A stretch of DNA of 40,197 nt from NCBI GenBank assembly GCA_903899885.1, contig CAIULK010000124.1:1-40197 (forward strand). Direction: 5' to 3'. The notes beneath the pieces are model-generated. The model was not told the DNA's origin. It worked only from the letters and a program-made list of their open reading frames with translations, and ran no database searches. The translations under genes and the position numbers were made by a program. This DNA is from an uncultured Rhodospirillaceae bacterium. GTDB taxonomy: Bacteria; Pseudomonadota; Alphaproteobacteria; Rhodospirillales; Magnetospirillaceae. Below are positions 1-40,197 of this stretch, piece after piece (the stretch's first letter is position 1; each line of letters opens with the position of its first letter).

Positions 1-1579
1 AGGCCTGGGCCGAACGCTGCGCCAGATTGCGCACCTCTTGCGCCACCACCGCGAAGCCCTTGCCCGCGTCGCCCGCCCGGGCCGCCTCGACCGCCGCGTT
101 CAGGGCCAACAGGTTGGTCTGGAAGGCGATCTCGTCGATCATCCCCACGATGTCGCCGATCTTTTGGCTCGACGCTTCGATTTTATCCATCGCGCCGACC
201 GCGTTGGCGACCACCTGGCCGCCCGAGGCCGCCACGTCGCGCGCCCCAGCCGCCAATTGATTGGCCTGCTGAGCGTTTGCGGCGTTCTGTTTGACGGTCG
301 AGGCGAGTTCCTCCATCGACGCGGCGGTTTCCTCCAGCGCGCTGGCTTGTTCCTCGCTACGCTGCGACAAATCGGTTGACCCGGCCGACACCTCGGAGGC
401 CGCCGAACCGATCTGGCCGGCCGCTCCATTGATGTTGGTGACGATCTCGAACAATTTATCCGCCGTCCGGTTGACGTCGCTCTTCAGGCGGTCGAAAACG
501 CCTTCATAGTCGTTGCGGATGCGTTTGGTCAGATCGCCGTCGGCCACCGCCGACAACACACCCGCCACATCGGTGACCGCCGCGTTGGTGCTGCCGACCA
601 TCCGGTTGACGCCTTCGCACAGGGTCAGGAGGAAGCCGTCCTTGCCCGCCAGATCGATCCGGCGGTCCAAATGGCCCTCGCCCGCCGCCTTGGCGACCTC
701 GGCGACCTCGGCGACGATCGCCGCTTCGCGGGCCGCTTGGTCGATCCGCGCCTTGTGCAGGGCTTCCTCGGCGCGGCGCTGGTCGGCCTCCATCTCGCGT
801 TTGCCGATGGCGCCTTGTTTGAAGACCGCCACGGTCTTGGCCATGTCGCCGACTTCGTCGCCGCGATCTTGCGCCGGAATCGCCGCATCGAGGTTGCCGT
901 TGGCCAGCGCCTCCATCGACAGCCGCAGGGCGCCGATCGGGCGGGCGATGCCGCGTCCGATGACCAGGGCGACCACGGTCCCCAGGGCCACCGCCCCGGC
1001 CAGCAGAAAAATGGCCAGGGTGATGATGTCGTCACGGGTCTTTTGCGCGTTCGCCATGAAGGCGACGGCCTTGTTCCGCGCCCAGGTCTTGACCGCGTCC
1101 ATTTGCTTGTGAAGCGCGGCCACCTGCTCGCTGCCCGTGGTCCGGATAAGCGTTTCCGCCTCGTCGCGTTTCCCGTCGCGGGTCAGGGCGATCACCCGGT
1201 CGCGGGTCGGGGTCCAGGCGGCGTATTGGTCCATGATTTTTTGCACCATCGTCTTGTCGCCGAGAAAGCGGCTTTGAACGATGTCCATCTGCTCGCGATA
1301 GTGCTTGTCGGTTTCGGCGATGCGGGCGGCCGCCGCGTCGATGCCGGCGGCATCCTTGGCCAAGATCACGTCGCGGATGCTGCCCCGGATATCAAGGACG
1401 TCGGCGTTGGCCGCTTCCAGCCCGTTGGTCACCATGAACGGGTGTTCGTAAAGATTTTCGGTCACCGTGCTCAGTGTGCGGTTGCTGTCGATGGCGAGCA
1501 GGCCGACGACGGTGGTCAGCAGCACCATCACGGCGAAGCCGATGGTCAGGCGGGTGCCGATTTTCAAGGTCGAGAACAT
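1..1579 (-). CDS. Methyl-accepting chemotaxis protein (C-terminus beyond window)
   Basis: Chemoreceptor that would signal to CheA through CheW. The minus-strand reading frame from ATG at 1579 stays open to the left edge (526 codons seen). It shows a short cytoplasmic N-terminus, TM1 at about residues 8-30, a roughly 150-residue helical sensor region of the four-helix-bundle type, TM2 at about 186-207, a HAMP domain at about 208-262 with the motif [20 protein letters not shown], a second HAMP-like stretch near [15 protein letters not shown], and the signalling hairpin with the family-typical tip [20 protein letters not shown]. The final methylation helix and any C-terminal tether are outside the window. 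AGGAGG lies just upstream of the start and overlaps the stop codon of the upstream cheW (gap 9 bp), so the two are very likely cotranscribed. The ligand cannot be told from sequence. Confidence 0.95.
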
Positions 1580-1588
1580 GGGCTCCTC

Positions 1589-2053
1589 CTAACCGGCGGC
1601 CGTCTGGAGCAGCACGTCCCTGTCGCGTTCAAGCAGGCGGTCCAGGTCCAACAGCACGACCATGCGCCCTTCGATGGTCACCAGACCAGCCAGGAAGCCC
1701 TTGTGGTCTTGGCCGTCCAATTCCGGCACCGGCTGGATTTCGGTCGCGGCGACCGTGACGATATCGACCACGGCATCGGCCAAAAGTCCGACCATGTGCG
1801 GGCCGATGGCGACCACGACGATGACATGGGTCGGGGTCGCCTCGGTTAGCCCGTGATGGAACCGCACCCGCAGATCGATGATCGGCACGATCGTGCCGCG
1901 CAGATCGATGACCCCGCGCATGTGCGGCGGCGCATCCGGCAAGGCCGTTACCGGCGTCCAGCCCTTGATCTCGCGGATCGCCATGATATCGACGCCGTAT
2001 TCCTCGGAGTCGATGGTGAAGGTGATGAATTGCCGGTCGGTATCGCCCGTCAT
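1589..2053 (-). CDS. cheW: Chemotaxis coupling protein CheW
   Basis: Adaptor linking receptors to CheA, 154 aa, the normal length of a single CheW domain. Recognisable segments are QFITFTIDSEEYGVDIMAIREI at the N-terminus, the beta-barrel motif MRGVIDLRGTIVPIIDLRVRF near residues 45-65, and the C-terminal VTIEGRMVVLLDLDRLL. The start ATG at 2053 is preceded by AAGGGGGGA at good spacing. It lies directly upstream of the receptor gene, with its TAG stop built into that gene's Shine-Dalgarno sequence, so this CheW probably serves that receptor. A second cheW sits in the main chemotaxis operon at 19827. No clear promoter was found in the 64 bp between rpoN and this gene. Confidence 0.96.
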   Translation of the reverse strand: MTGDTDRQFITFTIDSEEYGVDIMAIREIKGWTPVTALPDAPPHMRGVIDLRGTIVPIIDLRVRFHHGLTEATPTHVIVVVAIGPHMVGLLADAVVDIVTVAATEIQPVPELDGQDHKGFLAGLVTIEGRMVVLLDLDRLLERDRDVLLQTAAG

Positions 2054-2117
2054 GGTCCCCCCTTGTCAGGCCCTGTCCCCAAGCCAAGAATATGGTAACC
2101 CGGCGGACGGAAAAAAC

Positions 2118-3608
2118 CTACATCCCCAGGGATTTTTCCCGTCGGCGCTGGACCGACGAGGGGATGTTCATGCCCTCGCGGTATTTGGCGACCGTGCGCC
2201 GGGCGATTTCGATGCCGTCCTTTTCCAAAATCTCGACGATTTTGTCGTCGGACAGCACGGCCTTGCCCTCGGCCTCGATCAACGAGCGGATTCGGTGGCG
2301 GACCGCCTCGGCGGAATGGGAGTCGCCGCCATCCGCCGACCCGATCGCCTGGGTGAAGAAATATTTCAGCTCGAAAATGCCGCGCGGGGTGGCGATGTAT
2401 TTATTCGAGGTCACCCGGCTGACCGTGCTTTCGTGCATGCCGATCGCGGTGGCGATATCGCGCAGCACCAGGGGTCTGAGGTGACGGACCCCGTGGCGGA
2501 AAAAGGCGTCTTGCTGCACCACCAGTTCGGTCGCCACCTTCAAGATGGTCGTCGCCCGCTGATGCAACGATTTGACCAGCCAATTGGCCGACTGATAACG
2601 CTCGGACAGATAGGTTTTTTCATCGCGGTTCTTGGCCGCTCCCGCCACCTTGGCGTAATAGCGGGTATCGACCAGCACCCGGGGCAAGGTGTCCGAGTTC
2701 AATTCGACCAGCCAGCCGCCATCGGCGGAGCGGCGCATCAACACGTCGGGAACCACGGTTTGCGCGACATCGTGGTCGTAGCGTAGCGCCGGTTTGGGGT
2801 CGAGCGCCTTGATCTCGACGATCATGTCGGCCAGATCCTCGGCATCGACACCGCAAACACGCATCAGCCCGGGCAGATCGCGCCGGGCCAGCATCGGCAG
2901 ATTGTCCAACAGCGCCGCCATCGCCGGGTCGAGCCGGTCCTTCTCGGCCAGTTGCAAGGCCAGACATTCCTTGAGCGAGCGGGCGAAGACGCCCACCGGA
3001 TCGAAGCGCTGCATGCGCCCCAGCACCGATTCGACCTGTGCCGCGTCGCAACCCAGCCGGGCCGCGACGTCGCCGACATTGCCCGCCAGATAGCCCGCCT
3101 CGTCCAACATGGCGATCAGATGCAGGCCGATCAAACGGTCGGCGGGGTCGGCGAAATCCATGTTGATCTGGGCCACCAGATGGTCGCGCAGATTGATGCC
3201 GCCGGTTAGCGTTTGTTCCAGGTCCGACAGTCCGTCGTCGAAATCGGTGCGCCCGCCGGTGCGGCTCCATTGCGCGAAGGCCTCGCCGTCACCGGTGTCG
3301 CCCGCGCTGTCGTTGTTGTAGTGGTTGTCGTAATCGACATCCATCGCCTCGGCGGCCGACTGTTGGGTCATGCCGTCGAGCATCGGTTCGGGGGCGGGCG
3401 GCGGCGGTTCCTCGGGCGGTTGCACCTCGGCCCCGTCGGCGCGGTCGGGGTCCTCGCGTTCGAGCAGCGGGTTGCGCTCGAGTTCCTGGTCGATATAGGT
3501 CACCAGATCCAGGTTCGACATTTGCAGCAGCTTGATCGCTTGCTGCAACTGCGGCGTCATGACCAGCGATTGCGTCTGGCGGAGGTCGAGACGGGGGGTC
3601 AGCGCCAT
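2118..3608 (-). CDS. rpoN: RNA polymerase sigma-54 factor RpoN
   Basis: Sigma factor for -24/-12 promoters, needing AAA+ activators such as NtrC or NifA. 496 aa. Region I is glutamine- and leucine-rich (LRQTQSLVMTPQLQQAIKLL). An acidic and proline-rich region II follows at about 45-100 (EPPPPAPEP). The core-binding region is next, and the C-terminus carries the helix-turn-helix (IGMHESTVSRVTSNKY) and the RpoN box ARRTVAKYRE close to the end. The start ATG at 3608 gives the canonical MALTPRLDLRQTQ and follows AGGGGGG. The same frame is open further upstream, but that stretch lies inside lptB. It sits 11 bp after lptB, the usual alphaproteobacterial lptB-rpoN order; the hpf and ptsN genes that often follow rpoN are replaced here by cheW. 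Confidence 0.97.
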   Translation of the reverse strand: MALTPRLDLRQTQSLVMTPQLQQAIKLLQMSNLDLVTYIDQELERNPLLEREDPDRADGAEVQPPEEPPPPAPEPMLDGMTQQSAAEAMDVDYDNHYNNDSAGDTGDGEAFAQWSRTGGRTDFDDGLSDLEQTLTGGINLRDHLVAQINMDFADPADRLIGLHLIAMLDEAGYLAGNVGDVAARLGCDAAQVESVLGRMQRFDPVGVFARSLKECLALQLAEKDRLDPAMAALLDNLPMLARRDLPGLMRVCGVDAEDLADMIVEIKALDPKPALRYDHDVAQTVVPDVLMRRSADGGWLVELNSDTLPRVLVDTRYYAKVAGAAKNRDEKTYLSERYQSANWLVKSLHQRATTILKVATELVVQQDAFFRHGVRHLRPLVLRDIATAIGMHESTVSRVTSNKYIATPRGIFELKYFFTQAIGSADGGDSHSAEAVRHRIRSLIEAEGKAVLSDDKIVEILEKDGIEIARRTVAKYREGMNIPSSVQRRREKSLGM

Positions 3609-3619
3609 CCCGCGCCCCC

Positions 3620-4363
3620 CTAAAGGCTGAAACGCTCGCCGAGATAGACCCGGCGCACGCCTTCGTGCGCGACGATCTCCTCGGGGTTGCCCTCCATCAA
3701 AACCTTGCCATCGTGCAAGATATAGGCGCGGTCGATGATGTCGAGCGTCTCGCGGACATTGTGATCGGTGATCAGCACGCCGATGCCGCGGTCCTTCAAA
3801 TGCGCCACCAGATCGCGGATGTCGGAGACCGCGATCGGGTCGATGCCCGCCAAGGGTTCGTCGAGCAAGATGAAATGCGGGCGGCTGGCCAGGGCGCGAG
3901 CGATCTCGCAGCGGCGGCGCTCGCCGCCCGACAGCGCCATCGCGGGCGCGCGGCGCAGATGGGCGATCGAGAATTCGGCGAGCAGGCTGTCGGCGTCGCG
4001 GCGGCGTTTGGCCGCGTCGGGCTCGATCACTTCCAGCACCGCCATCAGGTTTTCCTCGACCGTCAGGCCCCGGAAAATCGAGGCTTCTTGCGGCAGATAC
4101 CCGATTCCCATGCGGGCACGGCGGTACATCGGCAAGCCGGTGATGTTCTCGCCGTCCAGATACAGGCTGCCCTGGTCGGGTTCGATCAGCCCGGTGATGC
4201 AGTAAAAGCAGGTGGTTTTGCCAGCCCCGTTGGGACCCAACAGGCCGACCGCCTCGCCCCGGCGGACATTGATCGACACCCCTTGCAGCACCGGGCGGCG
4301 TTTGAAGCGCTTGCCAAGGCCGAAAGCAACCAAACCGTCGGTGGGAGGTTTTTTCGCGTCCAT
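3620..4363 (-). CDS. lptB: LPS export ABC transporter ATPase LptB
   Basis: ATPase that powers extraction of LPS from the inner membrane with LptFG, handing it to LptC and LptA. 247 aa from the ATG at 4363. Walker [10 protein letters not shown] at 43-51, ABC signature LSGGE at 144-148, Walker B FILLDEP with Asp168-Glu169, and an H-loop in [11 protein letters not shown]. The LptB-typical Q-loop region reads [22 protein letters not shown] three bases further upstream is an alternative start, but GGAGG spacing favours the ATG, which overlaps the lptA stop as TGATG. Translational coupling to lptA and position before rpoN fit the conserved cluster. Confidence 0.97.
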
Positions 4364-5301
4364 CACGGACCTCCTCCCGACGGTGGGGTGGGCGCGCTTC
4401 CCTTGAAGACGGCGCGGCCCTTGTCGGCACCCTCTTTGGGGTCGCCGTCGTGCTTTTCCGGGATGAAGGTGCCGGACACCCGCTTGCCGTTGTTGTCGCC
4501 GCCCGGCGTGCCGCCGAACAGTTTGCTGATGCCGGTATTCAGGTCCACGTTGGCATAACCGCCGGTCAGCACGTTGGTTTCGCGTTTGATGGTAACCGCC
4601 CCGGAAATGGTGGCGATCCCGCTGTCCATGTTGTAGTCGCCGCGATCACCGGTCACGGTTTCCTGCGGGGTGGTCAGGACGACGTGGTTATAGGCGTCGG
4701 CATTCTTCAGATCCATGCTGCTGCCGTCGGCCGTGCCGCCCGGCTTGGCCTTGGTGCCGCCGCCTTGGCTTTTATCCTTGAAATGGGCAACCAGAATATC
4801 GGCTTGCAATTTGTTTCCCTTATCCACCCGGTCGGCCACCGCGTTGCCGCGCAACACGGCCATATGCGCAAGCTCGTGATATTCCAGCTGATCGTCGGCG
4901 GTAAACATCTGGGTCGGGGTGGTCAGTTTAGCCGGTTTGCCGCGCAGCACCAGGATCGCCTTGTCGAGGTCGTAGGTGCCCTTGTCGCCGGTGGCGGTGT
5001 CGGTGGTGTTGGCGGCGATGACGTTGCCGTCGGCGTCGATCCGCCAGATCTCGCTGCTGCCGGTCGGACCTTGGCGATAGTACGCGGTCAGGGTGTCGGC
5101 GGTCAGGGTCATCTCGCCGCGCACGGCCTTGGCGTTGCCGCGCGCGATCACCCGCAATTCGTCGGAATGCCATTCGATGCCGTTGTCGGCATAGACCTGG
5201 ATCTCGCCGTCGCCGCCGCGCGCCATGTCGAAGCCCTGACAGAACGCGGCGGAGGTCCAGCCGAATACGGCGAACGCCAAGCCAAGCAAAAGCGCCCTCA
5301 T
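4363..5301 (-). CDS. lptA: Periplasmic LPS-bridge protein LptA
   Basis: Forms the periplasmic beta-jellyroll bridge carrying LPS to the outer membrane. 312 aa with a Sec signal peptide ([23 protein letters not shown]) and OstA-type repeats: [24 protein letters not shown], then [19 protein letters not shown] with LRGNAVADR, and a second set around [22 protein letters not shown]. It is well over the roughly 185 aa of the E. coli protein, because of two extra strands sets and a disordered Gly/Pro-rich tail ([13 protein letters not shown]). The start overlaps the lptC stop as ATGA, and its own TGA overlaps the lptB start. Confidence 0.93.
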
Positions 5302-5978
5302 TTCCCCGCCCCTTCGCTTGGCGAGGCGCCGCGCAGCGTCAGCGTCGATTTCCCAGTGACGATCACATCGCTTCCCTTGTCGCGCAGTTCAAAACCTTCC
5401 CCCTCCAAGCGCCCCTGCGGCCCTTGGCCGTGAACCGCGACCTCGCCGTGGGCGGTGTTGGCGGCCAGATCGACATGCGCTTGTTCGGTATGCAGTTCGT
5501 AGCCCTTCTCATGGTACAGGCTGACATCGCCCTGAAGATCGAGCAGCTGTTCCTTTTGACGATAATAGCCGCGTTCGGCCGTGACGAACACACCAGACCC
5601 GTCGCGTGAGGCGAAATCGGCCTTGGGGGCCTCCAGATCAACGATGTTGGTGTCCTTGTCCTCTTCCTCGGCTCGCACCGAGGTGACCGTGAAGGGATGG
5701 CCCTGCTGGTCGATCCCGAAGAAGCGGGCGTTGACCATCGACAATTTTTCGACTTCCTTCGCCCCGATGTCGGCGAAGCCCACCCGGAAACGGCTTTCGT
5801 CCACCCGCAGGCGGGGCCAGATCACCACCAGCGCCAGCAGAATAGCGGCCAGTGACGGCAGCAGCAGCTTCATCAGGCGCACGAAGCGCGAATATTGGTG
5901 ACGCACGGCAAAGGGGGAGTGCCGCAACCGAAGGCGCTGCAAGCGTTTGATCTGATCGGGCGTCAGCACCACAGTCAT
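5298..5978 (-). CDS. lptC: LPS export protein LptC
   Basis: Bitopic inner-membrane protein passing LPS from LptBFG to LptA. 226 aa from ATG at 5978. A basic cytoplasmic N-terminus (QIKRLQRLRLRH) is followed by one TM segment at about 37-54 and a periplasmic LptC/OstA-like beta fold with repeated strands (TNIVDLEAPKADFASRDGSG, YYRQKEQLLDLQGDVSLYH). The ATG is preceded by TAGGGGG, which includes the kdsD stop codon; an in-frame start ten codons earlier would lie inside kdsD and has no ribosome site. The length and the overlap with lptA agree with the family. Confidence 0.93.
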   Translation of the reverse strand: MTVVLTPDQIKRLQRLRLRHSPFAVRHQYSRFVRLMKLLLPSLAAILLALVVIWPRLRVDESRFRVGFADIGAKEVEKLSMVNARFFGIDQQGHPFTVTSVRAEEEDKDTNIVDLEAPKADFASRDGSGVFVTAERGYYRQKEQLLDLQGDVSLYHEKGYELHTEQAHVDLAANTAHGEVAVHGQGPQGRLEGEGFELRDKGSDVIVTGKSTLTLRGASPSEGAGK

Positions 5979-5983
5979 GCCCC

Positions 5984-6937
5984 CTATTCGACGCCCGCCC
6001 GCAGGCAATCGTGGACGTGAAGAAGTCCAATCAAGCGCCCCCCGTCCTCGACCAGCAAGATGGTGATTTTCCTGTCGTTCATCAGGCGCACGGCATCCGC
6101 CGCCCGCATGCCGGGGGTGACGGTCAAGGGCGAGCGGTTCATTACCGCGCCGACCGTCTTGGTCAACAAGTCGGCACCCATGTTGCGCCGCAGGTCGCCG
6201 TCGGTGACGATTCCCAGCAAATGCCCGCCCGCGTCGGCGACCGCGACGCAGCCCAACCGTTTCGACGACATGGTGACGATCGCCTCGGCCATCGGGGTGT
6301 CCGGGCCGACCACCGGCAATGCCTCGCCGCCGTGCATCAACTCGCCAACGGTCAGCAGCCGTTGGCCCAATTTTCCGCCGGGATGAAAGGCGCCGAACTG
6401 ATCGGGGGTGAAACCCTTGCGTTCCAGCAAGGCCACCGCTAGGGCGTCGCCCAAGGCCAGCATCAGCGTGGTCGAGGTGGTCGGCGCCAGATTGTGGGGG
6501 CAGGCCTCGCGAATCGCGGGCAGAATCAAGGCGACATCGGCCGCGCGGGCCAGTGCGCTGTCGGCCCGTCCGGTCATCGCGATCAAGACGATGCCGTTGC
6601 CCCGCGTATAGGCGACGATGTCGCCCAGTTCGGTGGTTTCGCCGGAATTGGACAGCGCGACCACCGCGTCGTCCGCCGTCACCATGCCCAGATCGCCGTG
6701 GCTGGCTTCCCCTGGGTGAACGAAGAAGGCGGGGGTTCCGGTCGAGGCCAAGGTTGCCGCGATCTTGCGTCCGACATGGCCGCTTTTGCCCATGCCGGTG
6801 ACCACCACCCGGCCCTTGACGGCGGTCAGCCTGGCGATCGCCTGGGAAAACGCGCCGTCCAGCGACAGGGCCAAAGCTTTCAGGGCCTCGGCCTCGGTCT
6901 CCAGAACCCGGCGCGCCACGGCGATGTCGTCGGTCAT
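5984..6937 (-). CDS. kdsD: D-arabinose-5-phosphate isomerase KdsD/KpsF
   Basis: Interconverts ribulose-5-phosphate and arabinose-5-phosphate, the first step of Kdo synthesis for the LPS inner core. 317 aa. An N-terminal SIS domain (about 30-170) holds VVVTGMGKSGHVGRKIAATL, PAFFVHPGEASHGDLGM and VALSNSGETTEL; the zinc-site and catalytic His region is conserved (PHNLAPTTST). Two CBS domains fill about 200-317 (KRLGCVAVADAGG, MNDRKITILLVEDGG). The start at 6937 (MTDDIAVARRVL) matches the usual family N-terminus; the ribosome site (TAGAG) is weak. It is followed 5 bp later by lptC, so Kdo synthesis and LPS export are probably cotranscribed. Confidence 0.95.
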   Translation of the reverse strand: MTDDIAVARRVLETEAEALKALALSLDGAFSQAIARLTAVKGRVVVTGMGKSGHVGRKIAATLASTGTPAFFVHPGEASHGDLGMVTADDAVVALSNSGETTELGDIVAYTRGNGIVLIAMTGRADSALARAADVALILPAIREACPHNLAPTTSTTLMLALGDALAVALLERKGFTPDQFGAFHPGGKLGQRLLTVGELMHGGEALPVVGPDTPMAEAIVTMSSKRLGCVAVADAGGHLLGIVTDGDLRRNMGADLLTKTVGAVMNRSPLTVTPGMRAADAVRLMNDRKITILLVEDGGRLIGLLHVHDCLRAGVE

Positions 6938-6999
6938 CTCTAGCAAAATCCGATCCAGTTTCGCTCGACTATACCCGAAGGGGCGAAACGGGGAAGACC

Positions 7000-7611
7000 T
7001 CAATGCGCGAAGACGTCTTCCTCGGGCCAGCCGGCAACGTCGAGCGCGGCGCGGTCGGGCAGGAACCGGAAGCAGGCCTCGGCCAGATTCCGGCGGCCCT
7101 CGCGGTCGAGCAGGCCTTCGAGCGCCGCCTTCAAGCGGTGCAGATGCAGCACGTCGGACGCGGCATAGGCCATCTGTTCGGCCGACAGCTCGGGCGCGCC
7201 CCAGTCCGAGGTTTGCTGCTGCTTGGACAGCTCGACCCCCAGAAGGTCGCGGCACAGATCCTTCAGGCCGTGGCGGTCGGTGTTGGTGCGGGTCAGCTTC
7301 GAGGCGATCTTGGTGCACCAGACCGGCGTGCAGCGCACGCCCAGGTGACGCTGCATCATCGCGATATCGAAGCGGCCGAAATGGAATAGCTTGGTTACCT
7401 GGTCGTTGGCCATCAGGCGCACCAGATTAGGGGCGTTGTAGCGGGGTTCCGGAAACGAGACCAGGTGCGCGGTGCCGTCGCCGGCCGACATCTGAACCAC
7501 GCACAGCCGGTCGCGCTGCACGCTAAGGCCCATGGTCTCGGTATCGACGGCCACCACCGGTCCGAAATCGACGCCGGACGGAAGATCGTTCACGTGATGG
7601 AAAATGGTCAT
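7000..7611 (-). CDS. rnd: Ribonuclease D-like 3'-5' exonuclease
   Basis: DEDDy-type 3'-5' exoribonuclease, in this family acting on tRNA 3' ends. 203 aa with Exo I DTE at 23-25 in VVAVDTETMGL, Exo II in FHFGRFDIAMM and Exo III as YAASDV. It lacks the C-terminal HRDC domain of the 375-aa E. coli enzyme, as is common for the short alphaproteobacterial form. The ATG at 7611 follows GGGAGG with 6-bp spacing; a TTG 15 bp upstream is less likely. It lies 49 bp downstream of tRNA-Leu on the same strand with no terminator visible between, so it could be read from the tRNA promoter. Confidence 0.93.
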   Translation of the reverse strand: MTIFHHVNDLPSGVDFGPVVAVDTETMGLSVQRDRLCVVQMSAGDGTAHLVSFPEPRYNAPNLVRLMANDQVTKLFHFGRFDIAMMQRHLGVRCTPVWCTKIASKLTRTNTDRHGLKDLCRDLLGVELSKQQQTSDWGAPELSAEQMAYAASDVLHLHRLKAALEGLLDREGRRNLAEACFRFLPDRAALDVAGWPEEDVFAH

Positions 7612-7660
7612 GTCATCCCTCCCCAAATTCGTCGTGCCTCATGATAAGGCTGGGAGAGGT

Positions 7661-7747
7661 TGGTGCCCAGGAGAAGACTCGAACTTCCACGACCTTGCGG
7701 TCACTAGAACCTGAATCTAGCGCGTCTACCAATTCCGCCACCTGGGC
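7661..7747 (-). tRNA. tRNA-Leu (anticodon CAG)
   Basis: Class II tRNA of 87 nt. The acceptor arms GCCCAGG and CCTGGGC pair perfectly, the discriminator is A and CCA is encoded (7663-7661). The anticodon stem CTAGA/TCTAG encloses the loop TTCAGGT with CAG complementary to 7711-7713. A long variable arm (TGACCGCAAGGTCG) and the T-arm GTTCGAGTC are present. CAG reads CUG, the dominant Leu codon in this DNA. Confidence 0.98.
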
Positions 7748-7785
7748 ACCGGGCCCCTAAGCGGCCAAAGCCGCCGGAGGGCAGG

Positions 7786-7814
7786 GTGATATCCGACCAT
7801 TGGGGCTCTGTCAA
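7786..7814 (-). promoter_or_regulatory. Sigma-70-type promoter of tRNA-Leu
   Basis: On the minus strand a perfect -35 TTGACA (7814-7809) is followed after exactly 17 bp by TATCAC (7791-7786). The predicted start near 7779 would give a leader of about 32 nt before the tRNA. The stretch after the -10 is GC-rich, as in promoters under stringent control; that regulation is inference. Confidence 0.75.
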
Positions 7815-7834
7815 GCTGGACTTCGAAGAATCGC

Positions 7835-7863
7835 TTGCCACCAACTATATTCCGCCGTATACA
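7835..7863 (+). promoter_or_regulatory. Sigma-70-type promoter upstream of small ORF and nifQ
   Basis: TTGCCA (7835-7840), 17 bp, then TATACA (7858-7863) with AT following, in the AT-richest part of this intergenic region. The start would be near 7870, some 28 bp before the small gene at 7898. No convincing -24/-12 element was found between 7750 and 8185. Confidence 0.55.
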
Positions 7864-7897
7864 ATAACTAACAATTGCGATCGTGAGGGGTCATCCC

Positions 7898-8173
7898 GTG
7901 TTCGTTCACATCCCAGGGCGTTGGCATGGGTTCGTGTTGGTCGTCGTCGCGCTCATGGCGGTTGGAGCCGCCAAGGCGGAACAGGTCGCGGCGGGCACCC
8001 TGGGGCCAAACGAGGCCGCCTTCTCCTCACCCCGGCTGACGGTGAAACAGCGCCGCGTGGCGGTCCGCGCGGTGCGCGCGGCCGGGTTGCGCCGGATTCC
8101 AGCGGGAATTTATATTCCGATGCTTCGTCCCGGCATGGCCGGGCGCTACGACATCGGCGGTTGGCATCGCTGA
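7898..8173 (+). CDS. Small exported protein of unknown function
   Basis: Not recognised. 91 aa from GTG at 7898, which follows GAGGGG at 7-bp spacing; an earlier in-frame GTG at 7883 lacks a ribosome site. A convincing Sec signal peptide is seen (GFVLVVVALMAVGAAKAEQ, cleavage probably after AKA). The mature part, about 60 residues, is strongly basic with a central run LTVKQRRVAVRAVRAAGLRR, then PAGIYIPMLRPGMAGRYDIGG. No cysteines or known motif are visible. It ends 11 bp before nifQ and shares its apparent promoter, so the two look cotranscribed. The case for coding rests on signal peptide, ribosome site and spacing; a chance open frame cannot be excluded in DNA this GC-rich. Confidence 0.5.
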   Translation: MFVHIPGRWHGFVLVVVALMAVGAAKAEQVAAGTLGPNEAAFSSPRLTVKQRRVAVRAVRAAGLRRIPAGIYIPMLRPGMAGRYDIGGWHR

Positions 8174-8184
8174 GGGGAGCCTGG

Positions 8185-8826
8185 ATGGCGATTTCAGATC
8201 CCGTCTTCGCGTGGTTGATGAAGCGCGCCCGCACACCGCAAGACCTGGATGTTCAGGCCTTGGGGCGGATCGTCCTGCACCGGTGCAGCGGCGCTGGCGC
8301 CGCGTGGCGAACCGCCCTGGGGTTGGAGCCGGACGAGCTGTCATCGGTCGTCGGGCGCTTCTTTCCCACGTTGCGGAAGGAATGGGAGCCTGGCGCCTGT
8401 TTCGGCGCGTCGGTCCGTTGGCGGGCTGGGGCGGCCCGGCCCGGATGCTGTTCGCGCACTCTGTTTCTCGATCACGCCCGGGGGCCGTTCAGCATGGGCT
8501 TGCTCGAGCGGGAGGAGGCGGATCTGCGTCGGCTGTTCCTGGGGCACGCCGAACGCCAAGACGTTCTTGCCACCTTGTTCGCGCGGGTCATCGCCCGCGC
8601 CTGCATGGAGCCCGAGCATCTGTGGGTGGCGCTGGGTTTGACGGATCGCGCCGAACTGTCGGCTATCCTGATCCGTCACTTCCGCGCGCTCTACGACCGC
8701 AACAGCGGCAACATGCGCTGGAAACGCTTCTTCTATCGGGTTCTATGCGACGAGGAGAAGATTTGGGCCTGTTCCTCGCCGTCCTGCGCCCTTTGCGCCC
8801 ACCATTCAGACTGTTACGTCGATTGA
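8185..8826 (+). CDS. nifQ: NifQ-family molybdenum delivery protein
   Basis: NifQ carries a Mo-Fe-S cluster and feeds molybdenum to FeMo-cofactor synthesis. 213 aa from ATG at 8185 (GGGGAG upstream). The diagnostic C-terminal cysteine motif C-x4-C-x2-C-x5-C is at residues 196, 201, 204 and 210 (CSSPSCALCAHHSDC). It is preceded by family features: LGLEPDELSSVVGRFFP, ARACMEPEHLWVALGLTDRAELS, a conserved MRWKRFFYR. The middle region (about 70-110) is less typical and slightly longer than in short NifQ proteins. No other nif gene is in the window; dapF follows 52 bp later, so this is an orphan copy beside housekeeping genes. It implies, but does not prove, that the organism fixes nitrogen. Confidence 0.85.
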   Translation: MAISDPVFAWLMKRARTPQDLDVQALGRIVLHRCSGAGAAWRTALGLEPDELSSVVGRFFPTLRKEWEPGACFGASVRWRAGAARPGCCSRTLFLDHARGPFSMGLLEREEADLRRLFLGHAERQDVLATLFARVIARACMEPEHLWVALGLTDRAELSAILIRHFRALYDRNSGNMRWKRFFYRVLCDEEKIWACSSPSCALCAHHSDCYVD

Positions 8827-8878
8827 AAAGATCGAGCCGCCGCTGGACTCCGCCGCCCCTGCGCTTCTATAAACCGGC

Positions 8879-9697
8879 ATGCGATTCAACGGACCCGCTT
8901 TTTGGAAAATGCATGGGCTGGGCAACGACTTCGTCGTGCTCGACGCCCGGACCACGCCGCTTGTCCTGACCCCTGAAACCATCCGGGCCTTGGCCGATCG
9001 TCACACCGGGATCGGCTGCGATCAATTGATCACGTTGACCCCCGGCGAGGGCGGCGAAACCGGGATGAGCATCCACAACGCCGACGGCTCGGAAGTCGGG
9101 GCCTGCGGCAATGCGACCCGTTGCGTCGGCTGGCTGCTGATGGAGGAGGGGGCAAGCGATCACGCATTGATCCGCACCAAGGCCGGGCGGCTGGAGGCAT
9201 GGCGGGCGGGCGATCACCGGGTAACCGTCGATATGGGACCGGCGCGGCTGGACTGGCGCGCGATTCCGGTCGCCGAGGCGGGCGACACCCTGTATCTACC
9301 GGTCGCGGCGGGGCCGTTGTCGGACCCGGTCGGGGTGGGGATGGGCAATCCGCACGCCGTGTTCTTCGTGGATGATGCCGAGGCGGTGGATCTGGCGGCA
9401 CTGGGTCCGGTGATCGAGCATCACCCGTTCTTTCCCGAACGCGTCAATGTCGAGGTGGCGCACATTGTGGACGCGGGCCGCATCCGCATGCGAGTGTGGG
9501 AACGCGGTGCCGGGATCACCCAGGCTTGTGGCACCGGGGCGTGCGCGACACTGGTCGCCGCCGCGCGGCGCGGCTTGACCGGGCGGACGGCGGTGATCGA
9601 ATTGGACGGCGGCAGCCTGGACATTACGTGGCGCGACGATGGTCACGTACGGATGACCGGCGCGGTCGCCGCCCCCTTCGCCGGGCGTTTGCCGTGA
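8879..9697 (+). CDS. dapF: Diaminopimelate epimerase DapF
   Basis: PLP-independent epimerase turning LL- into meso-diaminopimelate for lysine and peptidoglycan. 272 aa. The two catalytic cysteines are Cys76 in GACGNATR and Cys217 in QACGTGAC. Substrate motifs KMHGLGNDFVVLD (N-terminus), MGNPHAVFF and ERGAG are all present. The ATG at 8879 has no strong ribosome site but gives the family-typical MRFNGPAFWKMHGLGND. Its TGA overlaps the GTG start of mtaB (GTGA). The dapF-mtaB-ftsY order is common in alphaproteobacteria. Confidence 0.97.
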   Translation: MRFNGPAFWKMHGLGNDFVVLDARTTPLVLTPETIRALADRHTGIGCDQLITLTPGEGGETGMSIHNADGSEVGACGNATRCVGWLLMEEGASDHALIRTKAGRLEAWRAGDHRVTVDMGPARLDWRAIPVAEAGDTLYLPVAAGPLSDPVGVGMGNPHAVFFVDDAEAVDLAALGPVIEHHPFFPERVNVEVAHIVDAGRIRMRVWERGAGITQACGTGACATLVAAARRGLTGRTAVIELDGGSLDITWRDDGHVRMTGAVAAPFAGRLP

Positions 9698-10920
9698 GTG
9701 GAACCGTGGTCAATTTCGGCTGCCGCCTGAACGGCGCCGAGGCCGAGGCGATGCGCGTGCATGGCGGGGCCGGAGGCGACACGGTGATCGTCAACACCTG
9801 TGCCGTTACCGCCGAGGCCGAGCGTCAGGCCCGTCAAGCCATCCGCCGCTTGCGCCGCGAACGCCCGAATGCCCGGATCGTGGTCACTGGCTGTGCCGCC
9901 CAGATCAATCCCGATCGCTTCGCCGCGATGCCCGAGGTCGATCACGTTCTGGGCAATACGGAAAAGCTGGTGCCTGGCGCCTTCGCGGGACCCTTGCCGG
10001 TCCGTGTCGCGGTCTCCGATTTGACGGCGTTAAGCGAATCGGCGCCGATGCCGGTGGCCGGGTTCGAGGGGCGCAGCCGCGCCTTCGTCGAGATTCAACA
10101 AGGCTGCGATCATCGCTGCACCTATTGTGTCATCCCGTTCGGGCGGGGTCCCAACCGGTCGGTGGCGCCCGAGCGGGTGATCGCCCAAATCCGCACCCTG
10201 GTGGACGAGGGCTACGCCGAGGTGATTCTGACCGGGGTCGATCTCACCTCGTATCACGGCGGGTTGGGGCCGTTGGTTCGCCGCATTCTGGCCGAGGTGG
10301 GCGATCTGGCCCGTCTGCGCCTGTCGTCGGTGGATCCGGCGGCGGTGGACGATGTTCTGCTGGACGTGCTGGCGGATGACCAACGTCTGATGCCGCATCT
10401 GCATCTGTCGGCCCAGGCGGGCGACGATTTGATCTTGAAACGGATGGCGCGGCGCCACACCCGCGCCGACATTATCGCCTTGGCCGGGCGTTTGCGCGGC
10501 TTGCGCCCCGGCCTGACGTTGGGCGCCGATCTGATCGCCGGTTTTCCGACCGAGGACGAGGCGATGTTCCAACGCAGTCTGGATTTGATTGACGAGGCGG
10601 GGCTGACCCATCTGCATGTCTTCCGCTTTTCGCCCCGGCCCGGCACTCCGGCCGCCAAGATGCCGCCCGTGCCCAAACCCCAGGTCAAGGACCGCGCCGC
10701 CCGCTTGCGCGCCAAGGCCGATACCGCGATGGACGCGCTGCTTGAGCGCCGGATCGGCAAATCCGTGCGGGTTCTGGTCGAGCGCGATCATCAAGGCCAT
10801 TGCGAGCACGCGCTGCCGGTGCGTCTGACCACCCCGGTGCCGCCGGGCGTTCTGCTCACTGCCCGCGTTTTGGCCCGCGCCGCCGCCACCCTGATCGCCC
10901 GAGAGGTTGATGATGATTGA
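9694..10920 (+). CDS. mtaB: tRNA ms2t6A37 methylthiotransferase MtaB
   Basis: Radical-SAM enzyme that converts t6A37 to ms2t6A37 in ANN-decoding tRNAs. 408 aa. The N-terminal cluster domain has Cys10 (FGCRLNGAE), Cys36 (NTCAVT) and Cys67 (TGCAAQ); the SAM cluster cysteines are 138, 142 and 145 (CDHRCTYC). The radical-SAM barrel includes VILTGVDLTSYH and FPTEDEAMF, and a TRAM-like RNA-binding tail ends the protein. MtaB is preferred over MiaB/RimO by the FGCRLN and CVIPFGRG motifs. The GTG start at 9694 overlaps the dapF stop; the frame stays open upstream only inside dapF. It overlaps ftsY by 8 bp. Confidence 0.95.
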   Translation: MSGTVVNFGCRLNGAEAEAMRVHGGAGGDTVIVNTCAVTAEAERQARQAIRRLRRERPNARIVVTGCAAQINPDRFAAMPEVDHVLGNTEKLVPGAFAGPLPVRVAVSDLTALSESAPMPVAGFEGRSRAFVEIQQGCDHRCTYCVIPFGRGPNRSVAPERVIAQIRTLVDEGYAEVILTGVDLTSYHGGLGPLVRRILAEVGDLARLRLSSVDPAAVDDVLLDVLADDQRLMPHLHLSAQAGDDLILKRMARRHTRADIIALAGRLRGLRPGLTLGADLIAGFPTEDEAMFQRSLDLIDEAGLTHLHVFRFSPRPGTPAAKMPPVPKPQVKDRAARLRAKADTAMDALLERRIGKSVRVLVERDHQGHCEHALPVRLTTPVPPGVLLTARVLARAAATLIAREVDDD

Positions 10921-11821
10921 TTGGCTGAAAAAGGGGTTGGCCCGCTCGACCTCGCGCCTTGCCGGGGGATTGAGCGATTTGTTCGCCAAGCGCCGTCTGG
11001 ACGAGGCGGCGCTCGACGAGCTGGAGGATCTGCTGATCGGCGCCGATCTGGGGGTGGCCGCCGCCGCCCGGGTGCGGGATCGCCTCGGCAAACAGCGTCT
11101 GGGCCAAGATGTCGGGGCCGACGAGGTCAAGCAGCTGCTGGCCGAGGTGATCGCCCAGCCGCTGACCGCCGTCGCCAAACCCTTGACCGTCGATCCGGCG
11201 AACAAGCCGCATGTCGTTCTGGTGGTCGGCGTCAACGGATCGGGCAAGACCACGACGATCGGCAAGCTGGCCAAGCGCTTCAAGGATCAGGGTCTGTCGG
11301 TGACCTTGGCGGCGGGCGATACCTTTCGCGCCGCCGCGGTCGAGCAGTTGCAGGTGTGGGGTCAACGCACCGGCTGCCCGGTGATCGCGCGCGAAACCGG
11401 CGCCGACGCCGCCGGTCTGGCCTTCGACGCGATCCTTGAGTCGAAAACGCGCGGCGACGATCTGTTGTTCATCGACACCGCCGGGCGGCTGCAAAACAAA
11501 ACCGATCTGATGGAAGAGTTGCGCAAGGTGCTGCGCGTCATCAAGAAGCAGGACGACACCGCCCCGCACGATGTGCTGCTGGTGCTGGACGCCACCGTCG
11601 GCCAAAACGCCCATTCCCAGGTCAAGGCCTTCAAGGAAATGGTCGAGGTGACCGGCTTGGTCCTGACCAAACTGGACGGCACCGCCAAGGGCGGCGTGCT
11701 GGTCGCCTTGGCCGAAAGCTTCGGCCTGCCGGTGCATGCGATCGGTGTGGGCGAACAGGCCGAGGATCTGCGGGAATTCGACGCGACCGAATTCGCGCGG
11801 TCGTTGGTGGGGTTGGGGTAG
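10913..11821 (+). CDS. ftsY: Signal recognition particle receptor FtsY
   Basis: SRP-family GTPase docking ribosome-SRP complexes at the inner membrane. 302 aa, the short form without the long acidic A domain. The NG domain is complete: G1 GVNGSGKTTTIGKLA, DTFRAAAVEQL, G3 DTAGRLQNK, G4 TKLDGTAKGG and the closing GVGEQAEDLREF. Three tandem possible starts exist (TTG 10907, ATG 10910, ATG 10913); spacing from GAGAGG at 10901-10906 favours 10913, with 10910 next. The gene for its RNA partner, ffs, is in the same window at 15298. Convergent with the PIN gene, 10 bp apart. Confidence 0.96.
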   Translation: MIDWLKKGLARSTSRLAGGLSDLFAKRRLDEAALDELEDLLIGADLGVAAAARVRDRLGKQRLGQDVGADEVKQLLAEVIAQPLTAVAKPLTVDPANKPHVVLVVGVNGSGKTTTIGKLAKRFKDQGLSVTLAAGDTFRAAAVEQLQVWGQRTGCPVIARETGADAAGLAFDAILESKTRGDDLLFIDTAGRLQNKTDLMEELRKVLRVIKKQDDTAPHDVLLVLDATVGQNAHSQVKAFKEMVEVTGLVLTKLDGTAKGGVLVALAESFGLPVHAIGVGEQAEDLREFDATEFARSLVGLG

Positions 11822-11831
11822 AGCGTCGAGC

Positions 11832-12305
11832 TCAGATGTCGAGTCGGCCCTGCGGGTCTTCGGGCGGTAGGGGAATTTCCCAACTGCTTACGGCGGTTAT
11901 TCCGGCTCTTTTTGCCAGTTTGATGACGCTCTGGTCGTCGGTGTAGATGGTCGTAGCCCGGTCGATGGCGCCGATGGCGACGATCTGCCGGTCAATCTTC
12001 ACTTTCTGCCAGGGAGCGCCGCTGGTGGATTTTTTGTTGCCGCCGCCGCCGATGGCCGCAGCCGTCATCGCCGCAACCTCGATAGCCGCGAGGTAGTTCG
12101 GCCCCGCCGGTCCAGCATGAACCAAGATCTCGCCAACCACCGGGGTTGGAATTCCAATGGTCTCCCGTTGTTGGGACAGCGTGGAAATCAGGTGTTCGAC
12201 GCGGTCCCTGGCGCGGAGGAGTGATTGCCCCGTTGCCGGATCGCCTGGGATGTCGACACTGGGGTCGAGCAGCAGAAGCAGGAAGTTGGCGTCGAAGATC
12301 ACCAT
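11832..12305 (-). CDS. PIN-domain protein (putative VapC-like ribonuclease)
   Basis: 157 aa with the PIN fold pattern of acidic metal-binding residues: Asp5 (MVIFDANFLLLLLDPS), Glu59 (PTPVVGEILV), Asp105 (KVKIDRQIVAIGAI) and Asp123/Asp124 (IYTDDQSV). PIN proteins are usually Mg-dependent RNases, and many are toxins of VapBC pairs. This one has an unusually long insertion of about 40 residues after the Glu helix, including a Gly/Ser/Lys stretch (IGGGGNKKSTSG). Its ATG overlaps the stop of the upstream 244-aa gene by one base (TGATG), so translation is coupled. The partner is far too large for a classic VapB antitoxin, so a toxin role is inference only. Confidence 0.8.
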   Translation of the reverse strand: MVIFDANFLLLLLDPSVDIPGDPATGQSLLRARDRVEHLISTLSQQRETIGIPTPVVGEILVHAGPAGPNYLAAIEVAAMTAAAIGGGGNKKSTSGAPWQKVKIDRQIVAIGAIDRATTIYTDDQSVIKLAKRAGITAVSSWEIPLPPEDPQGRLDI

Positions 12306-13039
12306 CAGTGGACGCTATCCTCGCCGTCGCGAAGGCCCCGCAGCGTCGCCAACGGGTGTTCGACGTCGCGCCAGCCATTGCCGTGGATGCCGCGCAGCCG
12401 GGCGACCACGGTATCCAATGGGGCGTCGTCCAGAACCTCGAAATCGCCAATGGTAAACTTGACCAACGTCCATGCGCCGCTGATTTCGCGCCGCCAACGG
12501 CCCATGCCATGCACCCGAATGGGAGTCTCGAACAGGTGGGGAGCGATGGCGCGGCTCCCGGCACAATTATGGACGAGCGGCGATGGCCCCAACTCTTGCA
12601 GAAAGATCGATACCGTTTCGGCGAGCCCGCCGACCTTGACCGGGATGCCGTCGAAGCTGCCCTGCTGGGCGAATGCGCCGTAATCAACCGGCTTGGGCCG
12701 GTCCTTGCCGGGGAATTGGATAATGACGGACGTCTGGCCGGTCATGAGCGCCCCGATGGCATTGTCGTTCGCCAACATATCGTCGAGTCGACTGAATGCC
12801 TTGATCGCGTCGGCGGGACCATTCCCCTCACGCAGCGCGGTCAGACGAGCATGAACCTTGGGCTGGTCCATCTCATCGATACGATGAACTAATTCGACGC
12901 TGCCGGGATCCAGGCGCACGAAATGGACGCCCTGCTCGTTGCCGAGAAGCGATGCCAGTTGCGCCATATACTCCGCCAGACGAGCCATCGGGATGGTATC
13001 CGGCCGGAAGGCGTCAATCTTGAACCGTAGTTCGTCCAC
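12305..13039 (-). CDS. Conserved-looking protein of unknown function, partner of PIN protein
   Basis: I recognise no named family. 244 aa from GTG at 13039, preceded by GGAGG at 6-bp spacing; the frame upstream of this has no ribosome site. It is soluble, with no signal peptide or TM. The N-terminal half looks mixed alpha/beta (FRPDTIPMARLAEYMAQLASLLG, VHFVRLDPGSVELVHRID), with a linker containing IIQFPGKDRPKP. The C-terminal half has QQGSFDGIPVKVGG, IRVHGMGRWRREISGAW and FTIGDFEVLDDAPLDTVVARLRGIHGNGW. The last segments are rich in Trp/Gly and read like a small beta-barrel or nucleic-acid-binding module. Translationally coupled to the PIN gene, so the two probably act together. A perfect -10 TATAAT is at 13067-13062. 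Confidence 0.75.
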   Translation of the reverse strand: MDELRFKIDAFRPDTIPMARLAEYMAQLASLLGNEQGVHFVRLDPGSVELVHRIDEMDQPKVHARLTALREGNGPADAIKAFSRLDDMLANDNAIGALMTGQTSVIIQFPGKDRPKPVDYGAFAQQGSFDGIPVKVGGLAETVSIFLQELGPSPLVHNCAGSRAIAPHLFETPIRVHGMGRWRREISGAWTLVKFTIGDFEVLDDAPLDTVVARLRGIHGNGWRDVEHPLATLRGLRDGEDSVH

Positions 13040-13061
13040 GGCGAGCCTCCATCGGTTTATG

Positions 13062-13067
13062 ATTATA
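13062..13067 (-). promoter_or_regulatory. -10 element of the PIN unit
   Basis: TATAAT on the minus strand (13067-13062), 23 bp upstream of the GTG start of the 244-aa gene. No good -35 was found 16-18 bp further upstream, so the promoter may be weak or regulated. Confidence 0.4.
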
Positions 13068-13116
13068 TGGGAGCGGCGGACGCGTCCATCACGAACTGCC
13101 GATCCGCGATCATATC

Positions 13117-13157
13117 CCCCTGCCCACAGGGGTGTTTTTTTACCCCCCGGCGGGGGT
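13117..13157 (+). terminator. Hairpin with T-run followed by a second hairpin
   Basis: CCCCTG (13117-13122) pairs with CAGGGG (13127-13132) over a CCCA loop and is followed by TGTTTTTTT. A second stem ACCCCC/GGGGGT follows at 13142-13157. The GGGGT of the first can instead pair with the ACCCC of the second. It lies upstream of the likely acs start site, so it more probably stops read-through toward acs than attenuates it. Confidence 0.4.
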
Positions 13158-13185
13158 TGTATCCTGTCATCGAGTTGACCATAAT
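13157..13185 (+). promoter_or_regulatory. Possible promoter of acs
   Basis: TTGTAT (13157-13162), 17 bp, then CATAAT (13180-13185). The -10 is good (5/6), the -35 poor (3/6), as expected if an activator is needed. A start near 13192 would leave a leader of about 80 nt. Confidence 0.35.
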
Positions 13186-13270
13186 CCCCAGTGGAGAGGA
13201 GCGTTAAAACACATCTCCCGCCCCGCCGGGCGCGACAACAACCGACTTTTTGACCGGGAGACTTCCGCCC

Positions 13271-15205
<1,935 letters not shown>

Positions 15206-15225
15206 TCTTATCTTGATGCCGTAAC

Positions 15226-15263
15226 GAAAGCCCGCCGGAACAAACCCGGCGGGCTTTTTGTTT
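15226..15263 (+). terminator. Rho-independent terminator of acs
   Basis: GCCCGCCGG and CCGGCGGGC pair over a short AACAAAC loop; flanking A and T runs (TTTTTGTTT) complete it. It starts 20 bp after the acs stop. Confidence 0.9.
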
Positions 15264-15297
15264 CTTGCAATCGAACGCGCATCCCGATATAGCCCCG

Positions 15298-15399
15298 CCT
15301 GGGAGGCCGGCGGCGGGCGGACCTGTCGCCAACCCGGTCAGGTCCGGAAGGAAGCAGCCGTAACGATTTCCGGTCCGGGTCGCTGTCCGGTCTCCCACC
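15298..15399 (+). ncRNA. ffs: SRP RNA (4.5S)
   Basis: Contains the conserved domain IV loop of bacterial SRP RNA (GGTCAGGTCCGGAAGGAAGC at about 15336-15355). The ends pair as TGGGAGGCCGG with CCGGTCTCCCA, giving a hairpin of about 100 nt. The Ffh-binding GGAA and GCAG internal loops are intact. The gene lies directly after the acs terminator. Confidence 0.95.
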
Positions 15400-15637
15400 T
15401 ATAAATAATGCCCCTCGCCGGGCGCGGGCGTCCGCCCGCTTGGCCGCCGCCTCAATGGCGGCTGGGTTGGCTCCCGGTAAATCCGAGAAGCTCGTCGACA
15501 CCCCAAAAACGGAATTTAATCTGTCCTTTACCGCGATCGCTTAAACAATAGCGTCAGCAGCCCACTTTGGTAGTTGACGGCGCTGGGGCGAGGGGCCACC
15601 TTCGTTGCAGCCGAGAAATGATCGGGAGCGAGGGACC
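15400..15637. other. Intergenic region between ffs and the J-domain gene
   Basis: No convincing gene. The minus strand is open here (start near 15501, MSTSFSDLPGANPAAI...) but runs antisense through ffs. A GC-rich inverted segment (GCCGCC...GGCGGC, about 15441-15463) follows ffs without a T-run. The last 100 bp presumably hold the promoter of the chemotaxis-linked operon, but no clear -35/-10 pair stands out. Confidence 0.5.
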
Positions 15638-16390
15638 ATGGACACCAGCGGCGGCGGCGTCGCGGATGAGGATGAGACCGTGTCGTCCGGGGTGTCATCC
15701 CCGCCCGAGACCGGAACCATCAAGCATTCCTACACCATTTCGTGCGCCAGCGCGTTTCGCGACGCGGTCGATCAACTGGCGCGGCGGCGCCGTGTCAATG
15801 TCGGCGATATCGCGCGTTCGGTGCTGCTGGTGGTGCCGGCCGAGGTGATCGCCGCTCAGGCCGATCCCGGCGAACCGGCGGCCGAGGATCGTGAAACCGT
15901 CATCTTGAAATCCGGTCCGGCCCAGGGGCGTCCGTGGCGGCGCAAACCCCGGCTTCAGGTTCGCATGTCGCCCGGTTTCGAGGTGACCTTTATCCGCAAG
16001 GCCCTGGCGGTCGCCTTGGCGATGGACCGGGGCGAGGTTCGCATCAATCTGGATGACCCGAATCGCCCGGCCGCCGCGCCGGAAGCGCCTCCCCCGCCGC
16101 CGCCGCCCCTCGAGTCCAGCCGGGCGCTGGAGGCGGTCAACGAGGAAATCGAGCGGATGAAGGTGGTGATCAACGTCTTGGCGTTCGATCCCCTGCCCAA
16201 CGGCGTCACCTCGCGGGCCGAGGCGCTGCATGTTCTGGGCTTCGCGCCCAGTGCCTATCCCGACCACCGCGCCGTGCGCGCCCGTTTCCGGATGCTGGCG
16301 ACGATCCATCACCCCGATTCCCGTTATGGCAGCCACCATCGGATGAGCCAGCTCAACCAAGCGATGGAAGTCTTGCGCCATGCTTTCTAA
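15638..16390 (+). CDS. J-domain protein of the chemotaxis cluster
   Basis: 250 aa from ATG at 15638 (GAGGG upstream). The C-terminal 65 residues form a J domain: VTSRAEALHVLGFAPSAYPDHR, then the HPD motif at 225-227 (IHHPDSRYG) and the last helix QLNQAMEVLRHAF. The N-terminal 130 residues hold a ribbon-helix-helix-like or small alpha/beta region (FRDAVDQLARRRRVNVGDIARSVLLVV) and a basic strand-rich stretch (RPWRRKPRLQVRMSPGFEVTFIRKAL). A poly-Pro linker (APPPPPPPL) joins the two. J domains stimulate DnaK; its client is unknown. It overlaps the ChpT-like gene by 11 bp and precedes cheA, suggesting a role in assembling or controlling the chemotaxis machinery (inference). Confidence 0.8.
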   Translation: MDTSGGGVADEDETVSSGVSSPPETGTIKHSYTISCASAFRDAVDQLARRRRVNVGDIARSVLLVVPAEVIAAQADPGEPAAEDRETVILKSGPAQGRPWRRKPRLQVRMSPGFEVTFIRKALAVALAMDRGEVRINLDDPNRPAAAPEAPPPPPPPLESSRALEAVNEEIERMKVVINVLAFDPLPNGVTSRAEALHVLGFAPSAYPDHRAVRARFRMLATIHHPDSRYGSHHRMSQLNQAMEVLRHAF

Positions 16391-16997
16391 GGGGATGGAC
16401 GACGGCTGGGACATGGCCGAACTGCTGTGCGCCCGTTTGTGCCACGATTTGTCGGGCGCCATCGGCGTTGCCGCCGCCGGGGCCGAACTGCTGGAAGACG
16501 GACCGTATGACAAGGACACCGCGCGGCTGGTGGTGACCAGCTGCGCCGGGGCGACCGCCCGCCTGAAATTCCTTCGCGCCGCTTTTTCGCCCGCCTCGCG
16601 GCCGCAATCGGCGGGCGCGGTCGAGGATCTGGCGCGGGCCTATCTCGATGCGGTATCGCAGGGATTGGTCCTTGATTGGCGGGTCGAGGACGTGCCGCTG
16701 GCCGCCGATCAGGCCCGTTTGCTGTTGAACATGATTTTGCTGGCGCGCGACGCGCTGCCGCGCGGCGGCACCGTCGCCGTCACCTGGAACGAGAGCACCG
16801 GCACCCGCCGGGTGGCGGCGATGGGAACACCCGCCGTCCTGCCCGAGGAGGCCCACGCACCGCTGTTTCACGGCACCAAACCCGAGGGGCCGCGTGCCGC
16901 CCAGGCGCTGTTGACCCGCAACCTGGCCTTGCGGACCGGCGCCACGTTGGCGGCCAGCCTGGAAAACGGGCTGCTGGCCTTGATCGTCACATCCTGA
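16380..16997 (+). CDS. ChpT-like histidine phosphotransferase
   Basis: 205 aa resembling the DHp-plus-degenerate-ATPase fold of Caulobacter ChpT. The phosphorylatable His22 sits in ELLCARLCHDLSGAIGVAAAGAELL, the family signature. The C-terminal part (DQARLLLNMILLARDALPRGGTVAVTW) retains the Bergerat fold outline without ATP-binding G boxes, as in ChpT. In Caulobacter ChpT relays phosphate from CckA to CtrA and CpdR; whether this copy serves that relay or the adjacent CheA is open. Start ATG at 16380 overlaps the J-domain gene; ATG 16395 is a possible alternative, but its AAGGGG is too close. A 151-bp gap separates it from cheA. Confidence 0.8.
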   Translation: MLSKGMDDGWDMAELLCARLCHDLSGAIGVAAAGAELLEDGPYDKDTARLVVTSCAGATARLKFLRAAFSPASRPQSAGAVEDLARAYLDAVSQGLVLDWRVEDVPLAADQARLLLNMILLARDALPRGGTVAVTWNESTGTRRVAAMGTPAVLPEEAHAPLFHGTKPEGPRAAQALLTRNLALRTGATLAASLENGLLALIVTS

Positions 16998-17148
16998 GTG
17001 CAAGATTCGACATGAAGCAGCCGGTTGCCGTCGCTGTGAGTCCTTCTAAACAAAATTCAGGCATGTTATGACTTTCCGGTAAGGCCTTGCGGGCAACCAA
17101 GGCAGGGCAAGCGGCGCCCGGGGCGTCGAGCAGGGGGTTGGAGGCGAC

Positions 17149-19830
17149 ATGGATGATCTTCTGAGTGAGTTTCTGACCGAAACCGGCGAAAGCATTGCGG
17201 TTTTGGACGTCGAGCTGGTCAAGCTGGAACAGAGTCCCGATCCGGCGGTCCTTCAGAACATCTTCCGTTTGGTCCACACGATCAAGGGCACCTGCGGGTT
17301 CCTGGGTCTGCCCCGGCTGGAGCATGTCGCGCACGCATCGGAAAACGTGCTGGGCAAATTCCGCGATGGCGAGCTGACCGTCACACCCAGCATCATCACC
17401 CTCATCCTCGGCGCCATCGATCGCATCAAGGCGATCTTGTCGCATCTTGAGCAGACCGAGTCGGAACCCGACGGCAACGACCAAGACCTGATCGATCAGC
17501 TCAACGCGGTCGCCGAAGGCGGCGAGGCGAAAGCCGAGCCGAAAAAAGCCAAGGTCAAGGCCGAAAAGCCGAAGGTCGAGATCAAAGCCGCCCCGGAACC
17601 CGAGCCCGAGCCGGAACCCGTGCGCGAGCCCGAGCCCGAGCCGGAGGTCGCCGCCGGCGAGGCGCACGAGGAGGCGCCCGTGCGCTCCAACGTGCCCGCC
17701 AATACCGCCCAGCCGCCCGCCGTCCGCGACGGCGGCAACCAGCTGTCGGCCGAGGGACCCAAGGATTCGGCGGTCGCCGCTCAGACCATCCGTGTCAATG
17801 TCGAGCTGCTTGAAAATCTGATGACCCTGGTGTCGGAACTGGTGCTGACCCGCAACCAGCTGCTCCAGATGGTCCGTGGCCGCGATGACAGCGAATTCAC
17901 CGCGCCGCTTCAGCGCCTGTCGCACATCACCACCGACCTGCAAGAAGGGGTGATGAAGACCCGCATGCAGCCGATCGGCAATGCCTGGGCCAAGCTGCCC
18001 CGCATCGTCCGCGATCTGTCGGTCGAAATGGGCAAGAAGATCGATTTGCAGATGCTGGGCGCCGAAACCGAACTGGACCGCCAAGTTCTGGAATTGATCA
18101 AGGACCCGCTGACCCACATGGTCCGCAATTCGGCCGACCACGGGTTGGAGCCGCCGAACGAGCGCAAGATGGCGGGCAAGCCGGAAATCGGCAAGATCGT
18201 GCTGAACGCCTATCACGAAGGCGGCCACATCATCATCGAGATCTCGGATGACGGGCGCGGCCTGAATATCGAGCGGATCAAGGCCAAGGTGTTGCAGAAC
18301 GGCCTGGCCACCGAGGCCGAGGTCGAAAGCATGACCGCGCAGCAGATCCAGCAGTTCATCTTCAAGGCCGGTCTGTCGACCGCCGAAAAGGTGACCTCGG
18401 TCTCCGGGCGCGGCGTCGGCATGGATGTCGTGCGCACCAATATCGAGCGGATTGGCGGCACCGTCGAAATGAAGAGCCAGCCGGGCCGCGGCTCGACCTT
18501 CATCATCAAGATCCCGCTGACCCTGGCCATCGTCTCGGCCTTGATCGTCGAATGCGCCGAGGAACGCTTCGCCATTCCGCAGATCAGTGTTCTCGAACTG
18601 GTGCGGGTGACCGCCAATTCCGAACACGGCATCGAGATGATCAACAATGCGCCGGTGCTGCGCCTGCGCGACCGGCTGTTGCCGCTGGTCAGCCTGAAGA
18701 AGCTGCTCAAGCTCAACGACGACAAGGACGCCGAACGTCAGGAAACCTTCATCGTCGTCACCCAGGTCGGCACCTACACCTTCGGCATCATCGTTGATCG
18801 GGTGTTCGATACCGAGGAAATCGTCGTCAAGCCGGTGGCGCCGATCCTGCGTCACATCACGATGTTCTCGGGCAACACCATCCTGGGCGATGGCTCGGTG
18901 ATCATGATCCTGGATCCGAACGGCATCGCCAGCTCGACCGGTGAATCGGGCATGCTGGGCGGCGGTCAAGCGGCCGAGGCGACCACCGCGCGCGACAGTC
19001 ATTCCGACTCCAAGACCTCGCTGCTGGTGTTCCGCGCCTGCGGCGACGACCTCAAGGCGGTTCCGTTGGCCCTGGTCGCCCGCCTGGAGGAAATCGACGT
19101 CAAGGATATCGAGCACAGCCACGGCAAGCCGATGGTCCAATATCGCGGCCATCTGATGCCCCTGCTGTCGGTCGATGGCTCGACCAACTTCCGCGCCGAG
19201 GGGCGCCAGCCGGTGCTGGTCTTCTCGGACCGCGACCATACGATGGGCCTCGTCGTCGAGGAAATCGTCGATATCGTCGAGGACCGCTTGAAGGTCGAGC
19301 TGACCGCCAACCAGCCGGGCGTGATCGGCACGGCGGTGATCGCGGGCAAGGCCACCACCATCGTCGATGCCGGCTACTATCTGCCGCAGGCCTTCGGCGA
19401 CTGGTTCGGCGCGGCGGCCAAGGATTTCGGCAGCAGCGACGACAGCGGCGCGCCGCGCCTGCTGCTGGTCGATGATAGTCCGTTCTTCCGCAATCTGCTC
19501 ACCCCCTTGCTGTCGGTCGCGGGCTACGACGTGGTCGCGGTCGAGGGCGCCGACCGCGCCCTGCATCTGCGCGAACAGGGGCGCGAGTTCGATCTGATCA
19601 TCAGCGACATCGAAATGCCGGGGATGAGCGGCTTCGAATTCGCGATGGCGGTTCGCGGCGATCCGCGTTGGCAGCATGTGCCGATGATCGCCCTGTCCTC
19701 GCATGCTTCGGACAAAGACTTCGAACGTGGCCGAATGGTCGGCTTCAACGATTACGTCGCCAAATTCGATCGTGACTCGTTGCTCTCGACCATCGCGCAA
19801 ACGATCGCCGCTCTGAAAGGTGCCGCATGA
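17149..19830 (+). CDS. cheA: Hybrid chemotaxis histidine kinase CheA with receiver domain
   Basis: Central chemotaxis kinase, 893 aa. HPt domain with His43 (LVHTIKGTCGF); no obvious P2 domain but a charged Ala/Lys/Pro-Glu linker at about 125-200 (EPEPEPEPVREPEPEPE). Dimerisation helices follow (ENLMTLVSELVLTRNQLLQM), then the kinase domain with N box HMVRNSADHGLE, G1 DDGRGLN and G2 GRGVGMDVV. Two CheW-like domains come next (SALIVECAEERFAIPQI; LLVFRACGDDLKAVPLALV), and a C-terminal receiver with Asp820 (LIISDIEMPGMSG). The duplicated CheW domain plus receiver is a known alphaproteobacterial variant. ATG at 17149 follows GGAGG. It overlaps cheW by 4 bp (ATGA). Confidence 0.96.
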   Translation: MDDLLSEFLTETGESIAVLDVELVKLEQSPDPAVLQNIFRLVHTIKGTCGFLGLPRLEHVAHASENVLGKFRDGELTVTPSIITLILGAIDRIKAILSHLEQTESEPDGNDQDLIDQLNAVAEGGEAKAEPKKAKVKAEKPKVEIKAAPEPEPEPEPVREPEPEPEVAAGEAHEEAPVRSNVPANTAQPPAVRDGGNQLSAEGPKDSAVAAQTIRVNVELLENLMTLVSELVLTRNQLLQMVRGRDDSEFTAPLQRLSHITTDLQEGVMKTRMQPIGNAWAKLPRIVRDLSVEMGKKIDLQMLGAETELDRQVLELIKDPLTHMVRNSADHGLEPPNERKMAGKPEIGKIVLNAYHEGGHIIIEISDDGRGLNIERIKAKVLQNGLATEAEVESMTAQQIQQFIFKAGLSTAEKVTSVSGRGVGMDVVRTNIERIGGTVEMKSQPGRGSTFIIKIPLTLAIVSALIVECAEERFAIPQISVLELVRVTANSEHGIEMINNAPVLRLRDRLLPLVSLKKLLKLNDDKDAERQETFIVVTQVGTYTFGIIVDRVFDTEEIVVKPVAPILRHITMFSGNTILGDGSVIMILDPNGIASSTGESGMLGGGQAAEATTARDSHSDSKTSLLVFRACGDDLKAVPLALVARLEEIDVKDIEHSHGKPMVQYRGHLMPLLSVDGSTNFRAEGRQPVLVFSDRDHTMGLVVEEIVDIVEDRLKVELTANQPGVIGTAVIAGKATTIVDAGYYLPQAFGDWFGAAAKDFGSSDDSGAPRLLLVDDSPFFRNLLTPLLSVAGYDVVAVEGADRALHLREQGREFDLIISDIEMPGMSGFEFAMAVRGDPRWQHVPMIALSSHASDKDFERGRMVGFNDYVAKFDRDSLLSTIAQTIAALKGAA

Positions 19831-20311
19831 ACCAGATCGTTCCCGCCAAGCGCCCCGGCACGGAGCTCGCCGCGCCCGAGACGCAAGATTTCGTGACCAT
19901 GTTGATCGAGGGGCAGCTTTTCGGCATCCCCGTGCTGACCGTGCAAGACGTGCTGGGTCCGCAAAAGATCACCCGTATTCCCCTGGCCCCGCGCGAGGTG
20001 GCCGGTTCGCTCAATCTTCGCGGCCGTATCGTCACCGCGATCGATGTCCGCCTGCGGTTGGGGCTGAGCCGGGGCAGCGACGACAAAAAGGGCATGAGCG
20101 TCGTTGTCGATATGGGCGGCGAGCTGTATTCGCTGATGGTCGATTCGGTCGGCGAGGTGCTGTCCTTGCCGTCGGCCAAGTTCGAACGCAACCCCCGACC
20201 CTGGATCCTCGCTGGCGTGAGTTCTCGATGGGAATTTATCGCCTGGAGGCAAAGCTTTTGGTTGTTCTGGACGTCAGTAAGCTTTTAGATTTCACCAGAG
20301 CGGATTACTAA
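19827..20311 (+). CDS. cheW: CheW coupling protein, frameshifted near C-terminus
   Basis: Adaptor between receptors and CheA; the start ATG overlaps the cheA stop. The first 120 residues are a normal CheW (FVTMLIEGQLFGIPVLTVQDV, GSLNLRGRIVTAIDVRLRL, MVDSVGEVL). After KFERN at about 20190 the frame reads PRPWILAGVSS and stops at 20288. The missing family C-terminus, PPTLDPRWREFSMGIYR and KLLVVLDVSKLLDF, is intact in the next frame, ending at 20311. Adding one C to the CCCCC run at 20192-20196 restores a 161-aa CheW. Either a sequencing or assembly indel or a recent mutation; the good state of the downstream frame argues that it is recent or artefactual. Confidence 0.85.
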
Positions 20312-20386
20312 ATAGGCTGAAACCCCGGGATGGACGAGCGGTTCGCCGGTTGGCCGCCCCACCCCAACAGAAAAGTGAGCGTGGGC

Positions 20387-20752
20387 ATGAAGTCGTGTCT
20401 GATCGTTGATGACTCGAAAGTCATCCGTATGGTGGCGAAGAAAATTCTCCACGAATTGAGCTTTAAGACGGAAGAGGCCGAGGATGGGCAGATGGCGCTG
20501 GACGCGTGCAAGCGCGCGATGCCCGACGCCGTTCTTCTGGACTGGAACATGCCCGTGATGAGCGGGATCGAATTCCTGCGGGAATTGCGCAATCTTCCGA
20601 ATGGCGATCATCCGATCGTGGTGTTCTGCACCACCGAGAACGATATCGAGCATATCCAAGAAGCGATTTCGGCCGGCGCCAACGAATACATCATGAAGCC
20701 GTTCGACAGCGAGATTCTTCAGGCGAAGTTTTCGCAAGTCGGCTTGCTCTGA
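20387..20752 (+). CDS. cheY: Chemotaxis response regulator CheY
   Basis: Single receiver domain of 121 aa that binds the flagellar switch when phosphorylated. The acidic pair is Asp8-Asp9 (LIVDDSKVIR), the phospho-acceptor Asp52 (LLDWNMPVMSG), the switch Thr is in VVFCTTEND, and the conserved Lys is in YIMKPFD. The ATG at 20387 gives the usual MKSCLIVDDS; upstream in-frame codons encode an unlikely Pro-rich extension. The ribosome site is weak (GTGAG). Set 75 bp after cheW in the operon. Confidence 0.96.
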   Translation: MKSCLIVDDSKVIRMVAKKILHELSFKTEEAEDGQMALDACKRAMPDAVLLDWNMPVMSGIEFLRELRNLPNGDHPIVVFCTTENDIEHIQEAISAGANEYIMKPFDSEILQAKFSQVGLL

Positions 20753-20787
20753 TTTTTTCCTGATTTGTCGGAGCGTAGCGCGCGGTG

Positions 20788-21930
20788 ATGGCACTCGACC
20801 CAACTTATTCCTCAGCCGGGGCCGCCGGCGATCCAGTCCGCGTGATGATCGTGGACGATTCGGCCGTGGTTCGTGGACTGGTGACCCGTATCCTGGAAGA
20901 GGATAGCGGGGTTTCGGTCGTCGCTTCGGTTGGCAATGGCCAGATGGCGTTGACGACCCTGGAGCGAACCGATGTCGATGTCATCCTGCTCGACATCGAA
21001 ATGCCGGTGATGGACGGTTTGACGGCCTTGCCCAAGCTGTTGAAAATCGACCCCGGCGCGCGAGTCATCATGCAGTCGACCTTGACCCTGAAAGGGGCCG
21101 ACGTCTCGCTGCGGGCGATGGAGGCGGGGGCCGCCGACTATATCCCGAAACCGACCAGCACCCGCGATCTGGCGGGCGGCATGGATTTCAAGACCGAATT
21201 GCTGGGTAAGGTCAAGGCGCTGGGACAGGCGCGCAAGCGCGATCCCCGCCGTGTGCAACGGCCAGGGGCCAGCACGGCTCCGCGTCCGGTCGTTCCGCGT
21301 CCGGCGGCCGCGCCCGCGGCCCCCCCGGCCTTGCGCACCCAGGCGCTGGAGATTCCCGATATCATCGCCATCGGCAGTTCGACCGGCGGGCCGCAGGCCC
21401 TGTTCGGTTTGTTGGGGACGATGCGGGCCGGAACCGTGCGGCAGCCGATTCTGATCACCCAGCACATGCCCGCGACCTTTACGACGATTTTGGCCGAACA
21501 CATCTCGCGCGTGTCGGGCTGGGATGCCCGCGAAGGCCAGGACGGCGAGGTGATTACCGGGGGGCGGGTCTATATCGCGCCCGGCGATTTCCACATGGTG
21601 GTCGAAACCAAGGGTGCCGAGCGGGTGATCCGCCTGAACAAGAACCCGCCCGAAAACTTCTGCCGTCCGGCGGTCGATCCGATGTTCCGCAGCATAGCCG
21701 CCGCTTACGGCAAGCGCGTGTTGGCCTGTGTGCTGACCGGCATGGGTGCCGATGGCGCCAAGGGTGGGCAAGCGGTGGTCGCGGCCGGTGGATCGGTGAT
21801 CGCTCAGGACGAGGCGACCAGCGTCGTTTGGGGCATGCCGGGAGCGACCGCGAACGCCGGGGTCTGCTCGGCGATTCTGCCGTTGCCGGAGGTCGCGCCG
21901 TGGATCATGAAACTGGCGACAAGGCGTTAG
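20788..21930 (+). CDS. cheB: Receptor methylesterase/deamidase CheB
   Basis: Removes receptor methyl groups when phosphorylated. 380 aa. N-terminal receiver with Asp69 (VILLDIEMPVMDG) and KP motif at 121-122; an Ala/Pro-rich linker at about 155-182; C-terminal esterase with catalytic Ser198 (IGSSTGG), His226 (TQHMP) and Asp322 (TGMGADG). A GTG at 20785 directly before the ATG is an alternative start with no better support. It ends 4 bp before cheR, so methylation and demethylation enzymes are coupled. Confidence 0.96.
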   Translation: MALDPTYSSAGAAGDPVRVMIVDDSAVVRGLVTRILEEDSGVSVVASVGNGQMALTTLERTDVDVILLDIEMPVMDGLTALPKLLKIDPGARVIMQSTLTLKGADVSLRAMEAGAADYIPKPTSTRDLAGGMDFKTELLGKVKALGQARKRDPRRVQRPGASTAPRPVVPRPAAAPAAPPALRTQALEIPDIIAIGSSTGGPQALFGLLGTMRAGTVRQPILITQHMPATFTTILAEHISRVSGWDAREGQDGEVITGGRVYIAPGDFHMVVETKGAERVIRLNKNPPENFCRPAVDPMFRSIAAAYGKRVLACVLTGMGADGAKGGQAVVAAGGSVIAQDEATSVVWGMPGATANAGVCSAILPLPEVAPWIMKLATRR

Positions 21931-21934
21931 TGTC

Positions 21935-22744
21935 ATGAAACCCGATGAATTCGATTTTATCGCCAAGGTTTTGAAGGAACGTTCGGGCCTGATCATCACC
22001 CCGGACAAGGCCTATCTTTTGGAAAGCCGGTTGACCCCGGTCGCGCGTCGGCGTGGCTTGAAGGGTGTTGATGATTTGATGGCGGGTCTGCGCGGCGCCT
22101 CCGAGGAGCTGCTGCGCGAGGTTACCGAAGCGATGACGACCAACGAGTCGTTTTTCTTTCGCGACACCAAGCCGTTCGATCAATTCAAATCGCTGGTGCT
22201 GCCGCTGCTTTTGCAAAATCGCGCGGGCCGCAAATCGTTCCGAATCTGGTCGGCCGCCTGCTCGTCGGGCCAGGAAGCCTATTCGCTGGCGATGATCTTG
22301 AAGGAGGAGGCGGCCCGCCTCGCCGGTTGGAAGATCGAGATCGTAGGCACCGATATTTCGATCGAGATGCTGGAAAAGGCCAAGGCCGGGCTGTATTCAC
22401 AGTTCGAGGTCCAACGCGGCCTGCCGATCCAGTTGCTGGTCAAATACTTCAAGAAAACCAACGAGATGTGGCAGATCGATCCGGCCATCCGGGCGATGGT
22501 CCAGTACCGCGAATTCAATCTGTTGCACGACCTGAAAATCCTGGGTCAATTCGACGTCGTGTTTTGCCGCAACGTCTTGATCTATTTCGATCAGGCGACC
22601 AAGACCCGCGTCTTGGAGAATATCAGCAAGTCGATGCCAGACGACGGCCTGCTGTATCTGGGTGGCGCCGAAACGGTGCTGGGGATCTCCGACCGCTTCC
22701 ACCCGGTTCCCGACCAACGCGGGATCTACGCGCTGAACAAATGA
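21935..22744 (+). CDS. cheR: Receptor methyltransferase CheR
   Basis: SAM-dependent O-methyltransferase acting on receptor glutamates. 269 aa. N-terminal helical domain (FDFIAKVLKERSGLIITPDK) with TTNESFFFRD, then the SAM-binding core IWSAACSSGQEAYSLAM, VGTDIS, and VVFCRNVLIYFD; the C-terminus reads GGAETVLGISDRFHPV. All are family hallmarks. Last gene of the operon and closed by a hairpin terminator beginning 8 bp after the stop. Confidence 0.97.
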   Translation: MKPDEFDFIAKVLKERSGLIITPDKAYLLESRLTPVARRRGLKGVDDLMAGLRGASEELLREVTEAMTTNESFFFRDTKPFDQFKSLVLPLLLQNRAGRKSFRIWSAACSSGQEAYSLAMILKEEAARLAGWKIEIVGTDISIEMLEKAKAGLYSQFEVQRGLPIQLLVKYFKKTNEMWQIDPAIRAMVQYREFNLLHDLKILGQFDVVFCRNVLIYFDQATKTRVLENISKSMPDDGLLYLGGAETVLGISDRFHPVPDQRGIYALNK

Positions 22745-22751
22745 ACAAACG

Positions 22752-22793
22752 CGAAAACAAGGCGGGTCGCTGGTGCGACCCGCCTTGTTTTCG
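22752..22793. terminator. Bidirectional terminator between cheR and the DAG kinase-like gene
   Basis: A perfect 19-bp inverted repeat (22752-22770 with 22775-22793) around a 4-nt loop TGGT. A-rich and T-rich ends (GAAAACAAGG/CCTTGTTTTC) flank a GC core, so it works equally in both directions for the two convergent genes. Confidence 0.92.
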
Positions 22794-22809
22794 TACGCAT
22801 CGGGTGAAA

Positions 22810-23748
22810 TCAGTTCGCCCGGGTAACCTTGCTGGGCATCACCAACTGCACGGTTTCCTGTGACACCGCGATTTCGGCGGGCAGGCGGGCGATGATATCG
22901 CCATCGGCCTGAACCGGTGCGCCGCGCGGGCCAGTAATGGTCAAGGATTGCGCCGAGACCATTTGCACTTCCGGCAGGCGCGACAATTGGCCGAGCGGCA
23001 GGGCCAAGCCGTACCGCAGCATCCCGGCCACGCCCTTGTTCGGCAGAATACAGATTTCCAGCGACGAACTGCCGAGGTCGGCTTCGGGTGCCGCAACGAA
23101 GGGGCCGCCGTAATGACGTCCCTTGCAAGCCACCGCCATCCGTCCGCAATAGGTCTGCCCATCCGCGCGAATTTCCAGCGCGGGGAAATCGTAGCCCAAA
23201 GCCTGGCGAACGCCTTCGACGACATAGGCCATCTTGCCGGTGCAGCGTTTCAGCACCGAGTGCAGATTGATCCCCTCGACCACCCGCGCATCCAGACCAG
23301 CGCCCGCCATCAACACGAAATGGCGGCTGTTGGCGATGCCAAGACGAACCTGTTTTGTCGCGCCGAAGGCAATGGTGTTGGCGACCTGTTCGGCGTCCTT
23401 GGGATCAAGGCCGATCTCGCAGGCCAGCACATTGGCGGTGCCCATCGGAATGATCGCCAGCATTGGCGGATTCTCGGCGCCCGCCAGCCCATTGACCATT
23501 TCATTGACGGTGCCATCGCCGCCGGCGGCGGCGACCACGTCCCAATCTTGTTCCACCGCCTCGCGGACGAAGCGTTCGGCATCACCCCGGCGTTGGGTTT
23601 CCCGCGTCACCACATGGCAACCCAGTTGTTCAAGGCGGGCCAGGACGAGGGCCAAATGCCGCCGACGCCGACGCCCGGCGGTGGGATTGTGGATGATCAG
23701 CACGCGGCGGCCTTGAACCAAAGCCGGAGTGCCCAAGGCGGGGAGCAT
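22810..23748 (-). CDS. Diacylglycerol kinase-family lipid kinase (YegS/DgkB-like)
   Basis: 312 aa. DAGK catalytic domain with NPTAGRRRRRH, the nucleotide motif AAAGGDGTVNEMVNGL and IPMGTANVLACEIGL, then GAGLDARVV and the C-terminal beta sandwich ending QADGDIIARLP. The family phosphorylates diacylglycerol or related lipids; substrate is not fixed by sequence. The ATG at 23748 (MLPALGTPAL) has CAGGAAA upstream; earlier in-frame starts lack a ribosome site. Divergent from a phosphoesterase-glycosyltransferase pair that in other alphaproteobacteria makes and uses diacylglycerol, so recycling of diacylglycerol to phosphatidate is a sensible but inferred role. Confidence 0.88.
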   Translation of the reverse strand: MLPALGTPALVQGRRVLIIHNPTAGRRRRRHLALVLARLEQLGCHVVTRETQRRGDAERFVREAVEQDWDVVAAAGGDGTVNEMVNGLAGAENPPMLAIIPMGTANVLACEIGLDPKDAEQVANTIAFGATKQVRLGIANSRHFVLMAGAGLDARVVEGINLHSVLKRCTGKMAYVVEGVRQALGYDFPALEIRADGQTYCGRMAVACKGRHYGGPFVAAPEADLGSSSLEICILPNKGVAGMLRYGLALPLGQLSRLPEVQMVSAQSLTITGPRGAPVQADGDIIARLPAEIAVSQETVQLVMPSKVTRAN

Positions 23749-23815
23749 TGAGGTTTCCTGTATCATGAGATAGTTTAATACAGCAAGGGCACTTGCCGTG
23801 TAATGTGAATTAACG

Positions 23816-23844
23816 ATGACACATTGATTTCGATAGAGTGACAT
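23816..23844. promoter_or_regulatory. Direct repeats resembling Pho-box half-sites
   Basis: ATGACAC (23816-23822) and GTGACAT (23838-23844) share TGACA in direct orientation, 22 bp start to start, i.e. two 11-bp PhoB units. On the minus strand they read GTGTCAT and ATGTCAC, close to the PhoB heptamer CTGTCAT. The middle unit matches poorly. Orientation points toward the lipid kinase gene, but the site also overlaps the upstream side of the plus-strand promoter. Confidence 0.35.
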
Positions 23845-23845
23845 T

Positions 23846-23874
23846 TTGTTTGGCGCCGACGATACCAATATACA
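23846..23874 (+). promoter_or_regulatory. Likely promoter of the phosphoesterase gene
   Basis: TTGTTT (23846-23851), 17 bp, TATACA (23869-23874, followed by AT). The predicted start near 23881 is about 50 bp before the ATG at 23932. The region 23749-23931 is the most AT-rich intergenic part of this area and must also hold the divergent promoter, for which TTACAC-N17-TATTAA on the minus strand is a weak candidate. Confidence 0.5.
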
Positions 23875-23931
23875 ATCCAGGGACGCCTACACTACATATT
23901 GCGTCTATTGAAATCGGGTTCCTTGGCGAGC

Positions 23932-24816
23932 ATGAACGCGCCCACCGAAAACACGCGGCACTATCGCGCAATCTGGATTTCCGACGTCCATCTGGGGACT
24001 CGGGGCTGTAAGGCCGACATCCTTCTTGATTTTCTGCGCTACACCGAAAGCGACTCGCTCTATCTGTTGGGCGATATCGTCGATGGGTGGCGTCTGAAAC
24101 GGTCCTGGTATTGGCCGCAAGCCCACAACGACGTCGTCCAGAAGCTGCTGCGCAAGGCCCGTAAGGGCACCCGCGTGCTGTTCATTCCCGGCAATCACGA
24201 TGAATTCGCCCGTGACTATGATGGACTGTCGTTCGGCGACATCGAGGTCGCGGAAGAGGCGATCCATGTCACCGCCGATGGGCGGCGCTTATTGATGATG
24301 CATGGCGATGTTTTCGACGGTGTCGTCAAATACGCCAAATGGCTGGCCCATTTGGGCGACGGCGCCTACACCTTCGCGCTGTGGCTGAACCACTGGCTGA
24401 ATCTGGTCCGCCGCCGCATGGGTTTGGCCTATTGGTCGCTGTCGGGCTATCTCAAGCACAAGGTCAAGAACGCCGTGCAGTATATCGGCAATTTCGAAAC
24501 CACGATGGCCGACGAGGCGCGTAAACGTGGTGTCGATGGCATTGTGTGCGGCCACATCCATCATGCCGAACAGCGCGATATCGACGGGGTGTTGTACCTC
24601 AACGATGGCGATTGGGTGGAAAGCTGTACCGCGTTGGTCGAACACCAGGATGGCCGTATCGAGGTCCTCCGGTGGATGGAGGTTGCGCCTTTGTCCGAGG
24701 CCGCCGTGCCGGCGGTTTCAGAAGCGGCGAGTCAGGAGATGGAATGCGCATACTCGTCGTTTCGGATGCTTGGTATCCCCAAATCAATGGCGTGGTTCGC
24801 ACGCTTGACGCTCTAA
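23932..24816 (+). CDS. PlcP/LpxH-like calcineurin-type phosphoesterase
   Basis: Metallophosphoesterase with all dinuclear-metal motifs: SDVHLG (D-x-H), GDIVDGW, GNHDE, MHGDVFD and GHIHHAE. 294 aa from ATG 23932; TTG 23899 is possible. The family is usually annotated UDP-2,3-diacylglucosamine diphosphatase. The long form with RLKRSWYWPQAHNDVVQKLLRKARKG and the pairing with a GT4 glycosyltransferase fit better with PlcP, the phospholipase C that releases diacylglycerol in phosphate-limited alphaproteobacteria. This is inference from family memory. The last 24 codons overlap the next gene by 73 bp, and the tail after EVAPLSEAAVPAVSEAASQ is unlike the family, so a small indel near 24735 or natural overlap are both possible. 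Confidence 0.85.
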   Translation: MNAPTENTRHYRAIWISDVHLGTRGCKADILLDFLRYTESDSLYLLGDIVDGWRLKRSWYWPQAHNDVVQKLLRKARKGTRVLFIPGNHDEFARDYDGLSFGDIEVAEEAIHVTADGRRLLMMHGDVFDGVVKYAKWLAHLGDGAYTFALWLNHWLNLVRRRMGLAYWSLSGYLKHKVKNAVQYIGNFETTMADEARKRGVDGIVCGHIHHAEQRDIDGVLYLNDGDWVESCTALVEHQDGRIEVLRWMEVAPLSEAAVPAVSEAASQEMECAYSSFRMLGIPKSMAWFARLTL

Positions 24817-25847
24817 AAGCCGAACTCCTGACCAGCGGCCACGAAGTGGTCCTGGTCACGCCCGACCGCTTTCGGACCATCGCTTGCCCCAGCTATCCCG
24901 AGATTCGGCTGGCGCTGCGGCCGTCGCGGCGCGTGGCGCGGTTGATCGCGGCGGCGCAGCCCTGCGCCATTCACATCGCGACCGAGGGACCCTTGGGCTG
25001 GGCGGCCCGGCGCTATTGCGTCAAATCGGGTCTGCCCTTCACCAGCGCCTATCACACCCGCTTTCCCGAATATGTGCAGGCCCGCTGGCGGATTCCGCTG
25101 GGATTGTCCTATGCCGTGATGCGCCGCTTCCATGGCGCCTCGTCGCGGGTGATGGTCGCCACCGCCGGAATCGAAAACGAGCTGGTCGCGCGCGGGTTCG
25201 GCAATATCGGCCGGTGGAGCCGGGGGGTCGATACCAAGATGTACCGTCCCCGGCCCGAGTTGAAGGGGCCGGACGGGCCGTTCGCCGGACTGCCGCGTCC
25301 GATTTTCTTGTATGTCGGCCGTGTCGCGGTCGAAAAGAATATCGAGGCGTTCCTGTCGCTGGACCTGCCCGGCACCAAGGTGGTGGTTGGCGATGGGCCC
25401 ATGCTGACCACGTTGCGGCATCGCCATCCCGAGGTGCGGTTCCAAGGCGCGCGGGTCGGCGAGGATTTGGCCCACCAGTACGGTGGTGCCGATGTCTTCG
25501 TTTTCCCCAGCCGAACCGACACGTTTGGGCTGGTGTTGCTGGAGGCCCTGGCTTCCGGGCTGCCGGTGGCGGCTTATCCTGTCCCCGGTCCGCGCGACGT
25601 GATCGGCGCGATCCCGGTTGGCGTCTTGAGCGAGGATCTTCATGCCGCCGCGCTGGAGGCGACGACGCTGTCGCCCGAGGCGTGCCGCGATCATGCGTTG
25701 CGCTTTTCCTGGCAAGCCTCGGCCAACCAGTTCATCGACAATCTATCGCCGTTTGAAACCAGTGTGTGGCGCGACGCTCAGTGCCACAAAATCCAGATGG
25801 CCGCCCCGGTTCCGACCAGGATGCGCCAAACCGCGAACGGCGCGTAA
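24744..25847 (+). CDS. GT4-family glycosyltransferase (Agt-like candidate)
   Basis: GT-B fold glycosyltransferase, 367 aa from ATG at 24744 (MRILVVSDAWYPQINGVVRTL) with GGAG upstream. The N-terminal domain has HEVVLVTPDRF and HIATEGPLGWAAR; the C-terminal donor domain has YVGRVAVEKNIEAFL, VVGDGPML and the EX7E-type FPSRTDTFGLVLLEALASGLPV. Similar proteins use UDP- or GDP-sugars on lipid acceptors. Together with a PlcP-like phosphoesterase it would form a phospholipid-replacement pair. It overlaps the phosphoesterase by 73 bp and the convergent uppP by 70 bp. The C-terminal 25 residues (DAQCHKIQMAAPVPTRM) look non-conserved, as expected for read-through into uppP. Confidence 0.9.
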   Translation: MRILVVSDAWYPQINGVVRTLDALKAELLTSGHEVVLVTPDRFRTIACPSYPEIRLALRPSRRVARLIAAAQPCAIHIATEGPLGWAARRYCVKSGLPFTSAYHTRFPEYVQARWRIPLGLSYAVMRRFHGASSRVMVATAGIENELVARGFGNIGRWSRGVDTKMYRPRPELKGPDGPFAGLPRPIFLYVGRVAVEKNIEAFLSLDLPGTKVVVGDGPMLTTLRHRHPEVRFQGARVGEDLAHQYGGADVFVFPSRTDTFGLVLLEALASGLPVAAYPVPGPRDVIGAIPVGVLSEDLHAAALEATTLSPEACRDHALRFSWQASANQFIDNLSPFETSVWRDAQCHKIQMAAPVPTRMRQTANGA

Positions 25848-26575
25848 CTGCGCCGCCGGACCCATGCGGTCATCGCCGCGGCCGCCGCTAGCGCGGCAAG
25901 GGCGGCGATTCCGGCGGTGATCGCCAAATCCTGCGACCAGACCAAGCTCACCCGGTGTGACAGCTCCCAGGCCGAGGTGACGGCGCCGACGGCCACGCTG
26001 GGAAGCAGCAGCAGCAAGGCGAGGCGGGCCGCCTCGTCGCGCTCGTAACCGACCAAGCGCGTGACGGTCAGCACGATGCCGGTCCGCGAGACGCCGGGCA
26101 CGATCGCCAGGGCCTGAATGGCCCCGATGATCAGGGCGCTGCCATAGCTCATGTGATCGACGCGTCGCACCGTCATTCCCAGTTTGTCGGCAATCAGCAG
26201 GGCCAAGCCGCAGGCCGCCATCACCACGGCGCCGATCAGCGCCCCGGTCACCGATATCCCGGCATGCCCCAGCCCCCACGCGATCGATATCGCCGGAATG
26301 CTGCCGACCAGAATTTTGAAGAAAAGCCGGGTTCCGGCGTCCGGCCGGCCCTTGATCAGCCGCCAGACCCCAATTCCCATCGCCAGCATATCGCGCCCCA
26401 AATAAAGCGTGACGCCAAGCAGAAGGCCGCCGTCCGCCGCCAGGGTTACCGCCAGACGCTGATCGGGATCAACGCCAAACGGCCCCAGCAGCGCCAAGTG
26501 CGCGGACGCGCTCAACGGCAGCACTTCGGCCGCGGCTTGCAGCGCGGCCATCACGATCACTTCGAGGAACGTCAT
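25778..26575 (-). CDS. uppP: Undecaprenyl-diphosphatase UppP (BacA)
   Basis: Membrane pyrophosphatase recycling undecaprenyl diphosphate for peptidoglycan and LPS glycan synthesis. 265 aa with about eight hydrophobic segments. Motif 1 AEVLPLSASAHL (family: LPVSSSGHL, so Ser/Ala variants here) and motif 2 VPGVSRTGIVLTVTRLVG hold the catalytic Glu, Ser and Arg. The altered first motif suggests a divergent paralogue, and a second uppP elsewhere in the genome is likely. 76 bp downstream of proC, same strand. Its last 70 bp overlap the end of the convergent glycosyltransferase. Confidence 0.88.
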   Translation of the reverse strand: MTFLEVIVMAALQAAAEVLPLSASAHLALLGPFGVDPDQRLAVTLAADGGLLLGVTLYLGRDMLAMGIGVWRLIKGRPDAGTRLFFKILVGSIPAISIAWGLGHAGISVTGALIGAVVMAACGLALLIADKLGMTVRRVDHMSYGSALIIGAIQALAIVPGVSRTGIVLTVTRLVGYERDEAARLALLLLLPSVAVGAVTSAWELSHRVSLVWSQDLAITAGIAALAALAAAAAMTAWVRRRSYAPFAVWRILVGTGAAIWILWH

Positions 26576-26651
26576 AAAGCCCCCGGACGAATGCCCCGAT
26601 AGCCTTATACCATCCCCGCCCGATCACCGAAAGCCAAAGGTATTGCCCCGA

Positions 26652-27440
26652 TTATCCCGCCAATTCGCGGGATCGCGCCGCCGCCGCCTGGACCGCGCGG
26701 GCCATCAGGCCGGGAAATCCGGCTTGGTTATCCATCAGAACGGCCAGTGCCGCCGCCGTGGTGCCGCCGGGGCTGGTGACGTTGGCGCGCAATTGCGCGG
26801 CGGTTTCGCGGGATCGCGCCAAAAGCTCGCCCGACCCGGCGATCGTCGCCCGTGCCAGCCGGGTGGCGAGATCCTCGGGCAATCCGGCGCGCACGCCGGC
26901 TTGCGCCATCGCTTCGGCCAGCAAGAAAACATAGGCCGGACCCGAGCCGGAAAGCGCCGTTACCGCGTCCATCTGGGCTTCGTCGGCGATCCACTCGACC
27001 TCGCCCACCGCCGCCAACAGCGATCGGCATAATTCGGCGCGCGCCGCATCGACCCGGCCGACGCACACGCTGACTCCCCGGCCGACCTGGGCGGGGGTGT
27101 TGGGCATCGCGCGCACCACGGCGCAGCCTTGACCCAGATGGCCTTTCAAAAACGCCACGGTCTTTCCCGCCGCGATCGACAGGAAGGTGGCGTCGCCGAA
27201 CCGGCCATAGGGCGGCAGCACCTCGGCCATCACCTGCGGTTTGACCGCCAGCACGACAACGTCGGGAATAAAGCTGTCGGGGATTTCGTGATCGCCGTGA
27301 ACCGCCGGAATTCCCAGCAGGACGCCCACCGCGCTGGGCTCGACGACCATCATGTCCTCGCGCGCGATGCCCTGCTCAAGCCACCCCGCCAGCAGGGCCG
27401 AGCCCATTTTGCCGCAACCGACCAGCAGGATCTTGCTCAT
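26652..27440 (-). CDS. proC: Pyrroline-5-carboxylate reductase ProC
   Basis: Last step of proline synthesis, NAD(P)H-dependent. 262 aa. Rossmann motif ILLVGCGKMGSALLAGWL at the N-terminus, AVKPQVM, the MPNTPAQVGRGVS stretch and the C-terminal dimer domain with ALSGSGPAYVFLLAEAM and TSPGGTT. The ATG at 27440 overlaps the stop of the YbjN gene as ATGA; the open frame further upstream is inside that gene. The ybjN-proC pairing is common in Rhodospirillales. Confidence 0.97.
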   Translation of the reverse strand: MSKILLVGCGKMGSALLAGWLEQGIAREDMMVVEPSAVGVLLGIPAVHGDHEIPDSFIPDVVVLAVKPQVMAEVLPPYGRFGDATFLSIAAGKTVAFLKGHLGQGCAVVRAMPNTPAQVGRGVSVCVGRVDAARAELCRSLLAAVGEVEWIADEAQMDAVTALSGSGPAYVFLLAEAMAQAGVRAGLPEDLATRLARATIAGSGELLARSRETAAQLRANVTSPGGTTAAALAVLMDNQAGFPGLMARAVQAAAARSRELAG

Positions 27441-27940
27441 GCCTGCCCCACGGTTTCCAAAAGCGAGGCCATCATCGCTTCGCGGGCGGTTTTGCCGCCC
27501 CAGATGACGAATTGGAACGAGGGGTAGAACCGCTCGCATTCGGCGACGGCGATATCGACCAGATCCTCGACCTGTTCGGGGGCCGCGCCCGGCGTGCCGC
27601 GCAGCAGCGAGGTGTGCCGGAACATCGGAACGCCCTCGTCCTCCCACAAGCCGAAATGACCGACCCAGAGCTTCTCGTTGACCAGCCCCAACAGCTCGTA
27701 GATTCCAGACCGTTTGGCGTCGGGCACCTTCATGTCGAAGGCGCAGGTGAAGTGCATCGCCCCCATGTCTTCCCGCCACGCGAAGTAGAGGCTGTAGTTA
27801 CACCAGCGGCCGGGGACCTCGACCGCCAGTTCCTCGTCCGACCGCCGGTCGAAAGCCCAGTCGTTCGACACCACGAACTGCTCGACCATGTCGAGCGGGT
27901 TCAGGCCAATTTCATCCTCAAACACCTGGGACATCGACAT
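27437..27940 (-). CDS. YbjN domain-containing protein
   Basis: 167 aa, soluble, matching the YbjN family fold (related to type III secretion chaperones): NPLDMVEQFVVSNDWAFDRRSDEELAVEVPG, YSLYFAWREDMGAMHFTCAFDMKVP and LVNEKLWVGHFGLWEDEGVPMFRHTSLL. The biochemical role of the family is unsettled; E. coli YbjN affects stress and motility. Coupled to proC by a 4-bp overlap. The ATG at 27940 is followed by a second Met (MSMSQVF); either could be used. Confidence 0.93.
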   Translation of the reverse strand: MSMSQVFEDEIGLNPLDMVEQFVVSNDWAFDRRSDEELAVEVPGRWCNYSLYFAWREDMGAMHFTCAFDMKVPDAKRSGIYELLGLVNEKLWVGHFGLWEDEGVPMFRHTSLLRGTPGAAPEQVEDLVDIAVAECERFYPSFQFVIWGGKTAREAMMASLLETVGQA

Positions 27941-28051
27941 GCACGCGCCCTCCCCTTACGGGTCGATTTCTGGCGCCAGCCGATTCCAGACTTTGTGGTT
28001 AAACAGCATGGCACGCACTAGGCGTAGCCTAACCGCAGCCCATCCTTCGAC

Positions 28052-28074
28052 GCAAGGGGGCATCGCCCCCTTGC
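28052..28074. repeat. Perfect short hairpin
   Basis: GCAAGGGGGC (28052-28061) and GCCCCCTTGC (28065-28074) around ATC. There is no T-run on either side, so it is not a standard intrinsic terminator. It lies between the small exported protein gene and the ybjN gene in a 171-bp gap (27941-28111) where no gene is seen. Confidence 0.6.
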
Positions 28075-28111
28075 ACCACAAAATGTTGTGGATAAACCGG
28101 AAATCGAAGGC

Positions 28112-28441
28112 TTATTTCGAGAACAGCGAGTTGATCTTGTCGGCGGCCGCCTTGCTGGCGGCATCCTTCACGGCGTCGGTCGAGGTTCCGGTTGCCGGCG
28201 CCGCGACGCCTGCCGGAGTGCCCGAGGACGAGGCCGCCGCCGCCGCCGCCGCGTCGGCGGGTGCCGGGGTGCTGGTGGTGGTGGCGTCGGTGGGGGCGGC
28301 GGTGCCCATGGTTTGGTCGATCTTGTTCTTGGCGGCGGTCGCCGCCGCTCCCTTGATTTGGTCGGTGAAGCTGGTGGTTTGCGCCATCGCGGCGCCGCTC
28401 AGCAACACGGTCATCGCCATCACCATCGTCAAACGCTTCAT
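28112..28441 (-). CDS. Small Ala/Thr-rich exported protein
   Basis: 109 aa from ATG 28441, which follows GAGGAGGG at ideal spacing. Signal peptide KRLTMVMAMTVLLSGAAMAQ with a clear AMA cleavage site. The mature protein is low-complexity: TTSFTDQIKGAAATAAKNKIDQT, an Ala/Thr/Pro linker, then DAVKDAASKAAADKINSLFSK, whose two ends look like related amphipathic helices. No known domain. Probably periplasmic or surface-associated; function unknown. elbB ends 28 bp upstream of its start on the same strand. Confidence 0.8.
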   Translation of the reverse strand: MKRLTMVMAMTVLLSGAAMAQTTSFTDQIKGAAATAAKNKIDQTMGTAAPTDATTTSTPAPADAAAAAAASSSGTPAGVAAPATGTSTDAVKDAASKAAADKINSLFSK

Positions 28442-28469
28442 GAAAGCCCTCCTCAAGGTTATTGGAAAA

Positions 28470-29123
28470 TCACATCAGCCCGATCATCGCCGCGACCACC
28501 GCCGCCGCGCCATCGGCGATTTCAGAAAGCCGGGTGCCGGTCATATAGCAAGGCGCGGTCACCACCTTGTGGGCGGCATCGACCACCGCCCCGGCCGCCG
28601 TCGCCTCGACATGATGGGCGCCCATGGATTCCAAGGCCGCCGCCGTGCCGCCGTCGTTGCCGATGGTCAGTCGGCAGCCCTTCAGCACGGCCGCCACAAT
28701 CACCGGGGCGATGCACAACGCCCCGATCGGCTTGGCCGCCGCGTGCATCGCCAAAATCGCGCGCGCGACATCGGGTTGCACCGTGCAGGCGGCGCCATCG
28801 CTTGCGAAGCTGCACAGGTTTTTCGCCGCGCCGAATCCGCCGGGAAAGGCCAGGGCCTCGAACTCGTCGGCCTTGAACGCCGACAAGGGTTCGATCTTGC
28901 CGCGCGCGATGCGGGCGGATTCGGTCAACACATTGCGCGCGGCCCCCGAGGGTTTGCCGGTGCGGTGGTCGATCACGTCGTGTTGGGCGATGTCGGGCGC
29001 GAAGCAGCGATAGGTGCCGCCCTGCCGGTCGATCGCCAGCAGCAGCGAGACCGCCTCGTGAATCTCCGACCCGTCTTGGACGCCGCAGCCCGCCAAGACG
29101 ACCGCGAAACGAGGGTTGGTCAT
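28470..29123 (-). CDS. elbB: ElbB-type DJ-1/PfpI-family glyoxalase
   Basis: 217 aa. DJ-1/PfpI fold with N-terminal FAVVLAGCGVQDGSEIHEAVS, the middle FEALAFPGGFGAAKNLCSFA and nucleophile region KPIGALCIAPVIVAAVL, all typical of ElbB (isoprenoid biosynthesis glyoxalase, called glyoxalase III-like). In E. coli ElbB has weak glyoxalase activity on glyoxal; the physiological substrate is uncertain. Divergent from a TetR regulator across 101 bp holding an inverted repeat. Confidence 0.95.
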   Translation of the reverse strand: MTNPRFAVVLAGCGVQDGSEIHEAVSLLLAIDRQGGTYRCFAPDIAQHDVIDHRTGKPSGAARNVLTESARIARGKIEPLSAFKADEFEALAFPGGFGAAKNLCSFASDGAACTVQPDVARAILAMHAAAKPIGALCIAPVIVAAVLKGCRLTIGNDGGTAAALESMGAHHVEATAAGAVVDAAHKVVTAPCYMTGTRLSEIADGAAAVVAAMIGLM

Positions 29124-29195
29124 CGAAAGGCCTCCCTATGCAATCCCTCTCCGATCATATCCGGGGCGGCGAAAATTTCGATAGCCTCTTCCAAG

Positions 29196-29215
29196 ACTGA
29201 ACCGTTTGGTTTAGT
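29196..29215. promoter_or_regulatory. Inverted repeat, likely TetR operator
   Basis: Imperfect palindrome ACTGAACCGT/TTGGTTTAGT with ACTxAACC matched on both arms. It ends 10 bp before the TetR ATG and lies in the divergent intergenic region, the usual autoregulatory arrangement. AACC-N4-GGTT cores are common in operators of this regulator group. Confidence 0.55.
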
Positions 29216-29224
29216 TTTTTGGCG

Positions 29225-29836
29225 ATGAACAAACGCTCACCGAAACGCGAAGCCATCATCGAAGCCGCGCAGGCTCTGTTCCTGGAACACGGCTATGGCG
29301 TGACCAGCATGGACATGGTGGCGGGCAAGGCCGGGGTGTCGAAGGCGACGATCTACGCCCATTTCGCCGGCAAGGACGATTTGTTCGCCGCCGTCATTCA
29401 TCGTCACCGCGAACTCGATTTCGACAGCATGCCGCCCTGGGAGCGCCAGCCCGACGCGGGGACCGCGCTGACCCAGGCGGGTACCGATCTGATCCGCCTG
29501 ATCCTGTCGCCCGACGTGATGGGGATGCACCGCGTGGTGGTCGCCGAGGCGCCGCGCCAGCCCGAACTGGCCCGCGCCTTTTGGGAGGCGGGACCGGCCT
29601 ATGGCAAGGCGCGGGTCGTCGCCTTGTTCGCCGATCTCGACCGCCGGGGGTTGCTGTCGGTGCCCGAGGCCTGGGCCGCCGCCGACCAATTCCTGGGAAT
29701 GCTGCGCAGCGAGGTGTTTTATCGCACGCTGTTGGGGCTGGCGCTGCCGGAGGGGCGGTCGCCCCAAACCACGGTCGCCAACGCGGTCGATACCATGCTG
29801 CGGGCCTATGCGCCCCGGAAGGCGTGCGCCGGGTAA
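29225..29836 (+). CDS. TetR/AcrR-family regulator
   Basis: 203 aa. N-terminal helix-turn-helix REAIIEAAQALFLEHGYGVTSMDMVAGKAGVSKATIYAHFAGKDDLFAAVI is the standard TetR DNA-binding domain; the C-terminal ligand domain belongs to the AefR-like group (VVVAEAPRQPELARAFWEAGP). The ATG 29225 is preferred; TTG 29219 is in frame. Ribosome site is weak. It probably represses itself and perhaps elbB through the palindrome at 29196. Its last 31 bp overlap the convergent prephenate dehydratase gene. Confidence 0.92.
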   Translation: MNKRSPKREAIIEAAQALFLEHGYGVTSMDMVAGKAGVSKATIYAHFAGKDDLFAAVIHRHRELDFDSMPPWERQPDAGTALTQAGTDLIRLILSPDVMGMHRVVVAEAPRQPELARAFWEAGPAYGKARVVALFADLDRRGLLSVPEAWAAADQFLGMLRSEVFYRTLLGLALPEGRSPQTTVANAVDTMLRAYAPRKACAG

Positions 29837-30660
29837 ACCCCCAAAATCCGCACTTCGTGACTGAAGAATCCCAATTCCTCAAGTGCCAAGCGCATGTTGC
29901 GGCGGCTGGGGTGCGATTCGACATCGCAGTAAAACTGGGCCGAGACGAATTCCCCGCCGACCAGATAGCTTTCCAGCTTGGTGATGTTGATGCCGTTGGT
30001 GGCAAAGCCGCACAGCGCCTTGTACAAGGCGGCCGGAATATTTTTGACCCGGAAGACGAAGCTGGTCATGCACGGCAATGCCGGATCGGGTTCGATCGCC
30101 TCGCGGGCCAGCACCAGGAAGCGGGTGGTGTTGTGCGGCGCGTCCTCGATTCCCGCCCGCAGCGAAACCAGGCCATAGATTTCGCCCGCCAGTTTCGAGG
30201 CGATCGCCGCCTTGCCGGTCTCGCCCGATCGCGCCAAGGCGGCGGCCGCCCCGGCGGTGTCGGTGCCGACGATGACTTCCAGCCCCAGTTCGCGGATGAT
30301 CTTGCGGCATTGGCCCAGCGCGTGGACGTGGCTTTCGACCGCGCGCAAGCCCTCTAGCGTGGCGCCCGGCACCGCCAGCAGGTGATGCTGGATGCGCTCG
30401 AAATGCTCGGCGACGATGTGCAGCCCGGTGTCGAGAATCAGGTGGTAAACGTCGGCGACCCTTCCGGCCAACGAGTTGTCGATCGGGATCATCGCATAGC
30501 GGGCGCGGCCCTCGCGCACGGCGGCGACCGCGCTTTCGAAGGTCTCGCAGGGCAGGGGACGCATCGAGGGGTAAGCGGCGGCGCAGGCGCCGTGCGAATA
30601 GGCCCCCAGTTCTCCCTGGAAAGCGATGGCGTTGTCGGGGGTGTTGTCGTTGGCGCTCAT
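29806..30660 (-). CDS. pheA: Prephenate dehydratase
   Basis: Converts prephenate to phenylpyruvate for phenylalanine. 284 aa, a stand-alone PDT plus ACT enzyme without chorismate mutase. FQGELGAYSHGACAAAYP at the N-terminus, PIDNSLAGRV, and the catalytic HNTTRFLVL motif; the ACT domain (SFVFRVKNIPAALYKAL, NITKLESYLVGG, SAQFYCDVE) would bind phenylalanine for feedback inhibition. The ATG at 30660 (MSANDNTPDNAIAFQ) is preferred over one eight codons earlier. It supplies the branch missing from the chorismate mutase-hisC-tyrC operon nearby. Confidence 0.95.
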   Translation of the reverse strand: MSANDNTPDNAIAFQGELGAYSHGACAAAYPSMRPLPCETFESAVAAVREGRARYAMIPIDNSLAGRVADVYHLILDTGLHIVAEHFERIQHHLLAVPGATLEGLRAVESHVHALGQCRKIIRELGLEVIVGTDTAGAAAALARSGETGKAAIASKLAGEIYGLVSLRAGIEDAPHNTTRFLVLAREAIEPDPALPCMTSFVFRVKNIPAALYKALCGFATNGINITKLESYLVGGEFVSAQFYCDVESHPSRRNMRLALEELGFFSHEVRILGVYPAHAFRGA

Positions 30661-30761
30661 GACGGGGCCGAGTATCGGGGGCAAGCCGAAGGCCTGTCAA
30701 TGTGTCCTGTTTTTTTATGATCCGCTTGCAAGTGCCCCGGTATTCGGATTCTATTGGGCCG

Positions 30762-31565
30762 ATGCAACCGCCGCCCGCCGATCTGGCCTCGCATTTTCGC
30801 GATTGCGGGGCGCTCAACACCAATCTGACGCTGCTGCCCGGCGGCCGGATGGTGATTTCCGACGATATGCTGGATGGAACCGTCGGCGATTTGGCGGCGA
30901 TCGGCATGGCGGCGGTGGTGGCGCGCGACGCCGCCGTGGCGCGGGCGGCGATTCTGCCGCTGGGCATCGCGGCGGGCATGGTCGAAGGGGCCAAGCGGCA
31001 CAAATACGAAAAGCTGTTCGCGCTGATCGAGGAGCAGGCGTTCGAACCGGCGGCCCGTGAATCGGCCGAGGCGCTGATCCACGCCGGTTTCCGTGAAACG
31101 CTCATCCGCGATCTGGCGCACGAGCTGGGCGGCACCGTGCAGCCGGCCCGCAAGCGCTATCGCGATTTTTTGGACGTGATCAAGAAACTGATCGCCAAAA
31201 CCATCACCGAGCCCGATTTTCTGGTGGAATTCCTGGAATTCACCCGCGCGGTGGCGGGCAAACTGGATTTCGGCATTTACGCAATGTGCGTCGATCGGCT
31301 GTTCGTCAGCCCGCGCATTCCGCTCGACGTCAAAACCGCCTTGTTCCGCGAGATCTTGAAGTACCCGCCGCTGGTCCGCAAGGAGCTGACCACCAACCTG
31401 CTGGTCTCGGACACCGCGCCGGTCGAATTGATCCGCGTGGCGCACCAGGAAATGGGCGGGGTTCTCACCCGCGACCAAATCACCGAGGTGGTGTTGTTCA
31501 CCACCTTGAAGCGCGTTTGGCAGGCAGAACGCCAACGGACACACCGCACGGTGGCGAAATCGTGA
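30762..31565 (+). CDS. Alpha-helical protein of unknown function
   Basis: Not recognised. 267 aa from ATG 30762; upstream in-frame ATG at 30717 and an earlier start at 30702 have no ribosome site either. TTGCAA-N17-TTCTAT (30726-30754) would place transcription start almost at 30762, so the mRNA may be leaderless. The protein is soluble and nearly all helical. It has a Gly-rich Ala segment (GTVGDLAAIGMAAVVARDAAVARAAILPLGIAAGM), then paired charged helices (FRETLIRDLAHELGG, FLDVIKKLIAKTITEPDFLVEFLEF, KTALFREILKYPPLVRKELTTNLLVS). The C-terminal basic tail reads RVWQAERQRTHR. The coding quality and length are convincing; function is unknown. Confidence 0.8.
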   Translation: MQPPPADLASHFRDCGALNTNLTLLPGGRMVISDDMLDGTVGDLAAIGMAAVVARDAAVARAAILPLGIAAGMVEGAKRHKYEKLFALIEEQAFEPAARESAEALIHAGFRETLIRDLAHELGGTVQPARKRYRDFLDVIKKLIAKTITEPDFLVEFLEFTRAVAGKLDFGIYAMCVDRLFVSPRIPLDVKTALFREILKYPPLVRKELTTNLLVSDTAPVELIRVAHQEMGGVLTRDQITEVVLFTTLKRVWQAERQRTHRTVAKS

Positions 31566-31599
31566 TAGAATGGCGCCTCCTATCTCGAAGAGGTTCGCC

Positions 31600-31932
31600 A
31601 TGACTAGGAATTATCTTGCGATCGTGATGGCGGCGGTACTCGCCTTGGCCGTCCCCGCCGGGGCCGCCGACAAACTCGCCGGAATGAGCGGGATGAGCGG
31701 CATGGCCGACGAGTCCTTCGCCTCGGCGAAGTCGGCCGAAATCGAAATCATGCGGGTCCGCATGGGGACCAATCCGTCGCCGTCGGCGATGTCGGCGCTG
31801 ATGGATGCCGAAAACGCGTTGCGTCAGTTCCGCCAAGCGCCCGCCGGAAAGAAGGACGCCACCCGCTCGCAGCTTGAAGCGGCGATGGCCAACCTGGACC
31901 TTGAGATCTCGGCCCAGCCGCCGAATTATTAA
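31600..31932 (+). CDS. Small exported protein with GMS repeats
   Basis: 110 aa from ATG 31600 (AGAGG upstream at 6 bp). Signal peptide TRNYLAIVMAAVLALAVPAGAAD with AGA cleavage. A short Met-Gly repeat (GMSGMSGM) is followed by a helical region (SFASAKSAEIEIMRVRMG, SAMSALMDAENALRQFRQ, ATRSQLEAAMANLDLEIS). The Met-rich start could hint at metal binding, but there are too few residues to argue it. No family recognised. 34 bp after the helical-protein gene; convergent with tyrC across 63 bp that show only a loose AGCACG/CGTGCT pairing. Confidence 0.75.
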   Translation: MTRNYLAIVMAAVLALAVPAGAADKLAGMSGMSGMADESFASAKSAEIEIMRVRMGTNPSPSAMSALMDAENALRQFRQAPAGKKDATRSQLEAAMANLDLEISAQPPNY

Positions 31933-31995
31933 AGCACGATACGATCCTTTCGGAGCGTGCTCAGCCGCCACCCGCGTCCGGCGATGGCTGAATTG

Positions 31996-32880
31996 TCAGG
32001 CCTGCTTGGCGTCGATCACCGCGCGGCGGATCGCGCGGGTTTTGGCGAAGCGTTGTTCCAGCACGTCGCCCTCGCCCCAGCGGATGGCGCGTTGCAGCGC
32101 GGTCAAATCCTCGGTGAAGCGTTGGATGACGTCCAGAACCGCCTCGCGGTTGTTCAAGAAGATGTCGCGCCACATCACCGGGTCGGACGCCGCGATCCGC
32201 GTGAAATCGCGAAAGCCCGAGGCCGAGAATTTGATCACTTCGCTGGCCAGATGTTCCTCCAGATCGGCGGCGGTGCCGACGATGGTGTAGGCGATCAAGT
32301 GCGGCAGATGCGAGGTGATCGCCAGAACCTGATCGTGATGCCGAGGTTCCATCACCTCGACCTGGGCGCCGACCGCCTGCCACAGCGCGACCATCCGCTG
32401 GACGGCGTCGTCGTCGGTACCGGGCGGCGGGGTCAAGATATGCCAGCGGCCGGCGAACAGCCCGGCAAAGCCGTTTTCGGGGCCCGAGAATTCGGTTCCG
32501 GCGATCGGATGGCCGGGAACGAAGGCGACCCCTTCGGGAATGAAGGGGCCGAGATCGCGGATTGCCGCCGTTTTGACCGACCCGACATCGGTCACGATGG
32601 CGCCTTGTTTCAGGTAAGGGCCGATCGCGGCACCCACCGCCGGAAAGGCGCCCATCGGCGTGCCGATCACCACCAGATCGGCCCCGGCCACCGCCGATTC
32701 GGCGTCCTCGTATGCTTCGTCCACCACCCCCAGCCGCAGCGCGGTGGCGCGCGCGGTTTCGGACGCGTCGAGCGCGATCAGGCGCCGCGCCAAATTATGA
32801 CACCGCAACGCCCTCGCCAGCGACGAATTGATCAGGCCGATGCCGACCAGACAGACCGTGTCGAAGGCAATTCCGGTCAT
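31996..32880 (-). CDS. tyrC: Prephenate/arogenate dehydrogenase TyrC
   Basis: NAD(P)-dependent oxidative decarboxylation of prephenate or arogenate to the tyrosine precursor. 294 aa. Rossmann motif VCLVGIGLINSSLARAL, VVIGTPMGAF, the VTDVGSVKTAAI stretch, catalytic PGHPIAGTEFSGPENG and SHLPHLIAYTIV with helices RDFTRIAASDPVMWRDIFLNN. No fused chorismate mutase or ACT domain. Overlaps the hisC stop by 4 bp (ATGA). The aminotransferase immediately upstream could act on prephenate, which would favour the arogenate route, but this cannot be settled here. Confidence 0.95.
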   Translation of the reverse strand: MTGIAFDTVCLVGIGLINSSLARALRCHNLARRLIALDASETARATALRLGVVDEAYEDAESAVAGADLVVIGTPMGAFPAVGAAIGPYLKQGAIVTDVGSVKTAAIRDLGPFIPEGVAFVPGHPIAGTEFSGPENGFAGLFAGRWHILTPPPGTDDDAVQRMVALWQAVGAQVEVMEPRHHDQVLAITSHLPHLIAYTIVGTAADLEEHLASEVIKFSASGFRDFTRIAASDPVMWRDIFLNNREAVLDVIQRFTEDLTALQRAIRWGEGDVLEQRFAKTRAIRRAVIDAKQA

Positions 32881-33956
32881 CGCGCCAGGAACTCGGCCAG
32901 CGCGTCGGCGACGCCCTGGTTCTCCTCGTCGCGGCCGACCGTGATGCGCAGCCAGTCGGGCAAGCCGTAGCCGCCCATCGCACGCACGATATAGCCCTTC
33001 GACCGCAAGAACGCGTCGGCTGCCTTGGCGTCGCCGAACCGCGCCAGCACGAAGTTGCAGACCGAGGGGGTGACGGTCAGGCCCAAACCGGTCAGCCGCT
33101 TTTGCAACCAGTCCAGCCCGGTGTCGTTATGGCGGCGGCAGCGGTCCAGCCACTCGGTGTCGTCGAACGCCGCCAAACCGGCGGCCAAGGCGGGCGAGGC
33201 GACGTTGAACGGGTTGCGTACCCGGTTCAGCACGTCGGCCACGTCTTGCGGGAAATAGCCCCAGCCCAGCCGCAACCCGCCCAAGGCGTAGATCTTCGAG
33301 AAGGTCCGGGTGACCACGGTGTTGCCGCCCGGCCGATCGACCAGTTCCAACCCGGCGGAATAGTCCGCCGGTCCGACGAATTCGGCATAAGCGGCATCCA
33401 GCACCAGCAGAACATGCGCGGGCAAGCCCGCCCGCAGGCGTTCGACCTCGGCCCTGGGCAGATAGGTGCCGGTGGGATTGTTGGGGTTGGCCAGGAACAC
33501 CACCGTGGTGCGGCCGGTCACCGCCGCCAGCAGATTATCGACCGAGGCGGTCAGATCGACCTCGGGCGCGGCGACCGGGGTGGCGCCGCACGATCGCGCC
33601 GCGATCGGGTACATCAGGAAGCCGTGCTGGCTGTACAGCACCTCGTCGCCCGGCCCGGCATAGGCGCGGCACAACAGGCCCAGCAATTCGTCGGACCCGG
33701 CGCCGCAGACGATGCGGCCGGCGTCAAGCTTGAAGCGTGCGGCGATGGCGCGGCGCAAGGCGGTGTGCTGGCCGTCGGGATAGCGGTGCATCTCGGCCCC
33801 GGCGGCGGCGTAGGCCGTCAAAGCCTTGGGACTTGGCCCCAAGGCGCCTTCGTTCGACGACAGTTTGACGGGGTGCGCGACACCCGTTACCGCCGATTCG
33901 CCGCCGACATAGGGTTTGATGTCCAGAATACCCGGACGAGGGGTGGGGCCAGTCAC
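32877..33956 (-). CDS. hisC: Histidinol-phosphate/aromatic aminotransferase HisC
   Basis: PLP aminotransferase of fold type I, 359 aa. HisC features: KLSSNEGALGPSPKALTAY, CGAGSDELLGLLCRA, LANPNNPTGTYLP, DAAYAEFV, and the PLP lysine in TRTFSKIYALGGLRLGWG; the C-terminal Arg is in DWLRITVGRDEEN. The start is GTG at 33956, with GGAG about 9 bp upstream. In this operon, between chorismate mutase and tyrC, it probably transaminates aromatic keto acids, and HisC-type enzymes often do both that and histidinol phosphate. Confidence 0.95.
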   Translation of the reverse strand: MTGPTPRPGILDIKPYVGGESAVTGVAHPVKLSSNEGALGPSPKALTAYAAAGAEMHRYPDGQHTALRRAIAARFKLDAGRIVCGAGSDELLGLLCRAYAGPGDEVLYSQHGFLMYPIAARSCGATPVAAPEVDLTASVDNLLAAVTGRTTVVFLANPNNPTGTYLPRAEVERLRAGLPAHVLLVLDAAYAEFVGPADYSAGLELVDRPGGNTVVTRTFSKIYALGGLRLGWGYFPQDVADVLNRVRNPFNVASPALAAGLAAFDDTEWLDRCRRHNDTGLDWLQKRLTGLGLTVTPSVCNFVLARFGDAKAADAFLRSKGYIVRAMGGYGLPDWLRITVGRDEENQGVADALAEFLAR

Positions 33957-33972
33957 GGCAAGACACTCCGTA

Positions 33973-34821
33973 TTAAAAGGTAAGCGGCACCGGATAGCCG
34001 CCGATCACGCCGATATGCGCTACCGGATCGCGGGGGTGGGCCAGACGGGAATCCTTGCCGTCGCACCACCCGTTGACCTCGACCAGATGCAGCAGCGTGC
34101 CGCCGACATTCTGAACGTCGAAGGTTTCAAGCGGCTCGAAGCCGCCTTCGGTCAGCACCGCGCGCACGCGGTCGCGGCTGACCGACGGCGCGGTTTCGAC
34201 CACCAGCAAGGTGCGGTCGCTGCCGGTGGCTTCGCGCGGGCATTTGGCGATGACCAGCGCCTCGGCGATGTCGGCCCGGGCCGAGGGCGTTTCGGGCTGG
34301 AGAATCGGCAGCCGGGTCACCACCTGCGGGATGTTCGGGCCTTGAGCGATCAGGGCAACCCACCAGGGCTCGCCGCCCGCCGTGCTGCGGCCGGGCAGCG
34401 GCACGACGCCCGCGCCGGCGCGGCCATCGGCGACGATCTTGACCACCTGGCCGGGGCTGGAATTCAAGGTGAACGGGCAGACCACGCCGAAATGATTGCG
34501 GGCGACCTCGACGAAGCTGACCGGCACGTCGGGCTGGGCGACGGCCAGGGTGAACGGTGTCCGCACGCCGGCCAGGGTGCCCATGACCTCGCGCCAAATC
34601 CGCACCAAGGCCTGCACGGGAAAGGTGCCGCGATGGCGGGCGGCCAGACGGCGCAGGATCTCCGCCTCGCGCCCAGGGCGCAGCGCGATGCCGTCGTCGC
34701 TCTTCAAGCCGCCGATTCGTTCGACCAAGGCGCAGCGATCCATCAACAGATCGTGCAGACGATCGTCGATCTGGTCGATCTCCTGGCGAAGTTGATCAAG
34801 GGAAGGGGTCGAGCCGGTCAT
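33973..34821 (-). CDS. Chorismate mutase with degenerate prephenate dehydratase-like region
   Basis: 282 aa. Residues 1-90 are an AroQ chorismate mutase (LDQLRQEIDQIDDRLHDLLMDRCALVERIGGLK, ALRPGREAEILRRL, IWREVMG). The remainder resembles a prephenate dehydratase layout, with periplasmic-binding-like strands (FTLAVAQPDVPVSFVEVARNHFG) and a C-terminal ACT-like region (LLVVETAPSVSRDRVRAVLTEGGFEPL), but I see neither the dehydratase TRF motif nor the substrate-binding pattern. The true dehydratase is the separate gene at 29806. The C-terminal part may therefore be regulatory. First gene of a unit with hisC (16 bp) and tyrC. Confidence 0.88.
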   Translation of the reverse strand: MTGSTPSLDQLRQEIDQIDDRLHDLLMDRCALVERIGGLKSDDGIALRPGREAEILRRLAARHRGTFPVQALVRIWREVMGTLAGVRTPFTLAVAQPDVPVSFVEVARNHFGVVCPFTLNSSPGQVVKIVADGRAGAGVVPLPGRSTAGGEPWWVALIAQGPNIPQVVTRLPILQPETPSARADIAEALVIAKCPREATGSDRTLLVVETAPSVSRDRVRAVLTEGGFEPLETFDVQNVGGTLLHLVEVNGWCDGKDSRLAHPRDPVAHIGVIGGYPVPLTF

Positions 34822-34894
34822 GGAGTGGGCACACCGAAACGCTACTTAGACACGATAGGTTTAGTTCGCCTTGGCCGCGAAAGCAAAGAAAACG

Positions 34895-34923
34895 TTGACA
34901 GCCCCCCTGGGGAACCCTACTTC
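34895..34923 (+). promoter_or_regulatory. Possible metX promoter
   Basis: Perfect -35 TTGACA (34895-34900) with a poor -10 (TACTTC, 34918-34923) at 17 bp, about 25 bp before the start at 34956. No SAM riboswitch resembling the alphaproteobacterial SAM-II type was recognised in the 134-bp gap. The same gap holds the divergent chorismate mutase promoter; TTGCTT-N17-TAAACC on the minus strand is a weak candidate. Confidence 0.4.
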
Positions 34924-34955
34924 AATTTCCCGGTAACCATCGGAGTGCCTATCCC

Positions 34956-36140
34956 GTGAGCGATGCCGAGCCTCCTGATTCGAGCGCTCCCCGCAACCCG
35001 CTCGGCCTGACCGTCGTCCTTGGTCGGGACCGGCCGATCCGGCTGGATTGCGGCGTCGAAATGGGCCCTGTCACCGTCGGTTATCAGACCTATGGCACGC
35101 TGAACGCCGACCGCTCCAACGCGATTTTGATGTGTCACGCCCTGACCGGCGATCAATACGTCGCCGATCCCCACCCGATCACCGGCAAGCCCGGCTGGTG
35201 GAACGAATTGGTCGGACCGGGCCGGGTCTTCGATACCGACCGCTATTTCCTGATCTGTTCGAACGTGTTGGGCGGTTGCATGGGCACCACCGGCCCCAAG
35301 GACGTCAATCCCGCCACCGGTAAGCCGTGGGGGCTGTCGTTCCCGGTGATCACCATCGGCGACATGGTGCAGGTGCAGGCCCGTCTGCTCGACCATCTGG
35401 GTATCGATCAGGTGTTCTGCGTGGTCGGCGGCTCAATGGGCGGCATGCAGGTTCTGGAATGGTGCGCCAGCTATCCCGAACGGGTGTTCTCGGCGATTCC
35501 GATCGCCACGGCGGCCCGCCATTCGGCCCAGAACATCGCCTTCAACGAGGTTGGCCGTCAGGCCATCGCCGCCGATCCCGATTGGAAGGATGGCGACTAT
35601 CTGGCGCACGGCACCTTGCCGCAGCGGGGTTTGGCGGTGGCCAGGATGGCGGCTCACATCACCTATCTGTCGGAACCGGCGCTGCACCGCAAATTCGGTC
35701 GTAATTTGCAGGGGCGCGAGGCGTTTTCCTATGGGTTCGAGGCGGATTTCCAGGTCGAAAGCTATCTGCGCCACCAAGGCTCGACCTTCGTCGAACGGTT
35801 CGACGCCAATTCCTATCTCTATATCACCCGGGCGATGGATTATTTCGATCTCGCCGCCGAACACGGCGGCATCCTGTCCAACGCCTTCCGGGGCACCAAA
35901 ACCCGCTTCTGCGTGATTTCGTTTACTAGCGACTGGCTGTTCCCGACCCCGGAAAGCCGGGCGGTGGTGCATGCCCTGAACGCGGTGGCCGCCAATGTCA
36001 GTTTCGTCGAGGTTTGTTCGGACAAGGGGCACGACGCCTTCTTGCTCGACGAGCCGGTGCTGCACGCCACCCTGACCGGGTTTCTCGACGGCGCCGCCGA
36101 ACATCGCGGCCTGCCGCGGGCCAAGGGGGTGTCGTCATGA
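34956..36140 (+). CDS. metX: Homoserine O-acetyltransferase MetX
   Basis: Acetylates homoserine for methionine synthesis by direct sulfhydrylation. 394 aa, alpha/beta hydrolase. Nucleophile Ser in [14 protein letters not shown], Asp in FTSDWLFP, His in [11 protein letters not shown]; also [13 protein letters not shown] and [14 protein letters not shown]. The start is GTG at 34956 with GGAG 10 bp upstream. Coupled to metW by ATGA, the standard alphaproteobacterial metXW pair. Some MetX-family enzymes use succinyl-CoA; the Gly/Arg-type residues that would tell were not resolved here. Confidence 0.97.
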
Positions 36141-36760
36141 TGATGGTATCGAACGGTCATCTGCGGGTCGATTTGGGAATGATCGCCGAGATGGTGACGC
36201 CGGGGTCCCGGGTGCTGGATGTCGGCTGCGGCGAGGGCGCCTTGATCGCGTGGCTGGGCCGCCACAAGAATGTCGATGGGCGCGGCATCGAGCTGAGCAT
36301 GGCGGGGGTGGCGGCGGCGGTGGCGCAAGGGATGTCGGTGATCCAGGGCGATGCCGATACCGATCTGGCCGATTATCCCGACGGGGCGTTTGATTACGTC
36401 ATCCTTAGCCAGACCTTGCAGGCGACCTATGAGCCTCGGGCCGTGCTGAACAACATGCTTCGGATCGGGCGGCACGCGATCGTCTCGTTTCCCAACTTCG
36501 GCCATTGGCGGATCCGCTACGATTTGCTGGTCAAGGGCCGGATGCCGATGACCGATTCCTTGTCGTACCAATGGTACGAAACCCCGAACATCCATTTCTG
36601 CACCATCTTGGACTTCCTGATTCTGTGCCGCGAATTGGGAATCCGGGTCGAACGTTCGATCGCCTTGGATCGCCAGGGCAATGTCCTGCCGGCCTTTGGC
36701 GGGCGTTGGCTGTCGAATCTGTTCGCCGAACAGGGGTTGTTCCTGCTGACCAGGACGTAA
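36137..36760 (+). CDS. metW: Methionine biosynthesis protein MetW
   Basis: SAM-methyltransferase-like partner of MetX, 207 aa. SAM-binding [21 protein letters not shown], then [26 protein letters not shown] and [21 protein letters not shown], the MetW signature. Three Met codons in tandem (36137, 36140, 36143); the first overlaps the metX stop. In several bacteria MetW is needed for full MetX activity or stability. Confidence 0.96.
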
Positions 36761-36773
36761 TGCTTTGAATTCC

Positions 36774-38369
36774 ATGACCGCCGGGTTCCGGCCCTATCTG
36801 TTGCTGACGCTGTTGTGTTTGGTCCTGTATCTGCCGGGATTGGCCAGTGTGCCGCCCTTGGACCGCGACGAATCGCGCTTCATCCAAGCCAGCCGTCAGA
36901 TGCTGGAAACCCATGATTTCGTGCGCATCCAATTCCAAGACGAGATGCGTGCCAAGAAGCCCGTGGGGGCCTATTGGCTGCAAGCGGGTTCGGCCTCGCT
37001 GTTCGGGGTGTCCAAGATATGGCCCTACCGTTTGCCGTCGGCGGTGGCGGCGTGGGCGGCGGTGCTGATGACCTTTGCCTTTGGCGCGACGCTGGTCGGG
37101 CGCCCCGCCGGGTTGCTGGGGGCCTTGCTGCTGGCCGGGTCGGTGCTGCTGTTGTCGGAAGCCCATCAGGCCAAGTCCGACGCGTTGTTGCTGGCCACGG
37201 CGGTCGCCGCGCAAGGCGCCTTGCTGTCCTTTCACCGGGGCAAGGGCTCGATCGCGCTGGCCTTGCTGTTCTGGGTGGCCCAAGGGGCGGCGATTCTGGT
37301 CAAGGGGCCGGTGGTGCCAATGATTTCGCTGCTGACCCTGATCGGCTTGGCGGTGTCGGAACGCCGGATCGCCTGGGCGATCGGTTTGCGGCCAATCACC
37401 GGCCTGATGGTCGCCGCGGCGATGGTGGCGCCTTGGTTCGCCGCGATTTCAACCGCGACGCACGGCGCCTTCGTCGGCGAGGCGGTGAAAAGCGATTTGC
37501 TGCCGAAGTTATTGGGCTCCCAGGAATCGCACGGGGCGCCGCCGGGTGCTTATCTCGGCGTGCTGGCCTTGACCTTCTGGCCGGGCTCACTGCTGCTGTT
37601 TCCGGCGCTGACGGCGGCATGGCGCCAGCGCGCCACGCCCGAGGTGCGCGCCTTGCTGGCCTGGGTGCTGCCCGCTTGGGCGATGTTCGAATTGGTGCCG
37701 ACCAAGCTGCCGCATTATGTGCTGCCGTTGTTCCCGGCGTTGGCCCTGCTGGCCGGGTTGATGATCGCGCGGGGGGCACCGGCGTTCCAAGCCCGCGCGG
37801 CCCGGTGGTGGTTCGGGGCGTGGGGTCTGATCGGCCTGGCGGTGGCGGCGGCCTTGGTGGTTTTGCCGCAACGCTTCGGGGACGGCGTCGCGGCGGCCGA
37901 TCTTGCCTTGGCGGCCAGCGTGTTGGCGGCGGCCTTGCTGCCGATGGTTTTGGCGCTCAAGGGCCGGATGCCGGATGCGGTGCTGGCGGTGTGTGTGGCG
38001 TCGGCCGCGCTCTCGACGGCGGTGTTCGGGGTTTTGCCGTTGCGAATCGAAAGCTTGTGGGTCAGCAGCGCCATCGAAACCGCCGTGCGGGCGGCCGGGC
38101 CAACGGGATTGGTGGCCGCCGCCGGGTATGACGAACCCAGTTTGGTGGTGGCGCTGGGAACCGCCACCAAGCTGACCAACGGCGCCGGGGCGGCGGGGGT
38201 GCTGGCGGCCGATCCGGGGGCGTTGGCGGTGGTCGCGGCCCCCGAACGCGCCACGTTTCTGTCCGCGGCGAACGGTTTGGATCTGGTGGAAAAAGCCCGG
38301 ATCGCCGGGTTCAACTACACGCGCGGAAAACCGGTCGAGATCACTGTTTTCGCACGGCGGGCGCCATGA
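36774..38369 (+). CDS. Membrane glycosyltransferase, ArnT/PMT (GT39/83-like) family
   Basis: 531 aa integral membrane protein with about 11 hydrophobic segments. Directly after TM1 comes the first-loop motif VPPLDRDESRFIQASRQML, the Asp/Glu catalytic region of polyprenyl-phosphate-dependent GT-C enzymes, and further on KKPVGAYWLQ and VPTKLPHYVLPLFPAL as in ArnT. Such enzymes move a sugar from undecaprenyl phosphate to lipid A or proteins in the periplasm. Start uncertain: ATG 36774, or TTG 36765 with AGGA 9 bp upstream. Overlaps the PAP2 phosphatase by 4 bp, so the two very likely act together on the envelope. Confidence 0.88.
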   Translation: MTAGFRPYLLLTLLCLVLYLPGLASVPPLDRDESRFIQASRQMLETHDFVRIQFQDEMRAKKPVGAYWLQAGSASLFGVSKIWPYRLPSAVAAWAAVLMTFAFGATLVGRPAGLLGALLLAGSVLLLSEAHQAKSDALLLATAVAAQGALLSFHRGKGSIALALLFWVAQGAAILVKGPVVPMISLLTLIGLAVSERRIAWAIGLRPITGLMVAAAMVAPWFAAISTATHGAFVGEAVKSDLLPKLLGSQESHGAPPGAYLGVLALTFWPGSLLLFPALTAAWRQRATPEVRALLAWVLPAWAMFELVPTKLPHYVLPLFPALALLAGLMIARGAPAFQARAARWWFGAWGLIGLAVAAALVVLPQRFGDGVAAADLALAASVLAAALLPMVLALKGRMPDAVLAVCVASAALSTAVFGVLPLRIESLWVSSAIETAVRAAGPTGLVAAAGYDEPSLVVALGTATKLTNGAGAAGVLAADPGALAVVAAPERATFLSAANGLDLVEKARIAGFNYTRGKPVEITVFARRAP

Positions 38370-39160
38370 GCAACCGTGTCCTGAACGCGTTGGATCGCGG
38401 GATCGATCACCTGCTGGCGCGGTTGGAGTGGCTAAGCCTGCGCCTTGCCCGGCTGCGCCGCCGTATGGCGCCGGTGGCGCGTGTCGTTTCAAGGATGGCT
38501 GACCGCGTTCGTGCCCGCCCGCTGGTATGGGGCACGGTGTATGTCTTGGCCTTTTGCCTCGTGTCCTGTGCCCTGTTCGACCGGCCGGTGGCCTGGGCGT
38601 TCAAGGCGCATATGGCGGGCGAGTGGGAGGGGTTTTTCAAGATCGTCACCAAGGCGGGGGTGGCGGCCGTGTATCTGTGGCCGTCGGCGCTGTTGGCGGC
38701 GGCCTTTTTCCTGGCGGCGCGGCGCGCCTTGTCGCCCGGCGAACGTGCCCTGTGGCGGGCCCGCGCCTGGGCGCCGGGGTTCGTGTTTCTGGCGGTGGCC
38801 GGGTCGGGGTTGACGGGCGATCTGATCAAGGTGGTGGCCGGACGCTTGCGCCCGCGCTTGTTGTTCGAGAACGGCCTCTACGGCTTTTCCCCCTTCAGCC
38901 ACGACTGGGCGATGAATTCCTTCCCCTCGGGCCATTCGCAAGCGGTGTGGGCGGCGATGACCGCCTTGACCATCCTGTATCCCCGGCACCGCTCGCTGGC
39001 ACTGACGATCGCCGTGTTGGTGTCGCTCAGCCGGGTGGCGACCACCGTGCATTATCTGAGCGATGTGGTGGCGGGGGCGTGGTTGGGGGTGGCGGGTGCC
39101 TTGATCACCGCCAAGCTGCTGCGCGATCGGGGGGTTTGCTCGATCAACTCGCCGCTGTAA
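38366..39160 (+). CDS. PAP2-superfamily membrane phosphatase
   Basis: 264 aa. Six membrane segments after a basic 50-residue N-terminus rich in Arg (LARLEWLSLRLARLRRRM). The three acid-phosphatase signatures are complete: KVVAGRLRPR, NSFPSGHSQ with the catalytic His, and SRVATTVHYLSDVVAG. Relatives include lipid A phosphatases LpxE/LpxF and undecaprenyl-diphosphate phosphatases. Coupling to an ArnT-like transferase suggests lipid A dephosphorylation or polyprenol recycling; the sequence does not decide which. Confidence 0.9.
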   Translation: MSNRVLNALDRGIDHLLARLEWLSLRLARLRRRMAPVARVVSRMADRVRARPLVWGTVYVLAFCLVSCALFDRPVAWAFKAHMAGEWEGFFKIVTKAGVAAVYLWPSALLAAAFFLAARRALSPGERALWRARAWAPGFVFLAVAGSGLTGDLIKVVAGRLRPRLLFENGLYGFSPFSHDWAMNSFPSGHSQAVWAAMTALTILYPRHRSLALTIAVLVSLSRVATTVHYLSDVVAGAWLGVAGALITAKLLRDRGVCSINSPL

Positions 39161-39215
39161 CAGCCTGGCGAATGCCGGTATCATCCGGTTTAGTGGCAGC
39201 CGGGGGAGACCGAAG

Positions 39216-40076
39216 ATGATGCGGATACTTCGCGGCGTGCTGTGTTGTCTGACGGTGATGATGGTGACGGGATGTTCCCGTAATCTCATCATTGAGGCCG
39301 AGCCACGGGTGTCGTTCCTGCCCGGCGCCACCAAGCTGCCGTCTCGCGCCGCGTTGCTGATTCCGCCCGCCGTCGCCGCCGGGCATTATTTCGGCCCGGT
39401 GGAATGGCACGAACCGCCGATCGCCTACACGGCCGATTGCGACGTCGGAAAAGTGCTGGCGGAAACCAGCCGCCAGATTTTCCTGCAATATTTCAGCGAG
39501 GTCGAGGTGGTGACCTCGCCGCCCGAGGACAACGCCTTCGATTTCGTCGTCGAACCCCGCTTTGTTGCACTGGCGCCCAAGATGGTGCGGGCGGGCATGG
39601 CCAGCGGATACGGCGTCGCCAGCGTCACGGTCCATGTGGCCATCCGTCAGGGCGGGAAAACGCTGGTCGAGCGGGATTATTCCTCGGGTGAAAAGCGGGG
39701 GACCGAAAGTTCGGGGATCGAGGGGTTGGAGGATAGTTTAAAGACGGCCACGGGCGAGGCCTTCGCCGCCGCGATGGTGGCGGCGGCCACCGAGATGGCG
39801 CAGGCCCCCGGCGTGCGGCAATTGGCTGCCGCCCCGCCCGCCGCGCGTCTCGCTCCGGCCGCCGTTCCCGCCCAGCCGCGTTTTCCCGGCTGGTCGCTGT
39901 CGCTGCGCTTCGCACAGGCGGTGGAACGGCCCGATGACGTCGCGGTCATCATCGGCAACGCCAGTTACGGCAAGCAAGGCAAGGACATCCCCGATGTCAA
40001 ACCCGCCTATGCCGACGCCGAGGGCATGCGGCTGTACGCGACCCAGGCGCTGGGCATTAGAGCGTCGTGCGTTTAA
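39216..40076 (+). pseudogene. Lipoprotein with caspase-like (peptidase C14) domain, interrupted by an insertion sequence
   Basis: Reading frame of 286 codons. Lipoprotein signal with lipobox VTGC (Cys20). Residues 25-200 form an unrecognised beta-rich domain (AALLIPPAVAAGHYFGPVEW, FDFVVEPRFVALAPKM, SVTVHVAIRQGGKTLVERDY), followed by an Ala/Pro linker. From residue about 240 the start of a caspase-family domain is clear: DDVAVIIGNASYGKQGKDIPDVKPAYADAEGMRLY. Native sequence ends at Ile281, at TA 40058-40059; the last five codons are from the insertion sequence. The His-Cys catalytic dyad would lie beyond, so the product is inactive as a protease unless the rest is beyond the element and restored. 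ATG 39216 follows GGGGAG. Confidence 0.8.
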
Positions 40077-40197
40077 TTTGCAACATACCCTGCATGCCTG
40101 AGGTAGTTCCGGCATTCCTCTGGCGTGTAGAGATCGCAGATGCTCCCCACGGCCTTCCATAGATCGGCGATTGTTCGTGCCCCGATCCGGCGGAGAT
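40060..40197. mobile_element. IS630-family insertion sequence, left part
   Basis: The element begins right after TA at 40058-40059, the target dinucleotide duplicated by IS630/Tc1-type elements, with presumed terminal repeat GAGCGTCGTGCG. The transposase C-terminus on the minus strand supports the family. The other end is outside the window. Confidence 0.8.
40073..40197 (-). CDS. IS630-family transposase, C-terminal fragment
   Basis: Only the last 41 codons are inside the window. On the minus strand they read LRRIGARTIADLWKAVGSI then CDLYTPEECRNYLRHAGY and VAN, ending in TAA at 40075-40073. The TPEEC-x-NY-x3-AGY ending is typical of IS630 DDE transposases. The catalytic residues lie beyond the right edge. 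Confidence 0.82.
   Translation of the reverse strand, partial: LRRIGARTIADLWKAVGSICDLYTPEECRNYLRHAGYVAN

Follow-up and report, generated by a model that had tools for sequence, protein, structure and literature searches.

A soluble lipid-kinase gene as conserved divergent partner of plcP and agt in Rhodospirillales, with a putative role in diacylglycerol salvage during phosphate limitation

Genes and features of the locus

The window, i.e. the whole stretch of DNA analysed here, comprises 40,197 nucleotides of contig CAIULK010000124.1 from the assembly of an uncultured Rhodospirillaceae bacterium (GCA_903899885.1). Within it, a gene for a YegS/DgkB-type lipid kinase, a putative diacylglycerol kinase, occupies positions 22810–23748 on the minus strand. 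After a gap of 183 bp, it is followed on the plus strand by plcP (23932–24816), which encodes a calcineurin-type metallophosphoesterase of 294 aa and putative membrane-phospholipid phospholipase C, and directly downstream by agt (24744–25847), which encodes a GT4 glycosyltransferase of 367 aa and putative diacylglycerol glycosyltransferase. The latter two begin with ATG at 23932 and 24744, respectively, whereas the kinase ORF extends from 22810 to 23868, its likelier start being an ATG at 23748 with AGGAAA just ahead of it, which gives a protein of 312 aa. An earlier, sequence-only reading had placed three such genes here, and both ORFs and profile matches bear this out, with the bounds 22810 and 25847 being ORF ends. 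The plcP/agt overlap that it had put at 73 bp (24744–24816, plus strand) was again 73 bp when recomputed, and contains AGGAG inside plcP, upstream of the agt ATG; among 46 fetched relatives, the PlcP match extends 39–84 bp into the Agt match in 32. The gap also holds a PhoB-type array of 11-bp repeats, read by eye, that is oriented toward the kinase (23805–23844, minus strand).

Identity of the three products

Calcineurin-type metallophosphoesterases are characterized by the motifs DxH, GDxxD, GNHD and GH, and the phosphoesterase has a Metallophos domain with DVHLG at 18, GDIVDGW at 47, GNHDE at 87 and GHIHHA at 207. Both NCBIfam models for LpxH scored it far under their cut-offs (44.7 vs 134 and 37.9 vs 190.35), and it has GNHD where LpxH has GNRD. 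Its identity is 59–66% to six betaproteobacterial homologues of PlcP, which are not the characterized PlcP proteins themselves; with E. coli LpxH, the sole LpxH in the tree, it shares 29% of a 126-residue stretch. The genome encodes a single PlcP, and the search for a separate lpxH or lpxI, set beforehand as a test, located LpxI elsewhere in it (LpxI_C, 160.4 bits, contig C24). Thus, the protein is PlcP-like rather than LpxH-like, as had been proposed, and is a putative phospholipase C acting on membrane phospholipids, an activity that in PlcP depends on Mn and that remodelling would require. The accompanying forecast that it would be auto-named LpxH finds no support in the NCBIfam cut-offs, given scores so far below them.

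The transferase, for which an Agt-type identity had likewise been suggested, combines GT4 domains with GRVAVEKN at 192, FPSRTDTFG at 254 and His104 in HTRFPE. These match the Agt motifs GRVAxEKN and FPSxTDTFG and the catalytic His104 described from GTcp (PMC8231724), the comparison with GTcp having been made by motif and not by alignment. The suggested identity is supported, and the protein is a putative diacylglycerol glycosyltransferase that would use UDP-Glc or UDP-GlcA.

The kinase ORF matches DAGK_cat (104.3 bits), YegS_C (54.9 bits) and TIGR00147 (161.7 vs a cut-off of 118.65) and carries GGDGT at residue 76, which together place its product among the soluble lipid kinases of the YegS/DgkB type. 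Its closest match in the PDB is the soluble diacylglycerol kinase DgkB of Staphylococcus aureus (2qv7; E 1.1e-30, residues 13–307 of 312). Asp68 of DgkB, which lies in GGDG, is retained, but V, G and D align with Asp97, Asp215 and Glu273, which are presumably active-site or metal-site positions. Across the 76 rows of plcP-linked kinases, GGDG is kept and position 97 (DgkB numbering) is V in all, position 273 is always acidic (D in 66, E in 10), and position 215 is D in merely 20. Because of these substitutions, the chemistry or the substrate of the kinase may differ from that of DgkB. In a tree of 97 rows, 92 of them different, a branch with 97% support separates 11 other DAGK_cat proteins from a group made up of the 76 linked kinases, 9 kinases without the linkage and a single additional copy.

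Conservation of the linkage

PlcP is encoded by 60 of 100 genomes of the order, and the divergent kinase adjoins it in 47 of these 60 and is absent from the other 13. Where the kinase is linked, agt is nearly always adjacent as well (46 of 47 loci, window counted). The same divergent arrangement recurs at 29 of 80 PlcP loci in a second collection, which overlaps the order set in some species, and at 19 of 30 kinase loci fetched at the level of the class (window counted). A chance neighbourhood is ruled out by the recurrence of the layout in all three sets, and the three-gene arrangement must be regarded as more than coincidence given the first two. Together with the kinase tree, these counts support the earlier view of a gene of the diacylglycerol-kinase superfamily as divergent partner of plcP, and show the partnership to be conserved.

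PhoB-type repeats between the kinase and plcP

Read on the minus strand from low to high coordinate, the array in the window consists of AATTCAC, GTGTCAT, one degenerate unit and ATGTCAC. The window's own box is weak by itself (p 0.105 in one test and 0.05 in another). Scanning the window with the PhoB box consensus CTGTCATNNNNCTGTCAT (PMC8528852), allowing up to three mismatches, gave no match at the kinase–plcP gap, the sole match being at 17885–17902, with 1.66 expected by chance. At the level of the group, the signal is strong. Over 55 intergenic regions, TGTCA-like pairs on the kinase-facing strand are enriched at spacings of 11, 22 and 33 bp (z 8.2, 9.2 and 4.5), and a two-unit box scoring at least 9.5, with unit weights of our own choice, occurs in 30 regions vs 2.8 ± 1.6 in shuffles. 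Of the two orientations, the one with the higher-scoring box is toward the kinase in 44 regions and toward plcP in 9, with 2 ties.

Several controls qualify these values. On the plcP-facing strand, z values of 3.3–3.9 are also seen at certain spacings other than multiples of 11, and in the set of PlcP loci lacking the kinase (62 regions, 49 without near-copies) a spacing of 14 gives z 5.4 and 4.3; in a few of those loci the upstream contig is so short that a kinase may lie beyond its end. Coding-sequence controls, which cover spacings 9–13, 21–23 and 32–34, have no peak at 11 or 33, and the z of 14.3 at spacing 22 in plcP coding sequence is ascribed to conserved codons. When six pstS promoters were taken as a yardstick for orientation, only that of the window's own genome was significant, and it faces away from pstS, so that box orientation is read here by a provisional rule. 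The same genome encodes PhoB (342.5 bits vs a cut-off of 296.2).

Clade kinases away from plcP

Eight genomes of the order have a kinase of this clade and no PlcP at E <= 1e-40. In three of these (G057, G019 and G043) the kinase is at a contig edge. Among the five with enough flank, it stands in tandem with a PF00884 protein in three (G055, G074 and G010), beside HpnL in G044 and beside a molybdopterin enzyme in G011; a further genome, G083, carries two copies, one linked to plcP and one not. The tandem PF00884 proteins are 650–672 aa long with four to five N-terminal hydrophobic segments, and are nearest to phosphoglycerol transferase/LtaS models, yet below the cut-offs of those models. The three tandem genomes, which belong to three families, have just 2, 3 and 1 PF00884 genes in total. 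One of the three tandem kinases (L092) forms a long branch, and its place in the tree is unsure. In the class-level sample, 11 of the 30 loci have no plcP beside the kinase, including L184 with merely 290 bp upstream. Ten of these eleven were scanned, and their neighbours are mixed, comprising a solute-binding protein, a chorismate-binding enzyme, an ABC transporter, inositol phosphatase, dienelactone hydrolase, a luciferase-like protein, LPG_synthase_TM, DUF374 and YidD, with no match for the scanned ORFs at L192. The notion that the kinase always adjoins a producer of diacylglycerol is therefore not general, in view of HpnL, the molybdopterin enzyme and these mixed neighbours.

Proposed role and alternatives

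Under phosphate limitation, PlcP would cleave membrane phospholipids to diacylglycerol and a phosphoalcohol, and Agt, translated from the overlapping frame, would convert diacylglycerol to glucosyl- and/or glucuronosyl-diacylglycerol. The kinase would return diacylglycerol unused by Agt to phosphatidate and so to phospholipid synthesis, thereby keeping free diacylglycerol low. PhoB probably induces the kinase together with plcP–agt from the common 183-bp region, a co-induction favoured by the PhoB-type repeats being oriented more often toward the kinase; given such co-induction, the three enzymes would govern how diacylglycerol is divided at its branch point, and would not work as an on/off reversal. 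This model, a lipid-remodelling locus for phosphate limitation with a co-induced kinase as diacylglycerol salvage valve, appears reasonably probable as a whole. It builds on the family identities, the conserved linkage, the grouping of the linked kinases and the group-level repeats, from which the enzyme activities, substrates, co-induction and flux role are predicted.

The alternative that survives best, although it seems unlikely, is that the kinase acts on another lipid, e.g. a lysolipid, a ceramide-like lipid, a glycolipid or an undecaprenol-type alcohol, and that its linkage to plcP–agt reflects shared Pho control only. It is in keeping with the substitutions at the DgkB-equivalent positions 97, 215 and 273, with the mixed neighbours outside PlcP loci, and with the presence of a bacterial ceramide kinase in the same larger lipid-kinase family (PMC10331486). 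However, the closest solved relative is a diacylglycerol kinase, and the tandem linkage with an LtaS/OpgB-like PF00884 protein in genomes of three families hints at diacylglycerol as the substrate.

The sequence-only reading had envisaged a reversible switch, with the kinase expressed when phosphate returns, turning diacylglycerol into phosphatidate, and plcP–agt when phosphate is short. Such a switch would employ the same enzymes in the same conserved divergent layout, divergent promoters permit opposite regulation, and a kinase-facing box could in principle repress. However, it is improbable, since 44 of the 55 regions have their better box directed at the kinase and only 9 at plcP, which points to co-induction, and DagK is called PHO-dependent, along with PlcP, in the discussion of a study of Pseudomonas putida BIRD-1 (PMC5082522). 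Of the earlier interpretation, then, PlcP, Agt, the LpxI elsewhere and the kinase partner are supported, and the reversible switch is not, a salvage valve being favoured over it. That the phosphoesterase is instead the LpxH of lipid A synthesis, with coincidental neighbours, is scarcely credible: the protein does match models and structures of LpxH weakly, but against this stand the missed cut-offs, GNHD, the identity values, the LpxI in the genome and the agt gene that adjoins plcP in 45 of the 46 relatives with the linkage (window left out).

Comparison with known systems

The PlcP–Agt pair is already known, and the kinase is the new part. Operons with plcP followed by agt and Pho-box type promoter signals are described in PMC4796936, PMC9239053, PMC8231724 and PMC8528852, and include those of Pelagibacter HTCC7211, Methylosinus OB3b and Pseudomonas aeruginosa (PA3219–PA3218). 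The window has the same order, with agt directly after plcP, the same Agt motifs and, strongly for the group of 55 regions but weakly by itself, Pho-box type promoter signals, but adds a divergent kinase of the DAGK family on a common promoter region, with the repeats more often facing the kinase. The word 'kinase' has no occurrence in the main texts of those four papers, and a literature search found no description of a kinase as neighbour of plcP. In phosphate-depleted P. putida BIRD-1, DagK is enriched with PlcP among lipid-remodelling proteins, so that it likewise goes with PlcP, but the portion of PMC5082522 consulted does not describe it as a neighbour of plcP, and the list there of proteins lost in a phoBR mutant names PlcP and OlsAB and not DagK.

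PlcP–Agt remodelling is a widespread means of saving phosphorus in heterotrophic bacteria (PMC4796936), and the pathway proposed leads from phospholipid through diacylglycerol to glycolipid (PMC8231724). A conserved and probably co-regulated kinase at this locus would give diacylglycerol a way back to phosphatidate, and with it a handle on avoiding diacylglycerol build-up and on setting the ratio of glycolipid to phospholipid. It is tentatively put forward, as a conjecture that may well fail, that these kinases are a distinct, DgkB-related clade of soluble lipid kinases with three substituted sites, forming a PhoB-induced third member of the PlcP–Agt system in Rhodospirillales-type Alphaproteobacteria and running a deliberate phospholipid–diacylglycerol–phosphatidate cycle. 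If so, this cycle would operate during phosphate starvation and determine the share of the membrane that is turned into glycolipid. The kinase linkage could also serve as a marker for remodelling-capable genomes, and the kinase clade is directly testable.

Distribution of DgkA

In E. coli, DgkA recycles the diacylglycerol left by OpgB and EptB; it is a membrane kinase unrelated to the soluble-type kinases. The role proposed for the window kinase is likewise the salvage of diacylglycerol from head-group-removing enzymes, but through a soluble-type kinase that lies beside PlcP or, in three genomes, beside PF00884 proteins. The window's own genome also encodes DgkA, which could do the kinase's job, a point against the model. 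That DgkA replaces the kinase functionally where the latter is missing is a hint only, because the tree yields two independent pairs on supported branches (five on all) and a non-significant sign test, with 12 rather than 13 kinase-less genomes, as that tree does not include G065, whose PlcP is divided between two contigs. By genome counts, DgkA occurs in 7 of the 100 genomes of the order, namely in 5 of the 13 PlcP genomes without the kinase vs 1 of the 47 with it (Fisher p 0.0012), and in one genome without PlcP.

A conserved three-gene locus

Three genes occupy 22810-25847 of the window, and open reading frames and Pfam domains bear out the arrangement proposed by the sequence-only reading. 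A lipid kinase with DAGK_cat and YegS_C domains lies on the minus strand (ORF 22810-23868; likelier start ATG 23748) and passes the cut-off of the NCBIfam model TIGR00147 YegS/Rv2252/BmrU (161.7 vs 118.65). Divergent from it across a 183-bp gap are, on the plus strand, a metallophosphoesterase gene (plcP, 23932-24816; Metallophos) and a GT4 glycosyltransferase gene (agt, 24744-25847; Glyco_transf_4 and Glycos_transf_1), the latter starting within the plcP 3' end with an overlap of 73 bp. In 32 of the 46 relatives that have the kinase linked, i.e. divergent beside plcP (L122-L167), the end of the PlcP match overlaps the Agt match by 39-84 bp, suggesting conserved translational coupling.

A chemotaxis cluster (17149-22744, plus strand; CheR from Pfam, CheA/CheW/CheY/CheB assigned on translations only) stops 65 bp short of the kinase 3' end. 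Convergent with agt, and overlapping its 3' end by 70 bp, is a BacA/UppP-family gene (25778-26575, minus strand; Pfam BacA, 137.7 bits) that reaches the cut-off of none of the 12 UppP models listed from NCBIfam. A bacterial small SRP RNA lies at 15302-15398 (plus strand, 62.2 bits).

The phosphoesterase and the transferase

The phosphoesterase is PlcP-like, as the sequence-only reading proposed, but NCBIfam scores do not bear out that reading's guess of automatic annotation as LpxH. The protein scores far under both NCBIfam LpxH models (44.7 vs 134; 37.9 vs 190.35), shares 59-66% identity with six PlcP homologues from betaproteobacteria vs 29% over 126 residues with E. coli LpxH, matches LpxH structures weakly (best E 1.6e-5) and carries GNHD where these have GNRD. 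It has one match in its own genome (3.44 Mb, 269 contigs). That genome encodes LpxI elsewhere (160.4 bits), answering the question of a separate lpxH or lpxI, and the lipid A synthesis step is therefore covered; LpxH identity is rejected. A further, less similar PlcP (54% identity) occurs at G040:C10:72825-73556, in a genome already holding a linked module.

The transferase is Agt-type, with the motifs GRVAVEKN and FPSRTDTFG and with His104; PMC8231724 reports these motifs and this histidine number for the published transferase GTcp, the match being by motif rather than alignment. PlcP-Agt is an established operon-like pair under Pho boxes, according to sections of PMC4796936, PMC9239053 and PMC8528852, and the plcP-agt part of the locus is a further member of this known system.

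Linkage of the kinase to plcP

For named genomes, the 80 top PlcP loci were taken and those with little flank scored as misses; a divergent kinase stands beside plcP in 29 of them (Magnetospirillum, Novispirillum, Nitrospirillum, Azospirillum, Reyranella, Thalassospira and Pacificispira among others); a profile search of the remaining 51 found no other kinase of this clade. Of 100 genomes of the window's order at least 85% complete, 60 encode PlcP (E <= 1e-40), and in 47 of these the kinase is divergent beside plcP, with 144-404 bp between matches; agt also adjoins plcP in 45 of the 46 linked loci other than the window. The two collections overlap in species, as five kinase pairs in the tree are identical across them. 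At class level the kinase (E <= 1e-25) was found in 43 of 144 genomes, with a divergent plcP at 19 of the 30 loci (the window's among them) that were fetched out of 46 matches. On gene order, the kinase is thus a conserved partner of plcP. In family f18, five genomes with PlcP (L095, L099, L102, L103 and L104) have neither agt nor kinase beside plcP.

No account of this kinase beside plcP was found in open-licence literature, in which figures or supplements could show it unnamed (e.g. the gene-context figure of PMC4796936); the word 'kinase' is absent from the main texts of PMC4796936, PMC9239053, PMC8231724 and PMC8528852. A conserved third gene of a known lipid-remodelling system thus appears undescribed in the literature searched, and is immediately testable. 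The closest published support for kinase salvage alongside PlcP is in passages of PMC5082522, which report DagK, together with PlcP, OlsA and OlsB, as enriched when Pseudomonas putida BIRD-1 is depleted of phosphate and, in the discussion, term all four PHO-dependent; among proteins lost in the phoBR mutant, PlcP and OlsAB are named but DagK is not, and gene neighbourhood is not claimed there.

The kinase group

A 97% branch divides a kinase tree of 97 rows (92 different). To one side fall 76 plcP-linked kinases, nine unlinked kinases and an additional copy; to the other fall 11 other DAGK_cat proteins, including the own genome's second. Only this split is relied upon, because the method was quick, the tree leaves 32 of its 89 inner branches open and several branches, including that of L092, are long. 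The second, distant kinase (L004/L119, G000:C214) groups with L173, L174 and L179 from three same-family genomes.

Aligned to Staphylococcus aureus DgkB, a soluble diacylglycerol kinase, all 76 linked kinases keep GGDG. At three positions ascribed a role in DgkB, Asp97 is V in 76/76, Asp215 is retained in only 20/76, and Glu273 is D in 66/76 and E in 10/76; the motif around 271-273 is acidic in all 76. This motif would correspond to the magnesium site that PMC4466670 predicts, from similarity to DgkB, at Asp341 and Glu343 in sphingosine kinase 1.

PhoB-type repeats and a proposed branch point

Of 76 kinase-plcP intergenic regions, 55 are non-redundant. These show an excess of TGTCA-like pairs (up to one mismatch) spaced by 11, 22 and 33 bp, with z 8.2, 9.2 and 4.5 on the strand toward the kinase; toward plcP the values are 6.2, 3.1 and 5.3, with other spacings also at 3.3-3.9. 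A two-unit box scoring 9.5 or more occurs in 30 regions vs 2.8 +/- 1.6 in shuffles, and the better box points toward the kinase in 44, toward plcP in nine and neither way in two (ties). Upstream of 49 plcP genes without a detected linked kinase, spacing 11 is strongest toward plcP (22 loci, z 14.5) and weaker away from it (nine loci, z 4.3), spacing 14 also giving z 5.4 and 4.3. One kinase-less locus, L035, has a box pointing away from plcP and a divergent DUF1045 gene, of a family known from phosphonate operons. These orientations, with and without the kinase, together with L035, favour putative PhoB control of the divergent gene. PhoB is encoded in the own genome; the window's own box is weak taken singly, and the plcP coding sequence also gives a 22-bp peak. 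Six pstS promoters tried as a yardstick did not calibrate the orientation: only the own genome's was significant, and it is directed away from pstS.

Alongside what is directly observed (family identities, three-gene layout, kinase grouping and group-level repeats), we infer that PlcP would produce diacylglycerol, which Agt would glycosylate while the kinase simultaneously salvaged the surplus to phosphatidate. The locus would then act as a branch-point valve. The sequence-only reading had made it a reversible switch; its three genes and its PlcP and Agt identities hold, but a reversal on phosphate return is not supported, since repeats mostly facing the kinase favour PhoB control and hence salvage alongside plcP-agt.

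Kinases outside plcP loci

A clade kinase without PlcP at threshold occurs in eight of the order genomes, and in three of them contig ends interrupt the locus. Among the five uncut, three (G055, G074 and G010, of three families) have the kinase in tandem with a PF00884 protein of 650-672 aa that carries 4-5 hydrophobic segments at its N-terminus. In NCBIfam this protein comes closest to phosphoglycerol transferase I and lipoteichoic acid synthase, then OpgB, all far under cut-off. PF00884 genes are few in these genomes (2, 3 and 1), which makes a chance tandem unlikely. Enzymes of the phosphoglycerol transferase/LtaS/OpgB type, like PlcP, strip a phospholipid head group and leave diacylglycerol; by this analogy the tandem may be a clue to the kinase substrate, and the three loci (L089, L090 and L092) are possibly an envelope glycerophosphate system. 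In the other two uncut genomes the kinase adjoins HpnL and a molybdopterin enzyme, respectively, and unlinked kinases of the class sample have assorted neighbours. Seven of the 100 order genomes encode DgkA; the own genome has one (L118, G000:C93:1588-1884), on a contig similar in GC to the window (0.636 and 0.645).
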